64,000 bases of DNA, from assembly GCA_020723485.1 (NCBI GenBank), contig DYIU01000003.1, positions 248,001 through 312,000 of the forward strand, in the 5' to 3' direction. Position numbers and translations under genes: made by a program. The notes below the pieces were generated by a model, which saw only the letters and a list, made by a program, of their open reading frames with translations, searched no databases and was not told the origin of the DNA. Position 1 is the stretch's first letter, and every line of letters starts with the position of its first letter. Shown piece by piece: positions 1 to 64,000 of the stretch. This DNA is from Acidimicrobium ferrooxidans (GTDB taxonomy: Bacteria; Actinomycetota; Geothermincolia; Fen-727; Anoxymicrobiaceae).

Positions 1-11
1 GGCCGCCGGTC

Positions 12-1313
12 TCAGCCGCTCCTGCGGTCGAGTATGCGCTTTGCCTTTCCGGGCGAACGCTCGAGCGAGTTCGGCTCCTTCAGGCTCACCGACGCGCGCA
101 CGTTCAGGGCGCTCTTCAGGTGGGCCTCCACCCGCTCCGCGAAGCCTCGCATCACCCTCGTGTCATCCGAGAAGACGCCCTCCGAGACCTCCACCCAGAC
201 CTCCAGCGAATCGAGCTCGCCGTGCCTGTCGACCACTATGAGGTAGTGGGGCTCGATGCCCTCTACCTCGAGGAGCGCCCTCTCGACCTGCGACGGGTAT
301 ACGTTCACCCCGCGGATTATGAGCATGTCGTCGGTGCGTCCGAGCACCTTGCTCATGCGCGCGTTGCGCCGCCCGCAGCCGCACGGTTCCCGGGTGAGCC
401 GTGTGAGGTCGCCTGTGCGGAACCTGACGACCGGGACCGCCTCCCGGGTTAGCGTGGTGAGGACCAGCTCCCCCGTCTCTCCGTCGGCCAGGCGCTGCCC
501 GGTGGCCGGGTCGATGACCTCGGCGATGAAGTGGTCCTCGGCGAGGTGCATCCCCTGCTTGAGCTCGCACTCGCCGGAAACACCCGGCCCGAGCACCTCC
601 GAGAGCCCGTAGTTGTCCGTCGCGATTATGCCCATGCTCTTCTCGATGCGTTCCCGTATCCCCTCGCTCCAGGGCTCCGCCCCGAAGAGACCGATCCTGA
701 GCCCGCTGGACTGGAAGTCGAAGCCCAGCGCGCGCCCGGCGTCGGCGAGGTGCAGCGCGTAGGTGGGCGTCGAGACCAGGACGGTCGTGCCGAGGTCCCT
801 CATGAGCGCGAACTGCAGTTCCGTGTTGCCCCCCGAGGCCGGCACCACCGTGGCGCCCACCTTCTCGAGCCCGTAGTGCAGGCCGAACCCGCCGGTGAAG
901 AGCCCGTAGGTGAACGACACCTGGGCGACGTCGCGCTCGACCACGCCGGCCGCCGTGGCGAACCTCGCCACCAGCTCCGCCCACGTGTCGAGGTCCCCCG
1001 CGGTATAGCCGACCATCGTCCTGCTGCCGGTGGTGCCCGAAGAGGCGTGCACCCGCACAACGCGGTCGAGCGGGACCGCCATCATGCCGAACGGGTAGTT
1101 CTCCCGGAAATCGGTCTTCCTCGAGAACGGCAGGCTTTCCAGGTCGTCGAGGGAGGCCACGCTCCCGGGAGTCAGGCCGGCATCCTCCATGCGCGCGCGG
1201 TAGGGGGTGCGGGCTTCCCAGACGGCCGTGAGCGTCCGGCCGAGCCTCTCCAGCTGGAGCGCCTCGAGCTCCGAGCCGGTGAGCGTCTCCATCTTCTCGT
1301 TCCAGATCTTCAC
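12..1313 (-). CDS. paaK: Phenylacetate-CoA ligase (AMP-forming)
   Basis: This 433-residue enzyme is predicted to activate phenylacetate or a related aryl acid to its CoA thioester with ATP. ANL-superfamily motifs are visible: SSGTTGSRT (phosphate binding), DNYGLSE, RTGDLTRL and a C-terminal RTDDMLIIRGVNVYPSQVE stretch typical of PaaK. A GTG start at 1311-1313 is chosen because it overlaps the iorB stop (GTGA) and the protein homology begins there; the open frame runs upstream only by overlapping iorB. Position directly after iorBA suggests capture of aryl acids or aryl-acetyl groups from aromatic amino-acid fermentation. The family assignment is strong; the exact substrate is inferred. Confidence 0.9.
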   Translation of the reverse strand: MKIWNEKMETLTGSELEALQLERLGRTLTAVWEARTPYRARMEDAGLTPGSVASLDDLESLPFSRKTDFRENYPFGMMAVPLDRVVRVHASSGTTGSRTMVGYTAGDLDTWAELVARFATAAGVVERDVAQVSFTYGLFTGGFGLHYGLEKVGATVVPASGGNTELQFALMRDLGTTVLVSTPTYALHLADAGRALGFDFQSSGLRIGLFGAEPWSEGIRERIEKSMGIIATDNYGLSEVLGPGVSGECELKQGMHLAEDHFIAEVIDPATGQRLADGETGELVLTTLTREAVPVVRFRTGDLTRLTREPCGCGRRNARMSKVLGRTDDMLIIRGVNVYPSQVERALLEVEGIEPHYLIVVDRHGELDSLEVWVEVSEGVFSDDTRVMRGFAERVEAHLKSALNVRASVSLKEPNSLERSPGKAKRILDRRSG

Positions 1314-1933
1314 GGCTTTCTCCCGGCAATCTCGACGCCCGCCAGGAAGGCGTTGCGGTTGGCCTCGAGCGCCTTCTCCGGGACCAGCCGCTCGATGGCG
1401 TCTAGCCACTCATCGGAACCCACCGGGAGGAGCGGGCTGAGTATCCCGAGGAGCACTGTGTTCGCGGCCCGGGCGTCACCTGCCTCGGCCGCTATCCCGG
1501 CCGCGTCAACTATGATGCTGTCGGGCACGAGCTCCAGTAACCTCTCCTCGGCGTCCTCCGGGTATGCGACCGCCCCCTGCAGGACCGGGAGCGGGTCGAC
1601 CCTGGTCCTGGAGCCGATCACCTTTCCGCCGGGCGCCAGGAACTCCAGGTTCCTGAGCGTCTCGAGCAGCTCCGTCGAGACGAGCGCGTCCGCCTGGCCG
1701 GACCCCACAAGCGGGCTCGCCACGTCGGAACCGTAGCGCACCATGCTTATGACGCTCCCGCCGCGCTGCGCCATGCCGTGGACCTCGCTGGTCTTTACGT
1801 CGTAGCCGTGCGCTACGAGCGCGCTTGCCAGCAGGTTGGCCGCGGTTATGGTCCCCTGGCCGCCGACGCCTGCGAGCACCACCGACCTGGTGGGAACGTA
1901 TTCCTCGGGTCCGCCGCCGCGGGCTGCCGTCAT
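1310..1933 (-). CDS. iorB: Indolepyruvate ferredoxin oxidoreductase, beta subunit
   Basis: This 207-residue protein is the gamma-domain (pyruvate:ferredoxin oxidoreductase gamma-like) subunit that pairs with IorA to decarboxylate aryl pyruvates oxidatively to aryl-acetyl-CoA, reducing ferredoxin. The N-terminal VVLAGVGGQGTITAANLLA and the later EVHGMAQRGGSV stretch are family signatures. The ATG at 1933 has an AGAGG ribosome site seven bases upstream. It follows iorA by 12 bases and overlaps paaK by four, so the three genes form one operon. Confidence 0.92.
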   Translation of the reverse strand: MTAARGGGPEEYVPTRSVVLAGVGGQGTITAANLLASALVAHGYDVKTSEVHGMAQRGGSVISMVRYGSDVASPLVGSGQADALVSTELLETLRNLEFLAPGGKVIGSRTRVDPLPVLQGAVAYPEDAEERLLELVPDSIIVDAAGIAAEAGDARAANTVLLGILSPLLPVGSDEWLDAIERLVPEKALEANRNAFLAGVEIAGRKP

Positions 1934-1945
1934 CCGGATACCTCT

Positions 1946-3721
1946 CTATCTCTCCTGTATGGCCTCACGCTTGCACACCTGCGCGCAGACGCCGCAGCCG
2001 GTGCATGAGTCCGTTAGTATCATCACCTCATCGCCGCGCTTCACCAGCGCCGGGCACGCTATCCTCATGCAGAGGCCGCAGTCGTTGCAGGCCTCGTGAA
2101 GGACGACGTAGGGCTCGCGCCGCGCCTTGCGGTCGAGCAGGATGCAGGCGCGCCTGGATATCACGACCGATGGCGCGTCCCGGTTCATCTCCTCGGAGAG
2201 CACCGTCCGGCACTCCTCGAGGTCGTACGGGTCGACCACCCTCACGTTCTCGATGCCCAGCGACCGGGCGAGCAGTTCTATGTCGACCGTGGTGGTCGGG
2301 TCCCTCTGGAGAGTCGAACCGGTGCCCGGGTGGTGCTGGAAACCGGTCATCGCGGTCGTCCTGTTGTCGAGGATGACCACCGTGAAGCGCCCGAGGTTGT
2401 AGGCCATCTCCATCAGGCCCGTCACCCCGGAGTGGAAGAACGTGGAGTCCCCCAGCACCGAGACTACCCGGTGGCTCGAGAGCCCTTCCTCCTCGGTCTC
2501 TCCCGCCGCGAGCTCGAGCGCCTTCTCGAGCCCGTGGCCCATGGTTATACTCGCCCCCATGCAGACCTGGCAGTCGTGCGCGGAAAGGGGCGGCAGCACG
2601 CTGAGCGTGTAGCACCCGATGTCACCGGCGATTATCGCCTTGAGGCGGGCCAGGGTGTACATGATCCCACGGTGCGGGCATCCGGCGCACAGTATCGGCG
2701 GCCGCGCCGGGAGGCCTTCCACCGCCGGGAGGTGCTCCGGTGCGGGAGTGCCCCGGGCCAGGTCCGGGAACGCGGCGCGTACATTGTCGACGTTGAGCTC
2801 CCCTACCCGCGGGACCGACTCTTTGCCCCTGGGGCAGAGGCCGAGCGCCGCCACGCCTTCCTCCAGGAACGGCTCCAGCTCCTCGACCACGTAGATGTCT
2901 CGGTACTGCTCGCAGAACTCGCGGATCAGCGTCCGCGGCAGGGGGTTTGTCATCGCGAGCTTCAGGATGGCGACCCCCGGGAACGCCTCCTTCACGTACT
3001 GGTAGGCGACCCCCGCGGTGACGACCACCGAATCCCCGGCGCCGGGCTCGGTGCGCTGGTAGGGAAACCTGTCGGCGAACTCCTCCATCTCGGCAAGGCG
3101 GTCCACCATCACCGGGTGCCTGAGCCGGGCGTGGCCCGGGATCATCACGCGCTTCTTCTCGTCCTTCACGTAGGGGACGGCGGGCGGTTTCTCCGGCTCG
3201 CGGGTCTCGACCATGCTCCGCGAGTGGCACACGCGCGTCGTCATGCGCAGGAGCACGGGGGTGTCAAACCGCTCGCTCATGAGGTAGGCCTCGCGCGTGA
3301 GGTCATAGGCCTCCTGGCTGTCGGCCGGTTCGAGCATCGGCACCTTGGCGGCCTTGGCGTAGTAGCGGTTGTCCTGCTCGTTCTGACTGGAATGCATCTC
3401 CGGGTCGTCGGCGCTCACGACCACGAGGCCGCCCGAGACGCCGATGTACGGCGCCGTGAACCACGGGTCCGCCGCGACGTTCAGGCCGACGTGCTTCATC
3501 GCGGCGAGCGCCCTGACGCCACCGATGCAGGCGCCGATCGCGGCCTCGAGGGCGACCTTCTCGTTGGGCGCCCACTCCGCGTAACCGCCTTCGAACTCTG
3601 AGAAGAACTCCAGTATCTCGGTCGAGGGCGTACCGGGGTAAGCGGAGGCAAAAACGGCGCCCGAGTGCCAGGCGCCCAGCGCGACCGCCTCGTTGCCCGT
3701 CATCAAGCGTCTTACAGACAT
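1946..3721 (-). CDS. iorA: Indolepyruvate ferredoxin oxidoreductase, alpha subunit
   Basis: This 591-residue cytoplasmic enzyme subunit carries the thiamine-diphosphate active site and two [4Fe-4S] clusters. The N-terminal pyrimidine-binding half begins TGNEAVALGAWHSG; the central TPP/Mg region contains GDIGCYTL and GDSTFFHSG; the C-terminal ferredoxin domain has CNDCGLCMRIACP and CTGCGVCAQVC. The ATG at 3719-3721 is preferred because GGAGGTTTG lies just before it; the frame stays open upstream into a repeat element by chance. The enzyme converts aryl pyruvates, from transamination of Trp, Phe or Tyr, to acyl-CoA with reduction of ferredoxin, pointing to anaerobic amino-acid fermentation. Confidence 0.95.
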   Translation of the reverse strand: MSVRRLMTGNEAVALGAWHSGAVFASAYPGTPSTEILEFFSEFEGGYAEWAPNEKVALEAAIGACIGGVRALAAMKHVGLNVAADPWFTAPYIGVSGGLVVVSADDPEMHSSQNEQDNRYYAKAAKVPMLEPADSQEAYDLTREAYLMSERFDTPVLLRMTTRVCHSRSMVETREPEKPPAVPYVKDEKKRVMIPGHARLRHPVMVDRLAEMEEFADRFPYQRTEPGAGDSVVVTAGVAYQYVKEAFPGVAILKLAMTNPLPRTLIREFCEQYRDIYVVEELEPFLEEGVAALGLCPRGKESVPRVGELNVDNVRAAFPDLARGTPAPEHLPAVEGLPARPPILCAGCPHRGIMYTLARLKAIIAGDIGCYTLSVLPPLSAHDCQVCMGASITMGHGLEKALELAAGETEEEGLSSHRVVSVLGDSTFFHSGVTGLMEMAYNLGRFTVVILDNRTTAMTGFQHHPGTGSTLQRDPTTTVDIELLARSLGIENVRVVDPYDLEECRTVLSEEMNRDAPSVVISRRACILLDRKARREPYVVLHEACNDCGLCMRIACPALVKRGDEVMILTDSCTGCGVCAQVCKREAIQER

Positions 3722-3769
3722 CAAACCTCCGGAACATACAAAAGACCCGTAACGAGGGCCTGTAAAGAT

Positions 3770-3797
3770 ATTATCCCAACGCCTCGAACTAAGGCAA
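3770..3797 (-). promoter_or_regulatory. Predicted iorA operon promoter
   Basis: On the minus strand a TTGCCT -35 (3792-3797) and a GATAAT -10 (3770-3775) are separated by 16 bases, about 45 bases upstream of the iorA start. This is a sequence match only. Confidence 0.5.
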
Positions 3798-3801
3798 AGG
3801 C

Positions 3802-3894
3802 GCAACATCGGGGTCAGGTCACTTTGTTGCATTTCTGAACTGCTTCCAGGATGACCGCTGGAAATGCAACAAAGTGACCTGACCCCGATGTTGC
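3802..3894. repeat. REP-1 palindrome, perfect 33-bp arms
   Basis: The left arm (3802-3834) and right arm (3862-3894) are perfect inverted copies of 33 bases around a 27-base loop. The core of each arm is GGGTCAGGTCACTTTGTTGC. It lies between the divergent iorA and sigma-factor genes. Further copies occur at 40555-40647 and 41058-41150, with a solo arm at 19649-19681 and degenerate arms at 18143-18204. Confidence 0.95.
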
Positions 3895-3902
3895 ATTATA
3901 AT
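3874..3902 (+). promoter_or_regulatory. Predicted leaderless promoter inside the REP-1 arm
   Basis: A perfect TATAAT (3897-3902) is preceded at 17 bases by GTGACC (3874-3879), which matches four of six -35 bases and lies inside the repeat arm. Transcription would start about seven bases after the -10, at or next to the ATG at 3909, so the sigma-factor mRNA would be leaderless. No ribosome-binding site is visible before the ATG, which agrees. Confidence 0.55.
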
Positions 3903-3908
3903 CGCGGC

Positions 3909-4508
3909 ATGAACGAGCCCGACGCAGAGGTCCCGCCCGCCGAGGACACTCTCATCAGCCGCGCGAGAGCTGGCGACCGCGACGCCTTCGAGCAGATATT
4001 CAACTCCTACCGCAACCAGGTCTACTCCCTTGCCTACCGCATGACCGGGAACCCCACGGACGCAGAGGACCTCACACAGGAGGTCTTCATGCAGGTGATG
4101 CGGAAGATCGGCTCGTTCCAGGGGAGGTCCTCGTTCAGCACCTGGCTGTACCGGGTCACGGTGAACCGCTCCAGGGACTACATGCGCAGCCGCAAGCGGA
4201 TCCCGGAGCTCCTGAGTGACGACCACGAAGCCGTGGAGAGGGTTGGAGAGCCGGTCGGGGCCACGCCTGCGCGGGCGCCGGAAAGCGGGGCGATAGCGTC
4301 CGAGGCCAGGCGCCTGGTGCAGGACGCGCTCCTCGAGCTCCCGGAAACGCTCAGGGCCCCGCTGGTGCTCCACGAGCTCGAGGGCCTGGAGTACCGCGAG
4401 GTCGCAAGGATGCTGCGGCTGCCGGTGGGGACCGTAAAATCAAGGATATTCAGGGGGCGGTTGAAGCTCGCCGAGCTTCTCGAGCCGCACAAGGAACAAT
4501 GGAGGTAG
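3909..4508 (+). CDS. ECF-type RNA polymerase sigma factor
   Basis: This 199-residue sigma-70 family protein has region 2 (residues about 20-90, with NPTDAEDLTQEVFMQV) and region 4 (about 135-195, with GLEYREVARMLRLPVGTVKSR forming the helix-turn-helix). The start MNEPDAEV is chosen; the reading frame upstream is only repeat sequence. The zinc-finger anti-sigma gene follows 34 bases later, the usual ECF sigma/anti-sigma arrangement, so the factor is probably held inactive at the membrane until a signal arrives. The signal and regulon are not evident. Confidence 0.92.
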   Translation: MNEPDAEVPPAEDTLISRARAGDRDAFEQIFNSYRNQVYSLAYRMTGNPTDAEDLTQEVFMQVMRKIGSFQGRSSFSTWLYRVTVNRSRDYMRSRKRIPELLSDDHEAVERVGEPVGATPARAPESGAIASEARRLVQDALLELPETLRAPLVLHELEGLEYREVARMLRLPVGTVKSRIFRGRLKLAELLEPHKEQWR

Positions 4509-4542
4509 GCGGTCCGTCTAACCGGTTGTTGGAGGTAAGGTA

Positions 4543-5433
4543 ATGGATTGCCGCCGGGTGAAAAAATCATTGATGGAATACGCGGACGGCGGCCTGCCCG
4601 CAGGCCGGCGGGACGAGGTCAGCCTGCACCTGGAGGCCTGCACCGAGTGCTCCGCGATGGCCGACCGCCTGGCGCTGTCCGGCGCTGCGCTGGGCTCGCT
4701 CGCCCCCGTCGAGATGCCGCCCGACACCTCCGCGAGGGTCTTCGCGGCCGTCACCGCCGGGGAGGAGACGGGCCGGGCTGCCGGCTTCTTTCGCTCGCCG
4801 CGCGTCGTAGCCGCCGCGGGCCTGGTGACCGCCGTGCTGGTCGGCCTGGCGATAGTGGTGGGCCTGGTGACGGGGGGCAGAGACGGCGAGGAGACGACGG
4901 TCACCAAGCGGGGCGTGGCCACCCAGGCGGTCAGCGCTCCGGCCGGCGAATCCGCCCTGCAGCTGGAGCAGAAGGACGCTCTCGGCGAGGGGGTGCTTCC
5001 CTTCGCCTCTCTCGTGACCCCGGTCGCCAGGGCCACCTCCAACAACTATGACGAGGCCTCCATGAAGAACATGGCGGAGAGCCTGGAGATAACCGAAAGC
5101 TTCGCGAACAGGTACACGCTCTCCGACGCCATCAACATGCGATACGCTTTCATCGAGAAGCTCGCGGACGAGTTCGTGGCCGCCGGCGGCGACGGGCCGA
5201 TGCTGGAGGCGATGATCTCCTACGTCCAGCAGACGGAGCCGGTACTGCTGCCGTGCTACGCGGAAAAAGCGCTCTTCTCAAGCCAGCCCGTCTACATAGT
5301 GGTACTGACCGGGCCCCCGCGCTCCGGAGCCACCAGTCAGCTCACGCGAGCGGAGTTCTGGGCTTTCAATCCCGAGAAGTTCACGGCAAACCCCGAGCTG
5401 AGCCTGGTCTGGTGGGGCCAGAGCCAGAAGTAA
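4543..5433 (+). CDS. Anti-sigma factor with zinc-finger domain, membrane anchored
   Basis: This 296-residue protein begins with a zf-HC2 (anti-sigma zinc finger) domain: Cys3, then His29-x3-Cys33-x2-Cys36 in the HLEACTEC stretch. One transmembrane helix follows (about residues 88-110). The extracytoplasmic part of roughly 185 residues has no recognised fold and could be the sensor. A GGAGG site lies upstream of the ATG. It should bind and inhibit the sigma factor encoded just before it. It ends ten bases from the convergent V-ATPase operon, with no room for a separate terminator. Confidence 0.85.
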   Translation: MDCRRVKKSLMEYADGGLPAGRRDEVSLHLEACTECSAMADRLALSGAALGSLAPVEMPPDTSARVFAAVTAGEETGRAAGFFRSPRVVAAAGLVTAVLVGLAIVVGLVTGGRDGEETTVTKRGVATQAVSAPAGESALQLEQKDALGEGVLPFASLVTPVARATSNNYDEASMKNMAESLEITESFANRYTLSDAINMRYAFIEKLADEFVAAGGDGPMLEAMISYVQQTEPVLLPCYAEKALFSSQPVYIVVLTGPPRSGATSQLTRAEFWAFNPEKFTANPELSLVWWGQSQK

Positions 5434-5443
5434 TCAGGTCGCG

Positions 5444-6067
5444 TTACTCGGAGACCATCTCTTTGATTTTCATGAGGCGGGTGAGGTTCGCCCGCTCGAA
5501 CTCGTCGAGCTTCATCGTGATGAAGCGTATGGTCTCCTCGAGCTGGGGTATCAGCACGTACTCGAGGGCGTTGACGCGCCTTCGTGTCCTCTCGATCTCG
5601 TCGGCGAGTATCTTCACGGCGCGCTCGCTCGCTGCCAGCCTCACCATCTCGGGCAGGACCCTGTCGTACATGGCGAGCGATTCGTCGAGCAGGGAAGGGG
5701 TAAGGGCGAGCCCGTAGCTGTCGAACCGTCCCCGTTCCCCGAGCTCCAGCTCCGGCACTACCACTGAGACCACGTTCGCCTTCCCCGCCCTGAGCTCGGC
5801 ATTGGCCTCAGGGAACGAGAGCGCCTCGTCGAGCTCGGCCTCCGATGTCTCCGAGCGGGCCAGCGCGAACAGTTCGTATGCCTCGGCGAGCGACCTCTCG
5901 ACTTCTTCTCTCAGGGCCAGGCTCTCCGCCACCGCTTTCTGGAACCGTTTCATCAGCTCGTCGAACTTGTCTTTGAGCAGCTTGTGACCGCGGCGCGCTA
6001 TCGTGAGGCGGCGGCGCAGCCTCAAAAGCTCCATCCTGTTCGGGTTGACGGGCAGCCTGCCGGCCAT
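5444..6067 (-). CDS. atpD: V/A-type ATP synthase subunit D
   Basis: This 207-residue protein is the central-stalk (rotor shaft) subunit that couples the A3B3 head to the membrane rotor. NPNRMELLRLRRRLTIARRGHKLLKDK at its N terminus is the family signature, and the two long predicted coiled-coil helices at either end fit the fold. It is the last gene of the nine-gene operon and abuts the B-subunit gene directly. Confidence 0.95.
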   Translation of the reverse strand: MAGRLPVNPNRMELLRLRRRLTIARRGHKLLKDKFDELMKRFQKAVAESLALREEVERSLAEAYELFALARSETSEAELDEALSFPEANAELRAGKANVVSVVVPELELGERGRFDSYGLALTPSLLDESLAMYDRVLPEMVRLAASERAVKILADEIERTRRRVNALEYVLIPQLEETIRFITMKLDEFERANLTRLMKIKEMVSE

Positions 6068-7450
6068 CTACTCCTCCGACTGCTTCATGTAACGTTCTAT
6101 CTGGTCCTGCTTGACCCGCTTGAGCTCCTGCCTCGGGAGGAGCTTCAGCAGGTCCCATCCCAGGGCGAGCGTGAAGTCTATGGTCCTGTTCTCGAACTCC
6201 CCCTGCTTGATGAACTGTTCCTCGAACTCCTCCGAGAAGCGAGCGAACTGCTTGTCCTCCTCGGTGAGCGCGGACTCGCCGAGAATCACCGCGAGCTCCT
6301 TGGCCTCCTTGCCGCGGGCGTACGCGCTGAACAGCTGGTTGGAGAGGTTGGAGTGGTCCTCTCGTGTCTTTCCCTCGCCGATGCCCTTCTCCTTGAGCCG
6401 CGAGAGCGACGGCAGGACGTCTATCGGCGGGTAGACAGCCCTGCGGTGCAGCTCGCGCGAGAGGATTATCTGCCCCTCCGTGATGTACCCGGTGAGGTCC
6501 GGTATCGGGTGTGTCTTGTCGTCCTCAGGCATGGTGAGTATCGGTATCTGCGTTATCGACCCCTTTGCTCCCTTGATGCGGCCGGCGCGCTCGTACAGCG
6601 TCGCGAGGTCGGTGTAGAGGTAGCCTGGGTAACCCCGCCTGCCGGGCACCTCCTTGCGCGCGGCGGATACCTCCCGGAGGGCCTCGCAGTAGTACGTCAT
6701 GTCCGTCAGTATCACCAGAACGTGCATGTCCAGGTCGAACGCGAGGTACTCGGCAGCCGTCAGCGCCATGCGCGGTGTGGCTATGCGCTCCATCGCCGGG
6801 TCGTTGGCGAGGTTCATGAAGAGCACCGAGCGTTCGATGGCGGCGGTTTTCCTGAACTCGTTGATGAAGTAGTCGGCCTCCTCGAAAGTGATGCCCATGG
6901 CGCCGAAGACGACGCTGAACTCCTCCTCGCGCCCGAGCACCGCGCTCTGCCGGGCGACCTGGGCGGCCAGGCGGGAGTGGGGCAGGCCCGAGGCGGAGAA
7001 GACCGGGAGCTTCTGCCCGCGGACCAGCGGGTTGAGCCCGTCGATCGCCGAGACCCCGGTCTGGATGAAGTCGCTCGGGTAGTCGCGCGCGTAAGGGTTT
7101 ATGGGGTTGCCGTTGATGTCCAGGCGACGGTCGGGGATTATCTCGGGACCTCCGTCGATAGGATTCCCCAGCCCGTCGAACACGCGGCCCAGTATGTCCC
7201 TCGAGACGGGCAGCTCCATGGCCCTTCCCTTGAAACGTATGCGGGTGGAGCCAATGGAGAGCCCGCGGGTGTCCTCGAACGACTGGACCAGGACCTTGTC
7301 CGTCGACACCTCGAGCACGTTGCCCATGCCGATGCTGCCGTCGGGGAACTGGACTTCCACCAGCTCGCCGTACTTGGCCCCCTCGACCTCCTCGACGAGG
7401 AGCAGCGGCCCCACGATCTCCCTGACTGTCAGGTATTCCTTTATCGCCAT
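6068..7450 (-). CDS. atpB: V/A-type ATP synthase subunit B
   Basis: This 460-residue non-catalytic subunit of the peripheral A3B3 head has the expected length. Signatures include [19 protein letters not shown] near the N terminus, [21 protein letters not shown], and [20 protein letters not shown]. It lacks a canonical Walker A, as expected for subunit B. The gene follows the A-subunit gene by 28 bases and is immediately followed by subunit D. Confidence 0.96.
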
Positions 7451-7478
7451 GTGTCTCCTCCGGACCTAGGCCCTCGTC

Positions 7479-9323
7479 CTAGTAAGTCTCGAATATCTTC
7501 TCGACTCTTTCTCTTTCCTTCTTAGCGGCGCTGTCCGGGACAACCGCTTCTCGTCCGGGCACGCCCTCGGCCACCTGCTTCATCGCCCTGACCACCTCGC
7601 CGGTCAGGGCTTCCAGCTCCTCCAGGTCGTCCTCGCGCACGTACTTGGCGGAAGCGATGCGCTCGCGCAGGGGATGCCTGATTATCTCGAGGATGTCCGC
7701 GCCCTCTTCGAGCGCCTTCCTGGCCTCGAGCCCGAAGGTCATCACGAGCTTGAGCAGGAGGTACTGCTTCCTGAGAGACGAATAGGCGTCTATTTCGTCG
7801 AAAGCGTTCTGCTGGAGGAAGTCCTCCCGGACGCTCTTCGCGGTCTCCATCACCAGCCGCTCGCCCGGAGAGAGCGCCTCGACACCTATGAGCCTTACTA
7901 TCTCCTCGAGCTCCGCCTCGCGCTGGAGGACCGACATGGCTTCGCTCCGCATCTGCTTGAAGTCGTCGTTGATATCCTCCGACCAGCGCTTCTCTATCTC
8001 CTCGAGGTACTGCGAGTAGCTGATGAGCCAGTTTATCGCCGGGAAATGCCTCCTGAACGCGAGCCTGTCCTCCAGCCCCCAGAAGACCTTCACGACCCGC
8101 AGGGTCGCCTGGGTCACCGGCTCGGACAGGTCGCCTCCCGGAGGCGAGACCGAGCCCACGACCGTGATGGAGCCCGTCCTCTTGTCCGAGCCGAGACACG
8201 TAGCGTAGCCAGCCCTCTCGTAGAACGCCGCCAGCCTGGTGCCCAGGTAAGCGGGGTACCCCTCTTCCCCGGGCATCTCCTCGAGCCGGCCGGATATCTC
8301 CCTCAGGGCCTCGGCCCACCGGCTGGTGGAGTCGGCCTGCAGCGCCACGTTGTAGCCCATGTCGCGGTAGTACTCGGCGATGGTGACGCCCGTGTAGACC
8401 GACGCCTCCCTGGCCGCGACCGGCATGTTCGAGGTGTTCGCGATGAGGACGGTCCTCTTGGTCAGAGGCTCGCCGGAGTACGGGTCGATGAGCTCGGGGA
8501 ACTCGAGCAGGACGTCGGTCATCTCGTTGCCCCGCTCTCCGCACCCGATGAAGAGTATTATGTCCGCGTTCGCCCACTTGGCTATGGCGTGCTGCACCAC
8601 GGTCTTGCCGCTCCCGAACGGCCCCGGTATGCAGGCGGTCCCGCCCATCGCAAGCGGGAAGAGCGTATCGATCACTCGCTGCCCGGTCACGAGCTGGCGG
8701 CGGGGAGAGCGCTTGTCGCGGTACGGCCTGGCCCGGCGCACCGGCCAGCTCTGGAACATGCCGACCTCGACGTCCCCCCGCTCGGTCGAGATGACCGCGA
8801 CAGTGTCGGTCACCCTGTGCGTCCCCCCGGAGATGGACTCGACCCGGCCTCCCAGGCCCGGAGGCACCATCAGGCGGTGCTCGACCACCGGGGTCTCCTG
8901 CACCGTCCCGAGGATGTCGCCTTCCTCGACCTGGTCCCCTTCAGCGGCGACCGGGACGAACTCCCACTCCCGCGCGCGGTCGAGCCCGGGCATCTCAACG
9001 CCGCGGGTGATGAAGTTGCCCTCCGACTCGCGTATCAGGTCGAGCGGCCGCTGCACCCCGTCGTACACGGACTCGATGAGGCCCGGGCCCAGCTCGACGC
9101 TCAGCGCCCCGCCTGTCGGGAAGACCGGGTCTCCCGGCCCTAGCCCGCCCGTCTCCTCGTACACCTGTACCGAGGCGTTCTCGCCGCGGAGCTCGATTAT
9201 CTCGCCCATGAGGCGGCTCGGGCCCACGCGCACAAGGTCGTACATCCTCGGGTCGGGGAGCCCGCGGGCTATCACCAGGGGGCCCGCGACCTTTACAATC
9301 TCTCCGGACTGTTCTGCAACCAT
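7479..9323 (-). CDS. atpA: V/A-type ATP synthase catalytic subunit A
   Basis: This 614-residue catalytic subunit contains the Walker A motif GPFGSGKT at about residues 234-241, the bulge region typical of V/A-type A subunits before it, and the downstream catalytic GERGNEM and SSMPVAARE-like (here NTSNMPVAARE) segments. It hydrolyses or synthesises ATP in the A3B3 head. The start follows subunit F with no gap. At 614 residues it is slightly longer than many homologues (about 580-590). Confidence 0.97.
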   Translation of the reverse strand: MVAEQSGEIVKVAGPLVIARGLPDPRMYDLVRVGPSRLMGEIIELRGENASVQVYEETGGLGPGDPVFPTGGALSVELGPGLIESVYDGVQRPLDLIRESEGNFITRGVEMPGLDRAREWEFVPVAAEGDQVEEGDILGTVQETPVVEHRLMVPPGLGGRVESISGGTHRVTDTVAVISTERGDVEVGMFQSWPVRRARPYRDKRSPRRQLVTGQRVIDTLFPLAMGGTACIPGPFGSGKTVVQHAIAKWANADIILFIGCGERGNEMTDVLLEFPELIDPYSGEPLTKRTVLIANTSNMPVAAREASVYTGVTIAEYYRDMGYNVALQADSTSRWAEALREISGRLEEMPGEEGYPAYLGTRLAAFYERAGYATCLGSDKRTGSITVVGSVSPPGGDLSEPVTQATLRVVKVFWGLEDRLAFRRHFPAINWLISYSQYLEEIEKRWSEDINDDFKQMRSEAMSVLQREAELEEIVRLIGVEALSPGERLVMETAKSVREDFLQQNAFDEIDAYSSLRKQYLLLKLVMTFGLEARKALEEGADILEIIRHPLRERIASAKYVREDDLEELEALTGEVVRAMKQVAEGVPGREAVVPDSAAKKERERVEKIFETY

Positions 9324-9674
9324 CTACTGCTCCTTCTCGGGCCGCCCCCCGGGCGGCGCCTGTTCCGCAAGACCCATGCTGGTGCCGGTAGCTCTCTCCA
9401 CCAGCGAACGTATCTCGGCCCTTCCGAGCCCCCTGCTGCCTGCCACCGATGGCACCACCGTCACCACCGGGAGGCCGCTCTCGCCCAGCTCGGCGATATC
9501 TTCAGCCAGGAACTCGTAGACCGGCTCGGTCACGAATATGAGCGCAAAGCGGTCGAGGTCGATGCCCTTCCATATCTCCGGGGCCTGTTCCGGCTTCGGC
9601 ACGGTGAACGTCTCGAGGCCCAGGGATTTGAAACCTATTATGGATGTCTTTCCGCCGATGAAGCCGACCTTCAA
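9324..9674 (-). CDS. atpF: V/A-type ATP synthase subunit F
   Basis: This 116-residue central-stalk subunit has a CheY-like fold and modulates activity. KVGFIGGKTSIIGFKSLGLET and the IFVTEPVYEFLAEDIAEL stretch are typical. It overlaps the subunit C gene by four bases, indicating coupled translation. The last 15 residues are polar and poorly conserved. Confidence 0.9.
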   Translation of the reverse strand: MKVGFIGGKTSIIGFKSLGLETFTVPKPEQAPEIWKGIDLDRFALIFVTEPVYEFLAEDIAELGESGLPVVTVVPSVAGSRGLGRAEIRSLVERATGTSMGLAEQAPPGGRPEKEQ

Positions 9675-10726
9675 ACCTGGACCCCTCCCCTGGTGTAAGT
9701 CGAGCTCAGCCTTCGCTCTATGACCGGCGCGCTGACGCCGTGCAGTTTACCCATCAGCACTACCCGCAGGAGGGTGACCTCGTTCTCCCTCTTGAGCATG
9801 TACATGACAATCCTCTCCGGCCCGAGAGCCATGCGCCTCATGCCCGCCAGCTTCTCCAGGAGGAACTCGTCGGAGTCGCGGTCGAGGGAGGTCAGCCGCA
9901 CTTGCCTGTCTTCGGAGTGCAGGACCTCCTCGAGCATCCCGCCGTACCTGGTCGCGAGAAGCCTCGCCGAGAACCGGTCCGGCGGGTCCCCCGCCAGGCC
10001 CACCAGCTCACTCCTGTCGAGCCTTCCGCCCGCGGCCAGGGCGTCCGCGAAGTACTCTGGCGGCTTGCCGAGGACGCGCCCCCGCAGCAGCGTCTTGAGG
10101 TTGGCTACATCTATCGCCGCCCTGGAGAAATCAACCAGCAGCCTGCTTTTCTCCTTGCCGGCGATGGCGAGGCGCTTCTCCAGGAAGACACGGTCGGCGA
10201 CCGTGTCGACCGCCCCCGGCCCGTCGATGGCGTCGCTTTCCTCTTTCAGGTCCCTGATGAGGCCTTCCCAGTACGGGCCCAGTGTCCCGCCTTCGCCCTC
10301 GACCGCGGACGCAAGTCTCTCGGTGTCGAGGCTCCCCAGCCCGGAGAGCATGGGCTCCGCGCCGGACTCGCCCCGGCTGAGCTTGAGGAAGACCTTGATG
10401 TTGTGAAAGTCGTACTTGAGATGCATGAAATCCGGGACGAACGTGCCCGCGCATATCGCGTCCAGCAGCTCGTACTGGCTCTTGAGAAAGGCCATCAGGC
10501 CCGCTTCGACCTCGGCGGCGACGGTGGCTCCTTCGAGGAAAGGCCCGTATTCGGTATCGATGAGGACCGTGATGCAGTCCTCGAAGCGCGACTCGATTAG
10601 ACGCTCGATACGCTGCCAGTTGAGCATTGTCGCCTCGTGCATCATTATCCGGCCGACGGCCGTCCCGTACCTCGGCACCCTGTTGAACGTCTTCATCGCC
10701 CGGGTCATGTCAGGTTCTATGTCCAT
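9671..10726 (-). CDS. atpC: V/A-type ATP synthase subunit C
   Basis: This subunit (351 residues from the ATG at 10724-10726) is the funnel-shaped adaptor between the central stalk and the K ring. The sequence is helix-rich, includes the DFHNIKVFLKL stretch typical of subunit C/d proteins, and sits at the standard operon position between E and F. An upstream in-frame TTG (10742-10744) would add six residues; the ATG is preferred because of its codon and the GGGCGGGA stretch before it. Confidence 0.88.
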   Translation of the reverse strand: MDIEPDMTRAMKTFNRVPRYGTAVGRIMMHEATMLNWQRIERLIESRFEDCITVLIDTEYGPFLEGATVAAEVEAGLMAFLKSQYELLDAICAGTFVPDFMHLKYDFHNIKVFLKLSRGESGAEPMLSGLGSLDTERLASAVEGEGGTLGPYWEGLIRDLKEESDAIDGPGAVDTVADRVFLEKRLAIAGKEKSRLLVDFSRAAIDVANLKTLLRGRVLGKPPEYFADALAAGGRLDRSELVGLAGDPPDRFSARLLATRYGGMLEEVLHSEDRQVRLTSLDRDSDEFLLEKLAGMRRMALGPERIVMYMLKRENEVTLLRVVLMGKLHGVSAPVIERRLSSTYTRGGVQV

Positions 10727-10754
10727 GGCAAATCCCGCCCGCAAGGCGTCACGC

Positions 10755-11357
10755 TCAGGCCCCCCCGAACAGTGTGTCCACCAGCTTCTCCTCGAGTTCC
10801 TCGCGCCTCGACTGCAATTCCGAGGCGAAGCTGCTGTTCACCTCGACGTCCCCGGAGCGGAGCACGAAACCGCCGGTCATGTCCCTGGTCTCGGCCGAGA
10901 GTGACAGGCCCGCCGGCCTGCCTGCGGCTGCCAGCGCGCGGTTGGCATCCTCGACCAGCCGGGGGCCGATGGCATCCCGGTCTCTCTCGCAGAGAAGGAC
11001 CTCGCCGGTGCCGTCAGGGGCAGCGTCTACCAGCATCCTCACGAGCAGGTCGCGGTAGCGGTCCTCAGGGAGGTTCTCGAGCTCGCTCAACGCGGCGGCA
11101 TACACGCTGTCGAGCTGGGCGCGCTTCTCCGCCAGCACCGACTTGCGCGCTTCCAGCGCCTGCAGGGTCACCCTCTGCTTCTTCTCATCCTCTGCCCTTG
11201 ACTTGAGCTCGGCGAACCTGCGCTGATAGAGCGCCTCGGCTTCCTCGTCGGCAGCCTTCAGTATCTCGTCCCTCTCCCGGGCCGCCCGCTCTCCGATTGC
11301 GTTCGCCTCCGCCCGGGCGTCTCTCAGTATCCGGGATTCGAGCTCCCTTATGCCCAT
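10755..11357 (-). CDS. atpE: V/A-type ATP synthase subunit E
   Basis: This 200-residue peripheral-stalk subunit begins MGIRELESRILRDARAEAN and has the long N-terminal helix rich in Ala, Glu and Arg (residues about 1-90), followed by a globular C-terminal domain. It pairs with subunit H/G to form the stator. The start at 11357 is set by a strong GGAGGAGAA ribosome site; the frame is open further upstream only by overlapping the K-subunit gene. Confidence 0.92.
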   Translation of the reverse strand: MGIRELESRILRDARAEANAIGERAARERDEILKAADEEAEALYQRRFAELKSRAEDEKKQRVTLQALEARKSVLAEKRAQLDSVYAAALSELENLPEDRYRDLLVRMLVDAAPDGTGEVLLCERDRDAIGPRLVEDANRALAAAGRPAGLSLSAETRDMTGGFVLRSGDVEVNSSFASELQSRREELEEKLVDTLFGGA

Positions 11358-11377
11358 TTCTCCTCCGCCCGTCCGCG

Positions 11378-11893
11378 CTACTTGGGTATCCTGGTGAAGA
11401 GGTAGATGGTGAGGATGAGGGAGAAGACCGCGTATGTCTCCACCAGCGCCGGAAGCACCATCGCCTTGCCCAGCTCCTCGGTCCTGCGGGCCACCATCGC
11501 CGAAGCGCTCGCCGCGGTAAGGCCCTGGTATATGGCGGACACCAGGCATACAAACGCCACCGGGAGGCATGAGAAGAACACCAGGAGCCCGTTCAGCCCC
11601 GTCAGCTTCGCCAGATCGAAGAATATGGTGACCAGGATGGCGGTTATCAGGCCGTAGATGCCCTGCGTTCCCGGGATGGCCAGCAGGGGCAGCAGTGAGC
11701 CGAACTTGTCCGGGTCCTCCACCAGGATGCCGCTCGCCACGTTGCTCACGTACGTGATGCCGATGGCCGAGCCCATGCCTCCCCCGATGAAGGCGACGGC
11801 CGCCCCGAAGATGGCCCACTGGAAACCGGTGAGCCCTCCCCAGGTGCTGGCCTGGGCCGCACCCTGTGCCGCTTGAGCCACAGCTCCAACCAA
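11378..11893 (-). CDS. atpK: V/A-type ATP synthase subunit K (proteolipid), two hairpins
   Basis: This 171-residue membrane rotor protein has four transmembrane helices, a duplicated two-helix hairpin. Only the second hairpin keeps the ion-binding carboxylate (Glu152 in PALVETYAVF); the first has Gln in the equivalent PGTQGIYG motif. Residues matching the Na+ ligands known in the Enterococcus hirae NtpK ring are present: Thr76, Gln77, Gln123 and Glu152. This favours Na+ over H+ as the coupling ion (inference). Confidence 0.95.
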   Translation of the reverse strand: MVGAVAQAAQGAAQASTWGGLTGFQWAIFGAAVAFIGGGMGSAIGITYVSNVASGILVEDPDKFGSLLPLLAIPGTQGIYGLITAILVTIFFDLAKLTGLNGLLVFFSCLPVAFVCLVSAIYQGLTAASASAMVARRTEELGKAMVLPALVETYAVFSLILTIYLFTRIPK

Positions 11894-11917
11894 TTGAGAC
11901 CTCCTTGCCTTGCGCCC

Positions 11918-13897
11918 TCAGGCGCCGTCTTTCTCGATAATGACTATCTTCGAGTCAACCCCCATGGGGGAGAACTCCCGGCCGCCGTCTTCGTAGAACT
12001 TCCCGAAGAACTCCACGAACTCGAGCCTCAGGGGATGTACGAAAGCGCCGAGGAGATTGATGGTCACGTTGAACGTGTGCCCGATGAGCAGGACCAGCAG
12101 GGCGAGCAGTATCCCGATGACCGGGGCCATGCCCTGGACCATGCCGGCGAGCGTGTTGACGACCCAGCCGATGACGAAAGTGGCAAGCCCCAGCGCGTAC
12201 AACCTCACGTAGGAGATCGTGTCGCCCATCCAGCCGACCACGGTGTTGTACGTCTCGTACAGGCCGTTTATCGCTTTCCCCGGGACGCTCTTCGCGCTGC
12301 GCCCCAGCAGGAGCAGCATCAGGACGACCGGCGTTATTCCTATCAGGAACGCCACCGTCGTGGGCACGACCTTGGCCAGCGCAAGTGGGACGGCGACTCC
12401 CAGTGCGATGAAGAAAAGGAACACGAGCCCCTGGTCTATGATGGCGGACAACCACTCTCCGTCCCGTATGTTGTCCCTGAACTCGACGATCGTGCCGGAC
12501 ATCATGTGTATGAGGCCAAGCGCCATGCATATTCCCATGACCGGTATCGGGTCGCGCAGCGGGTCCAGCACCGCCAGCGACTGCAGGAAGGATGGAAGGT
12601 TCTCGGGATTGATGCCGAACCAGGAGCCGGTGATCACCCCGATGACCATTGCGAACGCCCCGCCGTAAGCCATGACCAGGAGGAGGTCCTTCACGTTCCG
12701 GCCCAGGGGAAGGAACCTGCGCATAAGCAGGAAGGCCACGACTATCACCAGCCCGTAGCCCACGTCACCTATGCAGAAGCCGAAGAACGCCACGAACGAT
12801 ATGGCGATAAGCCACGTCGGGTCGTACTCGATGCCGTTCGGGATACCGTACAGCCTTGTGAGCATCTCGAACGGCCTGACCCATTTCCGGTTCTTGAGGG
12901 AGACGGGCGGGTGATCGTCCTCGCCGAGGTCTGACAGCTCTACCGCGACGCCGCCGGCTACCGTTCCGAGCGCAGACTTTGTGATCCCCTGGTTCTCCTC
13001 GGTCACCCATCCCTCTATGACCACGGTGGCCCTGGTCCTGCCGAACTGAGTCGTCAGCTGCGCGTTGCGCCGCTGGTTGACGAGGTACTCCCTGAGTATC
13101 TCTATCTCGCTCCGCTTCTCCGCGTGCGCCCTTACCCCGGTCAGCAGGATCTCCCGCCTGCGGAGCAGGGCCGCCATCTCCCTGTCGACCTGCTCCAGTC
13201 TCTCGGCGGGCTCGAGCGGGTGCCTGGGCAATGTGGCGCGCCTCGGCTTGTGCCTCGCCAGCACCTCCTCGACCGCTTCCAGGGACTCCGGGTGATAGAC
13301 GACCACGCAGCACTTGAGGTCGCCCCTCTCGCACAGCACGTCGAGGGCGCTCTCCGGCGCCTCTTCCGCGAGCTCCGAGACCGCGTCTTCGACCTCGTCT
13401 TCGGGCAGGCGCACCAGCATCATTCCGTAGATATGCGTTCCCTCGATTTCGTCCAGGTCCATCTGGAGCTCGGTCCAGTCGCTCAGGTCCTCCCGCTCCT
13501 GGGAGAGCCTGGCATGCTCCTCGTCGATAGCGGAAAGCCGCCTTTCCAGCTCACTGCACTCCTGGTACGCGAGCTCGAGGTCTATGCGCTCCGGGGCCCG
13601 GGCGAACGCCTCGAGGGTCATCGGATACTTCTCTTTGATAAGCGTCTGAAAGAAGCCGGTCTTCTGGAACCCGTACTGCTTGAAGAACCCGAGGAGGAAC
13701 TCAGTCTGCGATATGGCGTAGGTGCATCGCCTGACCTGCTCCACCTCAACTTCTTCTACCTCCCTTGGCTGGAGCAGCTCCTCCTCACTCAGGCGCTCCA
13801 CGTGGACGGTGCCTGCCTCCTGCAGGGCCTCGATGACGTCGTCCTGCACGTCCTTGTGGGCTATGATCCTTATCTTCTTGACCGGCTCGATAGCCAT
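11918..13897 (-). CDS. atpI: V/A-type ATP synthase subunit I
   Basis: This 659-residue stator membrane subunit has a soluble, partly coiled-coil N-terminal half (residues 1 to about 330) and a C-terminal half with about seven to eight transmembrane helices. The conserved Arg needed for ion release is probably the one in DTISYVRLYALGLA. Together with the K ring it forms the ion channel. It lies between H and K in the operon, the usual order. Confidence 0.95.
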   Translation of the reverse strand: MAIEPVKKIRIIAHKDVQDDVIEALQEAGTVHVERLSEEELLQPREVEEVEVEQVRRCTYAISQTEFLLGFFKQYGFQKTGFFQTLIKEKYPMTLEAFARAPERIDLELAYQECSELERRLSAIDEEHARLSQEREDLSDWTELQMDLDEIEGTHIYGMMLVRLPEDEVEDAVSELAEEAPESALDVLCERGDLKCCVVVYHPESLEAVEEVLARHKPRRATLPRHPLEPAERLEQVDREMAALLRRREILLTGVRAHAEKRSEIEILREYLVNQRRNAQLTTQFGRTRATVVIEGWVTEENQGITKSALGTVAGGVAVELSDLGEDDHPPVSLKNRKWVRPFEMLTRLYGIPNGIEYDPTWLIAISFVAFFGFCIGDVGYGLVIVVAFLLMRRFLPLGRNVKDLLLVMAYGGAFAMVIGVITGSWFGINPENLPSFLQSLAVLDPLRDPIPVMGICMALGLIHMMSGTIVEFRDNIRDGEWLSAIIDQGLVFLFFIALGVAVPLALAKVVPTTVAFLIGITPVVLMLLLLGRSAKSVPGKAINGLYETYNTVVGWMGDTISYVRLYALGLATFVIGWVVNTLAGMVQGMAPVIGILLALLVLLIGHTFNVTINLLGAFVHPLRLEFVEFFGKFYEDGGREFSPMGVDSKIVIIEKDGA

Positions 13898-13916
13898 GGC
13901 CCCTCCGCCGCCGGGG

Positions 13917-14240
13917 TCACCGTCCCTCTACCGCGTCCAGCACGGTCCTGACCGCGGCCTCGAAATTCTCCTTCGCCTTCACCTTTATCTCCTCCCGGGA
14001 GCGCTCCATCTCTTCCGTCATCTCGCCGACCTGCCGCTCCGCCTCACGCTCGAGCTCCCGGGTGAGTTCCGCGCCGTCGTTCCTGGCTCGCTCGCCCGCC
14101 GAGGATATCCTCCGGGATGCTTCCGCCCTTGCGTCGACCATCATTCGGTCGGCGGCGTCGGCCGCCTCGTCGATTATGTCCTCAGCGGCGTCCTCTGCCT
14201 GCTGGACCCTCTTTATCGCCTCGGTGGAAATTGCGCCCAC
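13917..14240 (-). CDS. ahaH: V/A-type ATP synthase subunit H/G (peripheral stalk)
   Basis: This 107-residue protein is almost entirely helical and charged (Ala/Glu/Arg heptads), matching the peripheral-stalk subunit that forms a coiled coil with subunit E. It is the first gene of the operon. The GTG start at 14238-14240 directly abuts a GGAGG ribosome site (spacing only about one base), which is unusually tight; an ATT nine bases further in would have normal spacing. The start is therefore uncertain by three codons. Confidence 0.85.
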   Translation of the reverse strand: MGAISTEAIKRVQQAEDAAEDIIDEAADAADRMMVDARAEASRRISSAGERARNDGAELTRELEREAERQVGEMTEEMERSREEIKVKAKENFEAAVRTVLDAVEGR

Positions 14241-14613
14241 CTCCTGTGTTTTTCTACAGCATGGAGTCTCACTGCAACGACATTCAGGAATGACACTGTG
14301 GGATGCCTGTCAGCGATGTAATTCCATTTCAGCATGTCACTGGCCTTCCCTGCCGTCCCGCGCTCCCACTTTCAGGGAACGCGACGCCTGACCCGTTGTC
14401 AGGGTAGGCATACCCAGGGTTTCGAGCGGCCGGTGGTCCCGGCCCGCCTCTCTCAGCCCGGTCTTGCCGTGTAAGGTACCGCGGCATGAACAAAAAACGG
14501 GCCGCGCACGTTCGCTGTTGCTGAGCAGGCGACCCTATTTTTAATATGGCGATTATACTACCGCTCGCCGATAAGACAAGTGAAATCGTAGGCTTTTTTC
14601 AGGGGCTAAGACC
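14241..14613 (-). other. 373-base gap: V-ATPase operon leader
   Basis: No gene is seen between hypB and the ATPase operon. On the minus strand the predicted promoter near 14552-14579 would give a leader of about 305 bases before ahaH. The leader holds a CATTCAGGAATG palindrome and a GC-rich segment followed by six T residues on the minus strand (14490s-14520s), but I see no convincing terminator and recognise no known riboswitch. Confidence 0.5.
14552..14579 (-). promoter_or_regulatory. Predicted V-ATPase operon promoter
   Basis: On the minus strand TTGTCT (14574-14579) and a perfect TATAAT (14552-14557) are 16 bases apart, 35 bases beyond the hypB stop. It is the best promoter-like match in the gap. 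Confidence 0.55.
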
Positions 14614-15267
14614 TCAGCCCGAAGCCTTTACCCGCTCCTTGAGCCACTCGGTCCAGGCGCCGAGCCCCTCACCTGTGCGGCAGGATATCTTGAATATCTC
14701 GACCGAGGGGTTCATCTTGCGGACGGTACCCTCGAGTACCTCCATGTCGAAATCGGTGTGCGGGATGAGGTCTATCTTGTTCACGATGAGGACGTCGCTC
14801 TCCGAGAACATCAGGGGGTACTTGATGGGCTTGTCGTGGCCCTCGGCGACCGACAGTATCATGACCTTCAGGTCCTCGCCCAGCTTGAACTCCGCCGGGC
14901 AGACCAGGTTCCCTACGTTCTCCACTATGACGAGCTGAGCGCCCTCCAGGTCCAGGCGGTTGAGCGCGGTGTTCACCTGCTTGGCCTCCAGGTGGCAGGA
15001 GCCCCCGGTGTTTATCTGGATGGCGGGGACGCCGGTCGCCGCTATGCGCTCGGAGTCCACCTTGCCCGCTATGTCCCCCTCTATGACCGCGACCTGGAGG
15101 TCGCCGGCCACTCCCTCGAGCGTCTTCATGATGAAGGAGGTCTTTCCCGCGCCAGGGCTCGCCATCAGGTTCAACATGAACGCGCCGAGCTCGTCCAGGA
15201 GCGCGCGGTTCTCACGGGCTATTATCTCGTTGGCGTCGAAGACGCCTTCCAGCACCTCGATCTCCAT
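14614..15267 (-). CDS. hypB: Hydrogenase nickel incorporation GTPase HypB
   Basis: This protein (217 residues from the ATG at 15265-15267) is the SIMIBI-class GTPase that delivers nickel to NiFe-hydrogenase precursors with HypA. The Walker A ASPGAGKT (residues 36-43), the EGDIAGKVDSERI switch region, the INTGGSCHL segment with its metal-binding Cys-His, and the NKIDLIPH guanine motif are present. It lacks a His-rich N-terminal nickel store. An ATG three codons upstream is also possible but lies too close to the GGGAGG site. No hydrogenase structural gene is in the window. Confidence 0.93.
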   Translation of the reverse strand: MEIEVLEGVFDANEIIARENRALLDELGAFMLNLMASPGAGKTSFIMKTLEGVAGDLQVAVIEGDIAGKVDSERIAATGVPAIQINTGGSCHLEAKQVNTALNRLDLEGAQLVIVENVGNLVCPAEFKLGEDLKVMILSVAEGHDKPIKYPLMFSESDVLIVNKIDLIPHTDFDMEVLEGTVRKMNPSVEIFKISCRTGEGLGAWTEWLKERVKASG

Positions 15268-15290
15268 CGGCGGCATACCTCCCGCTAGCG

Positions 15291-15632
15291 TCAGCTGATT
15301 TCTATCGACTCCACCTGGAACTCGCGTCCCGATATTATCTCGGACTTCTCGCCCTTGCACCCCGGGCACGTGAAGTCGTATTCCACGACCTCGAACTCGT
15401 CACCGCATGTCTCGCATTTCGCGATGAGCTTGGTGCGGCGGAAGTTGAGGTCTGCGCCCTCGGCTATCGTGTCCTTGCTGATGATATCGAAGTAGAACTG
15501 GACCGACTCGGGCATCACGGTGCTGAACTCGCCGAGCACCATGTTTATCGCGGTCACCTTCCCGGCCCGGTTCCTCTGCGCGTGCCTGAGGACCACCCCC
15601 AGCATGCTCTCTGTAACCGACATCTCGTGCAT
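15291..15632 (-). CDS. hypA: Hydrogenase maturation nickel chaperone HypA
   Basis: This 113-residue metallochaperone begins MHEMSVTES, where His2 is the nickel ligand, and has a zinc site formed by CETC and CPGC. It hands nickel to the hydrogenase large subunit together with HypB, whose gene follows. A GGAG ribosome site precedes the ATG, and the REP-2 element at 15644-15750 abuts that site, so the repeat forms part of the untranslated region between uppP and hypA. Confidence 0.95.
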   Translation of the reverse strand: MHEMSVTESMLGVVLRHAQRNRAGKVTAINMVLGEFSTVMPESVQFYFDIISKDTIAEGADLNFRRTKLIAKCETCGDEFEVVEYDFTCPGCKGEKSEIISGREFQVESIEIS

Positions 15633-15643
15633 ATCGCTCCTTT

Positions 15644-15750
15644 GGGGTCAGACCATTTTCGTTCCATTAGCAACATCTTCAACAGCAGTCGGCAGTATTG
15701 TGACTAAAGTCAACTAATGATGCCAATGCAACGAAAATGGTCTGACCCTA
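15644..15750. repeat. REP-2 palindrome (long variant)
   Basis: Arms of 19 bases, GGGTCAGACCATTTTCGTT (15645-15663) and its inverse (15730-15748), enclose about 66 bases. The right end supplies the TAG stop codon of uppP. The interior differs from the other REP-2 copies and shares AACATC-AACAGCAG wording with the REP-3 copy at 52.4 kb. Confidence 0.9.
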
Positions 15751-16551
15751 AACGGTCACTACTATTAGTACGACGACGGCGAGCGCTACCCTGTATATCA
15801 CGAACGGGTAGAGCGTGTGTTTCTTGAGGAACACGAGGAAGTACTTGATCACGAAGAAGCCCGTTATCGCCGATGCCAGGAAGCCGGCCGCGAAGACCCA
15901 TCCCTGCCCGTCGAAGCCGCCGCCTCGTATCATCTTCTGGCCCTGCCACAGCGCTGCCCCCCCTATCACCGGCGCGGATATCAGGAAAGCGAAGCGTGCA
16001 GCCGCCTCCCGTTCCAGGCCGTCCAGCATCCCGGCGCTTATGGTCACTCCGGAGCGCGATATGCCGGGCAGGAGGGCCACGGCCTGAGCGATACCGACGG
16101 TGCCCGCGTCCCACCACTTCAGGTCGTCGAAGCCGCGGGACCTCGAGCCCCAGAGCTCCGCGGCCACCATCAATAGCGAGCCGGTCAGGAGAAAGATGGC
16201 GACCCACCCCGGGGTGCTCAGGTGGTCCTCTCCGATGAGCGCGCCGGCGAGCCCGGCGGGGATGCTCGCCAGTATGAGCATCCAGGCGAGCTTCTGGTCG
16301 CGCCCCCAGTCGGCGGGCCGTGACCTGAACGAGGTGAAGAACCCCTTGATGAGCGCGGCCCATTCTTTCCTGAAGAACACGAGCAGCGCGAGCAGGGTCC
16401 CGACGTGAAGCGCCACATCGAAGGAGAGCCCCAGGTACTCCCACCCGAACAGGCGCGGCACGAGCACCAGGTGGCCGCTCGAGCTCACCGGAAGGAACTC
16501 GGTGAGCCCCTGGATCACGCCCAGGAAGACCGCCTGCAGCACCTCGGTCAC
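15748..16551 (-). CDS. uppP: Undecaprenyl-diphosphatase
   Basis: This 267-residue integral membrane enzyme (BacA/UppP family) dephosphorylates undecaprenyl diphosphate to recycle the carrier lipid of cell-wall synthesis. The catalytic motifs QGLTEFLPVSSSGH near the N terminus and the PGISRSG(V)T segment are intact, and about seven to eight transmembrane helices are apparent. Translation starts at a GTG at 16549-16551. The TAG stop codon lies within the TAGGGTCAG end of a REP-2 palindrome. Confidence 0.96.
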   Translation of the reverse strand: MTEVLQAVFLGVIQGLTEFLPVSSSGHLVLVPRLFGWEYLGLSFDVALHVGTLLALLVFFRKEWAALIKGFFTSFRSRPADWGRDQKLAWMLILASIPAGLAGALIGEDHLSTPGWVAIFLLTGSLLMVAAELWGSRSRGFDDLKWWDAGTVGIAQAVALLPGISRSGVTISAGMLDGLEREAAARFAFLISAPVIGGAALWQGQKMIRGGGFDGQGWVFAAGFLASAITGFFVIKYFLVFLKKHTLYPFVIYRVALAVVVLIVVTV

Positions 16552-16584
16552 CCGCCGACCACCCCGCCTTCCAGGCGGCCCGAG

Positions 16585-18081
16585 CTACACACGTTCGCGC
16601 GTCCTCGCCAGGAACTGCTCGTACTCGTAGAGCGCGGCCAGGGTCTTCGCTCCCCGCTCGGGCGAGGGATAGATGACCACCTCGCTCTGCCTCGCTAGCA
16701 TGGGGGTCACCGCCCCCGACGTGGGGAACGACACCGCGATGATAGGCTTCTGCGTCTCCTTCATCAGCCTTATCACCTCGCTGCGGTATGCCTCATCGGT
16801 CTTCAGGAGCTCCTTCAGGAAGTCGCTCGTGATGACCTTGGGCTTTATGTGGTCGCGCATAGCGTCGTCCATCACCTGCCCCTCCATCGCGAACGACTGG
16901 AAGGAGGATGTGGCGCCCATGGTCCCCAGCGTGATGATGGAATCGACGCAGTCGCAGCTCGCGACTATCTCCAGGCACTTGAAGTGCTTTGAGAGGTCGA
17001 GCGTCCCGACCAGGTCCACGGGGTTGCCGCGGCTCCAGTAAGGCGGGAGGACCGCGTCGAGCTCCCTCAGGGTCTCCTCGGGAAACGGCACCAGCTCGAG
17101 CCCGTGCTGGGCGAGCGCGTCGGCCGTTACGACGCCCCAGCCGCCGCCCCAGGTTATGACCCCGACGCGCTTTCCCTTCGGGAACGGAACGGCCGCGAAC
17201 GCCTTGGCGATGTCGAGCATCTCCTCGGTGGTGTCGGCCTCTATCATCCCGGTCTGTCTTATGACCCCGTCGAAGATGGTCTCGTCGGCGGCCAGCGCGG
17301 CGCTGTGCGAAGCGGCCGCCTGCGCCCCGGCCCTGGTCTTTCCCGCCTTGAGCACCACGATCGGCTTGCGCGGCGAGGTCTCGGCGGCCACGTCGATGAA
17401 CCTGCGCGCGTCGCGGAGGCCCTCAATATAGAGAAGTATCACCTCGGACGCCGGGTCGTCCGCGAAGTACTCCACGTAGTCCGCCGCCTTGAGGTCGGCC
17501 TCGTTCCCGATGCACACGAAGCGGGAGAAGCCCACCCCCAGCGCCCTCCCGAGGCTCAGCATCTGGGTTCCGAGGTTCCCGCTCTGGGCGGCGAAGGCTA
17601 TCTTGCCGGCAACAGGCCGGACGGGGGGCATCAGGGCGTGCAGGGAATTCGAGCCCGAGTAGATGCCCATCGTGTTCGGGCCCACCAGCCTCATGGGCGA
17701 GTCCTTCACGACGTCCATCATCTCCTGCTCCAGGCGCGTCCCCTCGCCGCCGGTCTCGCTGAATCCCCCGGATATCACGATGCACGTTTTGACGCCCTTC
17801 TCTACGCACTCGCGCACCATCGGGGTCACGTGCTCGGCCGGGATGGTGATGACGGCGAGGTCGATCTCATCGGGGACGTCCTTGATCGACTTGAAGACCG
17901 GTCGCTCGAGTATCGTCTCTTCCTTCGGGTTTATCGGGTACAGCTTACCCTTGTAGCCGCCGGCGAGGATGTTCGCGGGCACGATGTAGCCCCACTTCGC
18001 CATGGATTTGCTCGCCCCGATTATCGCAACCGACCTGGGCTCGAACAGGTAGTTCAGTCTTTCGCTCAGTATCTCACTCAT
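16585..18081 (-). CDS. Acyl-CoA synthetase (ADP-forming) alpha-type protein
   Basis: This 498-residue protein has the CoA-binding Rossmann domain (PRSVAIIGASKSMAKWG at the N terminus) and two succinyl-CoA-ligase-like domains. The phospho-acceptor His is probably His259 in AASHSAALA. This is the alpha half of ADP-forming acetyl/acyl-CoA synthetases. The ATP-grasp beta half is neither fused nor adjacent, so either beta lies elsewhere or the protein has another role. The full set would make ATP from acyl-CoA, which fits an amino-acid fermenter. A GGAGGAAG site precedes the ATG. Confidence 0.85.
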   Translation of the reverse strand: MSEILSERLNYLFEPRSVAIIGASKSMAKWGYIVPANILAGGYKGKLYPINPKEETILERPVFKSIKDVPDEIDLAVITIPAEHVTPMVRECVEKGVKTCIVISGGFSETGGEGTRLEQEMMDVVKDSPMRLVGPNTMGIYSGSNSLHALMPPVRPVAGKIAFAAQSGNLGTQMLSLGRALGVGFSRFVCIGNEADLKAADYVEYFADDPASEVILLYIEGLRDARRFIDVAAETSPRKPIVVLKAGKTRAGAQAAASHSAALAADETIFDGVIRQTGMIEADTTEEMLDIAKAFAAVPFPKGKRVGVITWGGGWGVVTADALAQHGLELVPFPEETLRELDAVLPPYWSRGNPVDLVGTLDLSKHFKCLEIVASCDCVDSIITLGTMGATSSFQSFAMEGQVMDDAMRDHIKPKVITSDFLKELLKTDEAYRSEVIRLMKETQKPIIAVSFPTSGAVTPMLARQSEVVIYPSPERGAKTLAALYEYEQFLARTRERV

Positions 18082-18142
18082 CTATCTTCCTCCAGCGTTC
18101 ACATTCACATATGTGCGGGCCCCGGCGCGCCAGCCGCGTCGA

Positions 18143-18204
18143 GTGCAACAAATGAACTGACCCCATGTTGCAAATGCAACAAAATGACCTGACCCCGATT
18201 TTGC
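18143..18204. repeat. Degenerate REP-1 arms in direct orientation
   Basis: Two imperfect copies of the REP-1 right arm (18143-18171 and 18172-18204) stand head to tail instead of inverted. The second differs from the 3.8-kb copy by a few bases. It ends three bases from the stop of the glycosyltransferase gene. Confidence 0.8.
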
Positions 18205-18206
18205 GT

Positions 18207-18935
18207 TCAGAGCTTCTGGTTCCTGTTTAGGTCGCGGTACTTCCTGCGGAGTCCGGCAACCAGCCCCATCGCCTCGAACACTATCGACTTGCTCATCTTG
18301 GACGTTCCCTCAACCCTGTCCACGAAGACTATGGGCAGTTCGAAGACGTCGAAACCCATGATGGTGCAGACGTATGCCATCTCCACCTGGAACGAGTATC
18401 CCGACGCGGATATCCTCGAGAAGTCTATGGCCTCGAGGACGTTCCTCCGGTAGCAGCGGAAACCGCTGGTGGCGTCTTTAACCTTGAGGCCGGTGAAGAG
18501 CCTCGCGTAGAGGCTGCCGCCCCTGCTTATGACCTTGCGGAGCGGGCCCCAGTTCTCGGTCCCTCCCCCCGGCACGTACCTCGAGCCTATCACCACGTCG
18601 TGCTTCTCTATCGCCTCCAGGAACCCGGGCAGGTACTCCGGGTTGTGGGAGAAATCGGCGTCCATCTCGAAGACGCAGTCCGCGCCCATACCGAGGGCCA
18701 CCTTGAAGCCGTGGCGGTAGGCCGTCCCCAGGCCCTGCTTGCCCTCGCGGTGCTCAACGAACACCTGCCCGTCAAGCTCGCTCGCCAGCCTGTCCGCGAT
18801 ATCGCCCGTTCCGTCGGGGGATCCGTCGTCCACCACCAGCATGCTTATGCCGAGGTCGAGCGCCAGTATCTCGCGGACGATGCGCTCAAGGTTCTCTTTT
18901 TCGTTGTAGGTCGGCATCACTATGAAGGGTTTCAT
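18207..18935 (-). CDS. GT2 glycosyltransferase, polyprenol-phosphate mannosyltransferase-like
   Basis: This 242-residue GT-A fold enzyme resembles dolichol/polyprenol monophosphomannose synthases: MPTYNEKENLERIV, VVDDGSPDGTG, the metal-binding EMDADFSHNP and the acceptor-loop GSRYVPGGGTENWG are present. It lacks C-terminal membrane helices, as in soluble DPM1-type enzymes. The likely reaction is transfer of a sugar from a nucleotide donor to a polyprenyl phosphate. The start is the ATG at 18933-18935 with an AGAGGA site; it lies 37 bases after pcm in one operon. Confidence 0.88.
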   Translation of the reverse strand: MKPFIVMPTYNEKENLERIVREILALDLGISMLVVDDGSPDGTGDIADRLASELDGQVFVEHREGKQGLGTAYRHGFKVALGMGADCVFEMDADFSHNPEYLPGFLEAIEKHDVVIGSRYVPGGGTENWGPLRKVISRGGSLYARLFTGLKVKDATSGFRCYRRNVLEAIDFSRISASGYSFQVEMAYVCTIMGFDVFELPIVFVDRVEGTSKMSKSIVFEAMGLVAGLRRKYRDLNRNQKL

Positions 18936-18972
18936 GTCTTTCCTCTTGCTCGGCGGCCGGCAGACCGCGGCG

Positions 18973-19638
18973 CTACCTGCGCCAGCCGTACTTCCCGACC
19001 AGCGGGACAAAGACGCAGGAGCCCTCCTCGCGGGTGACGAGCCTGTCGCCCTTGCGCTCTACGACCGTGAGCATCTGCATCGAGGCCGTGCCCACCGGTA
19101 TGACCAGCCTGCCGCCGTCGGCGAGCTGCTCGGTGAGCACCTGCGGCACCTGGGGCGCGCCTGCGGTGACCATTATACCCTGATACGGCGCGTGCTCAGG
19201 CAGCCCCTTCGTGCCGTCACCCACCACCACCTCGATGTTCTCGAAGCCGAGGTCGGTGAGCCTTTGCCTGGCGGAATCGGCGAGCGACTCTATGCGCTCC
19301 ATGGAGTAGACCCTTGCCGCCAGCAGCCCGAGCAGGGCGGCCTGGTAGCCGGTGCCCGTACCTATCTCGAGAACCGTCTCGTCGCCGGTCAGCCGGAGGA
19401 GGTCCGTCATCCAGGCGACTATGTAGGGCTGCGATATGGTTTGCCCCTCCCCTACGGGGAGCGGCATGTCCTCGTAAGCGCGCCCGCGTTGAGCAGGCGG
19501 GACGAAGATGTGCCTGGGGACGCGGCGCATCGCCTCGAGAAGCCGGGGGTCCTTTATGCCCCGCGCCCTTATCTGGCGGTCGACCATGGCGTCGCGGAGC
19601 TCCTGGTAGTAGTCCGCGTCCTTCTTCCCGTCACTCAT
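18973..19638 (-). CDS. pcm: Protein-L-isoaspartate O-methyltransferase
   Basis: This 221-residue enzyme methylates isoaspartyl residues in damaged proteins using S-adenosylmethionine. The SAM-binding motif VLEIGTGTGYQAALL, the preceding VGEGQTISQPYIVA, and GAPQVPQVL are characteristic. The second in-frame ATG (19636-19638) is preferred because GAGG lies six bases before it. A solo REP-1 arm lies just upstream. Confidence 0.95.
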   Translation of the reverse strand: MSDGKKDADYYQELRDAMVDRQIRARGIKDPRLLEAMRRVPRHIFVPPAQRGRAYEDMPLPVGEGQTISQPYIVAWMTDLLRLTGDETVLEIGTGTGYQAALLGLLAARVYSMERIESLADSARQRLTDLGFENIEVVVGDGTKGLPEHAPYQGIMVTAGAPQVPQVLTEQLADGGRLVIPVGTASMQMLTVVERKGDRLVTREEGSCVFVPLVGKYGWRR

Positions 19639-19648
19639 CCGCATCCTC

Positions 19649-19681
19649 GCAAAATCGGGGTCAGGTCACTTTGTTGCATTT
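19649..19681. repeat. Solo REP-1 arm
   Basis: A single 33-base arm carrying GGGTCAGGTCACTTTGTTGC lies between pcm and the terminator of the STAS gene. No matching inverted arm is present nearby. Confidence 0.85.
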
Positions 19682-19696
19682 CTCTCTCAACAACAC

Positions 19697-19718
19697 AAGG
19701 CGGACCGTGGTCCGCCTT
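19697..19718 (-). terminator. Intrinsic terminator-like hairpin after the STAS gene
   Basis: AAGGCGGACC and GGTCCGCCTT form a perfect 10-bp stem with a two-base loop, followed on the minus strand by a T-rich but interrupted stretch (GTGTTGTTG). Confidence 0.6.
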
Positions 19719-19761
19719 TGATGTCGGTAAAAGCGCGCTCGAGCGCATCTGCCAGGGGTCT

Positions 19762-20088
19762 TCAGAACTCGTCCGCGCTCTTGTACATCTTGAAGATCTT
19801 GGTCAGCCCGGTGATCTTGAAGATGCGCAGTATCTTCTCCTGGTTGCAGATGACCCCCAGCTCCCCGTCGTGCTGCTTGACCCTCTTGAGCCCCCCGACG
19901 AGGACACCCAGGCCGGTGCTGTCGAGAAAGTCGACCTCGTCGAGGTCCACCGCTATCTTGTAGCGGCCTTTCTCCACGGCATCGACTATCGTCTCGCGAA
20001 GGGAAGGAGCGGTGTAGATGTCCACCTCTCCCTTGAGCTTGATGACAGTGTGCTCACCGACATCACGGGTAGAGACTTCTAGTTCCAA
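19762..20088 (-). CDS. STAS-domain anti-sigma factor antagonist
   Basis: This 108-residue single-domain protein is of the SpoIIAA/RsbV type. The phosphorylatable Ser lies in FLDSTGLGVLVGG. Proteins of this family bind an anti-sigma kinase when unphosphorylated and release a sigma factor. No partner kinase or sigma gene is adjacent; the upstream zinc-ribbon gene is 42 bases away. Translation starts with TTG (20086-20088) after a GGGAGGG site. Confidence 0.92.
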   Translation of the reverse strand: MELEVSTRDVGEHTVIKLKGEVDIYTAPSLRETIVDAVEKGRYKIAVDLDEVDFLDSTGLGVLVGGLKRVKQHDGELGVICNQEKILRIFKITGLTKIFKMYKSADEF

Positions 20089-20130
20089 GATACCCTCCCA
20101 CCTGTCACACCCTTGCGCGGGCCCTACGAG

Positions 20131-20295
20131 TTACTTGCTCTCCGGCTTCTTGGGTCTTTTCAGCAGGGTGCCGCAGTGAGGGCACTTGACCTCGTTCTCG
20201 TCCGGGTCGAAGGAGACGCGGTTGCCGCAGTTGTGGCAGCGGATCCGGAGGATCTCCTCACCGACTCGTTCATGTCCATGTGCTCCCCTGGTCAC
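20131..20295 (-). CDS. Small zinc-ribbon protein (54 residues)
   Basis: This short gene encodes a 54-residue protein with a single zinc ribbon: Cys20-x2-Cys23 (CHNCG) and Cys38-x2-Cys41 (CPHCG), 14 residues apart, and a basic tail. The GTG start (20293-20295) has GGAGGT seven bases upstream and the frame ends with TAA. Function is unknown; it may be a nucleic-acid-binding or protein-binding regulator. It precedes the STAS gene on the same strand, probably in one transcript. Confidence 0.8.
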   Translation of the reverse strand: MTRGAHGHERVGEEILRIRCHNCGNRVSFDPDENEVKCPHCGTLLKRPKKPESK

Positions 20296-20366
20296 TTCCG
20301 ACACCTCCATTCATAGCCCGGGCATCTATTTCTAGGCCGCTTGAGTATTTCCTACCTGCACCGATA

Positions 20367-20372
20367 ATTATA
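20367..20372 (-). promoter_or_regulatory. Possible -10 element upstream of the zinc-ribbon/STAS unit
   Basis: A perfect TATAAT occurs on the minus strand about 70 bases before the zinc-ribbon start, but no -35 match is found at normal spacing. Confidence 0.35.
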
Positions 20373-20418
20373 ACCCATCGCCGCGCAACCCGGCCGGTGC
20401 GCCGAGGCGCCTGAGACG

Positions 20419-20835
20419 TCAATCGCCCTCCCAGAGTTCGCGCGCCAGGCGGTCCCGTGGGACCACTTCACCCGTCCCCTGGTCGACCTTCCAGGATATC
20501 CAGCGCGCGCGGCGCCCGACCTCGAAGACATATGAGACGACCCACACACCGTCGGAGACCTCCTCCGCGCCCCACGAAGGCTTGAAGCCGTCTGTCACCA
20601 CCTTGTAGCCGCTGTCCTCGACGAAGTCGAGGATGCCTTCCGCGATGTTCATGTCGGTCCCGCGTATGGCGTGCGACTTCACGACTTCGATCATTGCGTC
20701 GGCGCGGTGCCTGAACTGGTACCACCCGAAGCCAGCGACAAGGAGGATGAGGACGAGCGCTCCCAGGACCAGGGCTACCGTGATGACGCCCCGTTTCTTC
20801 GACTCCGGGACCCCGGCACTCTCCGATTCGGACAA
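20419..20835 (-). CDS. Membrane-anchored protein of unknown function
   Basis: This 138-residue protein has a short Ser/Glu-rich N terminus, one transmembrane helix (about residues 18-40, GVITVALVLGALVLILLVAGF) and an extracytoplasmic domain of about 95 residues with many aromatic positions (GVWVVSYVFEVGRRARWISWKV). I do not recognise the family; the exterior domain resembles small PepSY-like or DUF-type beta domains only in general composition. A TTG start at 20833-20835 follows GGGAG by five bases. It is separated from the tRNA-Ala region by about 40 bases. Confidence 0.6.
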   Translation of the reverse strand: MSESESAGVPESKKRGVITVALVLGALVLILLVAGFGWYQFRHRADAMIEVVKSHAIRGTDMNIAEGILDFVEDSGYKVVTDGFKPSWGAEEVSDGVWVVSYVFEVGRRARWISWKVDQGTGEVVPRDRLARELWEGD

Positions 20836-20875
20836 ATCAACTCCCGTCTCAGGAGGTGAACATCGCGGTGTGTGG

Positions 20876-20908
20876 TGGAGCCGGGGGGAATCGAACCCCC
20901 ATCTCGTC
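20876..20908 (-). pseudogene. tRNA-Ala 3'-end fragment
   Basis: These 33 bases are identical to the 3' part of the tRNA-Ala at 21125-21195, from the end of the anticodon stem through the discriminator base. No 5' half is attached, so it cannot be a functional tRNA. Such fragments are commonly left by integration or excision of an element at a tRNA gene. Confidence 0.8.
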
Positions 20909-21124
20909 GCTCGGGGTCGGCTTACGGGCACTCAAACTCCTCGCTCCCTCGCTCCCCCACGGGGGGACTCGAAGTCCCCCCGAGGGCGCTCGCCTGCAAG
21001 GCAGGCTCACTGTTGCCCCCCTATGTTGGATCGCGGGGGGATGCTCCCCCCGCGAGAGGAATAGCCCCCCTACGAGATGGGATTCGATTCCCCCCGGCTG
21101 ATTAAGTGCTCTAGTGTGGAGTGG

Positions 21125-21195
21125 TGGAGCCGGGGGGAATCGAACCCCCATCTCGTCCGCGCGAAGGACGCATCTTCCCATTGGACCACGGCCCC
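21125..21195 (-). tRNA. tRNA-Ala (anticodon CGC)
   Basis: This 71-base gene folds into a full cloverleaf on the minus strand: acceptor GGGGCCG/CGGCTCC including the G3-U70 pair that defines alanine tRNAs, a D arm, a perfect anticodon stem CGTCC/GGACG with loop TTCGCGC (anticodon CGC, reading GCG), and T arm GGGGG-TTCGATT-CCCCC. The discriminator is A; the CCA end is not encoded. Confidence 0.95.
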
Positions 21196-21241
21196 ACGTG
21201 CGCCATATTCTAACGCAAGGCCCGGGCTTCTTCAAAAGCGG

Positions 21242-22405
21242 TTATTCCCTGCTCCACTCCTCGAGCGCGCGCCAGCGCCCCTGCTCGATCAGGTCGAGGT
21301 TGATGAGCCGCTCGGCGGTCATGCGCGACTCCAGCTCGAGCACCTTCATGGTAGCCTTGCTCGCCGGCCCGCTGAAGAGCAGCCACGTGCGGGGCTGCTT
21401 GCGCCCGCCAAGCATCTCTCCCGCCACCGCGCTCGCGTACCTGTAATAATCACCGGGCCGCGTCGGCGGGGTCACGAAGAGGTACCTCGAGAGTATGCTC
21501 CCTCCCGGCACGCGGTCGGATTTTCTGGCGAGCGCCTCCACCTTCTTTATCGCGCTCTTCATCGCTGCAGGGTCCCTGGTTATCTTCACCGCCAGAGAGT
21601 CGGCAAGCAGGTCGTCGTGCTGGTGGGCGAGGTCCAGGAGCTTCAATATGAAGGTCTCGGAACGGAATATGAGGACGAGCGCCACGAACAGCACCGCCGC
21701 TATCATGAGCTCGGTCAGGACGTACCTGATGCTCGCGGGCGAGACGAGGACCGAGGCGACCGCGAATGTCCCGAACGCGATGAGGAGCAGGCTGGGCATG
21801 AACTCCACGTCGGTCACCACAGGGGCCCTCACGTTCTCGCCGATAACCAGGTGCGCGAGCTCGTGTGCCATCACCGCGTTGGCCTCCCCCACTGAGATAT
21901 CGGCCTCCAGCATCCCGGCGGTCACGCCGACACCCTGGACCCCCTCGTCCGTCTCAAAGGCCGCGGCGTTGGCCGCGGGGTCGTCCAGCACCACCATGCA
22001 GGGTGCCTGCATCCCGGCTCCTATGGCTGCGCCCTCAAGCGCCTCCGTGAACTTGTCCGCCGATGTGGGGGCGACGTCCAAGGTCTGGCACTCGATGAAC
22101 ATCTCGAAGCGCGCCCGCGCGTACCGGGAGGCGGCATAGACGTTGTAGCCCAGGCCGGATACCAGCACCACCGCGAGGACCGCGGCGACCAGCTTTATGA
22201 ACAGAGTAGCCTGCCTCAGCCAGAGGGCGTCTGAGGCGCCGCCGAACGCCTCGTGTATCTCCCCGTGAAGGACGAGCGTCACGACCAGCATCACGAACGC
22301 GACCATGGCGGCGAAGATGAAGGGAGACAGGACCTTGAGGCGGTCCCGCGCGGTCTTCTTCCTGTACTGCTCGATGGACTCGAGCACCTTGGGCTCAAAG
22401 CTCAA
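21242..22405 (-). CDS. M48-family membrane zinc metallopeptidase
   Basis: This 387-residue protein carries the zinc-binding HELAH motif (residues 181-185) and a downstream DDLLADSLAV segment that can give the third ligand. About four hydrophobic helices flank the peptidase core (two near residues 27-90, two near 205-250), as in HtpX/Ste24-like enzymes, so it probably degrades or processes membrane proteins. The TTG start lies one base after the stop of the thioredoxin-like gene, suggesting coupled translation. Confidence 0.85.
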   Translation of the reverse strand: MSFEPKVLESIEQYRKKTARDRLKVLSPFIFAAMVAFVMLVVTLVLHGEIHEAFGGASDALWLRQATLFIKLVAAVLAVVLVSGLGYNVYAASRYARARFEMFIECQTLDVAPTSADKFTEALEGAAIGAGMQAPCMVVLDDPAANAAAFETDEGVQGVGVTAGMLEADISVGEANAVMAHELAHLVIGENVRAPVVTDVEFMPSLLLIAFGTFAVASVLVSPASIRYVLTELMIAAVLFVALVLIFRSETFILKLLDLAHQHDDLLADSLAVKITRDPAAMKSAIKKVEALARKSDRVPGGSILSRYLFVTPPTRPGDYYRYASAVAGEMLGGRKQPRTWLLFSGPASKATMKVLELESRMTAERLINLDLIEQGRWRALEEWSRE

Positions 22406-22406
22406 C

Positions 22407-22835
22407 TTAGAGGGCTTTCTTCATCGCGGACTCGAGCTCATCCCTGTCGGGCAGTCCAACGAACGTGGCGACCTTCTCGTTGGAGCCGTTGAAGACCATT
22501 ATGGTCGGGACGGTCTGGACCCCGTACCGGACCATCGCCGCGGTGTCCTGCGAGATGTCTATCTCCTGGTAGGCTATCCGGCCGTCCTGCTCGTCTGCGA
22601 GCTCCTGGACCAGGAGCTTGGCGGGGCCGCAGGTGCTTCACCCGGGCGACGTAAAAACGAGCACCTTCGGCTCCCCGGCTCCCGGCGGGCTGCTCGATGG
22701 GGAAGTCGTGCCGGGCTCGGTCGTGGTCGAGCCTCCCCCACAGCCCGTCGCCGCCGACGCGGCGATCGCGACGAGGACGAACGCGGCCATCGCGTATCTC
22801 AAGGCGCGGGTCCGGTCAGTGCGCACTTCACTCAC
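22407..22835 (-). CDS. Thioredoxin-fold lipoprotein with in-frame UGA (predicted selenoprotein)
   Basis: Read through a TGA at 22638-22640, this gene gives 142 residues: signal sequence with possible lipobox (ATGC, Cys32), a Ser/Thr/Pro/Gly linker, then a thioredoxin domain from about residue 57. The UGA sits at the first redox position of the CxxC motif: KVLVFTSPG-U66-S-T-C69-GPAK. Downstream, in the same frame, are a thioredoxin body and the conserved cis-proline segment QTVPTIMVFNG, ending at TAA. A hairpin (22600-22618) begins 19 bases after the UGA, placing its loop about 26 bases away, as in bacterial SECIS elements. The GTG start overlaps the XRE gene by eight bases (a second GTG three codons on is possible) and M48 follows by one base. 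It is probably an exported thiol-disulfide reductase. Ordinary gene callers would split it or stop at the UGA. Confirming Sec needs selA/B/C/D elsewhere. Confidence 0.8.
22600..22618 (-). promoter_or_regulatory. Candidate bacterial SECIS hairpin
   Basis: In the mRNA, AGCTCCTG and CAGGAGCT form a perfect 8-bp stem around GTC; with one pair opened the apical loop reads GGTCC, starting with the GG(U) typical of bacterial SECIS loops. The loop is about 26 bases from the UGA, inside the 16-37 base range known for these elements. Confidence 0.65.
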
Positions 22836-23184
22836 GTCCTTCCAGCCGGTCCTTCCTCCACCTTACGTATTCGAGGATGAAGAGCTTCTCATCCGTGGGA
22901 AGCTCAGATAGGAGCTGCATTATCTCGCCTGCAGGGTCGTCGGCTTCCCCGCCCGAGGCAACCATCTCGGCGGCACCTTCGTCGAGCTCGAGGAAACATG
23001 CCAGCGGCTTGTTCAGGTTCCGGGCTATCTCCTGCAGGTTAGCAAGGTGCAGCCGCCGCTTGCCGAGCTCGTAGTTCGAGAGCGCCGACTGTGTGATGCC
23101 CAGCATGGAGGCGAGCTCCTCCTGCGAGAGGCCGGCTTCCTCCCTCGCCTGCTGGATCCTCTTGCCGACGTCGCCGTAAACCAT
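22828..23184 (-). CDS. XRE-family transcriptional regulator
   Basis: This 118-residue protein has an N-terminal helix-turn-helix of the Cro/C1 type (GKRIQQAREEAGLSQEELASMLGITQSALSNYELGKRRLHLANLQEIA, residues about 6-60) and a short C-terminal helical tail with KLFILEYVRWRKDRL. It is the first gene of a three-gene unit with the thioredoxin-like selenoprotein and the M48 peptidase, and is divergent from the gene at 23326. It probably controls both promoters. The ATG at 23182-23184 is preferred; a GTG two codons upstream is possible. Confidence 0.9.
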   Translation of the reverse strand: MVYGDVGKRIQQAREEAGLSQEELASMLGITQSALSNYELGKRRLHLANLQEIARNLNKPLACFLELDEGAAEMVASGGEADDPAGEIMQLLSELPTDEKLFILEYVRWRKDRLEGRE

Positions 23185-23220
23185 TCTCACCCGGCCTTCC
23201 AGCCCTGTTCCCCCTATTAC

Positions 23221-23287
23221 ATCATAAACTCGTTCTCCAATCTATACAACATACTGTCTTGACAATAATGACATATCGTAATATCTT
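23221..23287. promoter_or_regulatory. Divergent promoter region with inverted repeat
   Basis: Plus strand: TTGACA (23259-23264) and TATCTT (23282-23287) 17 bases apart, serving the gene at 23326. Minus strand: TTGTAT (23244-23249) and TATGAT (23221-23226) 17 bases apart, serving the XRE gene. TGTC-TT-GACA (23255-23264) is a perfect inverted repeat covering the plus-strand -35, and TGACA recurs twice downstream, so it is a candidate operator for the XRE protein. Confidence 0.55.
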
Positions 23288-23325
23288 CGCTATGACAGAT
23301 TGTTATGAAGACGGGGGTGAGCGTC

Positions 23326-23865
23326 ATGAAGACGGAACTCAAGCGGGCGGCGGACGACCTGCTCTACACGCTTCCCGAGGCCGACAAGCTGGAACTCCTG
23401 GCGAAGAGCCGGTTCTCCTGTGAGGCCAGGTGGATGACGGCGATGGCGATGACCGCGGGGTGGGAGGTGGCCAACAGGCTGAACCTGGAGGTCGGCGCGT
23501 CGGTGGCGGAGGGAGAGATGCGCAGGCTGATGAAGCTCGCCGGCTGGACCGGGGCCAGGGACGACGCCGACGTGCTGCTCATGGTCTGGACGGCCATGGA
23601 GCTCCTCACCCCGAAGAAGTACTTCGACTACACGCTCGAGTTCGTCGAGCCCGGCAGGATGCTGGGGGTCCTGACACAGTGCCTGGCCTGCACCAAGGTC
23701 AAGGCCCTCGGCGTGGAGCGCGACTACGAGTGCGGCTGCTTCGGGCTGCGGGCGGGCTGGTACGCCGCGATGGGCATAAAGGCCAGGGAGACCCTTCAGA
23801 AGTGCATGCTGGAAGGCGACGAGCGCTGCGAGATCCTGGTCGAGGTGGACGAATACGCCGGGTAA
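23326..23865 (+). CDS. Conserved Cys-containing protein, DUF6125 / ATC-hydrolase-like
   Basis: This 179-residue soluble protein has a helical N-terminal half and a C-terminal half with clustered cysteines (TQCLACTKVKALGVERDYECGCFGLRAGW). The pattern resembles the L-2-amino-thiazoline-4-carboxylate hydrolase-like/DUF6125 group, but no catalytic role can be assigned. The second ATG (23326) is chosen because GGGGGTGA lies six bases before it; the first ATG (23305) lacks a site. It is divergently transcribed from the XRE regulator. Confidence 0.6.
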   Translation: MKTELKRAADDLLYTLPEADKLELLAKSRFSCEARWMTAMAMTAGWEVANRLNLEVGASVAEGEMRRLMKLAGWTGARDDADVLLMVWTAMELLTPKKYFDYTLEFVEPGRMLGVLTQCLACTKVKALGVERDYECGCFGLRAGWYAAMGIKARETLQKCMLEGDERCEILVEVDEYAG

Positions 23866-23964
23866 GAGGAGTTCCGCCCCGGCTCCGGCCGCGGTTCCTG
23901 CGAATGCATGGCGAGCAGACCAACCGACCCATCCTGACCCCGGGTAAATGCTTACTAGACTGGG

Positions 23965-23995
23965 TTGTCAAAATATTGCGCAGCAGTTATATAAT
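23965..23995 (+). promoter_or_regulatory. Predicted promoter of the acyl-CoA operon
   Basis: TTGTCA (23965-23970) is followed 17 bases later by TATATA (23988-23993); an overlapping TATAAT sits at 23990-23995. The downstream start is about 40 bases away. Confidence 0.55.
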
Positions 23996-24034
23996 ATAGC
24001 GGCTGTTTCACCGTCGAGTCGCCAGGGGGGTCTG

Positions 24035-25630
24035 ATGTCCAAGCTTACGGTCGCTAACGTCATCGACAGGGCTGCGCGGAAGTTCGGCGACAAGCCGTTC
24101 GTCTATTCAGAGCAGGAAGTCCGCTACGAGAACATCGGGCTCGACCCCGACAAAGACATATACAGCTTCACCGAGTCCCTCCAGGCCTGCAACGCGATAG
24201 CCTCCGTCATGAGGGACAAGCTCGGCGTGAAGAGGGGCGACAGGGTCGCGGTGGTGCTCACCAACACCCTCGAGCTGGGCCTCATCTTCACCGCAATCGC
24301 CCGCCTGGGCGCGGTGTTCGTGCCATTCAACTACATGCTCAAGGCCGAGGAGATAACCAAGATGGTGAACGACTGCGGCGCGAAGGTCCTGGTGACCGAG
24401 CCCGACCTGTTCGCCATGAACATCCGCGACAAGGCGAACGTCCCCGGCATTGAGCACTGGATAATGATAGGCCCGCGCGACACGGTGCCCGACGGCTTCA
24501 TCTCGGTGGACGAACTCTGCGAGGGAAGCGCCGGGAAGACGGTCGAGCCGGTGTCCCTCGACCCGATGGAGACGGTGGCGATATTCTACACGTCCGGGAC
24601 CACCGGCTTCCCCAAGGGCGCGATGGTCACAAGCCGCAACATGATAGTGACCACCTACATCAGCGTACTGACGCTCCGGCTCGGGCCCAAGGACTTCTGC
24701 GTCACGGCGCTCCCGCTCGCCCACATATTCGGCTTCGACGTGAACGTCATCGGCGGGTTCCTCTCCGGCGCCTCTGGAATGCTCCAGAGGTATTTCGACC
24801 CGGTGAAGACGTTCGAGTACCTCGAGAAGTACAAGGCTACGCTTTACACCGGCGTCCCGGCGATGTACAACCTGATGCTCCAGTTCGAGCCCGAGAAGTA
24901 CGACCTGTCCAACATGCGGTACTGGATAGCGGGCGCCGACGCGATGCCCGAGGACCAGAAGAAGCAGTTCGAGTCGTTCGGCGGCAAGTTCATCGAGGGG
25001 TACGGGATGGTCGAGACCGCCGCCCTTATCTCGGTCAACCTGCCTTTCCTCAAGAAGGCGGGGACGGTGGGCCGGCCCATCCCCGGGGTCCGGGTGAGAG
25101 TCATGGACGAAGCCGGCAAGAAGATGCCCGCGGGCGAGGTCGGCGAGTTCGTGGTCAAGGGGCCGAGCGTCATGAAAGGCTACTGGGGCGACGAGCAGCG
25201 CACCGCCGAGACGTTCAAGTACGGGTGGCTGCACACCGGCGACATGGGTTTCAAGGACCGCCTGGGGTTCCTCCACTTCGTTGACCGGGAGAAGGACGTC
25301 ATAAAGGTCGGGGGCTACTCGGTGTTCTCCCGGGAGGTCGAGGAGGAGATACTCCAGAACCCGAAGGTCCAGGAGGTCGCCCTGGTCGGCGTTCCGCATC
25401 CTACCAAGAAAGAGGTGCCTGTCGCCGTCATCCAGCTCATCCCCGGGCAGACCGCGACGGAGGAGGAGCTGCTGGAATGGTGCAAGGAGCGCATCGCTGG
25501 CTATAAGTCACCTCGTGTGGTAAAGATTGTCGACGAGATGCCGATGACGATGACCCTGAAAGTGTTGAAAAGGGAGCTGCGCGACCAGCTTGTGAAGGAA
25601 GGTATCTTCCAGGACGACGGCTCCAAGTGA
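24035..25630 (+). CDS. AMP-dependent acyl-CoA synthetase (fatty-acid-CoA ligase type)
   Basis: This 531-residue ANL-family enzyme contains the P-loop-like YTSGTTGFPKGAM, the adenine-binding EGYGMVETA and the TGD and RXKD-like motif VDREKDVIKVGGYSVF. It should activate a medium or long-chain acid to acyl-CoA with ATP. The ATG at 24035 follows an AGGGGGG site; an upstream frame extension is not supported. Two acyl-CoA dehydrogenase genes follow with short gaps, giving an operon for entry of acids into beta-oxidation. Confidence 0.9.
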   Translation: MSKLTVANVIDRAARKFGDKPFVYSEQEVRYENIGLDPDKDIYSFTESLQACNAIASVMRDKLGVKRGDRVAVVLTNTLELGLIFTAIARLGAVFVPFNYMLKAEEITKMVNDCGAKVLVTEPDLFAMNIRDKANVPGIEHWIMIGPRDTVPDGFISVDELCEGSAGKTVEPVSLDPMETVAIFYTSGTTGFPKGAMVTSRNMIVTTYISVLTLRLGPKDFCVTALPLAHIFGFDVNVIGGFLSGASGMLQRYFDPVKTFEYLEKYKATLYTGVPAMYNLMLQFEPEKYDLSNMRYWIAGADAMPEDQKKQFESFGGKFIEGYGMVETAALISVNLPFLKKAGTVGRPIPGVRVRVMDEAGKKMPAGEVGEFVVKGPSVMKGYWGDEQRTAETFKYGWLHTGDMGFKDRLGFLHFVDREKDVIKVGGYSVFSREVEEEILQNPKVQEVALVGVPHPTKKEVPVAVIQLIPGQTATEEELLEWCKERIAGYKSPRVVKIVDEMPMTMTLKVLKRELRDQLVKEGIFQDDGSK

Positions 25631-25646
25631 AAGGGGGAAGAAGCCT

Positions 25647-26756
25647 ATGTTGTCTTTCGAACTGAGCGAAGAACAGGCGATGGTCAAGGAGACCATTGCC
25701 GGCTTCGCCACCGACCAGATCGAGCCGGTGATGAGAGAGCTCGACGAGTCCGGCGAGATGGCGCCGGACCTGGTGAAGACTGGGTGGGAGCTCGAGATCA
25801 TCGCCTCATCCGTCCCCGAGGAGTTCGGGGGGTTCGGTGAGGGGCCGTCCGCGCTGACAGGGGTCATCGCTTACGAGGAGCTCGCGCATGGAGACCTTTC
25901 CACGGCGCTGCACATCTGCTCCCCCACCGTCGCGGCCTACAGCATCCTGCTCGAGGGCACCGACGAGCAGAAGAACGCGCTGCTGCCCGCAGCCTGCGGC
26001 GAGGAGTTCAAGGCCTCGGCAGCCGCGCTCATTGAGCCGCGCTACTCCTACTGCCCGTCGATGCTCGCCACCAGGGCGGTGCGCGACGGCGAGGAGTACG
26101 TGCTGACCGGCCAGAAGTGCCTGGTGCCGCTGGCCGCTGAGTCCGACAACCTGCTGGTGTTCGCAGCGACCGACCCGGGCGCGGGTTTCGCCGGGGTCGA
26201 CGCCTTCATAGTGCCGCGCGGCACCAAGGACATGGTCATCGGGGATAGGGAGAAGAACATGGGCCTCAAGGCCCTGGCGACCTACCCGGTCACGTTCAAC
26301 GGCACGCGGGTGCCGCTCGAGGCCAAGGTCGGAGGCAGCAAGGGCATCGACTACCTCAACCTCCTCTCGCGCTCGCGCCTCGCGCTCGCCGCCACGGCGG
26401 TCGGGATGATGAAGCGCGCGGCCGAGCACTCCCGGGACTACGCGAAAGAGCGCGTCGCGTTCGGCGAGCCCATCGGGTCGCGCCAGGCGATAGCGTTCAT
26501 GGTAGCCGAGATGTTCATGGAGACCGACGCCGCCAGGATGCTCGTGTGGGAGGCGGCCTGGAAGTGCGACCGGGGCGAGGACTTCGCGAACGACGCCGCC
26601 ATGGCCAAGAACTACGCCGCCGAGAAGTGCATGAAGGTCTGCGACGGCTCGGTGCAGGTGATGGGCGGCCACGGATACGTAAGAGACAACATGCCGGAAC
26701 TCTGGTTCCGCAACGCCCGGGCGTTCACCACGCTCGAGGGCATGGTAATGGTTTAG
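25647..26756 (+). CDS. Acyl-CoA dehydrogenase (first of two)
   Basis: This 369-residue flavoprotein has the acyl-CoA dehydrogenase layout: N-terminal helical domain (LSEEQAMVKETIAGFATDQIEPV), beta domain, and C-terminal helical domain (GEPIGSRQAIAFMVAEMFMETDAAR; MGGHGYVRDNMPELWFRNARAFTTLEGM). The usual C-terminal active-site tail after the LEG segment is cut short, ending VMV; the motif Glu is present. It lies 17 bases after the synthetase gene. FAD-dependent alpha-beta desaturation of an acyl-CoA is the expected reaction. Confidence 0.88.
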   Translation: MLSFELSEEQAMVKETIAGFATDQIEPVMRELDESGEMAPDLVKTGWELEIIASSVPEEFGGFGEGPSALTGVIAYEELAHGDLSTALHICSPTVAAYSILLEGTDEQKNALLPAACGEEFKASAAALIEPRYSYCPSMLATRAVRDGEEYVLTGQKCLVPLAAESDNLLVFAATDPGAGFAGVDAFIVPRGTKDMVIGDREKNMGLKALATYPVTFNGTRVPLEAKVGGSKGIDYLNLLSRSRLALAATAVGMMKRAAEHSRDYAKERVAFGEPIGSRQAIAFMVAEMFMETDAARMLVWEAAWKCDRGEDFANDAAMAKNYAAEKCMKVCDGSVQVMGGHGYVRDNMPELWFRNARAFTTLEGMVMV

Positions 26757-26768
26757 GGGGTGGACCAG

Positions 26769-28016
26769 ATGATAGATTTTGAACTCTCGCCGAAGATAAA
26801 GGGAACCCAGAAGCTCTTGAGGGGGTTCGCCGAGCAGGCGATGCGCCCCCTGGCCCGCAAGTACGACGAGGAAGAGCACGAGAAGCCCACGGACCTCATC
26901 AACATGGTCCACGGGTTCATGAAGGGCGGGGTCGGCGGCTCGATGAGCGGCGGCGGAGAGAAGAAGGAGGAGGGCGGGGAGAAGAGGCGCCGCGAGGCCA
27001 ACCTCACCACCTCCGTGACTGTCGAGGAGATATTCTGGGGAGACGCCGGGATAGGGCTCGCGTTCCCCGGGCAGGGCCTCGGCGGCGCCGCGGTGCAGGC
27101 CACCGGAACGCCCGAGCAGAAGGAGAAGTTCCTCGCCCGGTTCACGGGCGACAAGCCGGTGTGGGGCGCGATGGCCATCACCGAGCCGGAGGCCGGCAGC
27201 GACACAGCCAGCCTCCGCACGACCGCGGTCAAGGACGGGGACGAGTGGGTCCTGAACGGCGAAAAGATCTTCGTCACCAGCGGCAAGAGCGCGCTGGAGG
27301 ACTCCGAGGGCTTCGTGGTGGTCTGGGCGACGGTCGACCCGAAGGCCGGCAGGGCCGGCATAAAGCCGTTCATCGTGGAGCACGGCGCCCCCGGCATGCA
27401 GATAACCAAGATAGAGGACAAGCTCGGCATCCGCTGCTCGGACACGGTGTCGCTGTCCTTCATGGACTGCCGCATACCGGCGGACAATATCCTCGGCAGC
27501 GCCGAGGTGGTCGACCCGGCGAAGGCCGGCGAGAAGGGCTTCAAGGGTGTCATGGCGACGTTCGACGCCACCAGGCCCCTGGTCGCCGCGATGTCGCTCG
27601 GTGTCGGGAGGGCGGCGCTCGACTTCCTCAAGAATACCCTCGCCGACGAGGGCCTGGAGGTGCGCTACGCGATATCGCCCAACCGCATGACCGCCATCGA
27701 GCGCGACATCACCGAGATGGAGGCCAACCTCAAGGCGGCGCGCCTGCTCACGTGGCGCGCGGTGTGGATGCTCGACAGCGGACTGCGCAACAGCCTCGAG
27801 GCGTCGATGGCCAAGGCCAAGGCGGGCCTCGCGGTCACCCAGATAACGCAGAAGTGCGTCGAGCTGATGGGGCCCCTCGGGTACTCGCGCGACATGCTGC
27901 TCGAGAAGTGGATGCGCGACGCCAAGATAAACGACATCTTCGAGGGCACCGGGCAGATCCAGACGCTCATCATAGCGAGGAACGTGCTCGGATTCGGCAG
28001 AGACAAGCTGCGGTAA
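26769..28016 (+). CDS. Acyl-CoA dehydrogenase (second), with charged insert
   Basis: This 415-residue acyl-CoA dehydrogenase has the flavin/acyl motifs (AITEPEAGSDTASLRT; FVTSG) and the C-terminal MGPLGYSRDMLLEKWMRDAKINDIFEGTGQIQ, where FEGT carries the likely catalytic Glu. An insert rich in Gly, Lys and Glu lies at about residues 52-77 in the N-terminal domain, absent from typical family members. The ATG at 26769 follows GGGGGTGG; the GTG three codons upstream is less likely. The pair with the preceding gene could form a heteromeric dehydrogenase. Confidence 0.88.
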   Translation: MIDFELSPKIKGTQKLLRGFAEQAMRPLARKYDEEEHEKPTDLINMVHGFMKGGVGGSMSGGGEKKEEGGEKRRREANLTTSVTVEEIFWGDAGIGLAFPGQGLGGAAVQATGTPEQKEKFLARFTGDKPVWGAMAITEPEAGSDTASLRTTAVKDGDEWVLNGEKIFVTSGKSALEDSEGFVVVWATVDPKAGRAGIKPFIVEHGAPGMQITKIEDKLGIRCSDTVSLSFMDCRIPADNILGSAEVVDPAKAGEKGFKGVMATFDATRPLVAAMSLGVGRAALDFLKNTLADEGLEVRYAISPNRMTAIERDITEMEANLKAARLLTWRAVWMLDSGLRNSLEASMAKAKAGLAVTQITQKCVELMGPLGYSRDMLLEKWMRDAKINDIFEGTGQIQTLIIARNVLGFGRDKLR

Positions 28017-28038
28017 GGATCCGATCCGGGATCAATGG

Positions 28039-28068
28039 AAGGGCGCGCGAAAGCGCGCCCTTTCCTTA
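28039..28068 (+). terminator. Intrinsic terminator of the acyl-CoA operon
   Basis: AAGGGCGCGC and GCGCGCCCTT form a 10-bp stem with a GAAA loop, followed by TTCCTT. It lies 22 bases after the stop codon. Confidence 0.85.
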
Positions 28069-28141
28069 TTCATTCTCTGCGTGCCAGACCGGTTCCCTCA
28101 CTGCGAAATGAGATCATCCAAGGGATCGGGCCTGGCACCAG

Positions 28142-28615
28142 TCAATCTCTGAATATCTCCAGCGGGGCGCCCGGGAGGTCCTCGGGGGATACGGAGGTGC
28201 CGGTCTCGGCCACCTCCCACGTGCCTCCCTCCCCCATCCGCAGGTATACGCCGAAGCCCACGGCCTCCTCGTCGGGCACGTCGGCCTCCTGAACCAGGAC
28301 GTGCGCCCACCCGTCGGCAACACTGACCTTGTCAGCGTGGAAGACCGACCCGGGATTGGCGTCCTCCGCGTGGCGCAGCGCCTCGAGGGCGGCGCACTTC
28401 TGGTCGGGGGTCATATCCTCGCAGCCGCTGATGGACTCCTGCTGCTTCTCGGTGAGCTCGACTGTGGGCGAGCTCTGGGCGGCTGAAGCCGGCGCGCTCT
28501 CGCCGGAAGCGATTTTGGCCATGCCGCAGCCCGCGAGGGCGACCGCCGCCATGAGCGTAAGGACTATCGGGACGAACAGGACTCTTATCTTGATAGCTGA
28601 CCTACCTGTGTTCAC
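28142..28615 (-). CDS. Lipoprotein of unknown function
   Basis: This 157-residue predicted lipoprotein has a signal sequence ending in the lipobox LAGC (AVALAGCGMAK). The exported domain has one helical Cys-containing stretch (SGCEDMTPDQKCAALEALRHAE) and a beta-rich C-terminal half (VSVADGWAHVLVQEADVPDEEAVGFGVYLRMGEGGTWEVAETGT), a layout like small nuclear-transport-factor-like exported domains. I do not recognise a family. The GTG at 28613-28615 is chosen because upstream codons run into the promoter and a repeat element. Confidence 0.65.
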   Translation of the reverse strand: MNTGRSAIKIRVLFVPIVLTLMAAVALAGCGMAKIASGESAPASAAQSSPTVELTEKQQESISGCEDMTPDQKCAALEALRHAEDANPGSVFHADKVSVADGWAHVLVQEADVPDEEAVGFGVYLRMGEGGTWEVAETGTSVSPEDLPGAPLEIFRD

Positions 28616-28648
28616 CTCGTCAATTGCCGGCTCCGGGCCGACCGCCCA

Positions 28649-28654
28649 ATTATA
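28649..28654 (-). promoter_or_regulatory. -10 element next to REP-3, for the lipoprotein gene
   Basis: A perfect TATAAT on the minus strand lies 34 bases before the lipoprotein start and eight bases outside the REP-3 arm. No good -35 is seen at standard spacing, where the REP-3 arm would lie. Confidence 0.4.
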
Positions 28655-28661
28655 CCAGTTG

Positions 28662-28827
28662 GGTGTCGGACATTTGCATAACACAGTCAACAACAGTAAT
28701 CCGAAGGCTCATCCTCAACGAAAAGCGCTCCTTTTCATGCTCTCTGAACCGCCGGGCCAGTTATTCATGTTGCTTGTGTTGCTTATCTTAAAGATAGATG
28801 CCTTCCGTTACGCAAATGTCCGACACC
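28662..28827. repeat. REP-3 element, 166 bp, inverted ends
   Basis: Ends GGTGTCGGACATTTGC and its inverse enclose about 125 bases that include GTTGCTTGTGTTGCT. A second copy of the same size and ends is at 52352-52516. No coding potential is seen. It fills most of the 331-base gap between the lipoprotein and the PP-loop-like gene; the remaining bases to 28946 show a TATAAT at 28874-28879. Confidence 0.9.
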
Positions 28828-28946
28828 AACGCGACCGAGAATCATTCGGCGCGTCCACCAAGGGGCTTTCACATATAATGTCGGGCAGGCGGGCAAAGGA
28901 GTGGGAACCCCCGACTTTGGAAAACAGACCTGACCCTGGAACTGAA

Positions 28947-29795
28947 GTGATAGACGAGGAGACCGCGCGGGTCCTGCTCGCGAGGCCCGAGAGAATAACA
29001 CGGCTGGACGCAGGCCTGCTCGAAAGGCTGTCCGGGCTTGCATCCGGAGCCAGGACGGCGCTGGTGGAGATAGCGGGGCGTGACAGCGTCGCCGCCGCGG
29101 TGGCCGCGGCGCGCTCCGGGGAATTCGACGTGCTCGTGCCGACGCTGGTCTATACCGGCACCGAGTTCGGAGACTGGGAGCAGGTCCTCGGCAACGCGGC
29201 CTCGCTGCCCGGGCGGCTCGAGGGCCTGCCCGGGGTGGCGACCGCCGGGGAGATGGTGGTCCTGGGTTCTCCCGCCTGGTGGCACGCGTCGGCCGGCAGG
29301 TTCTCGGGCGAGCTCTCCTCCAGGTACGGGTTCAACCCGACCTGCATCGCGTGCCACATGTACCTGCACTCGGCCAGGCTGCCCCTGGCCTCCCGCATTG
29401 GAGCCCGGGCCATCATCTCCGGGGAGCGCCTGTCCCACGACAGGCTCGTGAAGCTGAACCAGCTCGAGCCGGCGCTCGAGGCTTACAGGCGGGTGGCCGC
29501 CTCACGCGGCGTCACGCTGCTGATGCCGCTCGAGCGTGTCGAGAGCGGCCTCGAGGTTGCCGAGCTGACCGCGGGCTGGCCGGATTCGGGAGGGCAGATG
29601 TCCTGTGTGCTCGAGTCCAGCTACCGCGGTACGGATGGGGAGGTTCGGTGTGACGAGGGTGCCATCCGGGCCTACCTGGAGGAGTTCCTTGTGCCTTTCA
29701 CCTCGCGGGTCCTGGATGCTTTCGCAGGCGGGAACAGCGCGCCCGACTACCTGGCGATCGCCGGGGATGTCATCACGAGAAGGAGCAGCGGTTGA
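28947..29795 (+). CDS. PP-loop (adenine nucleotide alpha hydrolase)-like protein
   Basis: This 282-residue protein has a degenerate PP-loop at its N terminus (VEIAGRDSVAAA, compare SGGxDS), followed by a Rossmann-like fold, then a CIACHMYLHSARLPLAS segment with a CxxCH motif and a GERLSHDR stretch. These features suggest an ATP-pyrophosphatase-type enzyme that adenylates a substrate, as in tRNA thiolation or queuosine-type enzymes, but the substrate is unknown. A GTG start at 28947 is chosen; an ATG at 28878 overlaps a TATAAT and would add 23 residues. It overlaps the next gene by four bases. Confidence 0.55.
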   Translation: MIDEETARVLLARPERITRLDAGLLERLSGLASGARTALVEIAGRDSVAAAVAAARSGEFDVLVPTLVYTGTEFGDWEQVLGNAASLPGRLEGLPGVATAGEMVVLGSPAWWHASAGRFSGELSSRYGFNPTCIACHMYLHSARLPLASRIGARAIISGERLSHDRLVKLNQLEPALEAYRRVAASRGVTLLMPLERVESGLEVAELTAGWPDSGGQMSCVLESSYRGTDGEVRCDEGAIRAYLEEFLVPFTSRVLDAFAGGNSAPDYLAIAGDVITRRSSG

Positions 29796-31066
29796 AAGCT
29801 GCATTGATAGTGCTCGACGGCCTGGCCGACCGCCCGCAGGGGGCGCTGGGCGGGCGGACGCCCCTCCAGGCCGCGGCCACCCCTAACCTCGACCTGCTGG
29901 CCTCGGCCGGGGCCTGCGGGCAGATGTACCCTGTCGCGCCGGGGATATGCCCCTCGAGCGAACAGGCACACTGGCGCATGCTCGGCTATGGGCCGCACGA
30001 GTTCCCGGGCAGGGCTTCCGTGGAGGCGCTCGGCGCCGGCTTCAACATAACCGGGGACGAGGTGGCGTTCAGGATCAACCTCGCTACCACCATGGTCGAC
30101 GAGGGTGAGCGCTACGTCCAGATAGCCCCCGCGTACCTGCCCGAGGAGCAGGCGGCCCGGGTGGCGAACAGCCTCGCCGCCTACAGGGGCGAGAGCTTCG
30201 AAACGCGGCTCCTGCACATCGGCGGGCCGTTCATGGTGCTGGTCCTCTCGCCGGGGGCCTCGGCGATGGTAACGGATTCAGACCCGCTGTTCTACCGGAT
30301 GCCCATCCCGCGCATCGTCCCCCTTGACGGGGCCGGTGAGGCCGCTGCCAGGACCGCGGCCGAGCTGGAGCGGTTTTCGAGCTGGGCCTCGGGGGTGCTC
30401 GCGGACCACCCGGTCAACGCGGGCAGGGACTCAGAAGGACAGCCCGCCATAGACCACGTGCTCGTGAAGTGGGCCTCGACGAGACCGGCGGCGCCGGGTT
30501 TCTCGGAGGAGTGGGGCTTCCGGGGGGTGTCCGTCGCCTCCGGGATCTTCTACGGGGGCCTGGCCCGGCTGCTCGGGATGGAGTTCCACGACATCGCCGA
30601 GCAGGACCCCGGTGAGGACCTGTACTGCAAGCTCCGCGACGCGAGGGAAGCCCTCGACGGCGGCTTCGACTTTGCCTTCGTCCACTCGAAGGCGGCGGAC
30701 GAGGCATCGCACACCGGGCGCCCGGCGCGAAAGGTGCGCACGATCGAGGAGCTGGACCTCGCCATGACCGCGGTCGCGGATTCGTTCGCCGGCGACCCCG
30801 AGGTCTTTACCATCATCACGTGCGACCACACCTCACCCTCGGGAGGCACCGACGAGGTCATCCACTCAGGCGAATCCGTACCTGTGCTCGCGCTGGGCCG
30901 CAACGTAAGGGTCGATTCCGTGTGCTCGTTCGACGAGGTCTGTGTCGCGGCCGGTTCTCTCGGGACCATCAGGGGGGACGACATCATGCCGCTGGTGCTC
31001 GACTTCACGGACCGTGCCCGGTTCGGGCTGTCTCGCCTCCACCCCTCCGACCGCCCCTACCGCTAA
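29792..31066 (+). CDS. ApgM-type phosphoglycerate mutase / phosphotransferase-like protein
   Basis: This 424-residue member of the alkaline phosphatase superfamily resembles archaeal-type 2,3-bisphosphoglycerate-independent phosphoglycerate mutase and the proposed homoserine-kinase group. Metal-binding motifs VLDGLADRP, HSKAADEASHTG, CDHTSPSGG and VIHSGESVP are present. Around the nucleophile it reads PSSEQAHWRMLGYGP, where archaeal enzymes usually have GSD-x-(A/S)H, so substrate specificity may differ. The TTG start overlaps the stop of the PP-loop-like gene (TTGA) and has an AAGGAG site. The TAA stop touches a REP-6 repeat. Confidence 0.8.
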   Translation: MKAALIVLDGLADRPQGALGGRTPLQAAATPNLDLLASAGACGQMYPVAPGICPSSEQAHWRMLGYGPHEFPGRASVEALGAGFNITGDEVAFRINLATTMVDEGERYVQIAPAYLPEEQAARVANSLAAYRGESFETRLLHIGGPFMVLVLSPGASAMVTDSDPLFYRMPIPRIVPLDGAGEAAARTAAELERFSSWASGVLADHPVNAGRDSEGQPAIDHVLVKWASTRPAAPGFSEEWGFRGVSVASGIFYGGLARLLGMEFHDIAEQDPGEDLYCKLRDAREALDGGFDFAFVHSKAADEASHTGRPARKVRTIEELDLAMTAVADSFAGDPEVFTIITCDHTSPSGGTDEVIHSGESVPVLALGRNVRVDSVCSFDEVCVAAGSLGTIRGDDIMPLVLDFTDRARFGLSRLHPSDRPYR

Positions 31067-31158
31067 TAATCAGGGGCCACGTCTGATCTTACGAGGAGGC
31101 CCGGCGGCTTTGGATTCGGATTGCACGTTGATAAAAATAGACGTGACCCCAAATTATT
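31065..31158. repeat. REP-6 palindrome, 94 bp
   Basis: Imperfect arms of 20 bases, whose consensus reads AATAATTTGGGGTCACGTCT, match at about 16 positions and enclose 54 bases. Its length equals that of the REP-1 elements. The left end overlaps the TAA stop of the phosphomutase-like gene. Confidence 0.75.
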
Positions 31159-31251
31159 ACAAGAGGTTGAATTCTTCGGCCGAGGGGTCTATATTGGACA
31201 ACCAGCGGAAACATAGCGGCGCTGGCGCGAGGAGATATTTGGGGTGGTCGG

Positions 31252-31279
31252 AAAAGCCCCCGGAACCCGGGGGCTTTTT
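31252..31279 (+). terminator. Intrinsic terminator
   Basis: AAAAGCCCCCGG and CCGGGGGCTTTTT form a long stem with a three- to four-base loop and end in five T residues. It terminates the PP-loop/phosphomutase transcript and, being symmetrical, could also act on the minus strand. The rest of the 289-base gap (31067-31355) holds the REP-6 element and no gene. Confidence 0.9.
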
Positions 31280-31355
31280 GACGCCCAGGCGCCGCTGGAT
31301 TGTTTAAGCCCCTGAAGGTAGTATCTGCCTGTCTCAGGAACCGAATGGAGCTCGT

Positions 31356-32816
31356 TTGAAAGCCGTACTCATCTCGGACAATGCGGCCCTCGGGGTGATG
31401 GAGGTAAGACCGGAGCCCGCGTGGCGGGTCAAGCTCGCCGGACTCCGCAACAAGGACCTGCTGGCCCCCGATTACGGGGCGATGCACGTGGCCGCCTACC
31501 TCAAGGCCGCCGGGCATAAGGTGGACGTGGTGAACGTCGTCGCGGACGTCCATGACAGCGTAGAGCTCTTCCGCGAGCCGAACACCGACCCCGACGAGCT
31601 CTCCGGCTCCCGCATCTCCGAGCCGTGGGCCGCCGAGGCCGCGAGGAAGAACCTCTTCTCTTCGCTGGAGCGCCTCGAGCCGCGGGTCATCCTGGTCACC
31701 CTTTCCATCTACAACCTGGCGCTCTACACCCGCAGGCTGCTTGGTGAGATACGCGCCGCATGCCCGGACGCGCTCATCGTGACGGGCGGAATCTACTCGA
31801 CCCTTCACGCCGGGGAGATACTGGCGGACGGCAACGCCGACGTAGTCATCAGGGGCGAGGGAGAGCTGACCGCGGGCGAGCTGTTCGAGCGCCTGGACTC
31901 GGGGGAAAGCCCCGCGGGCGTCGCAGGCCTCAGCTTCCTTCAGGACGGGCGCCCCGTCCACAACCCGGCACGTCCTCCGATATCCGACCTCGACATGCTC
32001 CCCCACCCCTACACGGTGGCAGACGAGTTCAGGATAGGCGCCAGGTTCGAGATGCTCTCGGAGCTCCTCCCCCACGGAGACTGGATCCCGGGCGCGGGGT
32101 TCCTCACATCCCGCGGCTGCCCCGAGCGCTGCACGTTCTGTCTGGACCCGGCGCTCAACAACGGGCGTACCCGCTTCCATTCTCCTGAGTACGTGCGCCG
32201 GGTGCTCGAGTTCTGCTCGGAGAACTTCACGAGCGAGGCGGGCTCGTTCTTTTTCGGCGACGCGACCTTTACCATGAACCACAAGAGGCTGATGAAGATA
32301 CTGGGCCTGCTCGACGGGCTCCCCTATACCTACCAGATCCAGACGCGCGCGGACTACCTGGACGGCACTACCATCAAGGAGCTCGCCGGGCGCGGCTTCA
32401 CCACCGTGGCCATCGGCGCCGAGAGCTTCAACGAGGAGATACTGAACAGGGTCGCCCGCAAGCGGCTGGCGGTCTCGGATGTGATCGAAAGCGCACGCGC
32501 CGTTCGCGAGGCCGGGATGCACCCTGTGCTGACGTTCATAATCGGGCTTCCGGGCGAGACGAGGGCGAGCGTCTGGAGGACGGTCGATATTCTGCGAGAG
32601 AACGGGCTGGACACCGCGACGTTCTTCCCGCTTGTCGTCTTCAGGGGGACAGAGCTGTTCGAGCAGTTCCGCGAGCGCGTGCCCGAGGCCGACCGCGAGG
32701 CCCTTCGCCTCAATCCCTGGAGCGAGGAGTTCCTCTTCGCGAGCGACGAGTTCCCCACAGGCAAGGAGTTGACCGGCTTCACCCAGGAGGTCAACGACGC
32801 CTTCTTTAACTCCTAG
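31356..32816 (+). CDS. Cobalamin-binding-type radical SAM protein
   Basis: This 486-residue protein combines an N-terminal B12-binding-like domain (residues about 40-180, HVAAYLKAAGHKVDVVNV ... LIVTGGIYSTLHAGEIL) with a radical SAM domain (about 210-430) whose iron-sulfur cysteines are in GCPERCTFC (CxxxCxxC). Members methylate or rearrange diverse substrates, and the specific target cannot be read from sequence. A TTG start at 31356 follows GGAG. It ends 11 bases inside the convergent PHP gene. Confidence 0.88.
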   Translation: MKAVLISDNAALGVMEVRPEPAWRVKLAGLRNKDLLAPDYGAMHVAAYLKAAGHKVDVVNVVADVHDSVELFREPNTDPDELSGSRISEPWAAEAARKNLFSSLERLEPRVILVTLSIYNLALYTRRLLGEIRAACPDALIVTGGIYSTLHAGEILADGNADVVIRGEGELTAGELFERLDSGESPAGVAGLSFLQDGRPVHNPARPPISDLDMLPHPYTVADEFRIGARFEMLSELLPHGDWIPGAGFLTSRGCPERCTFCLDPALNNGRTRFHSPEYVRRVLEFCSENFTSEAGSFFFGDATFTMNHKRLMKILGLLDGLPYTYQIQTRADYLDGTTIKELAGRGFTTVAIGAESFNEEILNRVARKRLAVSDVIESARAVREAGMHPVLTFIIGLPGETRASVWRTVDILRENGLDTATFFPLVVFRGTELFEQFRERVPEADREALRLNPWSEEFLFASDEFPTGKELTGFTQEVNDAFFNS

Positions 32817-33483
32817 TGCGGATGCGGACGCGTCGGTAAGCAGAGGCGAGAGGGCTGTAGAGCTTGCCGGCGACCGTGCCGCCGCGGAGCTTCTCCAAGA
32901 GGTCTGGGGCGCCCTCGAACTCCTCCATCTCGACGTGGGCGGCCCCGAGGTGGGTGGGCTCGTGGGAGTCGCTCCCCGCTCCCGCGGGGAAGTCGTGGCC
33001 TCTCAGGAAACGCCGCGCGAGGACGTTCGCCCCGGGGAAGCGCGGCTTGCCGTTGAACGCCTCGATGATGTCTATCATGCCGGTGAGCTCCTCGAGCTCG
33101 CGGGTGTTGAGCCTCTTGAGCTTCAGGATGTCGAACGGGTGCGGCACGTAGACGAACCCGCCCTGGGAGCGGATCGACTGCATGGTCTCGAGCGGGGTGA
33201 GGCCCTTCGGCACGTGCTCGGAGAGGAACAGCCCGCATATCTCCCCGCCGCTCGTGCGCACCTCCTCGCCGATGAGCACCCTCGGCGCCCACTCCCCGCG
33301 CGCCAGACGCTCGCGCGACAGCGCGGAGAACTCGAAGGCGCCCTCGATGACGTCGTGGTCCATGACCGCGACGGCGTCAACCTTCCTCTTTCCGCACCAT
33401 TCGACCAGCATGTCAAACGTTATCACCGAGTCGGGAGAGTGGACCGTGTGGACGTGGAAATCAACGTTTATGATCTCGAGCAC
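32806..33483 (-). CDS. PHP-domain phosphoesterase
   Basis: This 225-residue protein has the PHP metal-binding motifs: DFHVHTVHS near the N terminus, VMDHDVIEG, YVPHPFD, and GSDSHEPTHLG near the C terminus. It is probably a metal-dependent phosphoesterase of the histidinol-phosphatase or TrpH-like kind; the substrate is unknown. The start is taken as a GTG at 33481-33483 ahead of LEIINVDFHVHT; no ATG is available and the ribosome site (AGAGG) overlaps it, so the start is uncertain. It overlaps the radical SAM gene tail by 11 bases. Confidence 0.85.
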   Translation of the reverse strand: MLEIINVDFHVHTVHSPDSVITFDMLVEWCGKRKVDAVAVMDHDVIEGAFEFSALSRERLARGEWAPRVLIGEEVRTSGGEICGLFLSEHVPKGLTPLETMQSIRSQGGFVYVPHPFDILKLKRLNTRELEELTGMIDIIEAFNGKPRFPGANVLARRFLRGHDFPAGAGSDSHEPTHLGAAHVEMEEFEGAPDLLEKLRGGTVAGKLYSPLASAYRRVRIRTRS

Positions 33484-33505
33484 CTCTCGCGATTGTCCGG
33501 TCGAG

Positions 33506-33557
33506 CTGTTGCTTGTGTTGCTCGTGTTGCTAACGGAACGAAAATGGTCTGACCCTA
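33506..33557. repeat. Solo REP-2 right arm with part of the interior
   Basis: The arm GGAACGAAAATGGTCTGACC (33535-33554) is preceded by GTTGCTTGTGTTGCT, wording shared with REP-3 interiors. The left arm is missing; the PHP coding start lies just beyond. The end supplies the TAG stop of purQ. Confidence 0.85.
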
Positions 33558-34253
33558 AACGTTCACGCCGCAGTGGGTCAAGAGCGAGCGCCAGACCACC
33601 AGGCCGTCCTCGGAGCCCATCTCGGCCTCGGACGCCCTCTCCGGGTGCGGCATCATCCCGAGCACGTTGCCCTCGATACTGCAGACGCCCGCGATGGCCT
33701 CGGTCGCCCCGTTCGGATTGAACTCGGGAAGGACGCTGCCCTCGGGAGAGCAGTAGCGGAACACCACCTGGCCGTGCCTCTTCATCTCCTCGAGCTGCAT
33801 GGTGTCCACCTGGTAGTTGCCCTCGTTGTGCGCGATGGGCGCGCTCAGCACCTGTCCAACCGAGGCGGAAGAGGTCCACGGCGTGCTGGAGGTCTCGACC
33901 CTGATGTCAACGAAACGGCAGATGAACTTGAGGCCGGTGTTCCGCATCATGGCCCCCGGGAGCAGGCCCGCCTCTAGCAGTATCTGGAAGCCGTTGCAGA
34001 TGCCGATGACGTAGCCGCCGGCATTCGCGAACCTCTCGATGGCGCCCATCACCGGCGAGAACCGAGCCACCGCCCCGGTGCGCAGGTAGTCTCCGTAGGA
34101 GAACCCGCCTGGCAGAACGAGGCAGTCGTACCCGGAGACGTCGGTGTCCCCGTGCCAGACGTAGGAGACCTGCTGGCCCAGCACGTGCTCGAGCACGTAG
34201 AAGCAGTCGTGGTCGCAGTTGGAGCCGGGAAAGACTACTACCCCGAACCTCAT
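33555..34253 (-). CDS. purQ: Phosphoribosylformylglycinamidine synthase subunit PurQ
   Basis: This 232-residue class I glutamine amidotransferase provides ammonia for FGAM synthesis. [13 protein letters not shown], the nucleophile Cys in [18 protein letters not shown], and the catalytic His/Glu in [10 protein letters not shown] are present. Its ATG overlaps the purS stop by one base. The TAG stop lies in the end of a REP-2 arm. The synthetase subunit gene purL is not in the window. Confidence 0.96.
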
Positions 34254-34498
34254 CAGACCTCGACCTCCATCCGGTAGTCCTCGATTATCGGATTGGCCAG
34301 GAGCTTCTCGCTCATCTCGCCGAGCCTCGACTCGAGCTTGCCCTTGTCCTCACCGTCGAGCTCGAGCTCCATGTACTTGCCGACCCTGAGGTCCGCTACC
34401 TCGTCGTACCCGAGCGATTTAAGCGCCCGCAGCACGGTCTTTCCCTGCGGGTCCGAAATGCCTTCCTTGAGAGTTATGTACACCCTGGCCCTGGCCAA
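34253..34498 (-). CDS. purS: Phosphoribosylformylglycinamidine synthase subunit PurS
   Basis: This 81-residue small subunit bridges PurQ and PurL in the FGAM synthase complex. [20 protein letters not shown] and [19 protein letters not shown] are typical. Translation begins with TTG at 34496-34498 after an AGGGG site. It sits between purB and purQ with tight spacing. Confidence 0.93.
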
Positions 34499-34522
34499 CT
34501 TGCGTCCCCTTTCGCTCTTACT

Positions 34523-35830
34523 CTACGGCTCTACCCTGAGCGCCTCCAGGCGCTCGAATATGACGCCCGACCGGGCGAGCGCGGCCCCGACGTCGAAGCA
34601 CGCCCGCACCTCGTCGGCGGAGAGGTACTGCCCGACCTCCTCGTCGCCCAGCAGGTTTTCGAGGAACTCCCCTTCCTGGTGGACGGCCTTCATCGCGTTT
34701 CGCTGGACCATCTTGTAGGCGTCCTGCCTTGTAGTGCCCTTGTCGACGAGCGCGAGCAGGACTTTCTCGGAGAAGATGAGCCCCCGGGTCAAACCCATGT
34801 TCTGTTCCATCTTCCACGGGTAGACCATCAATCCCTCCAGCACCTCGGTGAATTTGTGGCTGATGTAGTCGAGGAGGATGGTGCTGTCCGGGATTATGAC
34901 CCTCTCGGCTGAGGAATGGCTTATGTCGCGCTCGTGCCAGAGCGCCATGTTCTGCAGTGCGACCGACGCGTTGCCCCGTATGACCCGCGCCAGCCCGCAC
35001 ACCCGCTCGCATATTATCGGGTTGCGCTTGTGGGGCATGGCGGAGGACCCGGTCTGGCCCTCGCGGAACGGCTCCTCGGCCTCCATCACCTCGGTGCGCT
35101 GCAGTCCCCTTATCTCGGTCGCGAACTTCTCGAGCGAGGAGGCCGCGACCGCCAGCGCGCACGAGTACTCGGCGTGCCTGTCGCGCTGCAGCACCTGGGA
35201 GGAGGCCTCGGCCGGCGTGAGGCCGAGCTGCTCGCAGACGTACTTCTCGACGAACGGGTCGACGCTTTCGTACATGCCGACCGCGCCCGATATCTGTCCG
35301 TAGCTGATGACCTCCTTCGCCCGGAGCAGGCGGTCGAGGTTTCGCCTGGTCTCGAACGCCCACACCGCGAGCTTGGCCCCGAACGTGATGGGCTCGGCGT
35401 GTACGCCGTGGCTGCGCCCTATCATGGGGGTGTCGCGGAACTCGAGCGCCCTGCGCTTGATGACCCCGAGCAGGTTGCTGGTGTCCTCGATGAGGATGTC
35501 GGCGGCGTCGCGCATCTGGATGGCGAGCCCCGTGTCGAGTACGTCCGAGGAGGTCATGCCCATGTGCAGCCACCTCGCGGCCGGGCCGATGTTCTCGGCC
35601 AGGTTGTCGAGGAACGCCACCACGTCGTGCCGGGTGCGGGCCTCTATCTCCTTGACCCGGTCTACGTCGAAGCGCGCCTTCTTCTTTATCTCTTCGACGT
35701 CCATTGCCGGGACGAGCCCCAGCTCGCTCATCGCCTCGCACGCGAGCACCTCGACCTGGAGCCACGCCTGCATCTTGGACTCCTCGGTCCAGATCCCGCT
35801 CATCTCCGGAAGGCTGTACCTCTCGATCAT
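34523..35830 (-). CDS. purB: Adenylosuccinate lyase
   Basis: This 435-residue fumarase/aspartase-superfamily enzyme acts twice in purine synthesis, on SAICAR and adenylosuccinate. MIERYSLPEMSGIWTEESKMQAWLQVE, the catalytic His region GRSHGVHAEP, and the signature GSSAMPHKRNPI are intact. It overlaps purE by four bases (ATGA) and precedes purS by 24 bases. Confidence 0.97.
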   Translation of the reverse strand: MIERYSLPEMSGIWTEESKMQAWLQVEVLACEAMSELGLVPAMDVEEIKKKARFDVDRVKEIEARTRHDVVAFLDNLAENIGPAARWLHMGMTSSDVLDTGLAIQMRDAADILIEDTSNLLGVIKRRALEFRDTPMIGRSHGVHAEPITFGAKLAVWAFETRRNLDRLLRAKEVISYGQISGAVGMYESVDPFVEKYVCEQLGLTPAEASSQVLQRDRHAEYSCALAVAASSLEKFATEIRGLQRTEVMEAEEPFREGQTGSSAMPHKRNPIICERVCGLARVIRGNASVALQNMALWHERDISHSSAERVIIPDSTILLDYISHKFTEVLEGLMVYPWKMEQNMGLTRGLIFSEKVLLALVDKGTTRQDAYKMVQRNAMKAVHQEGEFLENLLGDEEVGQYLSADEVRACFDVGAALARSGVIFERLEALRVEP

Positions 35831-36294
35831 TTCCCAGACCCCTCCGCTAGCTCCTGCCGGTACTCCGCGAGCTTCTGCCGGACCGCATCGTCATCGAGCG
35901 CCAGTATCCGCGCGGCGAGAACGGCGGCGTTCTTTGCACCGTTCACCGCGACCGCAGCGACCGGTATGCCAGTCGGCATCTGCACTATCGAGAAGAGGGC
36001 GTCGATGCCCCCGGGCATCCCGGAGTCGAGAGGGACCCCTATGACCGGGAGGTCCGTATAGGACGCGACCACCCCGGGGAGCGCGGCGCTCATACCGGCG
36101 CCCGCGATTATGACACGCGCCCCGGCGGAGGCCGCCTCGTCGACGAGCTGCTTCACCTTCTCGGGGTTCCGGTGCGCCGAGGCCACCTCGAGAGCGCTCG
36201 CGACCCCGAACCTGCCCAGCATCTCACGGCACTGCTCCATGGCGGGGAGGTCGCTCTCGCTCCCCGTGATTATCAAGACCTGTACCGGTTCCAT
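35827..36294 (-). CDS. purE: N5-carboxyaminoimidazole ribonucleotide mutase
   Basis: This 155-residue class I PurE moves the carboxyl group of N5-CAIR to make CAIR. The GSESDLPAM substrate loop, SAHRNPEKV and GAGMSAALPGVVAS motifs are present. No purK is adjacent. It lies between purD and purB in a same-strand purine gene run. Confidence 0.97.
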   Translation of the reverse strand: MEPVQVLIITGSESDLPAMEQCREMLGRFGVASALEVASAHRNPEKVKQLVDEAASAGARVIIAGAGMSAALPGVVASYTDLPVIGVPLDSGMPGGIDALFSIVQMPTGIPVAAVAVNGAKNAAVLAARILALDDDAVRQKLAEYRQELAEGSGK

Positions 36295-36313
36295 CAGAGG
36301 CCAGCCTCCCCTT

Positions 36314-37582
36314 TCACGCCATCGCGCGGTGACCTATGTCCGTCCTGTAGTGCATCCCCTCGAAGCTGATCATCTCGACGGCCTGGTAGGCCAGGCCCCT
36401 GGCCTCGGCGAAGTCGGAGCCGAGCGCAACAACGTTCAGGACCCTGCCTCCCGCGGTAACTACCTTGCCGTCCTCGAGCCGGGTGCCGGCGTGGAACACC
36501 TCGACCTTGGGGTCGGAGGAGGCCGCCTTCAGCCCGGTTATCGGGAAGCCGGTGGTATAGGAGCCGGGGTATCCGCCCGACGCTATCACCACGCACACGC
36601 AGTAGTCGGGCGTCCATTCCATCTCGAGTGAGCCCACGGTCCCATCGATGGTCGCGAGCAGGCCCGGTACCAGGTCGCTTTCGAGCCTGGGGAGAACGAC
36701 CTGGGTCTCGGGGTCTCCGAACCTGACGTTGAACTCGAGCACCTTCGGACCCGAGTCTGTGAGCATCAGTCCCCCGTAGAGCACCCCCCGGTACGGGATG
36801 CCCTCGGCGGCCATCGCATCCACGGTCGCCTTCATGGCGATGCTGTGGATGTGATCCTCGGTCCCGGGGTCGAGGAGCGGCACCGGCGAGTAGGCGCCCA
36901 TTCCCCCGGTGTTGGGACCCTCGTCGTTGTCGTAGGCGCGCTTGTGGTCCTGCGAGGGGACCATGTGTGCGACATCCTTTCCGTCGGAGAGCGAGAGGAT
37001 GGAGACCTCGGGCCCCTCCATGAACTCCTCTACCAGCACACGGCACCCGGCGTCTCCGAAGACCTCGTCCACCATGCACTGCTTGAGCGCGTCGAGCGCG
37101 GCCTGTGTGTCGGGTGCGATTATGACTCCCTTGCCCGCGGCCAGACCATCGGCCTTCACCACGAGCGGCGCCGGGATGCTCAGCACGTGGGCCTTTGCCT
37201 CGTCGTAGTTGTCGAACTGCAGGGCGCGGCCAGTCGGTATGCCGTATCTCTCGAAGAGCGTCTTGGCGAAGCCCTTGCTGCCTTCAAGGCGGGCGGCGCT
37301 GCCGGAGGGGCCGAACACCTTGAGGTTGCGCGACTCGAACTCGTCGACTATCCCGGACACGAGCGGGGCCTCCGGCCCGACCACTGTCAGGTCGACGCCG
37401 CGCTCGGCCGCGATGTCAGCAACCGCGGCCGGGTCGCTCACCCCGGCCTTCACGCACTCGCCCATCTGCTCCATGCCGCCGTTACCCGGGACAAACACGA
37501 TGTCGCCGACCAGCGGGCTCTGCGAGATCTTCCATGCCAGGGTGTGCTCCCTGCCCCCGCTGCCGACGATCATCACCTTCAT
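36314..37582 (-). CDS. purD: Phosphoribosylamine-glycine ligase
   Basis: This 422-residue ATP-grasp enzyme joins phosphoribosylamine and glycine. MKVMIVGSGGREHTL marks the N terminus; ATP-grasp segments VVKADGLAAGKGVIIA and NVRFGDPETQVVLPR are intact. The ATG at 37580-37582 has AGGAG upstream; the frame beyond it crosses the REP-7 repeats and is not coding. Confidence 0.97.
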   Translation of the reverse strand: MKVMIVGSGGREHTLAWKISQSPLVGDIVFVPGNGGMEQMGECVKAGVSDPAAVADIAAERGVDLTVVGPEAPLVSGIVDEFESRNLKVFGPSGSAARLEGSKGFAKTLFERYGIPTGRALQFDNYDEAKAHVLSIPAPLVVKADGLAAGKGVIIAPDTQAALDALKQCMVDEVFGDAGCRVLVEEFMEGPEVSILSLSDGKDVAHMVPSQDHKRAYDNDEGPNTGGMGAYSPVPLLDPGTEDHIHSIAMKATVDAMAAEGIPYRGVLYGGLMLTDSGPKVLEFNVRFGDPETQVVLPRLESDLVPGLLATIDGTVGSLEMEWTPDYCVCVVIASGGYPGSYTTGFPITGLKAASSDPKVEVFHAGTRLEDGKVVTAGGRVLNVVALGSDFAEARGLAYQAVEMISFEGMHYRTDIGHRAMA

Positions 37583-37610
37583 CGCTATCTCCTGCGCTCC
37601 TCGAGTTACC

Positions 37611-37680
37611 GGGGCTCCAGCCCCGTCCGCCGACCGGAGGTCGGCGCTACGGCCCATGCCGACCGGAGGTCGGCGCTACG
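37611..37680. repeat. REP-7 palindrome array between purD and purA
   Basis: A GGGGCTCCAGCCCC hairpin (37611-37624) is followed by two identical 23-base units at 37629-37651 and 37658-37680, each containing the palindrome CCGACCGGAGGTCGG and ending in CGCTACG. The second unit ends one base before the purA stop codon. Decayed relatives occur at 45619-45689. Confidence 0.9.
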
Positions 37681-37681
37681 T

Positions 37682-39070
<1,389 letters not shown>

Positions 39071-39108
39071 CTACTATATCACGGGGGGACCGCCGGGAAA
39101 GGGCGTTT

Positions 39109-40494
39109 CTACGAGTTCTTCTTCTCGCGTTTGAGGATGGACTCGGCGGCCAGGAATCCGGACGCGGAGGCCTGCACGAGGCCCCGGGTGATGCCCACCC
39201 CGTCGCCCGCGCCGAACATGTTACGGACCTCGCTCTCGAGGCCCGAGGTCACCTTGAGGCGGGAGCTGTAGAACTTGACCTCGATCCCGTAGAGCAGGGT
39301 GTTGCGCGAGAAAACTCCGGGCGTCAGCGTGTCGAGCGCGGAGAGCATCTCCAGTATGTCGGAGAGGTACCTGAACGGCAGGACCAGGCTCAGGTCGCCG
39401 GGCGTGGCCTCCGTGAGCGTGGGCTTGACGGTGCTCCGGGCGATGCGCTTGGGGTTGGAGCGGCGTCCCACCAGGAGGTCGCCCACCCGCTGGACCAGGA
39501 TGCCGTCTCCCAGGAGGTTCGCGAGCCTCGCGATGTACTTGCCGTAGGCGATGGGCTCGCGGAACGGCTCGGTGAAGCGCTTGTCCACCAGCAGGGCGAA
39601 GTTGGTGTTCTCAGTCTTGGCCTCGGCGAAGGAGTGGCCGTTCACCGTGAGGACCTCGTCGTAGTACTCCTTGATCACCTCGCCGTTCGGGTTCATGCAG
39701 AACGTGCGGACGCGATCCTCCGACGCCTTGGAGAAGTACACGAGCTTGGGCTCGTAGAGGGCGTCGGTGAGCGGGGCCATCACGACGGCAGGCACCTCGA
39801 CGCGCACCCCGATGTCGACCATGTTGCTGTTCCGGGAGAGGCCCATCGCCTCGGCGGTCTCGTCGAACCACTCAGCGCCGCTGCGGCCCGGCGCGACCAC
39901 CAGGTACCGGCAGTCGAAGCGCTGGCCGGAGTCGGTGGTGATCCCGGCGACCGCGCCGTCCTTCACGCGGATGCGCTCGACCCGGGTCTTCATCATGATG
40001 TCGCAGCGGCCCTCCAGCTCCTGCTGCATGGCGGAGAGCACCTTCGGGCAGAACTCGGTGCCCATGTGGCGTACGCGGGCTGGGACCAGAAGGAGGTCGG
40101 CCTTGACGGCCTCGCGCGCTATCTCGCTCGTCTTCTCCTCGTCGTCGCCGAACGTCCGCGCGGGCGCGCCGAACTCGATGTAGGTCTGGTCGACCTTCTC
40201 GATGAGCGCGTCCGCCTTCTTGCGCGAGACGTACTCGGCCAGCCAGCCGCCGATGTCGCTCGAGAGCGTGAGCTTGCCGTCGCTGAAGGCCCCGGCGCCG
40301 CCCCACCCGCTCATCGTCGCGCACGGCTGGCACCTGCGGCACTGCCCCTCCGGGGAGGGGCATTTCCTCTTCTTGAGCCCCTCACCCTTGTCCACGATGA
40401 GGACCTTGAGGTCCGAGCCCCGGGTGAGCCCCAGCGCGCAGAAGATGCCGGCCGGCCCGGCTCCTATGATTATCACGTCGTACTTCTTCGCCAT
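39109..40494 (-). CDS. FAD-dependent dehydrogenase (COG2509-like)
   Basis: This 461-residue flavoprotein starts with a dinucleotide-binding motif (YDVIIIGAGPAGIFCALGL) and has a Cys-rich loop (KCPSPEGQCRRCQPC) plus MSGWGGAGAFSDGKL, features of the uncharacterised FAD-dependent dehydrogenase group. A C-terminal GAGDGVGITRGLVQASASG completes the FAD site. Substrate and electron partner are unknown; the four cysteines could hold a cluster or form a redox pair. It follows the REP-1 element after hspR. Confidence 0.8.
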   Translation of the reverse strand: MAKKYDVIIIGAGPAGIFCALGLTRGSDLKVLIVDKGEGLKKRKCPSPEGQCRRCQPCATMSGWGGAGAFSDGKLTLSSDIGGWLAEYVSRKKADALIEKVDQTYIEFGAPARTFGDDEEKTSEIAREAVKADLLLVPARVRHMGTEFCPKVLSAMQQELEGRCDIMMKTRVERIRVKDGAVAGITTDSGQRFDCRYLVVAPGRSGAEWFDETAEAMGLSRNSNMVDIGVRVEVPAVVMAPLTDALYEPKLVYFSKASEDRVRTFCMNPNGEVIKEYYDEVLTVNGHSFAEAKTENTNFALLVDKRFTEPFREPIAYGKYIARLANLLGDGILVQRVGDLLVGRRSNPKRIARSTVKPTLTEATPGDLSLVLPFRYLSDILEMLSALDTLTPGVFSRNTLLYGIEVKFYSSRLKVTSGLESEVRNMFGAGDGVGITRGLVQASASGFLAAESILKREKKNS

Positions 40495-40554
40495 CTCAGG
40501 TCTTTCGTCCAGTCACCAATACTCTTATCGTCCCCGGCCAGCCAGCAGTGTAAC

Positions 40555-40647
40555 GCAACAACGGGGTCAGGTCACTTTGTTGCGTTTTCCAGATCGCATA
40601 TACGAGGCTGGAAGAAAACGCAACAAAGTGACCTGACCCCGTTGTGC
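40555..40647. repeat. REP-1 palindrome between hspR and the FAD gene
   Basis: The 93-base element has near-perfect arms around a short loop; the arm ends read GCGTTTTC instead of the GCATTT of other copies, and both arms carry the change. It ends four bases from the hspR stop. Confidence 0.93.
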
Positions 40648-40651
40648 ACTT

Positions 40652-41044
40652 CTAGCGGCGCTTGCGGATGACGAGGCTCGCGGGCGGCCTCGTGGATAGC
40701 GCGACCTGCTTCTTGAGGCCCTGCATCTGCTCCATCAGGCGTACGTGCGCCTCCGCAACCTCGGCCTCCATCGCCGAGACGCGCTCGCGGAGCGAGCTTA
40801 TCTCGTCCTCCATCTCGAGGACCATGCGTACACCAGAGAGGTTGAGCCCCTCACTCTGGGTGAGCTCCTGGATGCGCCTGAGCCTCTCGATGTCCTCGTC
40901 GGAGTACCGCCGCCTGTTCTTGGGGGTGCGCTCCGGGCTGAGGAGCCCCTTGCGCTCGTACATCCTGAGCGTCTGCGGGTGCACCTCGGCGAGCCTCGCG
41001 GCCACGCTTATTATGTAGAGTCCCTGTTTCTGGTCCTTCTCCAT
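40652..41044 (-). CDS. hspR: Heat-shock repressor HspR (MerR family)
   Basis: This 130-residue regulator has the MerR winged helix at its N terminus (YIISVAARLAEVHPQTLRMYERKGLLSPERTPKNRRRYSDEDIERL) and a C-terminal coiled coil (about residues 75-110). HspR binds HAIR operators and represses the dnaK operon. It is the last heat-shock gene of the operon, as in Streptomyces and mycobacteria, and a HAIR-like operator is found before dnaK. Confidence 0.95.
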   Translation of the reverse strand: MEKDQKQGLYIISVAARLAEVHPQTLRMYERKGLLSPERTPKNRRRYSDEDIERLRRIQELTQSEGLNLSGVRMVLEMEDEISSLRERVSAMEAEVAEAHVRLMEQMQGLKKQVALSTRPPASLVIRKRR

Positions 41045-41057
41045 CTATCTTCACCTC

Positions 41058-41150
41058 GCAACAAGGGGTCAGGTCACTTTGTTGCATTTACCACCAACTG
41101 CTGAATCAGGCTCTCTGAAATGCAACAAAGTGACCTGACCCCGATGTTGC
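41058..41150. repeat. REP-1 palindrome between dnaJ and hspR
   Basis: A 93-base copy with arms of about 32-33 bases identical to the 3.8-kb element in the core. It ends three bases from the dnaJ stop codon. Confidence 0.94.
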
Positions 41151-41153
41151 ATT

Positions 41154-42293
41154 TCAGCCGAGGAAGGAGCGTACGTCCTTGCGCTCGACCTCCTCCAGCT
41201 TCTCGATGGCCTCGCGTTCCTTCTTGTCGAGCTTCTCCGGGACCACGACCTTCGCGGTCACTATCATGTCGCCGTGGCCTTTGCCCTTGAGCTTCGGGGC
41301 CCCCTTGCCCCGCAGGCGGAACTTCCTCCCGCTCTGGGTCCCGGCCGGTATCTTGAGCTTTACCTTGCCGTCAACAGTCGGTATCTCCACCTGGGTGCCG
41401 AGCGCCGCCTCCGAGAACGTGAGCGGCAGGTCCATGGTGACGTTGGCTCCGCTTCTGCCCAGGTACGGGTGCTTCTCGACCTTCGCCACCACGTACAGGT
41501 CGCCCGAAGGACCGTCGCCCCTGCCGGGCTCGCCCTTTCCCCTGAACTTGATCTTCTGTCCGTCGACGACCCCCGGCGGGATGCGCACCCTGGTCTTTTT
41601 CGGCTTGCGCTGGAACCCGGCCCCCTGGCAGGTCGGGCACGGGTTCTGGATTATGGTGCCCCGCCCGGCGCACGTGGGGCACGGCCTGGATAGGCCGAAC
41701 ATGCCCTGGCTCTCCGCGACGGAGCCGCGACCGCCGCATGTAGGACAGGTATCAGGCAGTGTGCCCGGCGCGGACCCGAGCCCGCTGCACGTCGGACAGG
41801 CCGCGTTGCGGTCCATCGTTATCGGCACCTCGGCGCCCTTCAGCGCGTCGTCGAACGACATGTTGACAGTGACCTCGTAGTCGTTGCCGCGCTGGCCCCT
41901 CCGGCCGCCGCGCTGGGCCCTCTGGCCGCCCATGCCGCCGCCGAACAGGTTGAATATGTCCCCGAGGTCTCCCAGGTCTCCGGAGTAGGTGAACCCCTGG
42001 CCGCCGCCGAAGTTGAACCCCCCGAAGTCGGACGGGCCGTAGGCCCCCCCGCCCGGGCCGTAGGCGCCTGACTCGGCGAACAGCCTCCCGGAGTCGTAGT
42101 CGGCCTTCTTCTTTTCGTCGCTCAGGACCTCGTAGGCCTCGCCGATCTCCTTGAACTTCTCTTCGGCTTCCTTGTTGCCCTGGTTCTTGTCCGGGTGGTA
42201 CTCGTGCGCGAGCTTGCGGTACGCCTTCTTGATGTCGTCCTTGCTCGAGTCTTTCGAGACCCCGAGTGTCTTGTAGTAGTCCTTACCGTTCAA
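41154..42293 (-). CDS. dnaJ: Chaperone protein DnaJ
   Basis: This 379-residue type I Hsp40 has a J domain with the HPD motif ([12 protein letters not shown]), a Gly-rich linker (about residues 75-115), four CxxCxGxG zinc repeats ([32 protein letters not shown]), and C-terminal substrate-binding domains. It stimulates DnaK. A TTG start at 42291-42293 follows GAGG. Confidence 0.97.
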
Positions 42294-42311
42294 ATGCCCT
42301 CACATCCGCTT

Positions 42312-42372
42312 AAACTGGGGTCAGGCCTGGTTTTTAAAGTCGGATTTAAAAAACCGGCCTGACCCCGGTTTT
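42312..42372. repeat. REP-5 palindrome between grpE and dnaJ
   Basis: Arms of 27 bases (one contains GGGGTCAGGCC) pair almost perfectly around a six-base loop. The GGGGTCAG core is shared with REP-1 and REP-2. It ends two bases from the grpE stop codon. Confidence 0.9.
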
Positions 42373-42374
42373 AA

Positions 42375-42962
42375 CTACTGCTTTACCGGGCAGGAGACCC
42401 GCACCATCGCCGGCCTGAGCAGGACCCCGGAGAAGCGGTACCCCTTCTGTATGACGTCGAGGACCGTGTCCTCCGGGCACTCGTCGGTCTCCACCACCAT
42501 CATCGCCTCGTGGTGCTCCGGGTCGAACGGCTCCCCCGCGGGGTCTATGACCTCGAGGCCCTCCCGCTCGAGCGTCGCGACCATCAGCTCGAGAACCTTC
42601 TCGATGCCCTCCTTGAGCCCCGCGGAACCTTTGTCATCAGCGCTGGCGAGCGCCCTCTCCAGGTTGTCGATGACCGGGAGGAGCTTCTTGACCAGGCCCG
42701 CCTCGGCCGTCTCCAGGATGTGCGTCTGCTCTTTTATCATGCGCTTGCGGTAGTTGTCGAAGTCCGCCTTGAGCCTCATCAGGCTGTCGAGCAGCTCCGC
42801 GTTCCGGGCTGCGAGCCCCTCGGCGTCACCCGGCGCGGGAGCCCCGGCGCCCTCGACCTCTCCGGCCTGAGCGCCCTCGGCGGGATCGGGCATCACCTCG
42901 CCCTCCACGACCTCGACCTCGATATCGCCGTTGTCTCTTCCGCTGTCCTTGGCCTTGCTCAT
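42375..42962 (-). CDS. grpE: Nucleotide exchange factor GrpE
   Basis: This 195-residue DnaK co-chaperone has an acidic, Ala/Pro-rich N-terminal 50 residues, a long central helix (LLDSLMRLKADFDNYRKRM) and the C-terminal beta wing (EPFDPEHHEAMMVVETDECPEDTVLDVIQKGY). The ATG at 42960-42962 has AAGGTG upstream. It lies between hsp20 and dnaJ. Confidence 0.96.
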   Translation of the reverse strand: MSKAKDSGRDNGDIEVEVVEGEVMPDPAEGAQAGEVEGAGAPAPGDAEGLAARNAELLDSLMRLKADFDNYRKRMIKEQTHILETAEAGLVKKLLPVIDNLERALASADDKGSAGLKEGIEKVLELMVATLEREGLEVIDPAGEPFDPEHHEAMMVVETDECPEDTVLDVIQKGYRFSGVLLRPAMVRVSCPVKQ

Positions 42963-42977
42963 CTTGTCACCTTATAG

Positions 42978-43017
42978 TCACCGGTTACGGTGAGCGGCGG
43001 GAGCGAGTCCCGCCGCT
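42978..43017. other. Two adjacent hairpins between hsp20 and grpE
   Basis: TCACCG-GTTA-CGGTGA (42978-42993) is followed by a perfect 9-bp stem GCGGCGGGA/TCCCGCCGC (42994-43016). Neither is followed by a T run on the minus strand, so they look like mRNA-stability or attenuation hairpins rather than a terminator. Confidence 0.7.
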
Positions 43018-43053
43018 GCGCCTGGAACCTCTCGAAGCAGCCGCTCGTCACGG

Positions 43054-43539
43054 CTACTTCTTCGCTTTCTTGTCTTCGTCGGGCTTGCTCTCGACACTCA
43101 CAGGTATGCTCTTGGGCTTCTTGGGCTCGGTCTTCGGGATCGTCACCTTGAGCACCCCGTTGTCGTAGCCCGCTTTGACCTTGTCCGCGTCGATGTCCGC
43201 CGGCAGGCGCACCGCCCTGGTGAACACTCCGTACGCGCGCTCGACCCGGTGGTAGTTCTCCTCCTGGACCTCTTTCTCGAGCCTGCGCTCGCCCCTGAGG
43301 GTGAGGACCCCGTCGTCGACCGATACGTCGATGTTCTCCGCGTCGATGCCGGGAAGCTCGGCCTCGACCACGAACGCGTCTGCGGTCTCGTAAATGTCGA
43401 CCGCGGGTGCCCAGGTGCCGGTCTCGGCCAGGGACTTCTGCGTACCCTCGCTCCCGAGCCAGCTCCTCCGGAAGAGCCTGTTTAGGTCTTCCTGGGCGCC
43501 GAGGAAAGCGTCGAACGGATCCCATCTCACAATCGCCAT
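43054..43539 (-). CDS. Small heat-shock protein (Hsp20/alpha-crystallin)
   Basis: This 161-residue chaperone has the alpha-crystallin domain from about residue 45 (PAVDIYETADAFVVEAELPGI) to about 140, with the conserved GVLT and the AYGVFTRAVRLP segment, and a Lys-rich tail with the IPV motif. It binds unfolding proteins without ATP. Its place between dnaK and grpE inside the operon is unusual compared with the standard dnaK-grpE-dnaJ-hspR order. Confidence 0.95.
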   Translation of the reverse strand: MAIVRWDPFDAFLGAQEDLNRLFRRSWLGSEGTQKSLAETGTWAPAVDIYETADAFVVEAELPGIDAENIDVSVDDGVLTLRGERRLEKEVQEENYHRVERAYGVFTRAVRLPADIDADKVKAGYDNGVLKVTIPKTEPKKPKSIPVSVESKPDEDKKAKK

Positions 43540-43568
43540 TTACAATCACTCCCTTCCACTATCTCTAT

Positions 43569-43595
43569 GCGGTTAACACGAACCTGCGTAACCGC
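43569..43595. other. Hairpin between dnaK and hsp20
   Basis: GCGGTTA and TAACCGC pair around a 13-base loop. No T run follows, so it is not a classical terminator; it may stabilise the dnaK 3' end. Confidence 0.5.
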
Positions 43596-43599
43596 GCCT

Positions 43600-45441
<1,842 letters not shown>

Positions 45442-45496
45442 TTTGCAACCACTCCTTATACTAGAATCTGTGCTTTACTAAGTTAAGCCTGTGTAT

Positions 45497-45526
45497 ATGA
45501 TATAACTTGAGTCTCCTATTGTCAAG
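45497..45526 (-). promoter_or_regulatory. dnaK promoter overlapped by a HAIR operator
   Basis: On the minus strand TTGACA (45520-45525) and TATCAT (45497-45502) are 17 bases apart. The plus-strand CTTGAGT (45506-45512), N7, TGTCAAG (45520-45526) matches the HAIR consensus CTTGAGT-N7-ACTCAAG in 12 of 14 positions and covers the -35/-10 spacer. HspR should bind here and repress the operon. Confidence 0.8.
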
Positions 45527-45529
45527 TTT

Positions 45530-45893
45530 GATATTTCCCCCATTTTCCTTCGTAAATCCACGCCGGGAGACGTGCCATTAACCCCAATTCCACGCCGGGA
45601 CAGCGATTCCTGCCTCTAGCTCCGACCTCCGCAGCGCCCACCTCAGGTCGGCTCCGCCGCCTTATGTAGTGCCGAACTCCAGGTCGGCTGCGCCTCCCCC
45701 ACTGAGCTCCTCCCCCGCCGGTCGGGTACAGGCGCCACACCCTTTGAACCCACCTTGCAGTTTGCCGTTGCGCCGGCATTCGATCTGTGCAGTAATTAAG
45801 TAGCAGCCAGGTATTTGGCTTGGACTGCTTGACTCTCGGGAATAGCCCCTGCGATTATTTGCGGGTTGATTAACATTCTCAGGAGGTGACACT
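45530..45893. other. Gap with decayed REP-7 copies
   Basis: The stretch between the dnaK promoter and the ferredoxin gene has no supported gene. CCACGCCGGGA occurs twice (45558-45568 and 45590-45600). Three degenerate REP-7-like units follow at about 45619-45632, 45633-45653 and 45666-45689 (GTAGTGCCGAACTCCAGGTC in the last). The end of the gap holds the ferredoxin ribosome site. Confidence 0.65.
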
Positions 45894-46088
45894 GTGGGAG
45901 AAGCCAGCGACAAGAGACCTACCATCGATGCCGACGAGTGCACCGGTTGTGGTTTGTGCGTGGACGTCTGCGAGCAGGAATGCCTGGACCTCGTCGACGA
46001 CGTGGCGAGCATCACTAACATGGATGCCTGCATCGGCTGCGGCGACTGCTCCGAGGAGTGCCCCGTCGAAGCCATCACCATGGAATAA
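45894..46088 (+). CDS. 2[4Fe-4S] ferredoxin
   Basis: This 64-residue ferredoxin has two cluster motifs, CTGCGLCVDVC and CIGCGDCSEECP, each with the cross-domain Cys. Acidic surface charge fits an electron carrier for oxidoreductases such as IorAB. The GTG start at 45894 has AGGAGG seven bases upstream. It is a single-gene unit with its own terminator. Confidence 0.95.
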   Translation: MGEASDKRPTIDADECTGCGLCVDVCEQECLDLVDDVASITNMDACIGCGDCSEECPVEAITME

Positions 46089-46112
46089 ACACCTCATAAG
46101 CGATCATAGTGG

Positions 46113-46140
46113 AGGCGGGTCCGTGCCCGCCTTCACCTTT
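46113..46140 (+). terminator. Terminator after the ferredoxin gene
   Basis: AGGCGGG and CCCGCCT pair around a TCCGTG loop and are followed by TCACCTTTTG. Confidence 0.7.
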
Positions 46141-46255
46141 TGTACCAGGAGTTGAGGCCCCGGCATGATGCCTGGATTGCTTCTTACTCGGGAGTTGTTT
46201 ACAACAGATTACAATTCCATCAGAACGCAACAGAAAGTTACCCTACAATACTCAT

Positions 46256-46284
46256 TTGACAAATCGATCAAGATGTATGATACT
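46256..46284 (+). promoter_or_regulatory. Predicted sigH promoter
   Basis: A perfect TTGACA (46256-46261) is followed after 17 bases by GATACT (46279-46284), about 45 bases before the chosen TTG start. Confidence 0.5.
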
Positions 46285-46330
46285 TTCGTCGAAAGCGGTA
46301 CAAGATATGCCGCGGCGTTAAGGAGTGGCA

Positions 46331-46984
46331 TTGGCGAGACGTAAAACGGTTAATCCTTCCGTCAAGAAGTACCGTGAGATGTCCGACAAGGAGCTTGTCA
46401 GGGGATCGCGGTCGGGGGACAAAGTCGCCGAGAGCGTTCTCATCAGCCGCTACCAGTACCTCGCCCACGTCAAAGCCCGCTCCTACTTCCTGACCGGCGC
46501 CGACCATGAGGACACCGTGCAGGAAGGGATGATCGGGCTCTTCAAGGCGATACGCGACTACAAGGAGGACGAGCTCTGCTCGTTCCGCTCCTTCGCGATA
46601 CTGTGCATCACCCGCCAGATAATAACAGCGGTCAAGACGCACGCCCGCAAGAAGCACAACCCGCTCTCGAGCTACCAGTCGCTCGACACGCAGGTCCCCG
46701 ACGAGAACCTGCTCGACAGCCTCGCCTCGCAGAGCATCGGCAACGACAAGTCGGAAGACCCGCTCGACCTCTTCATCTTCGAGGAGGAGCTCGACACCGT
46801 CATCGCGATACTGCGCGACAAGCTCTCAGACCTGGAGTGGAGCGTGTTCGTGGAGTACCTCGACGGGAAGAGCTACCAGGAGATAGCCGAGGAGATCGAC
46901 TGCGAGACCAAGGTCGTCGACAACGCGCTCTGCCGCATCAAGCAGAAGATAAAGCGGGAGTGCGCCCTCTCCGAAGCCGGCTAG
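46331..46984 (+). CDS. sigH: RNA polymerase sigma factor, SigH (Spo0H) type
   Basis: This 217-residue sigma-70 protein matches the sporulation/stationary-phase SigH family along its length: HVKARSYFLTGADHEDTVQEGMIGLFKAIRDYKED (region 2), FAILCITRQIITAVKTHARKKHNPL, and region 4 with LEWSVFVEYLDGKSYQEIAEEIDCE. The TTG at 46331 is preferred (GGAG five bases before); a GTG at 46325 abuts the site. It overlaps the convergent S41 peptidase gene by four bases. Confidence 0.92.
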   Translation: MARRKTVNPSVKKYREMSDKELVRGSRSGDKVAESVLISRYQYLAHVKARSYFLTGADHEDTVQEGMIGLFKAIRDYKEDELCSFRSFAILCITRQIITAVKTHARKKHNPLSSYQSLDTQVPDENLLDSLASQSIGNDKSEDPLDLFIFEEELDTVIAILRDKLSDLEWSVFVEYLDGKSYQEIAEEIDCETKVVDNALCRIKQKIKRECALSEAG

Positions 46985-48465
46985 ATTCCGCGGATCGCGT
47001 CAATCGCTTTTTCGAGCTCGATGTCCCGTCCCTCACCGATCGCGATGGCGTTCTCGTACGTCAACGGCACCCGGACGTCGGGCCTGATGCCCCCTTCTCT
47101 GTCCACGCACTCCGGGAGGGGCTTCTTGTTCTCGTCGAGGCCGTAGCCGAACGGCCAGGTGATACGGACATCTCCGGGCATTGTTATCCCGGGCCCGACG
47201 GTCCCGAACGCGCCCTTGCTGCCGTAGAACCCGAGCACTTGAACGTTCGGGAGCTTCGATAGTGAGTACGCCATGCACTCCGCGACGCTCCCGGTCATCG
47301 GGCTCACCAGCACGACCACCTTGCCCGAGTACGTTACAGGTGCCGGCTCAATGTAGTACGGCTCACCCGGGTCCACCCAGTCTCCCTTGGCGTTTTGCTT
47401 GATAATGCACATCTCGCCCGTGGCCTCGTTGAGCAGGTAATCATAATGGAAGAGAGTCTTCTCCTTGAAGAAGGGGCTTATTATCTCCGCCGCGGTGAGC
47501 GGACTGCCTCCCTCCAGGGTCCTCAGGTCCAGGATCATTCCGGGAGTGCCCTTTCGGGTGAAATCCTCCACGACTTCCCGGGCACCGTCGACGATGGGGC
47601 CGTCCACCTTTCCGAATATTACCCTTACCCGCAGGTACCCGATACCGTCCTCGAGCATCTTCTGCTCGATGGCGAAGTTGACCGGTTCGCCGATCCGGCC
47701 CGTAATGCAGTGCGGATAGGTCCTCGCAATCGACGCGCCTTCGTCATCGCGGGCGGTGAGGGTGGCGTCCCCGACCGCGGTCGCGCCCGGATTCCGGAAC
47801 GACACCCGCTTCGCCTCCCCGACCGGCGCCCGCGTGAGAAGTCTCTGCCTCGTGCACCTGATATCGTCGTTCGTCGTCACCGCCCACCCGTTGTACACGA
47901 GGTCAAGCTCGTCGAGCGCCTCCTGTATCGGCCTGCCGTCCCAGGAGAGGATCTCGGCTCCGAGCCCGATCCCCGCCGCCTCGGACGGCCCGCCGGGCTC
48001 GACCCAGTTCGCTATCACCCGCCCGTCGTCAAGCTGCTGCGTGGCGAGCCCGAAGCCGCCGGCGATATGTTCGGTGATATAGCCGGGGTCTCCAAGCTGT
48101 TCTGCCGTCGACAGGTGTCCGTCGTGCGCGGAATTGAGATAGCGCATCAGCGTCAGGAAGTATGTCTGCTCGTCGCCGCTCGCTTCGGCCTGGGCGATGG
48201 CGGGTCCGTACTGCGAGTAGAGGGCGTCCCAATCGATGCCCTTCATCCTGGTGAACGCGTACTTCTTTTTGAGGTAGCTGTTGAGCTCGCGGAAGGCATC
48301 CGAATACGACTTGTCCTCGAGATCCAGGTGTCCCGGACACCTGTACCCGGTTGACGAGCACGACGCCGAGAGGAGTACGCACGCGATGACAAGGACGGTG
48401 ACTGCGCCTGCCGCCGCGGCCCTCCGCGCTTTCCTGTTCACCGCTCCAATATCACGCGACATCAT
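46981..48465 (-). CDS. S41-family (C-terminal processing) peptidase, exported
   Basis: This 494-residue protein has a signal sequence with a Cys-containing cleavage region (VLIACVLLSASCSS), so it is likely a lipoprotein. A PDZ-like domain (about residues 130-210, WVEPGGPSEAAGIGLGAEILSWDG) precedes the S41 catalytic domain, with the nucleophile Ser in SPMTGSVAECMAYSL and the tail GITMPGDVRITWPFGYG. It would cleave exported proteins near their C termini. The start is uncertain: two adjacent ATGs at 48460-48465 lack a ribosome site. Confidence 0.85.
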   Translation of the reverse strand: MMSRDIGAVNRKARRAAAAGAVTVLVIACVLLSASCSSTGYRCPGHLDLEDKSYSDAFRELNSYLKKKYAFTRMKGIDWDALYSQYGPAIAQAEASGDEQTYFLTLMRYLNSAHDGHLSTAEQLGDPGYITEHIAGGFGLATQQLDDGRVIANWVEPGGPSEAAGIGLGAEILSWDGRPIQEALDELDLVYNGWAVTTNDDIRCTRQRLLTRAPVGEAKRVSFRNPGATAVGDATLTARDDEGASIARTYPHCITGRIGEPVNFAIEQKMLEDGIGYLRVRVIFGKVDGPIVDGAREVVEDFTRKGTPGMILDLRTLEGGSPLTAAEIISPFFKEKTLFHYDYLLNEATGEMCIIKQNAKGDWVDPGEPYYIEPAPVTYSGKVVVLVSPMTGSVAECMAYSLSKLPNVQVLGFYGSKGAFGTVGPGITMPGDVRITWPFGYGLDENKKPLPECVDREGGIRPDVRVPLTYENAIAIGEGRDIELEKAIDAIRGI

Positions 48466-48538
48466 GCTTAATATATCGGGGGCCGGATCCTGTTTTATTA
48501 AGCGCAGTCCCCGTGAGCAGTGCAGGGCGAATCCTGGG

Positions 48539-48699
48539 GCCGCAGGTTTGAATCACACTGACAACATTTGTTGACATACGTATTCACTGACCACGGAAAT
48601 CAATCAAACCCGGGCACGAGAGCCGCAGCGGGCGTTACTCATGTTGTCCTGAACAACATGTGATAAACACAGTTAACTGTTGCGATTCAAACCTGCGGC
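48539..48699. repeat. REP-4 element, 161 bp, inverted ends
   Basis: Perfect 16-base ends GCCGCAGGTTTGAATC (48539-48554) and inverse (48684-48699) enclose about 129 bases containing the palindromic CATGTTGTCCTGAACAACATG. Size and layout equal REP-3 but the ends differ. It fills most of the 253-base gap; no gene is seen in the rest. Confidence 0.88.
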
Positions 48700-48718
48700 T
48701 CATGTCCTGGCCCCCGAG

Positions 48719-49786
48719 TCAGGACCAGTCGGTGAAGGCGGTGCAGGCTCCGCAGCGGACACACCCGGCGTAACAATCCGAAGCACGCAGCCCCGCTTCT
48801 TCCACGATGCGCGCGGCGCTCTCGTAGAGGCGCATGATACGCGAGGGGTCGGGAGGGGACCACGACTCCAGCGGTGTTCCGCACAGAGGGCGCAGCTGCA
48901 CCAGGAACGGATAGACCCCCATTGACGAGAGCAGCCGCGCACCCTCGAGGACGCTCTCGTCTGACTCTCCCATCCCTATGATGATGAAGCATGTCACCTG
49001 GCCGGTCCCGTACTCTTCAACAGCCTTGCGCCAGGCGGTTCTGTAGCACTCGAGGCCGGCGCGCGCTTTGGCCGGTGCGACGCGCGCGAGGACATCCGTG
49101 TCGAAGCACTCCATGTTCACGGCGACGCTGTCAGAGACGGCTGCCGCGCTCTCGATGAGGCCCGGGTCGTCCGGTGGCTCGAACTGCACGTGCACTTTCA
49201 TCGCTGTCCCGGCTTTCACGCGCCCGGCGCACTCCGACATGTGAAGGATGCCCATGTCGCTTCCCGTCGAACCGGTGGTGAGGACGATGTGCGAGTAGCC
49301 TTCGCGCTCGGCCGCGGCCGCGGCGAGAGCGACGTCATCCGGGCTCTTCAACGCGACTGTCGTACCGGCGTCGCTCGAAACTGATATAGCACAGAACCGG
49401 CACGCGTCCGCGCCGTGCATGCAGCCGTGCGCGATCGTCGAGCCTATGGCGTCCGCCCCGTGCCGCAGTGCAATCTTCCTCAAGGGCTCGCCCGCCGGGG
49501 TCTCGAGCGAGTAGTATTCCGGGTCGGGAGCGAGCTGCGCTTCGGCAACGGCGGTCCCGTCCCTTAGTATCTCAAAGGCGTCACCGGATTCGCGCAGGGT
49601 GTAAGGGGAGCGCTCCACGTACGGAGCGCCCGTCGGAACGCTTGTCACGAGGTCGCCGATGAAGAGTGTGACGCCATCGGCGGGCCCGGCTCCCCCGGCG
49701 CGGGCTGTGGTGCCGCCCGGGACCTTGAGCCCGTAAGACTGCAGCGCCACTTCGAGCTCGAGAGCGCTTCGCGGCGAGCCCGTCAT
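48719..49786 (-). CDS. Radical SAM protein, MSMEG_0568-like
   Basis: This 355-residue protein resembles the MSMEG_0568 radical SAM family: an N-terminal segment with ARAGGAGPADGVTLFIGDLVTSVP, then the cluster cysteines in GCMHGADACRFCAI (CxxxxxxCxxC spacing), VLTTGSTGSDMG and GMGESDESVL. The C terminus has extra cysteines (SDCYAGCVRCGAC). In other bacteria this family sits in a nitrilase cluster that is absent here. Its start overlaps the end of the methanogenesis-marker-11-like gene by four bases, so the two are probably co-translated and work together. Confidence 0.8.
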   Translation of the reverse strand: MTGSPRSALELEVALQSYGLKVPGGTTARAGGAGPADGVTLFIGDLVTSVPTGAPYVERSPYTLRESGDAFEILRDGTAVAEAQLAPDPEYYSLETPAGEPLRKIALRHGADAIGSTIAHGCMHGADACRFCAISVSSDAGTTVALKSPDDVALAAAAAEREGYSHIVLTTGSTGSDMGILHMSECAGRVKAGTAMKVHVQFEPPDDPGLIESAAAVSDSVAVNMECFDTDVLARVAPAKARAGLECYRTAWRKAVEEYGTGQVTCFIIIGMGESDESVLEGARLLSSMGVYPFLVQLRPLCGTPLESWSPPDPSRIMRLYESAARIVEEAGLRASDCYAGCVRCGACTAFTDWS

Positions 49787-50754
49787 CCTTCAGTGCTCCC
49801 TGCAGGAACCGTCACCGCGAGGTCCGGGTCGTCGTGCATCCCCAGTGCTGCGAGGGCGCCGATGCATCCGCGCTCCCCGGTGACGCTCCGAAGCTCGACC
49901 CCGGATGCGGCGGCCGCGCCGCGCGCCTCCTCGATTGAGACCATGCGCGTCCTCGCGTCGCGGGCGAAGGACCTCAGCTCGTCGGGTACGTCGATGCGCG
50001 AGGTCAGAGCCATCCCGCACTCGTCGCTGAAGCACCGGCCCGCGAGCATCTCCCCTATCCGGCCGGCGAGCCCGCCCCGGTCGGCGGGGGGCACTCCCAG
50101 GACGACAGCGGTCGCGCAGCAGTTGGTGGTACGGTGCGGGTTGTCCGGGAACAGCTGCGCGATGACGTGCCCGAGGTAGTCGCAGGCGCCCTCGGTCTCG
50201 AGCTCGAACGCGAGCTCGTTCACGGTGGACCAGGTCGCACCGCGGCTCTCGTCGTCCGTGTCGTCGACGCCGACGGCGAGCTTGCGCAAGGCGGGCACCC
50301 GAAGGGTCGCCCTGCCGAGCGTGGCGCCTCCCCCGCGCTCGTGGACGGTAGTCGAGATGACGCCGGCCGCCATGCCTCGGCAGAGCGTCGCGGCGACGCC
50401 CCCTCCCGCGAGTCCGGCATAGGTGAGCTCAACGTGCCCGCCCTCGAGGCGCACCTCTTCGAGCCCCGCCGGCGCGATGCCCGGGACGAGCTCTAGTTCG
50501 GAGCGCCCCAGGCCGCAGACGAAGATATTGCGGGCGCCCTCGCGCCTCGCGGAGCGTACGAGCGGGCTCGTCCTCGCGTAATGGTAGACCTCCCAGGCCG
50601 CGCCGCCGGAGCACTTCCCGCGCGCGTGGAACTCGTGCAGCTCGACGAGGCCCGCGTCCTCGTCAACGAGGGCGACTATCCTCTCGTAAGGCGTGATGTA
50701 GGGCAGGCCTCCGTACCGTGCTTTTATCTCTGCGGGAGTAAGGGTCTCATTCAT
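49783..50754 (-). CDS. Methanogenesis marker protein 11-like protein
   Basis: This 323-residue protein matches the methanogenesis-marker-11 family as I recall it: KARYGGLPYITPYERIVALVD at the N terminus, CSGGAAWEVYHYARTSPLVRSARREGARN, and a TiaS-like segment KLAVGVDDTDDESRGATWSTVNELA followed by NPHRTTNCCATAVVLGV. The function is unknown even in methanogens, and TiaS relatives bind ATP and tRNA. The ATG at 50752-50754 follows AAGG closely. There are no methanogenesis genes in the window, so its presence in a bacterium is notable. Confidence 0.65.
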   Translation of the reverse strand: MNETLTPAEIKARYGGLPYITPYERIVALVDEDAGLVELHEFHARGKCSGGAAWEVYHYARTSPLVRSARREGARNIFVCGLGRSELELVPGIAPAGLEEVRLEGGHVELTYAGLAGGGVAATLCRGMAAGVISTTVHERGGGATLGRATLRVPALRKLAVGVDDTDDESRGATWSTVNELAFELETEGACDYLGHVIAQLFPDNPHRTTNCCATAVVLGVPPADRGGLAGRIGEMLAGRCFSDECGMALTSRIDVPDELRSFARDARTRMVSIEEARGAAAASGVELRSVTGERGCIGALAALGMHDDPDLAVTVPAGSTEG

Positions 50755-50886
50755 CCTTGCTCGCTCTCGAAGCCGTGCTGTTCGAGACTGAACAGTAACA
50801 TAAAGGGCCGCGCGATAGGAGTGTTGCGCGCCCCGGGGCGTGGTGTTACATTTCAACGGCACCCGCGAAGACTCAAGAGGTGGCGA

Positions 50887-51285
50887 TTGGCGCCTGAGCA
50901 GGACGACATGGAGCTCGAGAGCCGGCTCCAGGAGCTCGAGGAGATAGAGCAGGAGGAACGCGAGCGGCTCGTCAAGGAGGCGCTCGGCAAGTTCAATGTC
51001 TTCCTCCACGTCACAGCGTGGTTCGCCGGCTGCGCCTACCTCATCCTGCTGGGTATCCTCGTCCCCAAAGCGATGCCTTACGTCTGGATCCCGGTCGGCC
51101 TCTGGACCATCGGGCTCGGCTATCACTTCTGGCGCGCCTGGCACCCGGGAGACAGGTACGAGAGAGCCCGCAGGAAGACCCTCAAGAAACTCCAGAAGCA
51201 GGAAGAACAACTGACATCTGACGCCGGTCAGGCGGACGGTCTAAAGAGCCCTAACGATAAGGAAGACTACCAGGGCCAGCAGTAA
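50887..51285 (+). CDS. 2TM-domain membrane protein
   Basis: This 132-residue protein has a charged coiled-coil N terminus (LESRLQELEEIEQEERERLVKEALGKF), two transmembrane helices (about residues 40-85) typical of the bacterial 2TM domain, then a basic tail. Family members occur next to signalling proteins but have no known biochemical role. A TTG start at 50887 follows AGAGGTG; an ATG at 50908 is an alternative. Its last 45 bases overlap the convergent YkvA-like gene. Confidence 0.75.
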   Translation: MAPEQDDMELESRLQELEEIEQEERERLVKEALGKFNVFLHVTAWFAGCAYLILLGILVPKAMPYVWIPVGLWTIGLGYHFWRAWHPGDRYERARRKTLKKLQKQEEQLTSDAGQADGLKSPNDKEDYQGQQ

Positions 51286-51636
51286 AAGCCATATCCCGAC
51301 CACCACCGCGGCGGCGACCTTCGCCCCCGGGACCCCTCTCCCCATCGAAGTCTCCGCCTCGGCCCTGCACTCCTCCATCACGTCGGCCGGGATCATCTTC
51401 AGGGCGAGAGCGATGCCCAGCGGTATTATCACCAGGTCATCCACGTAACCCAGGACCGGTATGAAGTCGGGGATGAGGTCGATGGGGCTCAGCGCGTAGG
51501 CGACGACGCAGGCGGCGAACAGCTTCGCGTACCACGGCACTCCGGGGTGGCGGTACGCGAGGTACAGCGCGTAGGTCTGAGACTTGAGCTGTGCAGCCCG
51601 CCGCTTCAGCCGCCCGCGGGGCTCGCCGTCCCCCAT
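51241..51636 (-). CDS. YkvA-like (DUF1232) membrane protein
   Basis: This 131-residue protein contains the DUF1232 core: YRHPGVPWYAKLFAACVVAYALSPIDLIPDFIPVLGYVDDLVIIP, followed by a second hydrophobic segment at the C terminus (VAAAVVVGIWLLLLALVVFLIV). The function is unknown. Its ATG directly abuts the stop codon of the upstream zinc-ribbon gene (TAG then ATG), which implies translational coupling. Confidence 0.88.
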   Translation of the reverse strand: MGDGEPRGRLKRRAAQLKSQTYALYLAYRHPGVPWYAKLFAACVVAYALSPIDLIPDFIPVLGYVDDLVIIPLGIALALKMIPADVMEECRAEAETSMGRGVPGAKVAAAVVVGIWLLLLALVVFLIVRAL

Positions 51637-52215
51637 CTAGAGCGCGTGGTCTGACTTGTTAGGGCATGAGACCGTCGGCGACTCACCGACCTCCGCGTCT
51701 ATCCAGATGTACTCTCTCGTCCCCGACGGGCAGGTCGGGATGCTCCTCATCACCTGCATATCAGGCGAGGTAAGGTCCTCGAGAGATGACGGCCAGGTCT
51801 CGTCCTCGGACATCGCCGCGTACGTCTGGATGGCGCCTTCAATTGTGCGCTGGTTGGACTGGCACGTCCTGCGCTCGGCGCTGGTGTCGGCGGACTTGCT
51901 CGTGACGACTATCGGGATGATTATCGCCGCGGCGAGAACCAGCATCCCGACGACCGCGAGGGTGATTATGAGAGGCACGCTCATCCTGCGCCTGGGCGCC
52001 TGCATGAACTCCTGCTGCTGTCCCATCGGCGGGGGCGGCAGCGGTCCACCGGGGAGCGGCGGCGGAGGCGGAGGCTCCTCGGGAAGCGGAGGAGGAGGCG
52101 GTCCGCCGGATGCGCCCTGGCCGGCGTCCTGCGCGGCCATTCTGGTCGGGGCCCCGCACGACACGCAGAACCGGGCGTCGTCTTTGAGCTCTTTGCCGCA
52201 GTTAGAACAGAACAT
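51637..52215 (-). CDS. Zinc-ribbon, Pro-rich, pilin-like membrane protein
   Basis: This 192-residue protein starts with a zinc ribbon (MFCSNCGKELKDDARFCVSCG), followed by a Gly/Pro-rich linker (about residues 30-75), one transmembrane helix (about 90-115), and an exported C-terminal domain resembling the C-terminal part of small major pilins (CQSNQRTIEGAIQTYAAM ... IPTCPSGTREYIWI) with paired cysteines. It probably presents a pseudopilin-like domain on the surface while a cytoplasmic ribbon binds a partner. A GGAGGGAAG site precedes the ATG. Confidence 0.75.
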   Translation of the reverse strand: MFCSNCGKELKDDARFCVSCGAPTRMAAQDAGQGASGGPPPPPLPEEPPPPPPLPGGPLPPPPMGQQQEFMQAPRRRMSVPLIITLAVVGMLVLAAAIIIPIVVTSKSADTSAERRTCQSNQRTIEGAIQTYAAMSEDETWPSSLEDLTSPDMQVMRSIPTCPSGTREYIWIDAEVGESPTVSCPNKSDHAL

Positions 52216-52351
52216 GCTTCCCTCCTGTTGCAGTACAGGATAAGTCACCTGGTTGCATTCTAATTCCAACGAGCATTCCAGACAACGGGACCGGTCCCTG
52301 GCAACACCTTGACATTCAACCACAATGCCATACCACTCACTTGGCCTTATA

Positions 52352-52516
52352 GGTGTCGGACATTTGCATAACAACATCAACAGCAGTTGAACGATGAATC
52401 ATCAAGAAACAGGAATCACGCGCTTGAGGTCCCCGAGCCGCCAGGGCTGTTGTTCCCGTTGCTTGTGTTGCTTGTTTGAAAGAGATGTCTCTACTGTTAT
52501 GCAAACGTCCGACACC
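52352..52516. repeat. REP-3 element, 165 bp
   Basis: Inverted ends GTGTCGGACATTTGCATAAC and its near inverse enclose about 125 bases; the interior shares GTTGCTTGTGTTGCTT and AACATC-AACAGCAG with other copies. It ends five bases from the stop of the next gene. The remaining part of the 306-base gap (52216-52351) shows no gene. Confidence 0.9.
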
Positions 52517-52521
52517 AGAGT

Positions 52522-53937
52522 TCAGCGCGGGCAGCCCGGCTGGCCGCCGCCCGCGTACAGGCCGAGCAGGCGCAGGGCCTTGAGCATCTGCACGCCTTCC
52601 TCGATGGAGTGAACCACCGGGATGCCGTTCAGCTCGAAGCCCTCCAGCACCATCCCGTACTTCGCGAGGTCCGGGACGTAGGCGACCACAGGCTTGTCGT
52701 GCTTCTTCACAACCTGCCCGAGCCTCGTCCCGACGAACGAGGTCATCATCGGGGTATAAGGAAGGGTCAGCACCAGCGCCGCCTCGATGTGGTCGTGCCC
52801 GAGCAGGTAGTCGAGCGTCCTCTCGAAGTCCTGGTCCGTCGCGCTCCCGGTGAGGTCTATCGGGTTCGCGAACGAGGCGATGTCGCGCACGCTGGGCTCG
52901 GCCAGCATTCGCAGGTCCTCCTGCACGTGCTCCGAGAACTGCGGCAGGCGCAGGCCCGCGCCCTCCGCCAGGTCGCTCGCCAGCACCCCGTGCCCCCCGC
53001 TCGAGGATATCACCGCGATATCGCAGCTCCTCAAGGGGCGGTGGTGATAGAAAGACAGTATCTTGCAGAAGGATGTGACCTCGGCCTCGGTGGTCGCCTC
53101 GAGTATGCCGCTCTGCTTCAGGGCCCCGGCCATCATCTCGTGGTTCGCCGCGAGCGCCGCCGTGTGCGACTTGGCCGCCGCCTGACCCCGCTCGCTCTTG
53201 CCTCCCAGGTAAGCGACGATGGGTATCCGGGGCGTCACCTCGCGCGCCGCCTCGATGAACCGCCGCACTCCCTGGTCCATCCCCTCTATATAGAAGCAGA
53301 TGCATCGCGTGTCGGAGCGCGCCGCGAAATTCTCGAGCAGGACCTCCTCGTCCACCATCGCTTTGTTGCCCATGCTCACCGCGACGCTGATGCCGATGCC
53401 CGCCTCGTAGAAGTTGGTCATCACCTGGTCCACCAGGAACGCCCCGCTCTGGCTCGCCACCGCGATGTCTCCCTTCCTGGGCAGGACCGTGCGCTCGGGA
53501 GGCAGGAAGAACGTGTCCACGTACGGCGGCGAATAGACGCCGAAGCAGTTGGGCCCGATGAGCGCCATTCCGGCCTCAGAGCAGATGCCGACGAGCTCGT
53601 CCTGGAGGGCGTGCCCCGCCTCCCCCATCTCAGCGAACCCACCAGAGATGACGACAAGCGATTTCACTCCCGCCGCTGCGCACTCGCGCGCGACCGCCGG
53701 TACGTAATGCGCCTTCACCGCCACCACCGCCATGTCCAGCTTCGCCGGGACCTCGGCGACGGAGCGGTATACCTGCCTGCGCTCGAGCTCGCCCCCCTTG
53801 GGGTTCACCGCGAAGACGCAGCACTCGGTCGAGTAGTAGTTCTTGTTGTAGATGATGTTCGCCGGGTGAAACGGGTTCGAGGTCGAGACCCCGATGACCG
53901 CCACGTTCTTAGATTCGAAAACAACGGAAAGGTCCAA
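52522..53937 (-). CDS. Acyl-CoA synthetase (ADP-forming) alpha-type protein, second copy
   Basis: This 471-residue protein has the same layout as the one at 16585: CoA-binding fold (KNVAVIGVSTSNPFHPANI), ligase-CoA domains (ALIGPNCFGVYSPP; AVASQSGAFLVDQ) and a probable phospho-His, His258 in AKSHTAALAAN. No ATP-grasp partner is adjacent. The TTG start at 53935-53937 follows GGGG; the frame extends upstream without support. It is flanked by REP-3 and by lower-GC genes. Confidence 0.82.
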   Translation of the reverse strand: MDLSVVFESKNVAVIGVSTSNPFHPANIIYNKNYYSTECCVFAVNPKGGELERRQVYRSVAEVPAKLDMAVVAVKAHYVPAVARECAAAGVKSLVVISGGFAEMGEAGHALQDELVGICSEAGMALIGPNCFGVYSPPYVDTFFLPPERTVLPRKGDIAVASQSGAFLVDQVMTNFYEAGIGISVAVSMGNKAMVDEEVLLENFAARSDTRCICFYIEGMDQGVRRFIEAAREVTPRIPIVAYLGGKSERGQAAAKSHTAALAANHEMMAGALKQSGILEATTEAEVTSFCKILSFYHHRPLRSCDIAVISSSGGHGVLASDLAEGAGLRLPQFSEHVQEDLRMLAEPSVRDIASFANPIDLTGSATDQDFERTLDYLLGHDHIEAALVLTLPYTPMMTSFVGTRLGQVVKKHDKPVVAYVPDLAKYGMVLEGFELNGIPVVHSIEEGVQMLKALRLLGLYAGGGQPGCPR

Positions 53938-54058
53938 GGCAGAGCCCCTCTCTCGCGTTAATACCCGCACACTTGTGAAAGCCACGCAGGATCGATTACC
54001 GTTTTAGTACTTCGCTACGAAAACGCACTATCCCACTGTGTCTTCGACCTTGGAGTGC

Positions 54059-54805
54059 TCATATTTTCTGACCGGGTACCGCCAGATTAGGTATTTCGAT
54101 ATACCAGTTGTTGTTAATTCGCATTAAATAGAACTTGGTAAAGAAAATGCCCCAGTCTTTGATATTAACCTCCCGAGATTTCCCAGGGCCGGTTTCCTCA
54201 CTCGCAGTACCCTCAATTATCAGCACTTCGGCTTCGTTCCCATTACATGTCACCTTCGTTTTCAGACCGTCTACTTTCATAGGTCGCCAGAACGGAAGTT
54301 TGATTTCAGGTTGGCCTTCAGCATCTATACTGACTTCAGGAAGCTTCAAGAGCTCGCCCCTTACACTCAGGAAGTCTCCAGGCCACACCGTTATGTCAAA
54401 CTCCGCCGGCAATGGGTTGTTTCCGATATCTTCAATAACATCAGCCTGCTCGGGGTACATATTCTTGTATGTTTCAAGAGCCTGTTCTTTCGAGCGGAAT
54501 TCGATGCTTATCACACCCGGAATCTTGTTCAACTTGGATTCGCATGTCTGAATGTCTGTAGAAGTCAGGCCCTCTTTCAGAAACATCCGTATGTAAGTCT
54601 CGGGTTCTGCGCTTATCCCCGGTGGGGGGTAGCAAGTCGAAAGAAGTCCGGCGTCCTGCGTCTCGACAGCCTTGATAAATCGTTTCACTGTGGCTTCAGG
54701 CCCCGAGTCACGGGACGAAATCACGACTAACGAAATGACAACTATGGCAATCCCTAGCAGGCCGATTGCCCCAGGTGCTATGTAGATTCCAGTCTTCTTG
54801 CCCAC
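54059..54805 (-). CDS. Membrane-anchored protein with FtsX-extracellular-like domain
   Basis: This 248-residue protein has one N-terminal transmembrane helix (about residues 10-32) and an exported part. Residues about 93-140 (IPGVISIEFRSKEQALETYKNMYPEQADVIEDIGNNPLPAEFDITV) match the style of the FtsX extracellular domain; the segment before resembles an NTF2/DUF4878-like repeat (EATVKRFIKAVETQDAGLLSTCYPP). No FtsE-type ATPase is nearby. The gene and its upstream neighbour have visibly lower GC than the rest, suggesting transfer. Function unknown. Confidence 0.6.
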   Translation of the reverse strand: MGKKTGIYIAPGAIGLLGIAIVVISLVVISSRDSGPEATVKRFIKAVETQDAGLLSTCYPPPGISAEPETYIRMFLKEGLTSTDIQTCESKLNKIPGVISIEFRSKEQALETYKNMYPEQADVIEDIGNNPLPAEFDITVWPGDFLSVRGELLKLPEVSIDAEGQPEIKLPFWRPMKVDGLKTKVTCNGNEAEVLIIEGTASEETGPGKSREVNIKDWGIFFTKFYLMRINNNWYIEIPNLAVPGQKI

Positions 54806-54844
54806 GACCCTGGCTTTCTTACTTGGAGATCCTGTCTCCGATGC

Positions 54845-55288
54845 TTAATCTTGCTCCTCTTCCCTCTTTGACTCCTCGTCGTAATAGATCCTCCCAACGG
54901 GGGGCAGTTTCTCGCCCGGCGGGAACTGGAGGAAATATGTACCAACGCCAATGAGAATTGGAACAGTGACTATCACCAGTACAATCGCGATGATTACCTG
55001 GGATAGCTCAAGTCGATTGTCTCTGACCCATAACGTTAAGAGAAGGACCCCAAGAAAAGCCAAGCTGACAAGGAATAACCAGAGCCATTTTGCCCAGCCG
55101 GATTCCTTGAAGAGTAGCAGTACCTCATACCAGGGTCTGCGCCACATCGCGCCTAACATTCCCAAGATGCTGACAAGAAGCGCAGACAAGATGAATCGCA
55201 CAGTGCCGTTGGAACCAAAGATCAGCGACGTTCCAACAATGAGAACTGAGCCGATCAGTGCCAGATAAAGACGTGTTCCCTTGCTCAA
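54845..55288 (-). CDS. Four-helix membrane protein of unknown function
   Basis: This 147-residue integral membrane protein has four predicted transmembrane helices (around residues 6-24, 28-44, 63-82 and 92-115) and a charged Glu/Lys-rich tail (YYDEESKREEEQD). No family is recognised. It lies 39 bases upstream of the FtsX-like gene on the same strand and shares its lower GC content, so the pair may have arrived together. The TTG start at 55286-55288 (after AAGGGG) is tentative. Confidence 0.55.
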   Translation of the reverse strand: MSKGTRLYLALIGSVLIVGTSLIFGSNGTVRFILSALLVSILGMLGAMWRRPWYEVLLLFKESGWAKWLWLFLVSLAFLGVLLLTLWVRDNRLELSQVIIAIVLVIVTVPILIGVGTYFLQFPPGEKLPPVGRIYYDEESKREEEQD

Positions 55289-55385
55289 GACAATCGGCCC
55301 CTTGACACGCGGGTGTTCACCATGAATTCCCTTGCATTGGCTTGTAGGGTGCCTCTGCGTTCTCTCGACTGCCAATTCAGTCGTG

Positions 55386-55414
55386 TTGTCACCGCTGTTC
55401 TATTGTGTTATACC
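55386..55414 (+). promoter_or_regulatory. Predicted tatA promoter
   Basis: TTGTCA (55386-55391) and TATACC (55409-55414) are 17 bases apart, 30 bases before the tatA start. Confidence 0.5.
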
Positions 55415-55443
55415 ACAAGGGCAATCGGAGATTGGGGTTTGGA

Positions 55444-55653
55444 ATGCAGCCGTACGCGATATTCGGGTTGGGTCCGCTGGAGATTGTCATCATAGTCGCG
55501 ATCGTCATCGTGCTGTTCCTGCCGGCGCTGCTGCCAAAGATAGCAAAGCGTATGGGTGAGACCTTCGTGACCCTCAAGGACATGGCAAACAAGGGCATCG
55601 ACGCCGAGGAAGAGGCAGAAGAGAAGCCCAAGGAAAAGAAGAAGAAAGAATAG
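55444..55653 (+). CDS. tatA: Twin-arginine translocase subunit TatA-like
   Basis: This 69-residue protein has the TatA layout: short N terminus (MQPYAIFGLGPLEI), one membrane helix (residues about 13-30), a hinge, an amphipathic helix (LPKIAKRMGETFVTLKDMANKG) and a highly charged tail. It would form the pore for folded exported proteins. The start at 55444 follows GGGG. No tatC is in the window. Confidence 0.85.
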   Translation: MQPYAIFGLGPLEIVIIVAIVIVLFLPALLPKIAKRMGETFVTLKDMANKGIDAEEEAEEKPKEKKKKE

Positions 55654-55679
55654 ACTCTACTGCGCATTCGATTGGACAG

Positions 55680-55705
55680 AAGCCGGGCCTCCCGAGGCCC
55701 GGCTT
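55680..55705 (+). terminator. Hairpin after tatA
   Basis: AAGCCGGGCC and GGCCCGGCTT form a perfect 10-bp stem with a TCCCGA loop, 26 bases after the stop. The following T tract is weak. Confidence 0.65.
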
Positions 55706-55721
55706 AATCGTTGATTTGCGA

Positions 55722-55727
55722 TATAAT
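55722..55727 (+). promoter_or_regulatory. -10 element of the acyl-CoA dehydrogenase gene
   Basis: A perfect TATAAT lies 60 bases before the start of the dehydrogenase gene; no clear -35 is seen because the tatA hairpin occupies that region. Confidence 0.4.
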
Positions 55728-55786
55728 CCTCTGCGGCGCCGCGACGATGGCGCGCGCAGCACACGCCAGCCCGCAAGGAGGTTCCG

Positions 55787-56929
55787 ATGAGCAGCGACCT
55801 TTTCAGCCCGGAGCACGAAGACTTCCGCCTCATGATACGGGAGTTCATCATAAACGAGCTCGCACCGAACGCCGAGGAGTGGGAGGAGGCGGGCGAGGTC
55901 CCGCGCGAGATATTCAAGAAGATGGGGGACCTGGGCTACCTGGGGATGCGCTATCCCGAAGAGTACGGCGGGGGCGACGACATCCTCTTCGAGGCCATCA
56001 TGCACGAGGAGATGGCCAACTGCCGCTCGGGCGGCGTCGGGGCAGACATCGGCGCGCACATCGCAATCGCGATGCCGCACATACTCCACTACGGCTCCGA
56101 GGAGCAGAAAAAGAAGTACCTCGTCCCGGGCATCGCGGGCGAGTGGATCGGGTGCCTGGCCATCACCGAGCCTGACGCGGGCAGCGACGTCGCGGGCATC
56201 AAGACCCGCGCGGTGCGCGACGGCGACGACTGGATCATAAACGGCTCCAAGACGTTCATCACCAACGGCGCGCGCTGCGACTTCATGGTGCTCGCCGCCA
56301 AGACCGACCCCGACGCGGGACACAACGGCATCACGATGTTCGCGGTGGACACCGACACCCCGGGCTTCGAGGTGAGCCGCAAGCTCGACAAGCTCGGCTG
56401 GCGCGCCTCCAGCACCGGCGAGCTCGCCTTCACCGACATGCGCATCCCGGGCGACTCGGTCCTGGGCGAGGTGAACAAGGGCTTCTTCAACATCATGGGC
56501 ATGTTCGTCTGGGAGCGCCTGACGCTCGCGCTGGGGGCGCTCGGCGGGGCCCAGCTCTCGATGGACGAGACCATCGAGTACGCGCGGCAGCGCACCGCGT
56601 TCAGCAAGCCGATATCCAAGTTCCAGGTCATCGCGCACTACTTCGCCGACATGGCGACCAAGATCGAGGCGTCGCGCCAGCTCACCTACCACGTGTTGAA
56701 GCTCTACATCGAGGGCAAGAACCCGATAAAGGAAGCCGCTATGGCGAAGCTGTTCACCGGGCGCGCGGCGTGCGAGGTCGTGGACACGTGCCTGCAGATA
56801 TACGGAGGGTACGGGTACATGGAGGAGTACGACATCGCCCGCTCCTACCGCGACATGCGGCTCGTCCCCATAGGCGGCGGGACCGACGAGATAATGAGGG
56901 AGATAATCTCCCGGATGATGGGGCTTTAA
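55787..56929 (+). CDS. Acyl-CoA dehydrogenase (third)
   Basis: This 380-residue flavoenzyme has LAITEPDAGSDVAGIKTRAV and FITNGARCD motifs, the GGYGYMEEYDIARSYRDMRL C-terminal segment and ends IGGGTDEIMREIISRMMGL. The IGGGT motif marks the group where the catalytic base is not the MCAD-type Glu at that site (isovaleryl/short-branched types). An AAGGAGG site precedes the ATG. The MBL-hydrolase gene follows by three bases. Confidence 0.93.
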   Translation: MSSDLFSPEHEDFRLMIREFIINELAPNAEEWEEAGEVPREIFKKMGDLGYLGMRYPEEYGGGDDILFEAIMHEEMANCRSGGVGADIGAHIAIAMPHILHYGSEEQKKKYLVPGIAGEWIGCLAITEPDAGSDVAGIKTRAVRDGDDWIINGSKTFITNGARCDFMVLAAKTDPDAGHNGITMFAVDTDTPGFEVSRKLDKLGWRASSTGELAFTDMRIPGDSVLGEVNKGFFNIMGMFVWERLTLALGALGGAQLSMDETIEYARQRTAFSKPISKFQVIAHYFADMATKIEASRQLTYHVLKLYIEGKNPIKEAAMAKLFTGRAACEVVDTCLQIYGGYGYMEEYDIARSYRDMRLVPIGGGTDEIMREIISRMMGL

Positions 56930-56932
56930 GGT

Positions 56933-57865
56933 TTGGCATCTGAGATATACACCTTCCGGCCGGACACGCACATGTGGCCCGCGCCCGCGAACACGTTCGT
57001 CCTGAAGGACTCGGACGGCGCGGTGCTCATAGACCTGGGGTGCGGGTACCGGGAGTGCTGGGAGAAGGTGCGCGACTTCCTCGGGGAGCTCGGGCTCGCG
57101 CCGGGGGACATCCATACCGTCGTTCTTTCACATGCGCACCCCGACCACATGGGGGCGCTGCCTTTCCTGCTCGAGGAGGCAGGCTCGCCGCGCATCATCA
57201 TCCACGAGCTCGAGGAGCGCCTCGCTTGTGACAACAAGCTGCTCAACGAGACGTTCGACATGTGCCACATCCGGGATTTCTACATGGAGAGGCTGAGGGA
57301 TACCGACCCGGACTCGCTCGACATACTCGATTACTTCAGCAACCTGTGCCCCATGGGGGCGGCGGTGCCGACGGAGACCGTGGTGGAGGGCGACGTGCTC
57401 GAGCTCGGGGGCAGGAGCTTCGAGGTGCTGCACACTCCCGGGCACGCCCCGGGGCACATCTCTCTGTGGGACGCCGAGGCGCGGACGGTCCTCGCGTTCG
57501 ACCTCGTCGGGGCGGTGGTGGCGTGGTACTGCCCGTCCGGGGGCGGGGCGAAGGGCTACATGGAGAGCCTGGACAAGATAGAGCGGCTCGACGCTGAGCT
57601 GCTCATCCCCTCTCACGGGGAGGACATCACCGACGTGGCAGGGGCCATCGCCGATACGCGCGAGGTGCTCTTGAAGCGCGAGCGGCGCATCATGGAGCTG
57701 CTCGAGGAGGGGCCGAAGACGCTGCTCGAGCTGACCGACGAGCTGTTCCCGCCGCCCGTGCGCATGTTCCCCGGCCTCCAGATAACCGACGCCCACCTCC
57801 AGCGCCTGGAGGAGATGGGACAACTGGGGTCAGACCACTTTCGTTACGTAAGGCACTCTTCTTAA
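56933..57865 (+). CDS. Metallo-beta-lactamase-fold hydrolase with repeat-encoded tail
   Basis: This 310-residue protein has the MBL zinc motif HAHPDH (residues 67-72), HTPGHAPGH and a later SHGED, typical of glyoxalase II-like hydrolases, followed by a C-terminal winged-helix-like domain (about 235-297). It lies three bases after an acyl-CoA dehydrogenase and may hydrolyse thioesters. The last 13 residues (LGSDHFRYVRHSS) are encoded by the REP-2 element at 57826-57908, which also provides its TAA stop. A TTG start follows AAGG. Confidence 0.88.
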   Translation: MASEIYTFRPDTHMWPAPANTFVLKDSDGAVLIDLGCGYRECWEKVRDFLGELGLAPGDIHTVVLSHAHPDHMGALPFLLEEAGSPRIIIHELEERLACDNKLLNETFDMCHIRDFYMERLRDTDPDSLDILDYFSNLCPMGAAVPTETVVEGDVLELGGRSFEVLHTPGHAPGHISLWDAEARTVLAFDLVGAVVAWYCPSGGGAKGYMESLDKIERLDAELLIPSHGEDITDVAGAIADTREVLLKRERRIMELLEEGPKTLLELTDELFPPPVRMFPGLQITDAHLQRLEEMGQLGSDHFRYVRHSS

Positions 57866-57908
57866 CATGTTGAACATGTTGACAACGTAACGAAAGTGGT
57901 CTGACCCT
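57826..57908. repeat. REP-2 palindrome overlapping two gene ends
   Basis: This element has the ACTTT variant and a distinctive GTTACGT/ACGTAAC inner pair, changed in both arms, and the interior palindrome ACATGTTGAACATGT. The left arm is translated as the tail of the MBL protein; the right end supplies the TAG stop of trpF. Confidence 0.95.
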
Positions 57909-58509
57909 ATTCGTGCAAGTCGTAGTCGGCCTTGCGCGCCTTCTCGATGAACCTGTACATGAGGACCGGGTCCTTCACCCCTGGCTCCGACTCCACCCCG
58001 GCGCAGACGTCCACCCCGTAAGGCGCGACCTCTTTCACCGCCCTGCCCACGTTGCCGGGATTGAGCTCGCCTGAGATTATGACCGGGTGACCGGGCTTTA
58101 GCGCCCGGACGCGCTTCCAGTCCATCGAAGCGCACCCGTAGCCGTCCAGCACGAGCGCGCGGCACGGGTAGCGCCTTGCCCTGATGACGTCGAGGGTGTC
58201 CTCGACCTCCACAGTCTTGATTACCATGTCGCCGAGCTCGCGGCAGTACTCCTCGTCCTCGCCGCCGCGCAGCTGCACCAGGTCGAGCCCGCAGTACTCC
58301 GCGGTGCGCGCGACCTCGGAAGCGGAAGCGCCAGAGAACACGCCGACCTTCGCGGGCCCGGCCGGCATCCGGCGCGCGATGTCCCTGGCCTCGTCGGGGC
58401 TTATCGAACGGTCGCCCCCGTCGAAGACGAAGCCCACCGCGTCCGCGCCGAAGCGCGCCGCCGACACCGCGTCCTCGAGCCTCGTAATCCCGCATACCTT
58501 GATCCACAT
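57907..58509 (-). CDS. trpF: Phosphoribosylanthranilate isomerase
   Basis: This 200-residue TIM-barrel enzyme of tryptophan synthesis has KVCGITRLEDA with the catalytic Cys7, GVFSGA, VQLRGGEDEEYC and a phosphate-binding C-terminal region (GVDVCAGVESEPGVKDPVLMYRFIEKAR). The usual DxxGG segment reads GYGCASMDWKRV. No other trp gene is nearby. The gene ends with a TAG inside the REP-2 palindrome. Confidence 0.9.
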   Translation of the reverse strand: MWIKVCGITRLEDAVSAARFGADAVGFVFDGGDRSISPDEARDIARRMPAGPAKVGVFSGASASEVARTAEYCGLDLVQLRGGEDEEYCRELGDMVIKTVEVEDTLDVIRARRYPCRALVLDGYGCASMDWKRVRALKPGHPVIISGELNPGNVGRAVKEVAPYGVDVCAGVESEPGVKDPVLMYRFIEKARKADYDLHE

Positions 58510-58535
58510 GACTCATCCACCTCCTCGGCTCATCT

Positions 58536-58618
58536 GGGGTCAGACCATTTTCGTTCCGTTGGGCACTCTTCTTGACATGTTGAACATGTTGCTTATGGAA
58601 CGAAAATGGTCTGACCCC
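58536..58618. repeat. REP-2 palindrome between trpF and sipW-like gene
   Basis: This copy has ATTTT/AAAAT arms ending in CGTTCC, and the interior GGCACTCTTCTTGACATGTT with the ACATGTTGAACATGT palindrome. Confidence 0.95.
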
Positions 58619-58630
58619 TTTCTAACGAAA

Positions 58631-58790
58631 AACGCCGCGACCCGTGCCGCGGCGTTGAAAAACCGCGGCCCTCGCAGAGGGTCGCGGTGTACCTGCCTCG
58701 CTATTCACTCAGGCGCGCACGGGAGACCCTCTAGAGAGAGCTCCAAAAATAGAATCCGTGCGTTCCTGATATCATCTTCATACCGCAATT
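58631..58790 (-). ncRNA. Candidate structured RNA with tandem intrinsic terminators
   Basis: On the minus strand two strong hairpins are each followed by five T residues: 58688-58662 (ACCGCG.CCCTC stem, TTTTT at 58662-58658) and 58656-58631 (AACGCCGCG stem, TTTTT at 58632-58628). Upstream, an 8-bp stem AGAGGGTC/GACCCTCT (58676-58683 with 58725-58732) competes with the first terminator arm, and CGCACGG/CCGTGCG (58716-58722, 58756-58762) can also pair. No promoter is clear and no protein gene fits. It may instead stop antisense read-through from the downstream minus-strand genes. Confidence 0.4.
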
Positions 58791-58809
58791 CTAGGAAGGG
58801 CAGGCGAGA

Positions 58810-59433
58810 GTGTCAAGAAAGCGCGACGCCGCACGCGGTGGCGCGGCGCGGCAGCACGCGGGGCCCGGCACGGTATTTCACGGAGGGCCGTTCGCGGGCT
58901 ACGGGCCGCTGCACGAGCCGGGAAAGCCCCCGTTCGGCGTGCTCGGAAGCGCGGTCCGCCTGCTCGCGATAATCCTAATCACCATCGCGCTGTCGCTCGC
59001 GCTCCTCGTCATCATCCAGCGCGTCTTCATGCCGTTCCACCCGGTCACCGGGCAGTCTATGGCGCCGCAGATAAAGGGCGGGGACGCGGTCCTCATAAGG
59101 GACGTCGATACCGACGATGTCAGGGTCGGCAAGGTGATCATCTTCCACGACCCGGAGGACCCGGAGCGCCTCGTCATTCACAGGGTGGTGGACGTGGACA
59201 GCTCCGGCGGCACCGTCCGCTACACCACGCGCGGAGACAACAACCCTGTGAGCGACCCGTGGCGAGTGTCGCCCGGCGCGGTCGTGGGAGGGGTGGCGCT
59301 CAACCTGCCGGGGCTCGGCTCGCTGCTCGAGTTCCTGGGCCAGCCCAAGGGCTACATCGCGTGCGTCGCCATCCCCGGCGCGGTCGCCCTGTCGCTCGTC
59401 TTCCTCCTGGCCCTCGCCGAGGTGAACGATTAG
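58810..59433 (+). CDS. sipW: Signal peptidase I, SipW-like (ER type)
   Basis: This 207-residue S26-family peptidase has a GA-rich cytoplasmic N terminus, a transmembrane helix (about residues 49-70), the Ser motif GQSMAPQIKGGD (Ser83) and LVIHRVVDV with His124 at the site where common bacterial enzymes have Lys, so it is an ER/SipW type. RGDNNPVSD and a second membrane segment follow. It cleaves signal peptides of a limited set of exported proteins. A GTG start is used and the TAG stop is part of the REP-2 palindrome. Confidence 0.85.
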   Translation: MSRKRDAARGGAARQHAGPGTVFHGGPFAGYGPLHEPGKPPFGVLGSAVRLLAIILITIALSLALLVIIQRVFMPFHPVTGQSMAPQIKGGDAVLIRDVDTDDVRVGKVIIFHDPEDPERLVIHRVVDVDSSGGTVRYTTRGDNNPVSDPWRVSPGAVVGGVALNLPGLGSLLEFLGQPKGYIACVAIPGAVALSLVFLLALAEVND

Positions 59434-59516
59434 GGTCAGACCACTTTCGTTCCATTAGGCACTCTTCTTGACATGTTGAACATGTTGTCAATGGAACGAA
59501 AGTGGTCTGACCCTAA
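59430..59516. repeat. REP-2 palindrome giving stop codons to both neighbours
   Basis: Ends TTAGGGTCAG and CTGACCCTAA frame the element. The left TAG (59431-59433) stops the signal peptidase gene, and the right TAG on the minus strand (59513-59515) stops the convergent oxidoreductase gene. Arms carry ACTTT/AAAGT. Confidence 0.95.
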
Positions 59517-61111
59517 AACAACTCGCGCAGGCCGCCGCCCAGCACCGAGTCGGCGGCGAGCAGGCCGGAGAACATCGACGAGCAGATGCCGCCCCCCAGC
59601 ACTGACTTGGAACCGGTGACGTAGAGCCCCTTCAGCGGGGTCCGCGGCCCGGGCCTCCGGCCCAGCACCTGCCCCGGCACCTGCGCCGCGTCGTACCAGC
59701 AGCCGTCCGCCGCCATCGTGTAGCGCTCGTACGTGACAGGGGTCGAGATTTCGTAGGCCTCGACGCTCCCGATGAGGTCGCCGAACCGGCGCGAGACCGC
59801 CTCCACGACGACCTCGGCGTACTTCTCCTTGGTCTTCACGTATTTATCGCCGCGCACCCCGCCTTCCACTCCCCAGCGGCCCCTGAAGCCGTAAGGCACC
59901 CCCGGCACGAATATCTCCAGGCACGAGCACCCCTTCGGCGCGAGCCCCGGGTCGTGAGCGGAAGGCACCATGAGCCCGAACGGGAGCTTCTCCGGGTCGG
60001 GGAACCGGTCTGCAGCGGAGAGCTCCTCGAACATCTCGCGGTGGTCGTAGGAGGGAAAGAAGAGCACCGGCCCGCCGGCGAGCCCCGCCTCGTCTATCTC
60101 CTTCGCCATCCCGAGGTGGATGGTGAAGCCCGTGGTCGACAGCACGCCCTCCTCCTGCCTCTCGAGGAAAGAGCGAGGGAAATCCTCGTGCCGGCACAGC
60201 GTCAGGAACGTGCGCCTGCTGTCGGCGTCGCTCACCACGACCCCGGTGCTCACCTTGCTGCGCGGCATCAGCTCGACCTCGCTCACGCGCCCCTCGTCCG
60301 AGTTGACCGAGGTCACGTCGTGCCCCGTCAGGAGCGTGCCCCCGCTCTCCGTGAACACGCGCGCGAGCTCCTCGGAAAGCGCGCCGTACCCGCCGGCCGG
60401 GAAATGCGCACCCCACGCGAAGCTCTTGAGCAGCGTGAACACCGGGAGGGCCGAGAGCTCCCATGGGGGCGAGCCGAGGAGGAGCCAGAAAGCCGCCATC
60501 ACCGAGCGCAGCTGCTCGTCGGCGAAGTGGGAATCGAGCACCTTCTCGCAAGTGGCGCGCCCCGAGGTGATGCCGAGCGTCCCCAGGTGGAGGAACGGCT
60601 GGACCATGAGCCGCAGCGCCGCGCCCAGGCCGCGGGGGCTGCGCAGGAGCGTCATGTCCAGGCCCTTCTGGACCGACTCGGCGGTCTTGAAGAACCGGTT
60701 GATGTTGTCGGTCTGCGGCTGGAAGCTCTCCTTGAGCGTCTCGGCGAACTCGCCGGTCTCGCTCGAGAGGCTGATGTCGTGCTCAGGGTAGACGAAGCGC
60801 AGGTACGGGTCCACCTGCGTGAAATCGACGCGGGCGCCCAGGTGGTCGAGGAGCTTGGCGAGGTCTCCGCCCGGCCCGCAGCCGCCCATGATGCGCGGGA
60901 CCTGGAAGCGGTACCCCTTGCGCTCGAAGTCGGTGACGAAGCCGCCGGGGCGGTCGTGCCGCTCGGCGATCATGACCTTGGCCCCGGCCTTTGCAAGGAG
61001 CGCCCCGCAGGTGAGCCCGCCGACGCCGGCGCCGATGATCACGACGTCGAACGTCTCACCGAAATCGGGAGTCTGCTCCGCTGCCGCCTTTGTCTCTTTG
61101 TCTTCTTCCAT
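59513..61111 (-). CDS. Phytoene-dehydrogenase-like FAD oxidoreductase
   Basis: This 532-residue amine-oxidase/CrtI-fold protein has FDVVIIGAGVGGLTCGALLAKAGAKVMIAERHDRPGG at the N terminus and GLYVTGSKSVLGGGICSSM at the C terminus. Members reduce or desaturate carotenoid-like or retinol-like substrates, and COG1233 proteins in anaerobes have unknown substrates. No carotenoid genes are nearby. The Fe-S protein upstream in the same orientation, across a REP-2 element, could be its electron donor. Confidence 0.85.
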   Translation of the reverse strand: MEEDKETKAAAEQTPDFGETFDVVIIGAGVGGLTCGALLAKAGAKVMIAERHDRPGGFVTDFERKGYRFQVPRIMGGCGPGGDLAKLLDHLGARVDFTQVDPYLRFVYPEHDISLSSETGEFAETLKESFQPQTDNINRFFKTAESVQKGLDMTLLRSPRGLGAALRLMVQPFLHLGTLGITSGRATCEKVLDSHFADEQLRSVMAAFWLLLGSPPWELSALPVFTLLKSFAWGAHFPAGGYGALSEELARVFTESGGTLLTGHDVTSVNSDEGRVSEVELMPRSKVSTGVVVSDADSRRTFLTLCRHEDFPRSFLERQEEGVLSTTGFTIHLGMAKEIDEAGLAGGPVLFFPSYDHREMFEELSAADRFPDPEKLPFGLMVPSAHDPGLAPKGCSCLEIFVPGVPYGFRGRWGVEGGVRGDKYVKTKEKYAEVVVEAVSRRFGDLIGSVEAYEISTPVTYERYTMAADGCWYDAAQVPGQVLGRRPGPRTPLKGLYVTGSKSVLGGGICSSMFSGLLAADSVLGGGLRELF

Positions 61112-61124
61112 CTCCGCTCCGTTT

Positions 61125-61207
61125 GGGGTCAGACCACTTTCGTTCTATAAGGCACTCTACTTTACATGTTGAACATGTTGCTGATGGAACGAAAGTGGTC
61201 TGACCCC
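61125..61207. repeat. REP-2 palindrome
   Basis: The arms carry ACTTT/AAAGT. It lies between the Fe-S protein and the oxidoreductase, ending three bases from the Fe-S protein stop. Confidence 0.95.
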
Positions 61208-61209
61208 AT

Positions 61210-62091
61210 TCATTGCACCAGCCTGCGCGCGTAGACGAGCTGGGCGCCCGGCTTGCGCTCGAGTCTTGTAGCCGAACCCCGGCAGGTCGAGACGCATACC
61301 CCGCACCCGAAGCAGGCGTCCGCGTCGGCCGCGCCCTTCGGGCCCGCCGCGAGCCGCGCGTCGAACGGGCACCTGGTCAGGCAGACGCCGCACTCGTCGA
61401 GACCGAGGCAAGCCGCCTCGTCGACCGCGGCGAGCGCCCTGCCCTTTCGGAACGACTGGAACCCGCGGCGCTTCTGCGCCTGGAGGGGGATGCAGATATC
61501 CGGCGCGCAGTTGCACAGCACGAACGCGGCGCCCTCCCTCGAAAAGAACCCGTACACCTGGTGCAGGTAGCCGTGCCGGTCGAAGTCCTCCACCAGGTCG
61601 AGCGCCTCCTGGCGGCCCAGCTCCTGGTAGAGCCCGGGGTAGTTCTCCAGGTACTCGGCCGCCCACTTGCCGAAGACCATGTCCGTGTTGTTGGGCTCAC
61701 TGTCCGATATGACGTTGCGCGCACGGCGGCACGGGCAGGTGCCCGCGGCGACGAGGATGCCCTCGTCGAAGGCGCCCGCCACCATCTCGCGCGCCTCGGC
61801 GAGCGTGAGCACCTCGCCGTTGACCGTCTTCATGACGAGCTCACTCAAGCGCGTGACCCAGCGCCGTACCGAGTCGTTCGCGTATATCCAGTCACGCGTC
61901 GCCAGGTAGTCGATGGACCTCATCACGATATGCTCGTAGCGGGAGAAGAGCCGCATGAGCCAGCGCGGGAGCTTCTGCTGTATCGCCGGCTGCCCGTGGC
62001 CCACGTGCGCCGGCGTCGCCGCCGCGATGACGAGCGGCAGAGCGCAGAGCTCCACCAGCTTCGAAGCACCGCGCCGGGGTGAACCTCTCAA
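61210..62091 (-). CDS. Ferredoxin-domain protein with extra Cys-rich N-terminal region
   Basis: This 293-residue protein has a helical N-terminal half, then AAGTCPCRRARNVI and LCNCAPDICIPLQ motifs, and a C-terminal pair of ferredoxin-type sites (CLGLDECGVCLTRCP; CFGCGVCVSTCRG). The architecture matches a family of iron-sulfur proteins adjacent to oxidoreductases, and electron transfer is expected. The TTG start (62089-62091) follows GAGGT by eight bases. Confidence 0.75.
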   Translation of the reverse strand: MRGSPRRGASKLVELCALPLVIAAATPAHVGHGQPAIQQKLPRWLMRLFSRYEHIVMRSIDYLATRDWIYANDSVRRWVTRLSELVMKTVNGEVLTLAEAREMVAGAFDEGILVAAGTCPCRRARNVISDSEPNNTDMVFGKWAAEYLENYPGLYQELGRQEALDLVEDFDRHGYLHQVYGFFSREGAAFVLCNCAPDICIPLQAQKRRGFQSFRKGRALAAVDEAACLGLDECGVCLTRCPFDARLAAGPKGAADADACFGCGVCVSTCRGSATRLERKPGAQLVYARRLVQ

Positions 62092-62162
62092 GCCTGTCGA
62101 CCTCCCTCATCGAGTCACGTCCGATAGAATTCTGCGCCTTGCGGCCTGCCAATGCAAGCAAG

Positions 62163-62244
62163 GGGGTCAGACCATTTTCGTTCCAAAGGCACTCTTCGTT
62201 ACATGTTGAACATGTTGCTAATGGAACGAAAATGGTCTGACCCC
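62163..62244. repeat. REP-2 palindrome
   Basis: Perfect GGGGTCAGACCATTTTCGTT arms and the ACATGTTGAACATGT core; a fragment resembling a REP-1 arm (GACCCCGTTGCATTA, about 62269-62284) follows it. The rest of the 243-base gap to tldD shows no gene. Confidence 0.93.
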
Positions 62245-62334
62245 ATTGGAAAAAACTGGTTGCACGCCAGACCCCGTTGCATTAACCTCATTTAGCGGAC
62301 TCAAACGACAACGACCGAACTGGAGCTCTGCGCT

Positions 62335-63729
62335 TTGACCGTTATCGACCCCGAGCTGGCAATGGAGGCAGCGAGGGCGGCCCTCAAGACGGGGGGCGCC
62401 TACGCCGACGTGCTCTGCCAGCGCCGCTCCATCCAGACCGTGCGCTACGAGGACTCGAAGCTCGACGACCTCTCACTCGGGGTGGACGCTGGCGCCGGGG
62501 TCCGCGTCATCAAAGGAGACCTGGCCGCCTTCGCCCACACCGACATCCTCGACCGCGAGCACCTGATGCGCGCCGCCGCCATCGCCGCAGAGGCTCTCGA
62601 GCACGCGGCCCCCGGCGAGCCCCTCGAGGCAGTCGCCTCCACCCGCCAGGCTCCCCCGCCGGTCTGCGAGCCGGACCACGGCACGCACGAGGTACGCGCA
62701 GTCGTCGAACACCTCGAGGCCTGCGATGAGGCCGCCCGCTCCGAGAGCGGGGACGTCCGCCAGGTCACCGCGGTCCACAACGCCTCGACCGAGGAGAGCC
62801 TCCTGGTCAACAGCCTGGGCGAGGTGCGAACCGACTCCTGCCGCCGCACGCGCCTCGTCGTCCAGGTGGTGGCAAGCCGCGACGGCGTCATCCAGGTCGG
62901 GCAGGAGGCCCCCGGCTCACTCGCGGGCCCGGACTTCTACGCGCGCCACGACCCGGCGGCGACCGCGCTCGTCGCCGCCCGCCGTGCCCTCGTGATGCTC
63001 GAGGCCGGCCCCTCCCCGACGGGGAAGATGGCGGTGGTGATGAACTCCGGGACCGGGGGCGTGCTCCTCCACGAGGCGTGCGGCCACGGGCTCGAGATAG
63101 ACCACGTGCATAAGGGAGCGTCGGTTTATGCCGATAAAATAGGAGCGATGGTAGCGAGCCCGGTGGTGTCGGCGTCGGACAACCCGACACTCGCCGGGCA
63201 GTGGGGCTCCTACGAGTACGACGACGAGGGGACGCCGTCGAGGCACACCCTCCTCATCGAGAAAGGGGTCCTGCGGGAGTTCCTCTACGCGAGGCACGAG
63301 GCGATGAAGGACGGCTGCGAGAGCACCGGCAACGGCCGGCGCCAGTCGTTCCGTTTCACACCGGTGCCGCGCATGAGCAACACCTACATCGAGCCGGGGG
63401 AGGACGACCCGGCCGACATCATCGCCTCGACGCCCAGGGGGCTCTACGCGAAGAAGATGGGCGGCGGGCAGGTCGACCCGGCGACCGGGGACTACGTCTT
63501 CGGAGTCTCGGAGGGCTACCTGATAGAGAACGGGCGCATCGGGCCGCCGGTCCGGGGCGCGACCCTCATCGGGAACGGGCCGCGGACGCTGGAGCTAGTC
63601 GACGCGGTAGGAAACGACCTCTCTTTCGAGGAGGGGACCTGCGGCAAGGACGGCCAGGGGGTGCCGGTCACGACCGGCGGGCCCACGTTCCGCATAGCGG
63701 AGCTCACGGTCGGGGGAACAGAGATTTAG
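62335..63729 (+). CDS. tldD: TldD/PmbA-family metalloprotease
   Basis: This 464-residue protein contains the TldD zinc motif HEACGHG (around residue 240) and the C-terminal segments GLYAKKMGGGQVDPATGDYVF and GTCGKDGQGVPVTTG. TldD works with TldE to digest unfolded or modified peptides and process some RiPP precursors. The partner gene is not next to it, as abrB follows. A TTG start follows GGAG. Confidence 0.92.
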   Translation: MTVIDPELAMEAARAALKTGGAYADVLCQRRSIQTVRYEDSKLDDLSLGVDAGAGVRVIKGDLAAFAHTDILDREHLMRAAAIAAEALEHAAPGEPLEAVASTRQAPPPVCEPDHGTHEVRAVVEHLEACDEAARSESGDVRQVTAVHNASTEESLLVNSLGEVRTDSCRRTRLVVQVVASRDGVIQVGQEAPGSLAGPDFYARHDPAATALVAARRALVMLEAGPSPTGKMAVVMNSGTGGVLLHEACGHGLEIDHVHKGASVYADKIGAMVASPVVSASDNPTLAGQWGSYEYDDEGTPSRHTLLIEKGVLREFLYARHEAMKDGCESTGNGRRQSFRFTPVPRMSNTYIEPGEDDPADIIASTPRGLYAKKMGGGQVDPATGDYVFGVSEGYLIENGRIGPPVRGATLIGNGPRTLELVDAVGNDLSFEEGTCGKDGQGVPVTTGGPTFRIAELTVGGTEI

Positions 63730-63743
63730 AGAAGGGATGCGCA

Positions 63744-63971
63744 GTGATAAAGAAGATCGACAACCTCGGGAGGGTCGTGGTGCCCAAGGGTTACCGCCAG
63801 ATGCTGGGGCTCGAGCCGGGCGACCAGCTCGACGTGTCGGTGGACGGCGATAACCTCGTGATAACGCCGCACAAGGAGGGCTGCGCCCTTTGCGGCGGCT
63901 CGAGCGTCCTCCACGCGTACCTCTCGAAGCAGATCTGCTCTGACTGCGTCGAACGGATCAGGGCGCTCTAG
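63744..63971 (+). CDS. AbrB/SpoVT-family regulator with zinc ribbon
   Basis: This 75-residue protein has an N-terminal swapped-hairpin AbrB domain (IDNLGRVVVPKGYRQMLGLEPGDQLDVSVDGDNLVIT) and a C-terminal CALCG ... CSDC zinc ribbon. Similar proteins are transition-state regulators in spore-forming lineages. The GTG start at 63744 follows GGGA. It lies 14 bases after tldD and three bases before a REP-2 element cut by the window end. Confidence 0.88.
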   Translation: MIKKIDNLGRVVVPKGYRQMLGLEPGDQLDVSVDGDNLVITPHKEGCALCGGSSVLHAYLSKQICSDCVERIRAL

Positions 63972-63973
63972 AT

Positions 63974-64000
63974 GGGGTCAGACCATTTTCGTTCCGTTGG
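63974..64000. repeat. REP-2 left arm, cut by the window end
   Basis: GGGGTCAGACCATTTTCGTT begins three bases after the abrB stop and runs off the window. Confidence 0.9.

Follow-up and report, generated by a model that had tools for sequence, protein, structure and literature searches.

Within the window, the 64,000-nucleotide stretch of DNA analysed here, the gene read on the minus strand from a GTG start at 22835 to a TAA stop at 22407 very probably encodes a selenoprotein: a thioredoxin-domain lipoprotein in which the UGA at codon 66 would be decoded as selenocysteine. The gene was assigned from the reading of its frame, from HMM matches and from a structure model. Its single in-frame TGA (22640-22638, minus strand) is followed by 76 sense codons in the translation, as the sequence-only reading of this DNA had stated, and the frames of the homologues are clean as well. 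The flanking residues read TSPG-U-STCGPAK, so that selenocysteine 66 is the first residue of a CxxC-type redox motif, U66-S-T-C69, again in agreement with that reading. Its selenoprotein interpretation is now supported by the Sec machinery of the genome, by a column occupied by U in 29 homologues and by C in 6, and by covariation of a hairpin in the U forms only. A plus-strand reading of 22407-22871 was rejected as the selenoprotein gene, the real frame being on the minus strand. Standard gene callers would truncate the protein at the UGA, giving a 65-residue fragment.

The window belongs to a genome (G000; 3.36 Mb, 95% complete) with a complete Sec system in one cluster on contig C5, in the order selD-yedF-selA-selB-selC. 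Its gene content tentatively points to a phylum such as Actinomycetota. The search for selA, selB, selC and selD, which had been suggested as a check, thus recovered all four in a single place. SelA scores 497.6 bits in the profile search, and the NCBIfam equivalogs score 328 (selD), 572 (selA), 369 (selB) and 194 bits (YedF), each above its cut-off; the tRNA-Sec inside the cluster has the anticodon UCA. SelD (L002, C5, 4900-6006, plus strand) is itself a selenoprotein, with an in-frame UGA in the active site (AG-U-AAK), and the formate dehydrogenase alpha subunit (L002, 14826-17999, minus strand) has an in-frame UGA in ARL-U-HAPS, which we take to be the classic Sec site. Judged by its gene content, the genome possesses a Sec apparatus and at least two other predicted selenoproteins, SelD and formate dehydrogenase alpha. 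The gene for this Sec-type formate dehydrogenase is located beside the sel cluster, and two RnfC/RnfD-like gene sets are nearby.

Homologues were searched for among 59 relatives, then 31 genomes of the class and then 297 of the phylum. The motif was resolved in 35 homologues from 35 genomes, 29 with TGA and 6 with TGC or TGT in exactly the same column; as the proposed alignment of position 66 was expected to reveal, only U or Cys is found there, with a clean frame beyond. Among the 31 genomes of the class, the U form occurs in 22 and the C form in 5, and 4 are without a convincing member. SelA is present in all 22 U-form genomes of the class, and a tRNA-Sec above 70 bits in all 21 that were searched for it. 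Two C-form genomes (G006, and G024, which is only 82% complete) have neither SelA nor a strong tRNA-Sec, and three others (G007, G008 and G014) retain the Sec machinery. A further genome, G009, yields a weak TGA-containing match and no clear tRNA-Sec. On a tree covering 34 of the 35 homologues, the Sec and Cys forms are interspersed, with 5 changes, at least 3 of them forced by well-supported branches, and the labels give no clustering signal (5 changes versus 5.7 when shuffled). Therefore, exchange between Sec and Cys has occurred repeatedly, and the alternation, including genomes that use Cys while having Sec machinery, provides natural material for studying what maintains Sec in thioredoxins outside the cytoplasm. 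In one genome (G256), a second frame with an in-frame UGA, glutaredoxin-like with U-PYC (L080, 1950, plus strand), lies shortly after the UxxC thioredoxin lipoprotein.

Bacterial SECIS elements are hairpins located just after the UGA, with the apical loop about 16-37 nt away and a G in its first two bases. The putative bSECIS apical hairpin of the gene (22618-22600, minus strand) has a perfect 8-bp stem, AGCUCCUG-GUC-CAGGAGCU; its loop begins 27 nt 3' of the UGA, and the loop GU is invariant in 19 U forms. The perfect stem had been described correctly before, but the loop had been given as starting GG(U), and it begins G-U as long as the last pair is closed. Ribosomes arriving at codon 66 would encounter the UGA and then this hairpin, and SelB with Sec-tRNA(UCA) would insert selenocysteine, after which translation would run on through the thioredoxin domain.

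Taken by itself, the hairpin of this gene is not significant, with a folding z of -1.33, and when its peptide is recoded synonymously, 38% of the recodings yield at least 8 bp somewhere in the allowed zone; its significance therefore comes only from the comparison across homologues. An Rfam search of the window at gathering scores returned one tRNA and no SECIS family match. Covariation was evaluated in a gapless alignment of the 19 U-form homologues, from which a clade with a shifted hairpin (G026, G029 and others) and a few U forms whose stem is unclear in this register (e.g. G002 and G256) were left out. In these 19 sequences, whose selection biases the set somewhat toward structure, 85.5% of the stem cells are paired, 6 of the 8 stem pairs have two-sided (compensatory) changes, and one pair switches between C-G and G-C in a ratio of 10:9. 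The covariation score is 0.438. Shuffling gives 0.146, with none of 500 shuffles reaching the real score, and slid registers do not exceed 0.154. Covariation is absent from the six Cys homologues, which pair the same positions in 45.8% of cells; the covariation that had been put forward as a test of 22600-22618 is thus found where the UGA is present.

Since the stem is coding, synonymous recodings served as the null, with approximate codon weights taken from the local G+C. Under this null, 67.6 +/- 2.8% pairing is expected in the U forms, and none of 5000 recodings reaches the observed 85.5%; for the C forms, the observed 45.8% compares with an expectation of 52.3 +/- 4.0%, likewise from 5000 recodings. 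The excess of pairing in the U forms only implies that codon use is constrained for the hairpin only where the UGA is present. A second UxxC lipoprotein clade, marked by FWQPGU (L034, L035, L067, L069 and L071; including G026 and G029), has a hairpin of its own with a six-base loop, CGUGCU or CGUGUU, that starts 4 nt nearer to the UGA.

The protein begins with a hydrophobic stretch, which leads into an ATGC lipobox and a Ser/Thr/Pro-rich linker. The TGC of the lipobox lies near residues 30-32, and the Ala at position -3 is slightly atypical; G31 and C32, following the hydrophobic stretch, are invariant in 19 aligned homologues, the pattern of a lipoprotein signal. The thioredoxin domain is C-terminal (residues 57-141). 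Pfam Thioredoxin (PF00085) matches residues 57-140 with 37.5 bits against a cut-off of 23.5 (E 2.5e-9), and together with this score above gathering the protein has the UxxC motif and the cis-Pro loop QTVPTIMVF (VPT), whose P110 is invariant among the aligned homologues. PF13098 also exceeds its cut-off (32.5 versus 27 bits), PF00085 scoring better. An AlphaFold2 model built with 19 homologues has a pLDDT of about 95-98 over residues 61-142. The top PDB structure matches of the domain are plain thioredoxins, and a search of plasmids returned mostly haloarchaeal thioredoxins that aligned over the domain only.

Judging from the signal peptide and lipobox, the selenoprotein would be exported, lipidated and tethered at the outer membrane face. 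There is some chance, though a minor one, that it is instead cytosolic or anchored by an uncleaved helix, and paired with thioredoxin reductase in the manner of an ordinary Sec-thioredoxin. The plain thioredoxin character of the domain fits such a location, as does a relative in G003 (L075, motif at 1648 of the minus strand), a UxxC thioredoxin with an N-terminal transmembrane helix and no lipobox. However, nearly all homologues retain the hydrophobic stretch and the G-C lipobox, and the invariance of G31 and C32 argues for the lipidated, extracytoplasmic form, which we prefer.

In the window, the selenoprotein gene stands between an XRE-type HTH regulator gene (22828..23190, minus strand), which overlaps its start by 8 nt, and a gene for an M48/HtpX-like membrane metallopeptidase (21242..22405, minus strand), whose TTG start is separated from the selenoprotein stop by 1 nt. 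The coupling of the three genes, in the order xre, selenoprotein, M48, had been proposed as an association. The arrangement is present in the window, but it does not extend to the relatives: in the flanks fetched for them, XRE is next to no homologue, and M48 is near the gene in only two, directly after it with a 6-nt gap in the Cys-form G006 (52% identity) and two genes downstream in G001 (47% identity). A conserved XRE linkage was therefore rejected, XRE being beside the gene in this genome alone, and the M48 linkage is limited to those two relatives.

The tight junction with the peptidase gene raises the idea that the UGA acts as a selenium switch, whereby scarce Sec-tRNA would lead to termination at codon 66 and to less coupled translation of M48. 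The M48 TTG, 1 nt after the selenoprotein stop and without an obvious ribosome site, would suit such coupling. We consider this improbable, since the M48 gene directly borders the selenoprotein gene in no more than two genomes, the Cys-form G006 being one of them, and is missing from the surroundings in most UGA genomes. Selenocysteine insertion as such remains our reading of the UGA.

A pseudogene or a sequencing error would require only a single-base change, from a Cys TGC or TGT mutated or misread to TGA, and we regard it as extremely unlikely. This TGA is shared by 29 genomes across many genera and several families, which excludes a misread TGC or TGT, and downstream of it the frames are clean, the residues are conserved and codon choice is constrained for the hairpin. 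Read-through or genome-wide recoding of UGA as Trp or Gly (code 4 or 25) would likewise place a UGA in frame within the gene, but it has a negligible probability because the UGA column alternates only with Cys and never with Trp or Gly, because tRNA-Sec(UCA), SelA, SelB and SelD are all encoded in the genome, and because the XRE gene (23190-22828) terminates in TGA, as had been pointed out earlier, from which the standard code follows.

As for function, the selenoprotein may be a thiol/disulfide oxidoreductase, in analogy with thioredoxins: the exposed selenol at the first UxxC position would attack a disulfide in the substrate, or oxidised sulfur, and the resulting selenenylsulfide would then be resolved by Cys69, as in thioredoxin chemistry. 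A role as an extracytoplasmic disulfide or peroxide reductase is somewhat favoured. The electron donor would probably be a membrane protein, for which the best candidate is found in the gene neighbourhoods. Nine genomes, from families f5 and f6, have as the adjacent gene, in convergent orientation, one for a membrane 4Fe-4S protein (Fer4_5) of the NapH/MauN kind. The genome of the window has a NapH-like homologue, 62% identical, at C5:908970-909839 (L111, 3471-4373, plus strand), which scores 62 bits with TIGR02163 against a cut-off of 213. It is located away from the selenoprotein gene and directly follows a gene for another thioredoxin-fold lipoprotein (L111, 2834-3304, plus strand), which has SSKS and no active-site Cys or Sec. 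The repeated pairing with thioredoxin-fold lipoproteins makes the NapH-like protein a candidate, and a testable one, but its being the electron donor is only tentatively suggested. Equally speculative is a reading in which these Sec-containing lipoproteins form the last step of a reducing system outside the cytoplasm that has not been described before, with a NapH-like membrane 4Fe-4S protein passing electrons to them across the membrane.

In families f1 and f4, acyl-CoA dehydrogenase and AMP-ligase genes are often found upstream in divergent orientation (clusters c0 and c3, named from the window's own gene copies); these neighbours likely reflect synteny rather than function. Antisense shadow ORFs arising from greedy calling (e.g. 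L084, 5707-7518) were set aside in the neighbour analysis.

UxxC selenoprotein thioredoxins are already known, and the present lipoprotein group is a new, well-supported branch of them. In a 2026 review (PMC13188914), the known selenoproteins of Table 1 include the PF00085 thioredoxin with UxxC, e.g. WP_010956703.1, for which Kim et al. 2015 is cited, as well as a thiol:disulfide interchange selenoprotein with UxxC from PF13098, WP_011366075.1; PMC9312934 is cited beside it for known UxxC selenoproteins. The lipoprotein branch is absent from that list, and the review has no words starting with lipoprotein, periplasm or actino. No NCBIfam model claims the protein above its cut-off in the profile search. 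Because of this and the absence from the list, we consider the branch new.

Among the known groups, the Sec-thioredoxin of PF00085 shares with the present proteins the thioredoxin domain and Sec in place of the first, attacking Cys of CxxC, whereas the present branch comprises extracytoplasmic lipoproteins, found here across one phylum. The PF13098 selenoprotein shares UxxC and a profile to which the present protein also matches; PF00085 fits better in a comparison of HMM scores. SaoT is also a thioredoxin-like UxxC selenoprotein, but its model (NF040730) gives no match at E 1e-3. The general thioredoxin equivalog TIGR01068 reaches 39.4 bits against a cut-off of 96.8. The best NCBIfam match by E-value is the MJ0307 family thioredoxin (TIGR00411), with 60 bits against a curated cut-off of 92.75; this family and the ancestral-type bacterial thioredoxins share the fold but, unlike the present selenoprotein, have CxxC and no lipoprotein signal. 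For a bacterial class that has received little study, the group would enlarge the selenoproteome by a branch situated outside the membrane.

Two further features of the window lie close to these genes. Divergent from xre, positions 23305-23865 (plus strand) encode a 186-aa protein that has several Cys toward the C-terminal end and matches nothing in Pfam or NCBIfam; a sigma-70-like promoter match at 23259-23287 precedes it. On the other side, 20850-21195 holds a tRNA-Ala (CGC) with apparent partial tRNA-like repeat copies alongside, and the ORFs over these copies read GGNRTPISS and WSRGESNPH.
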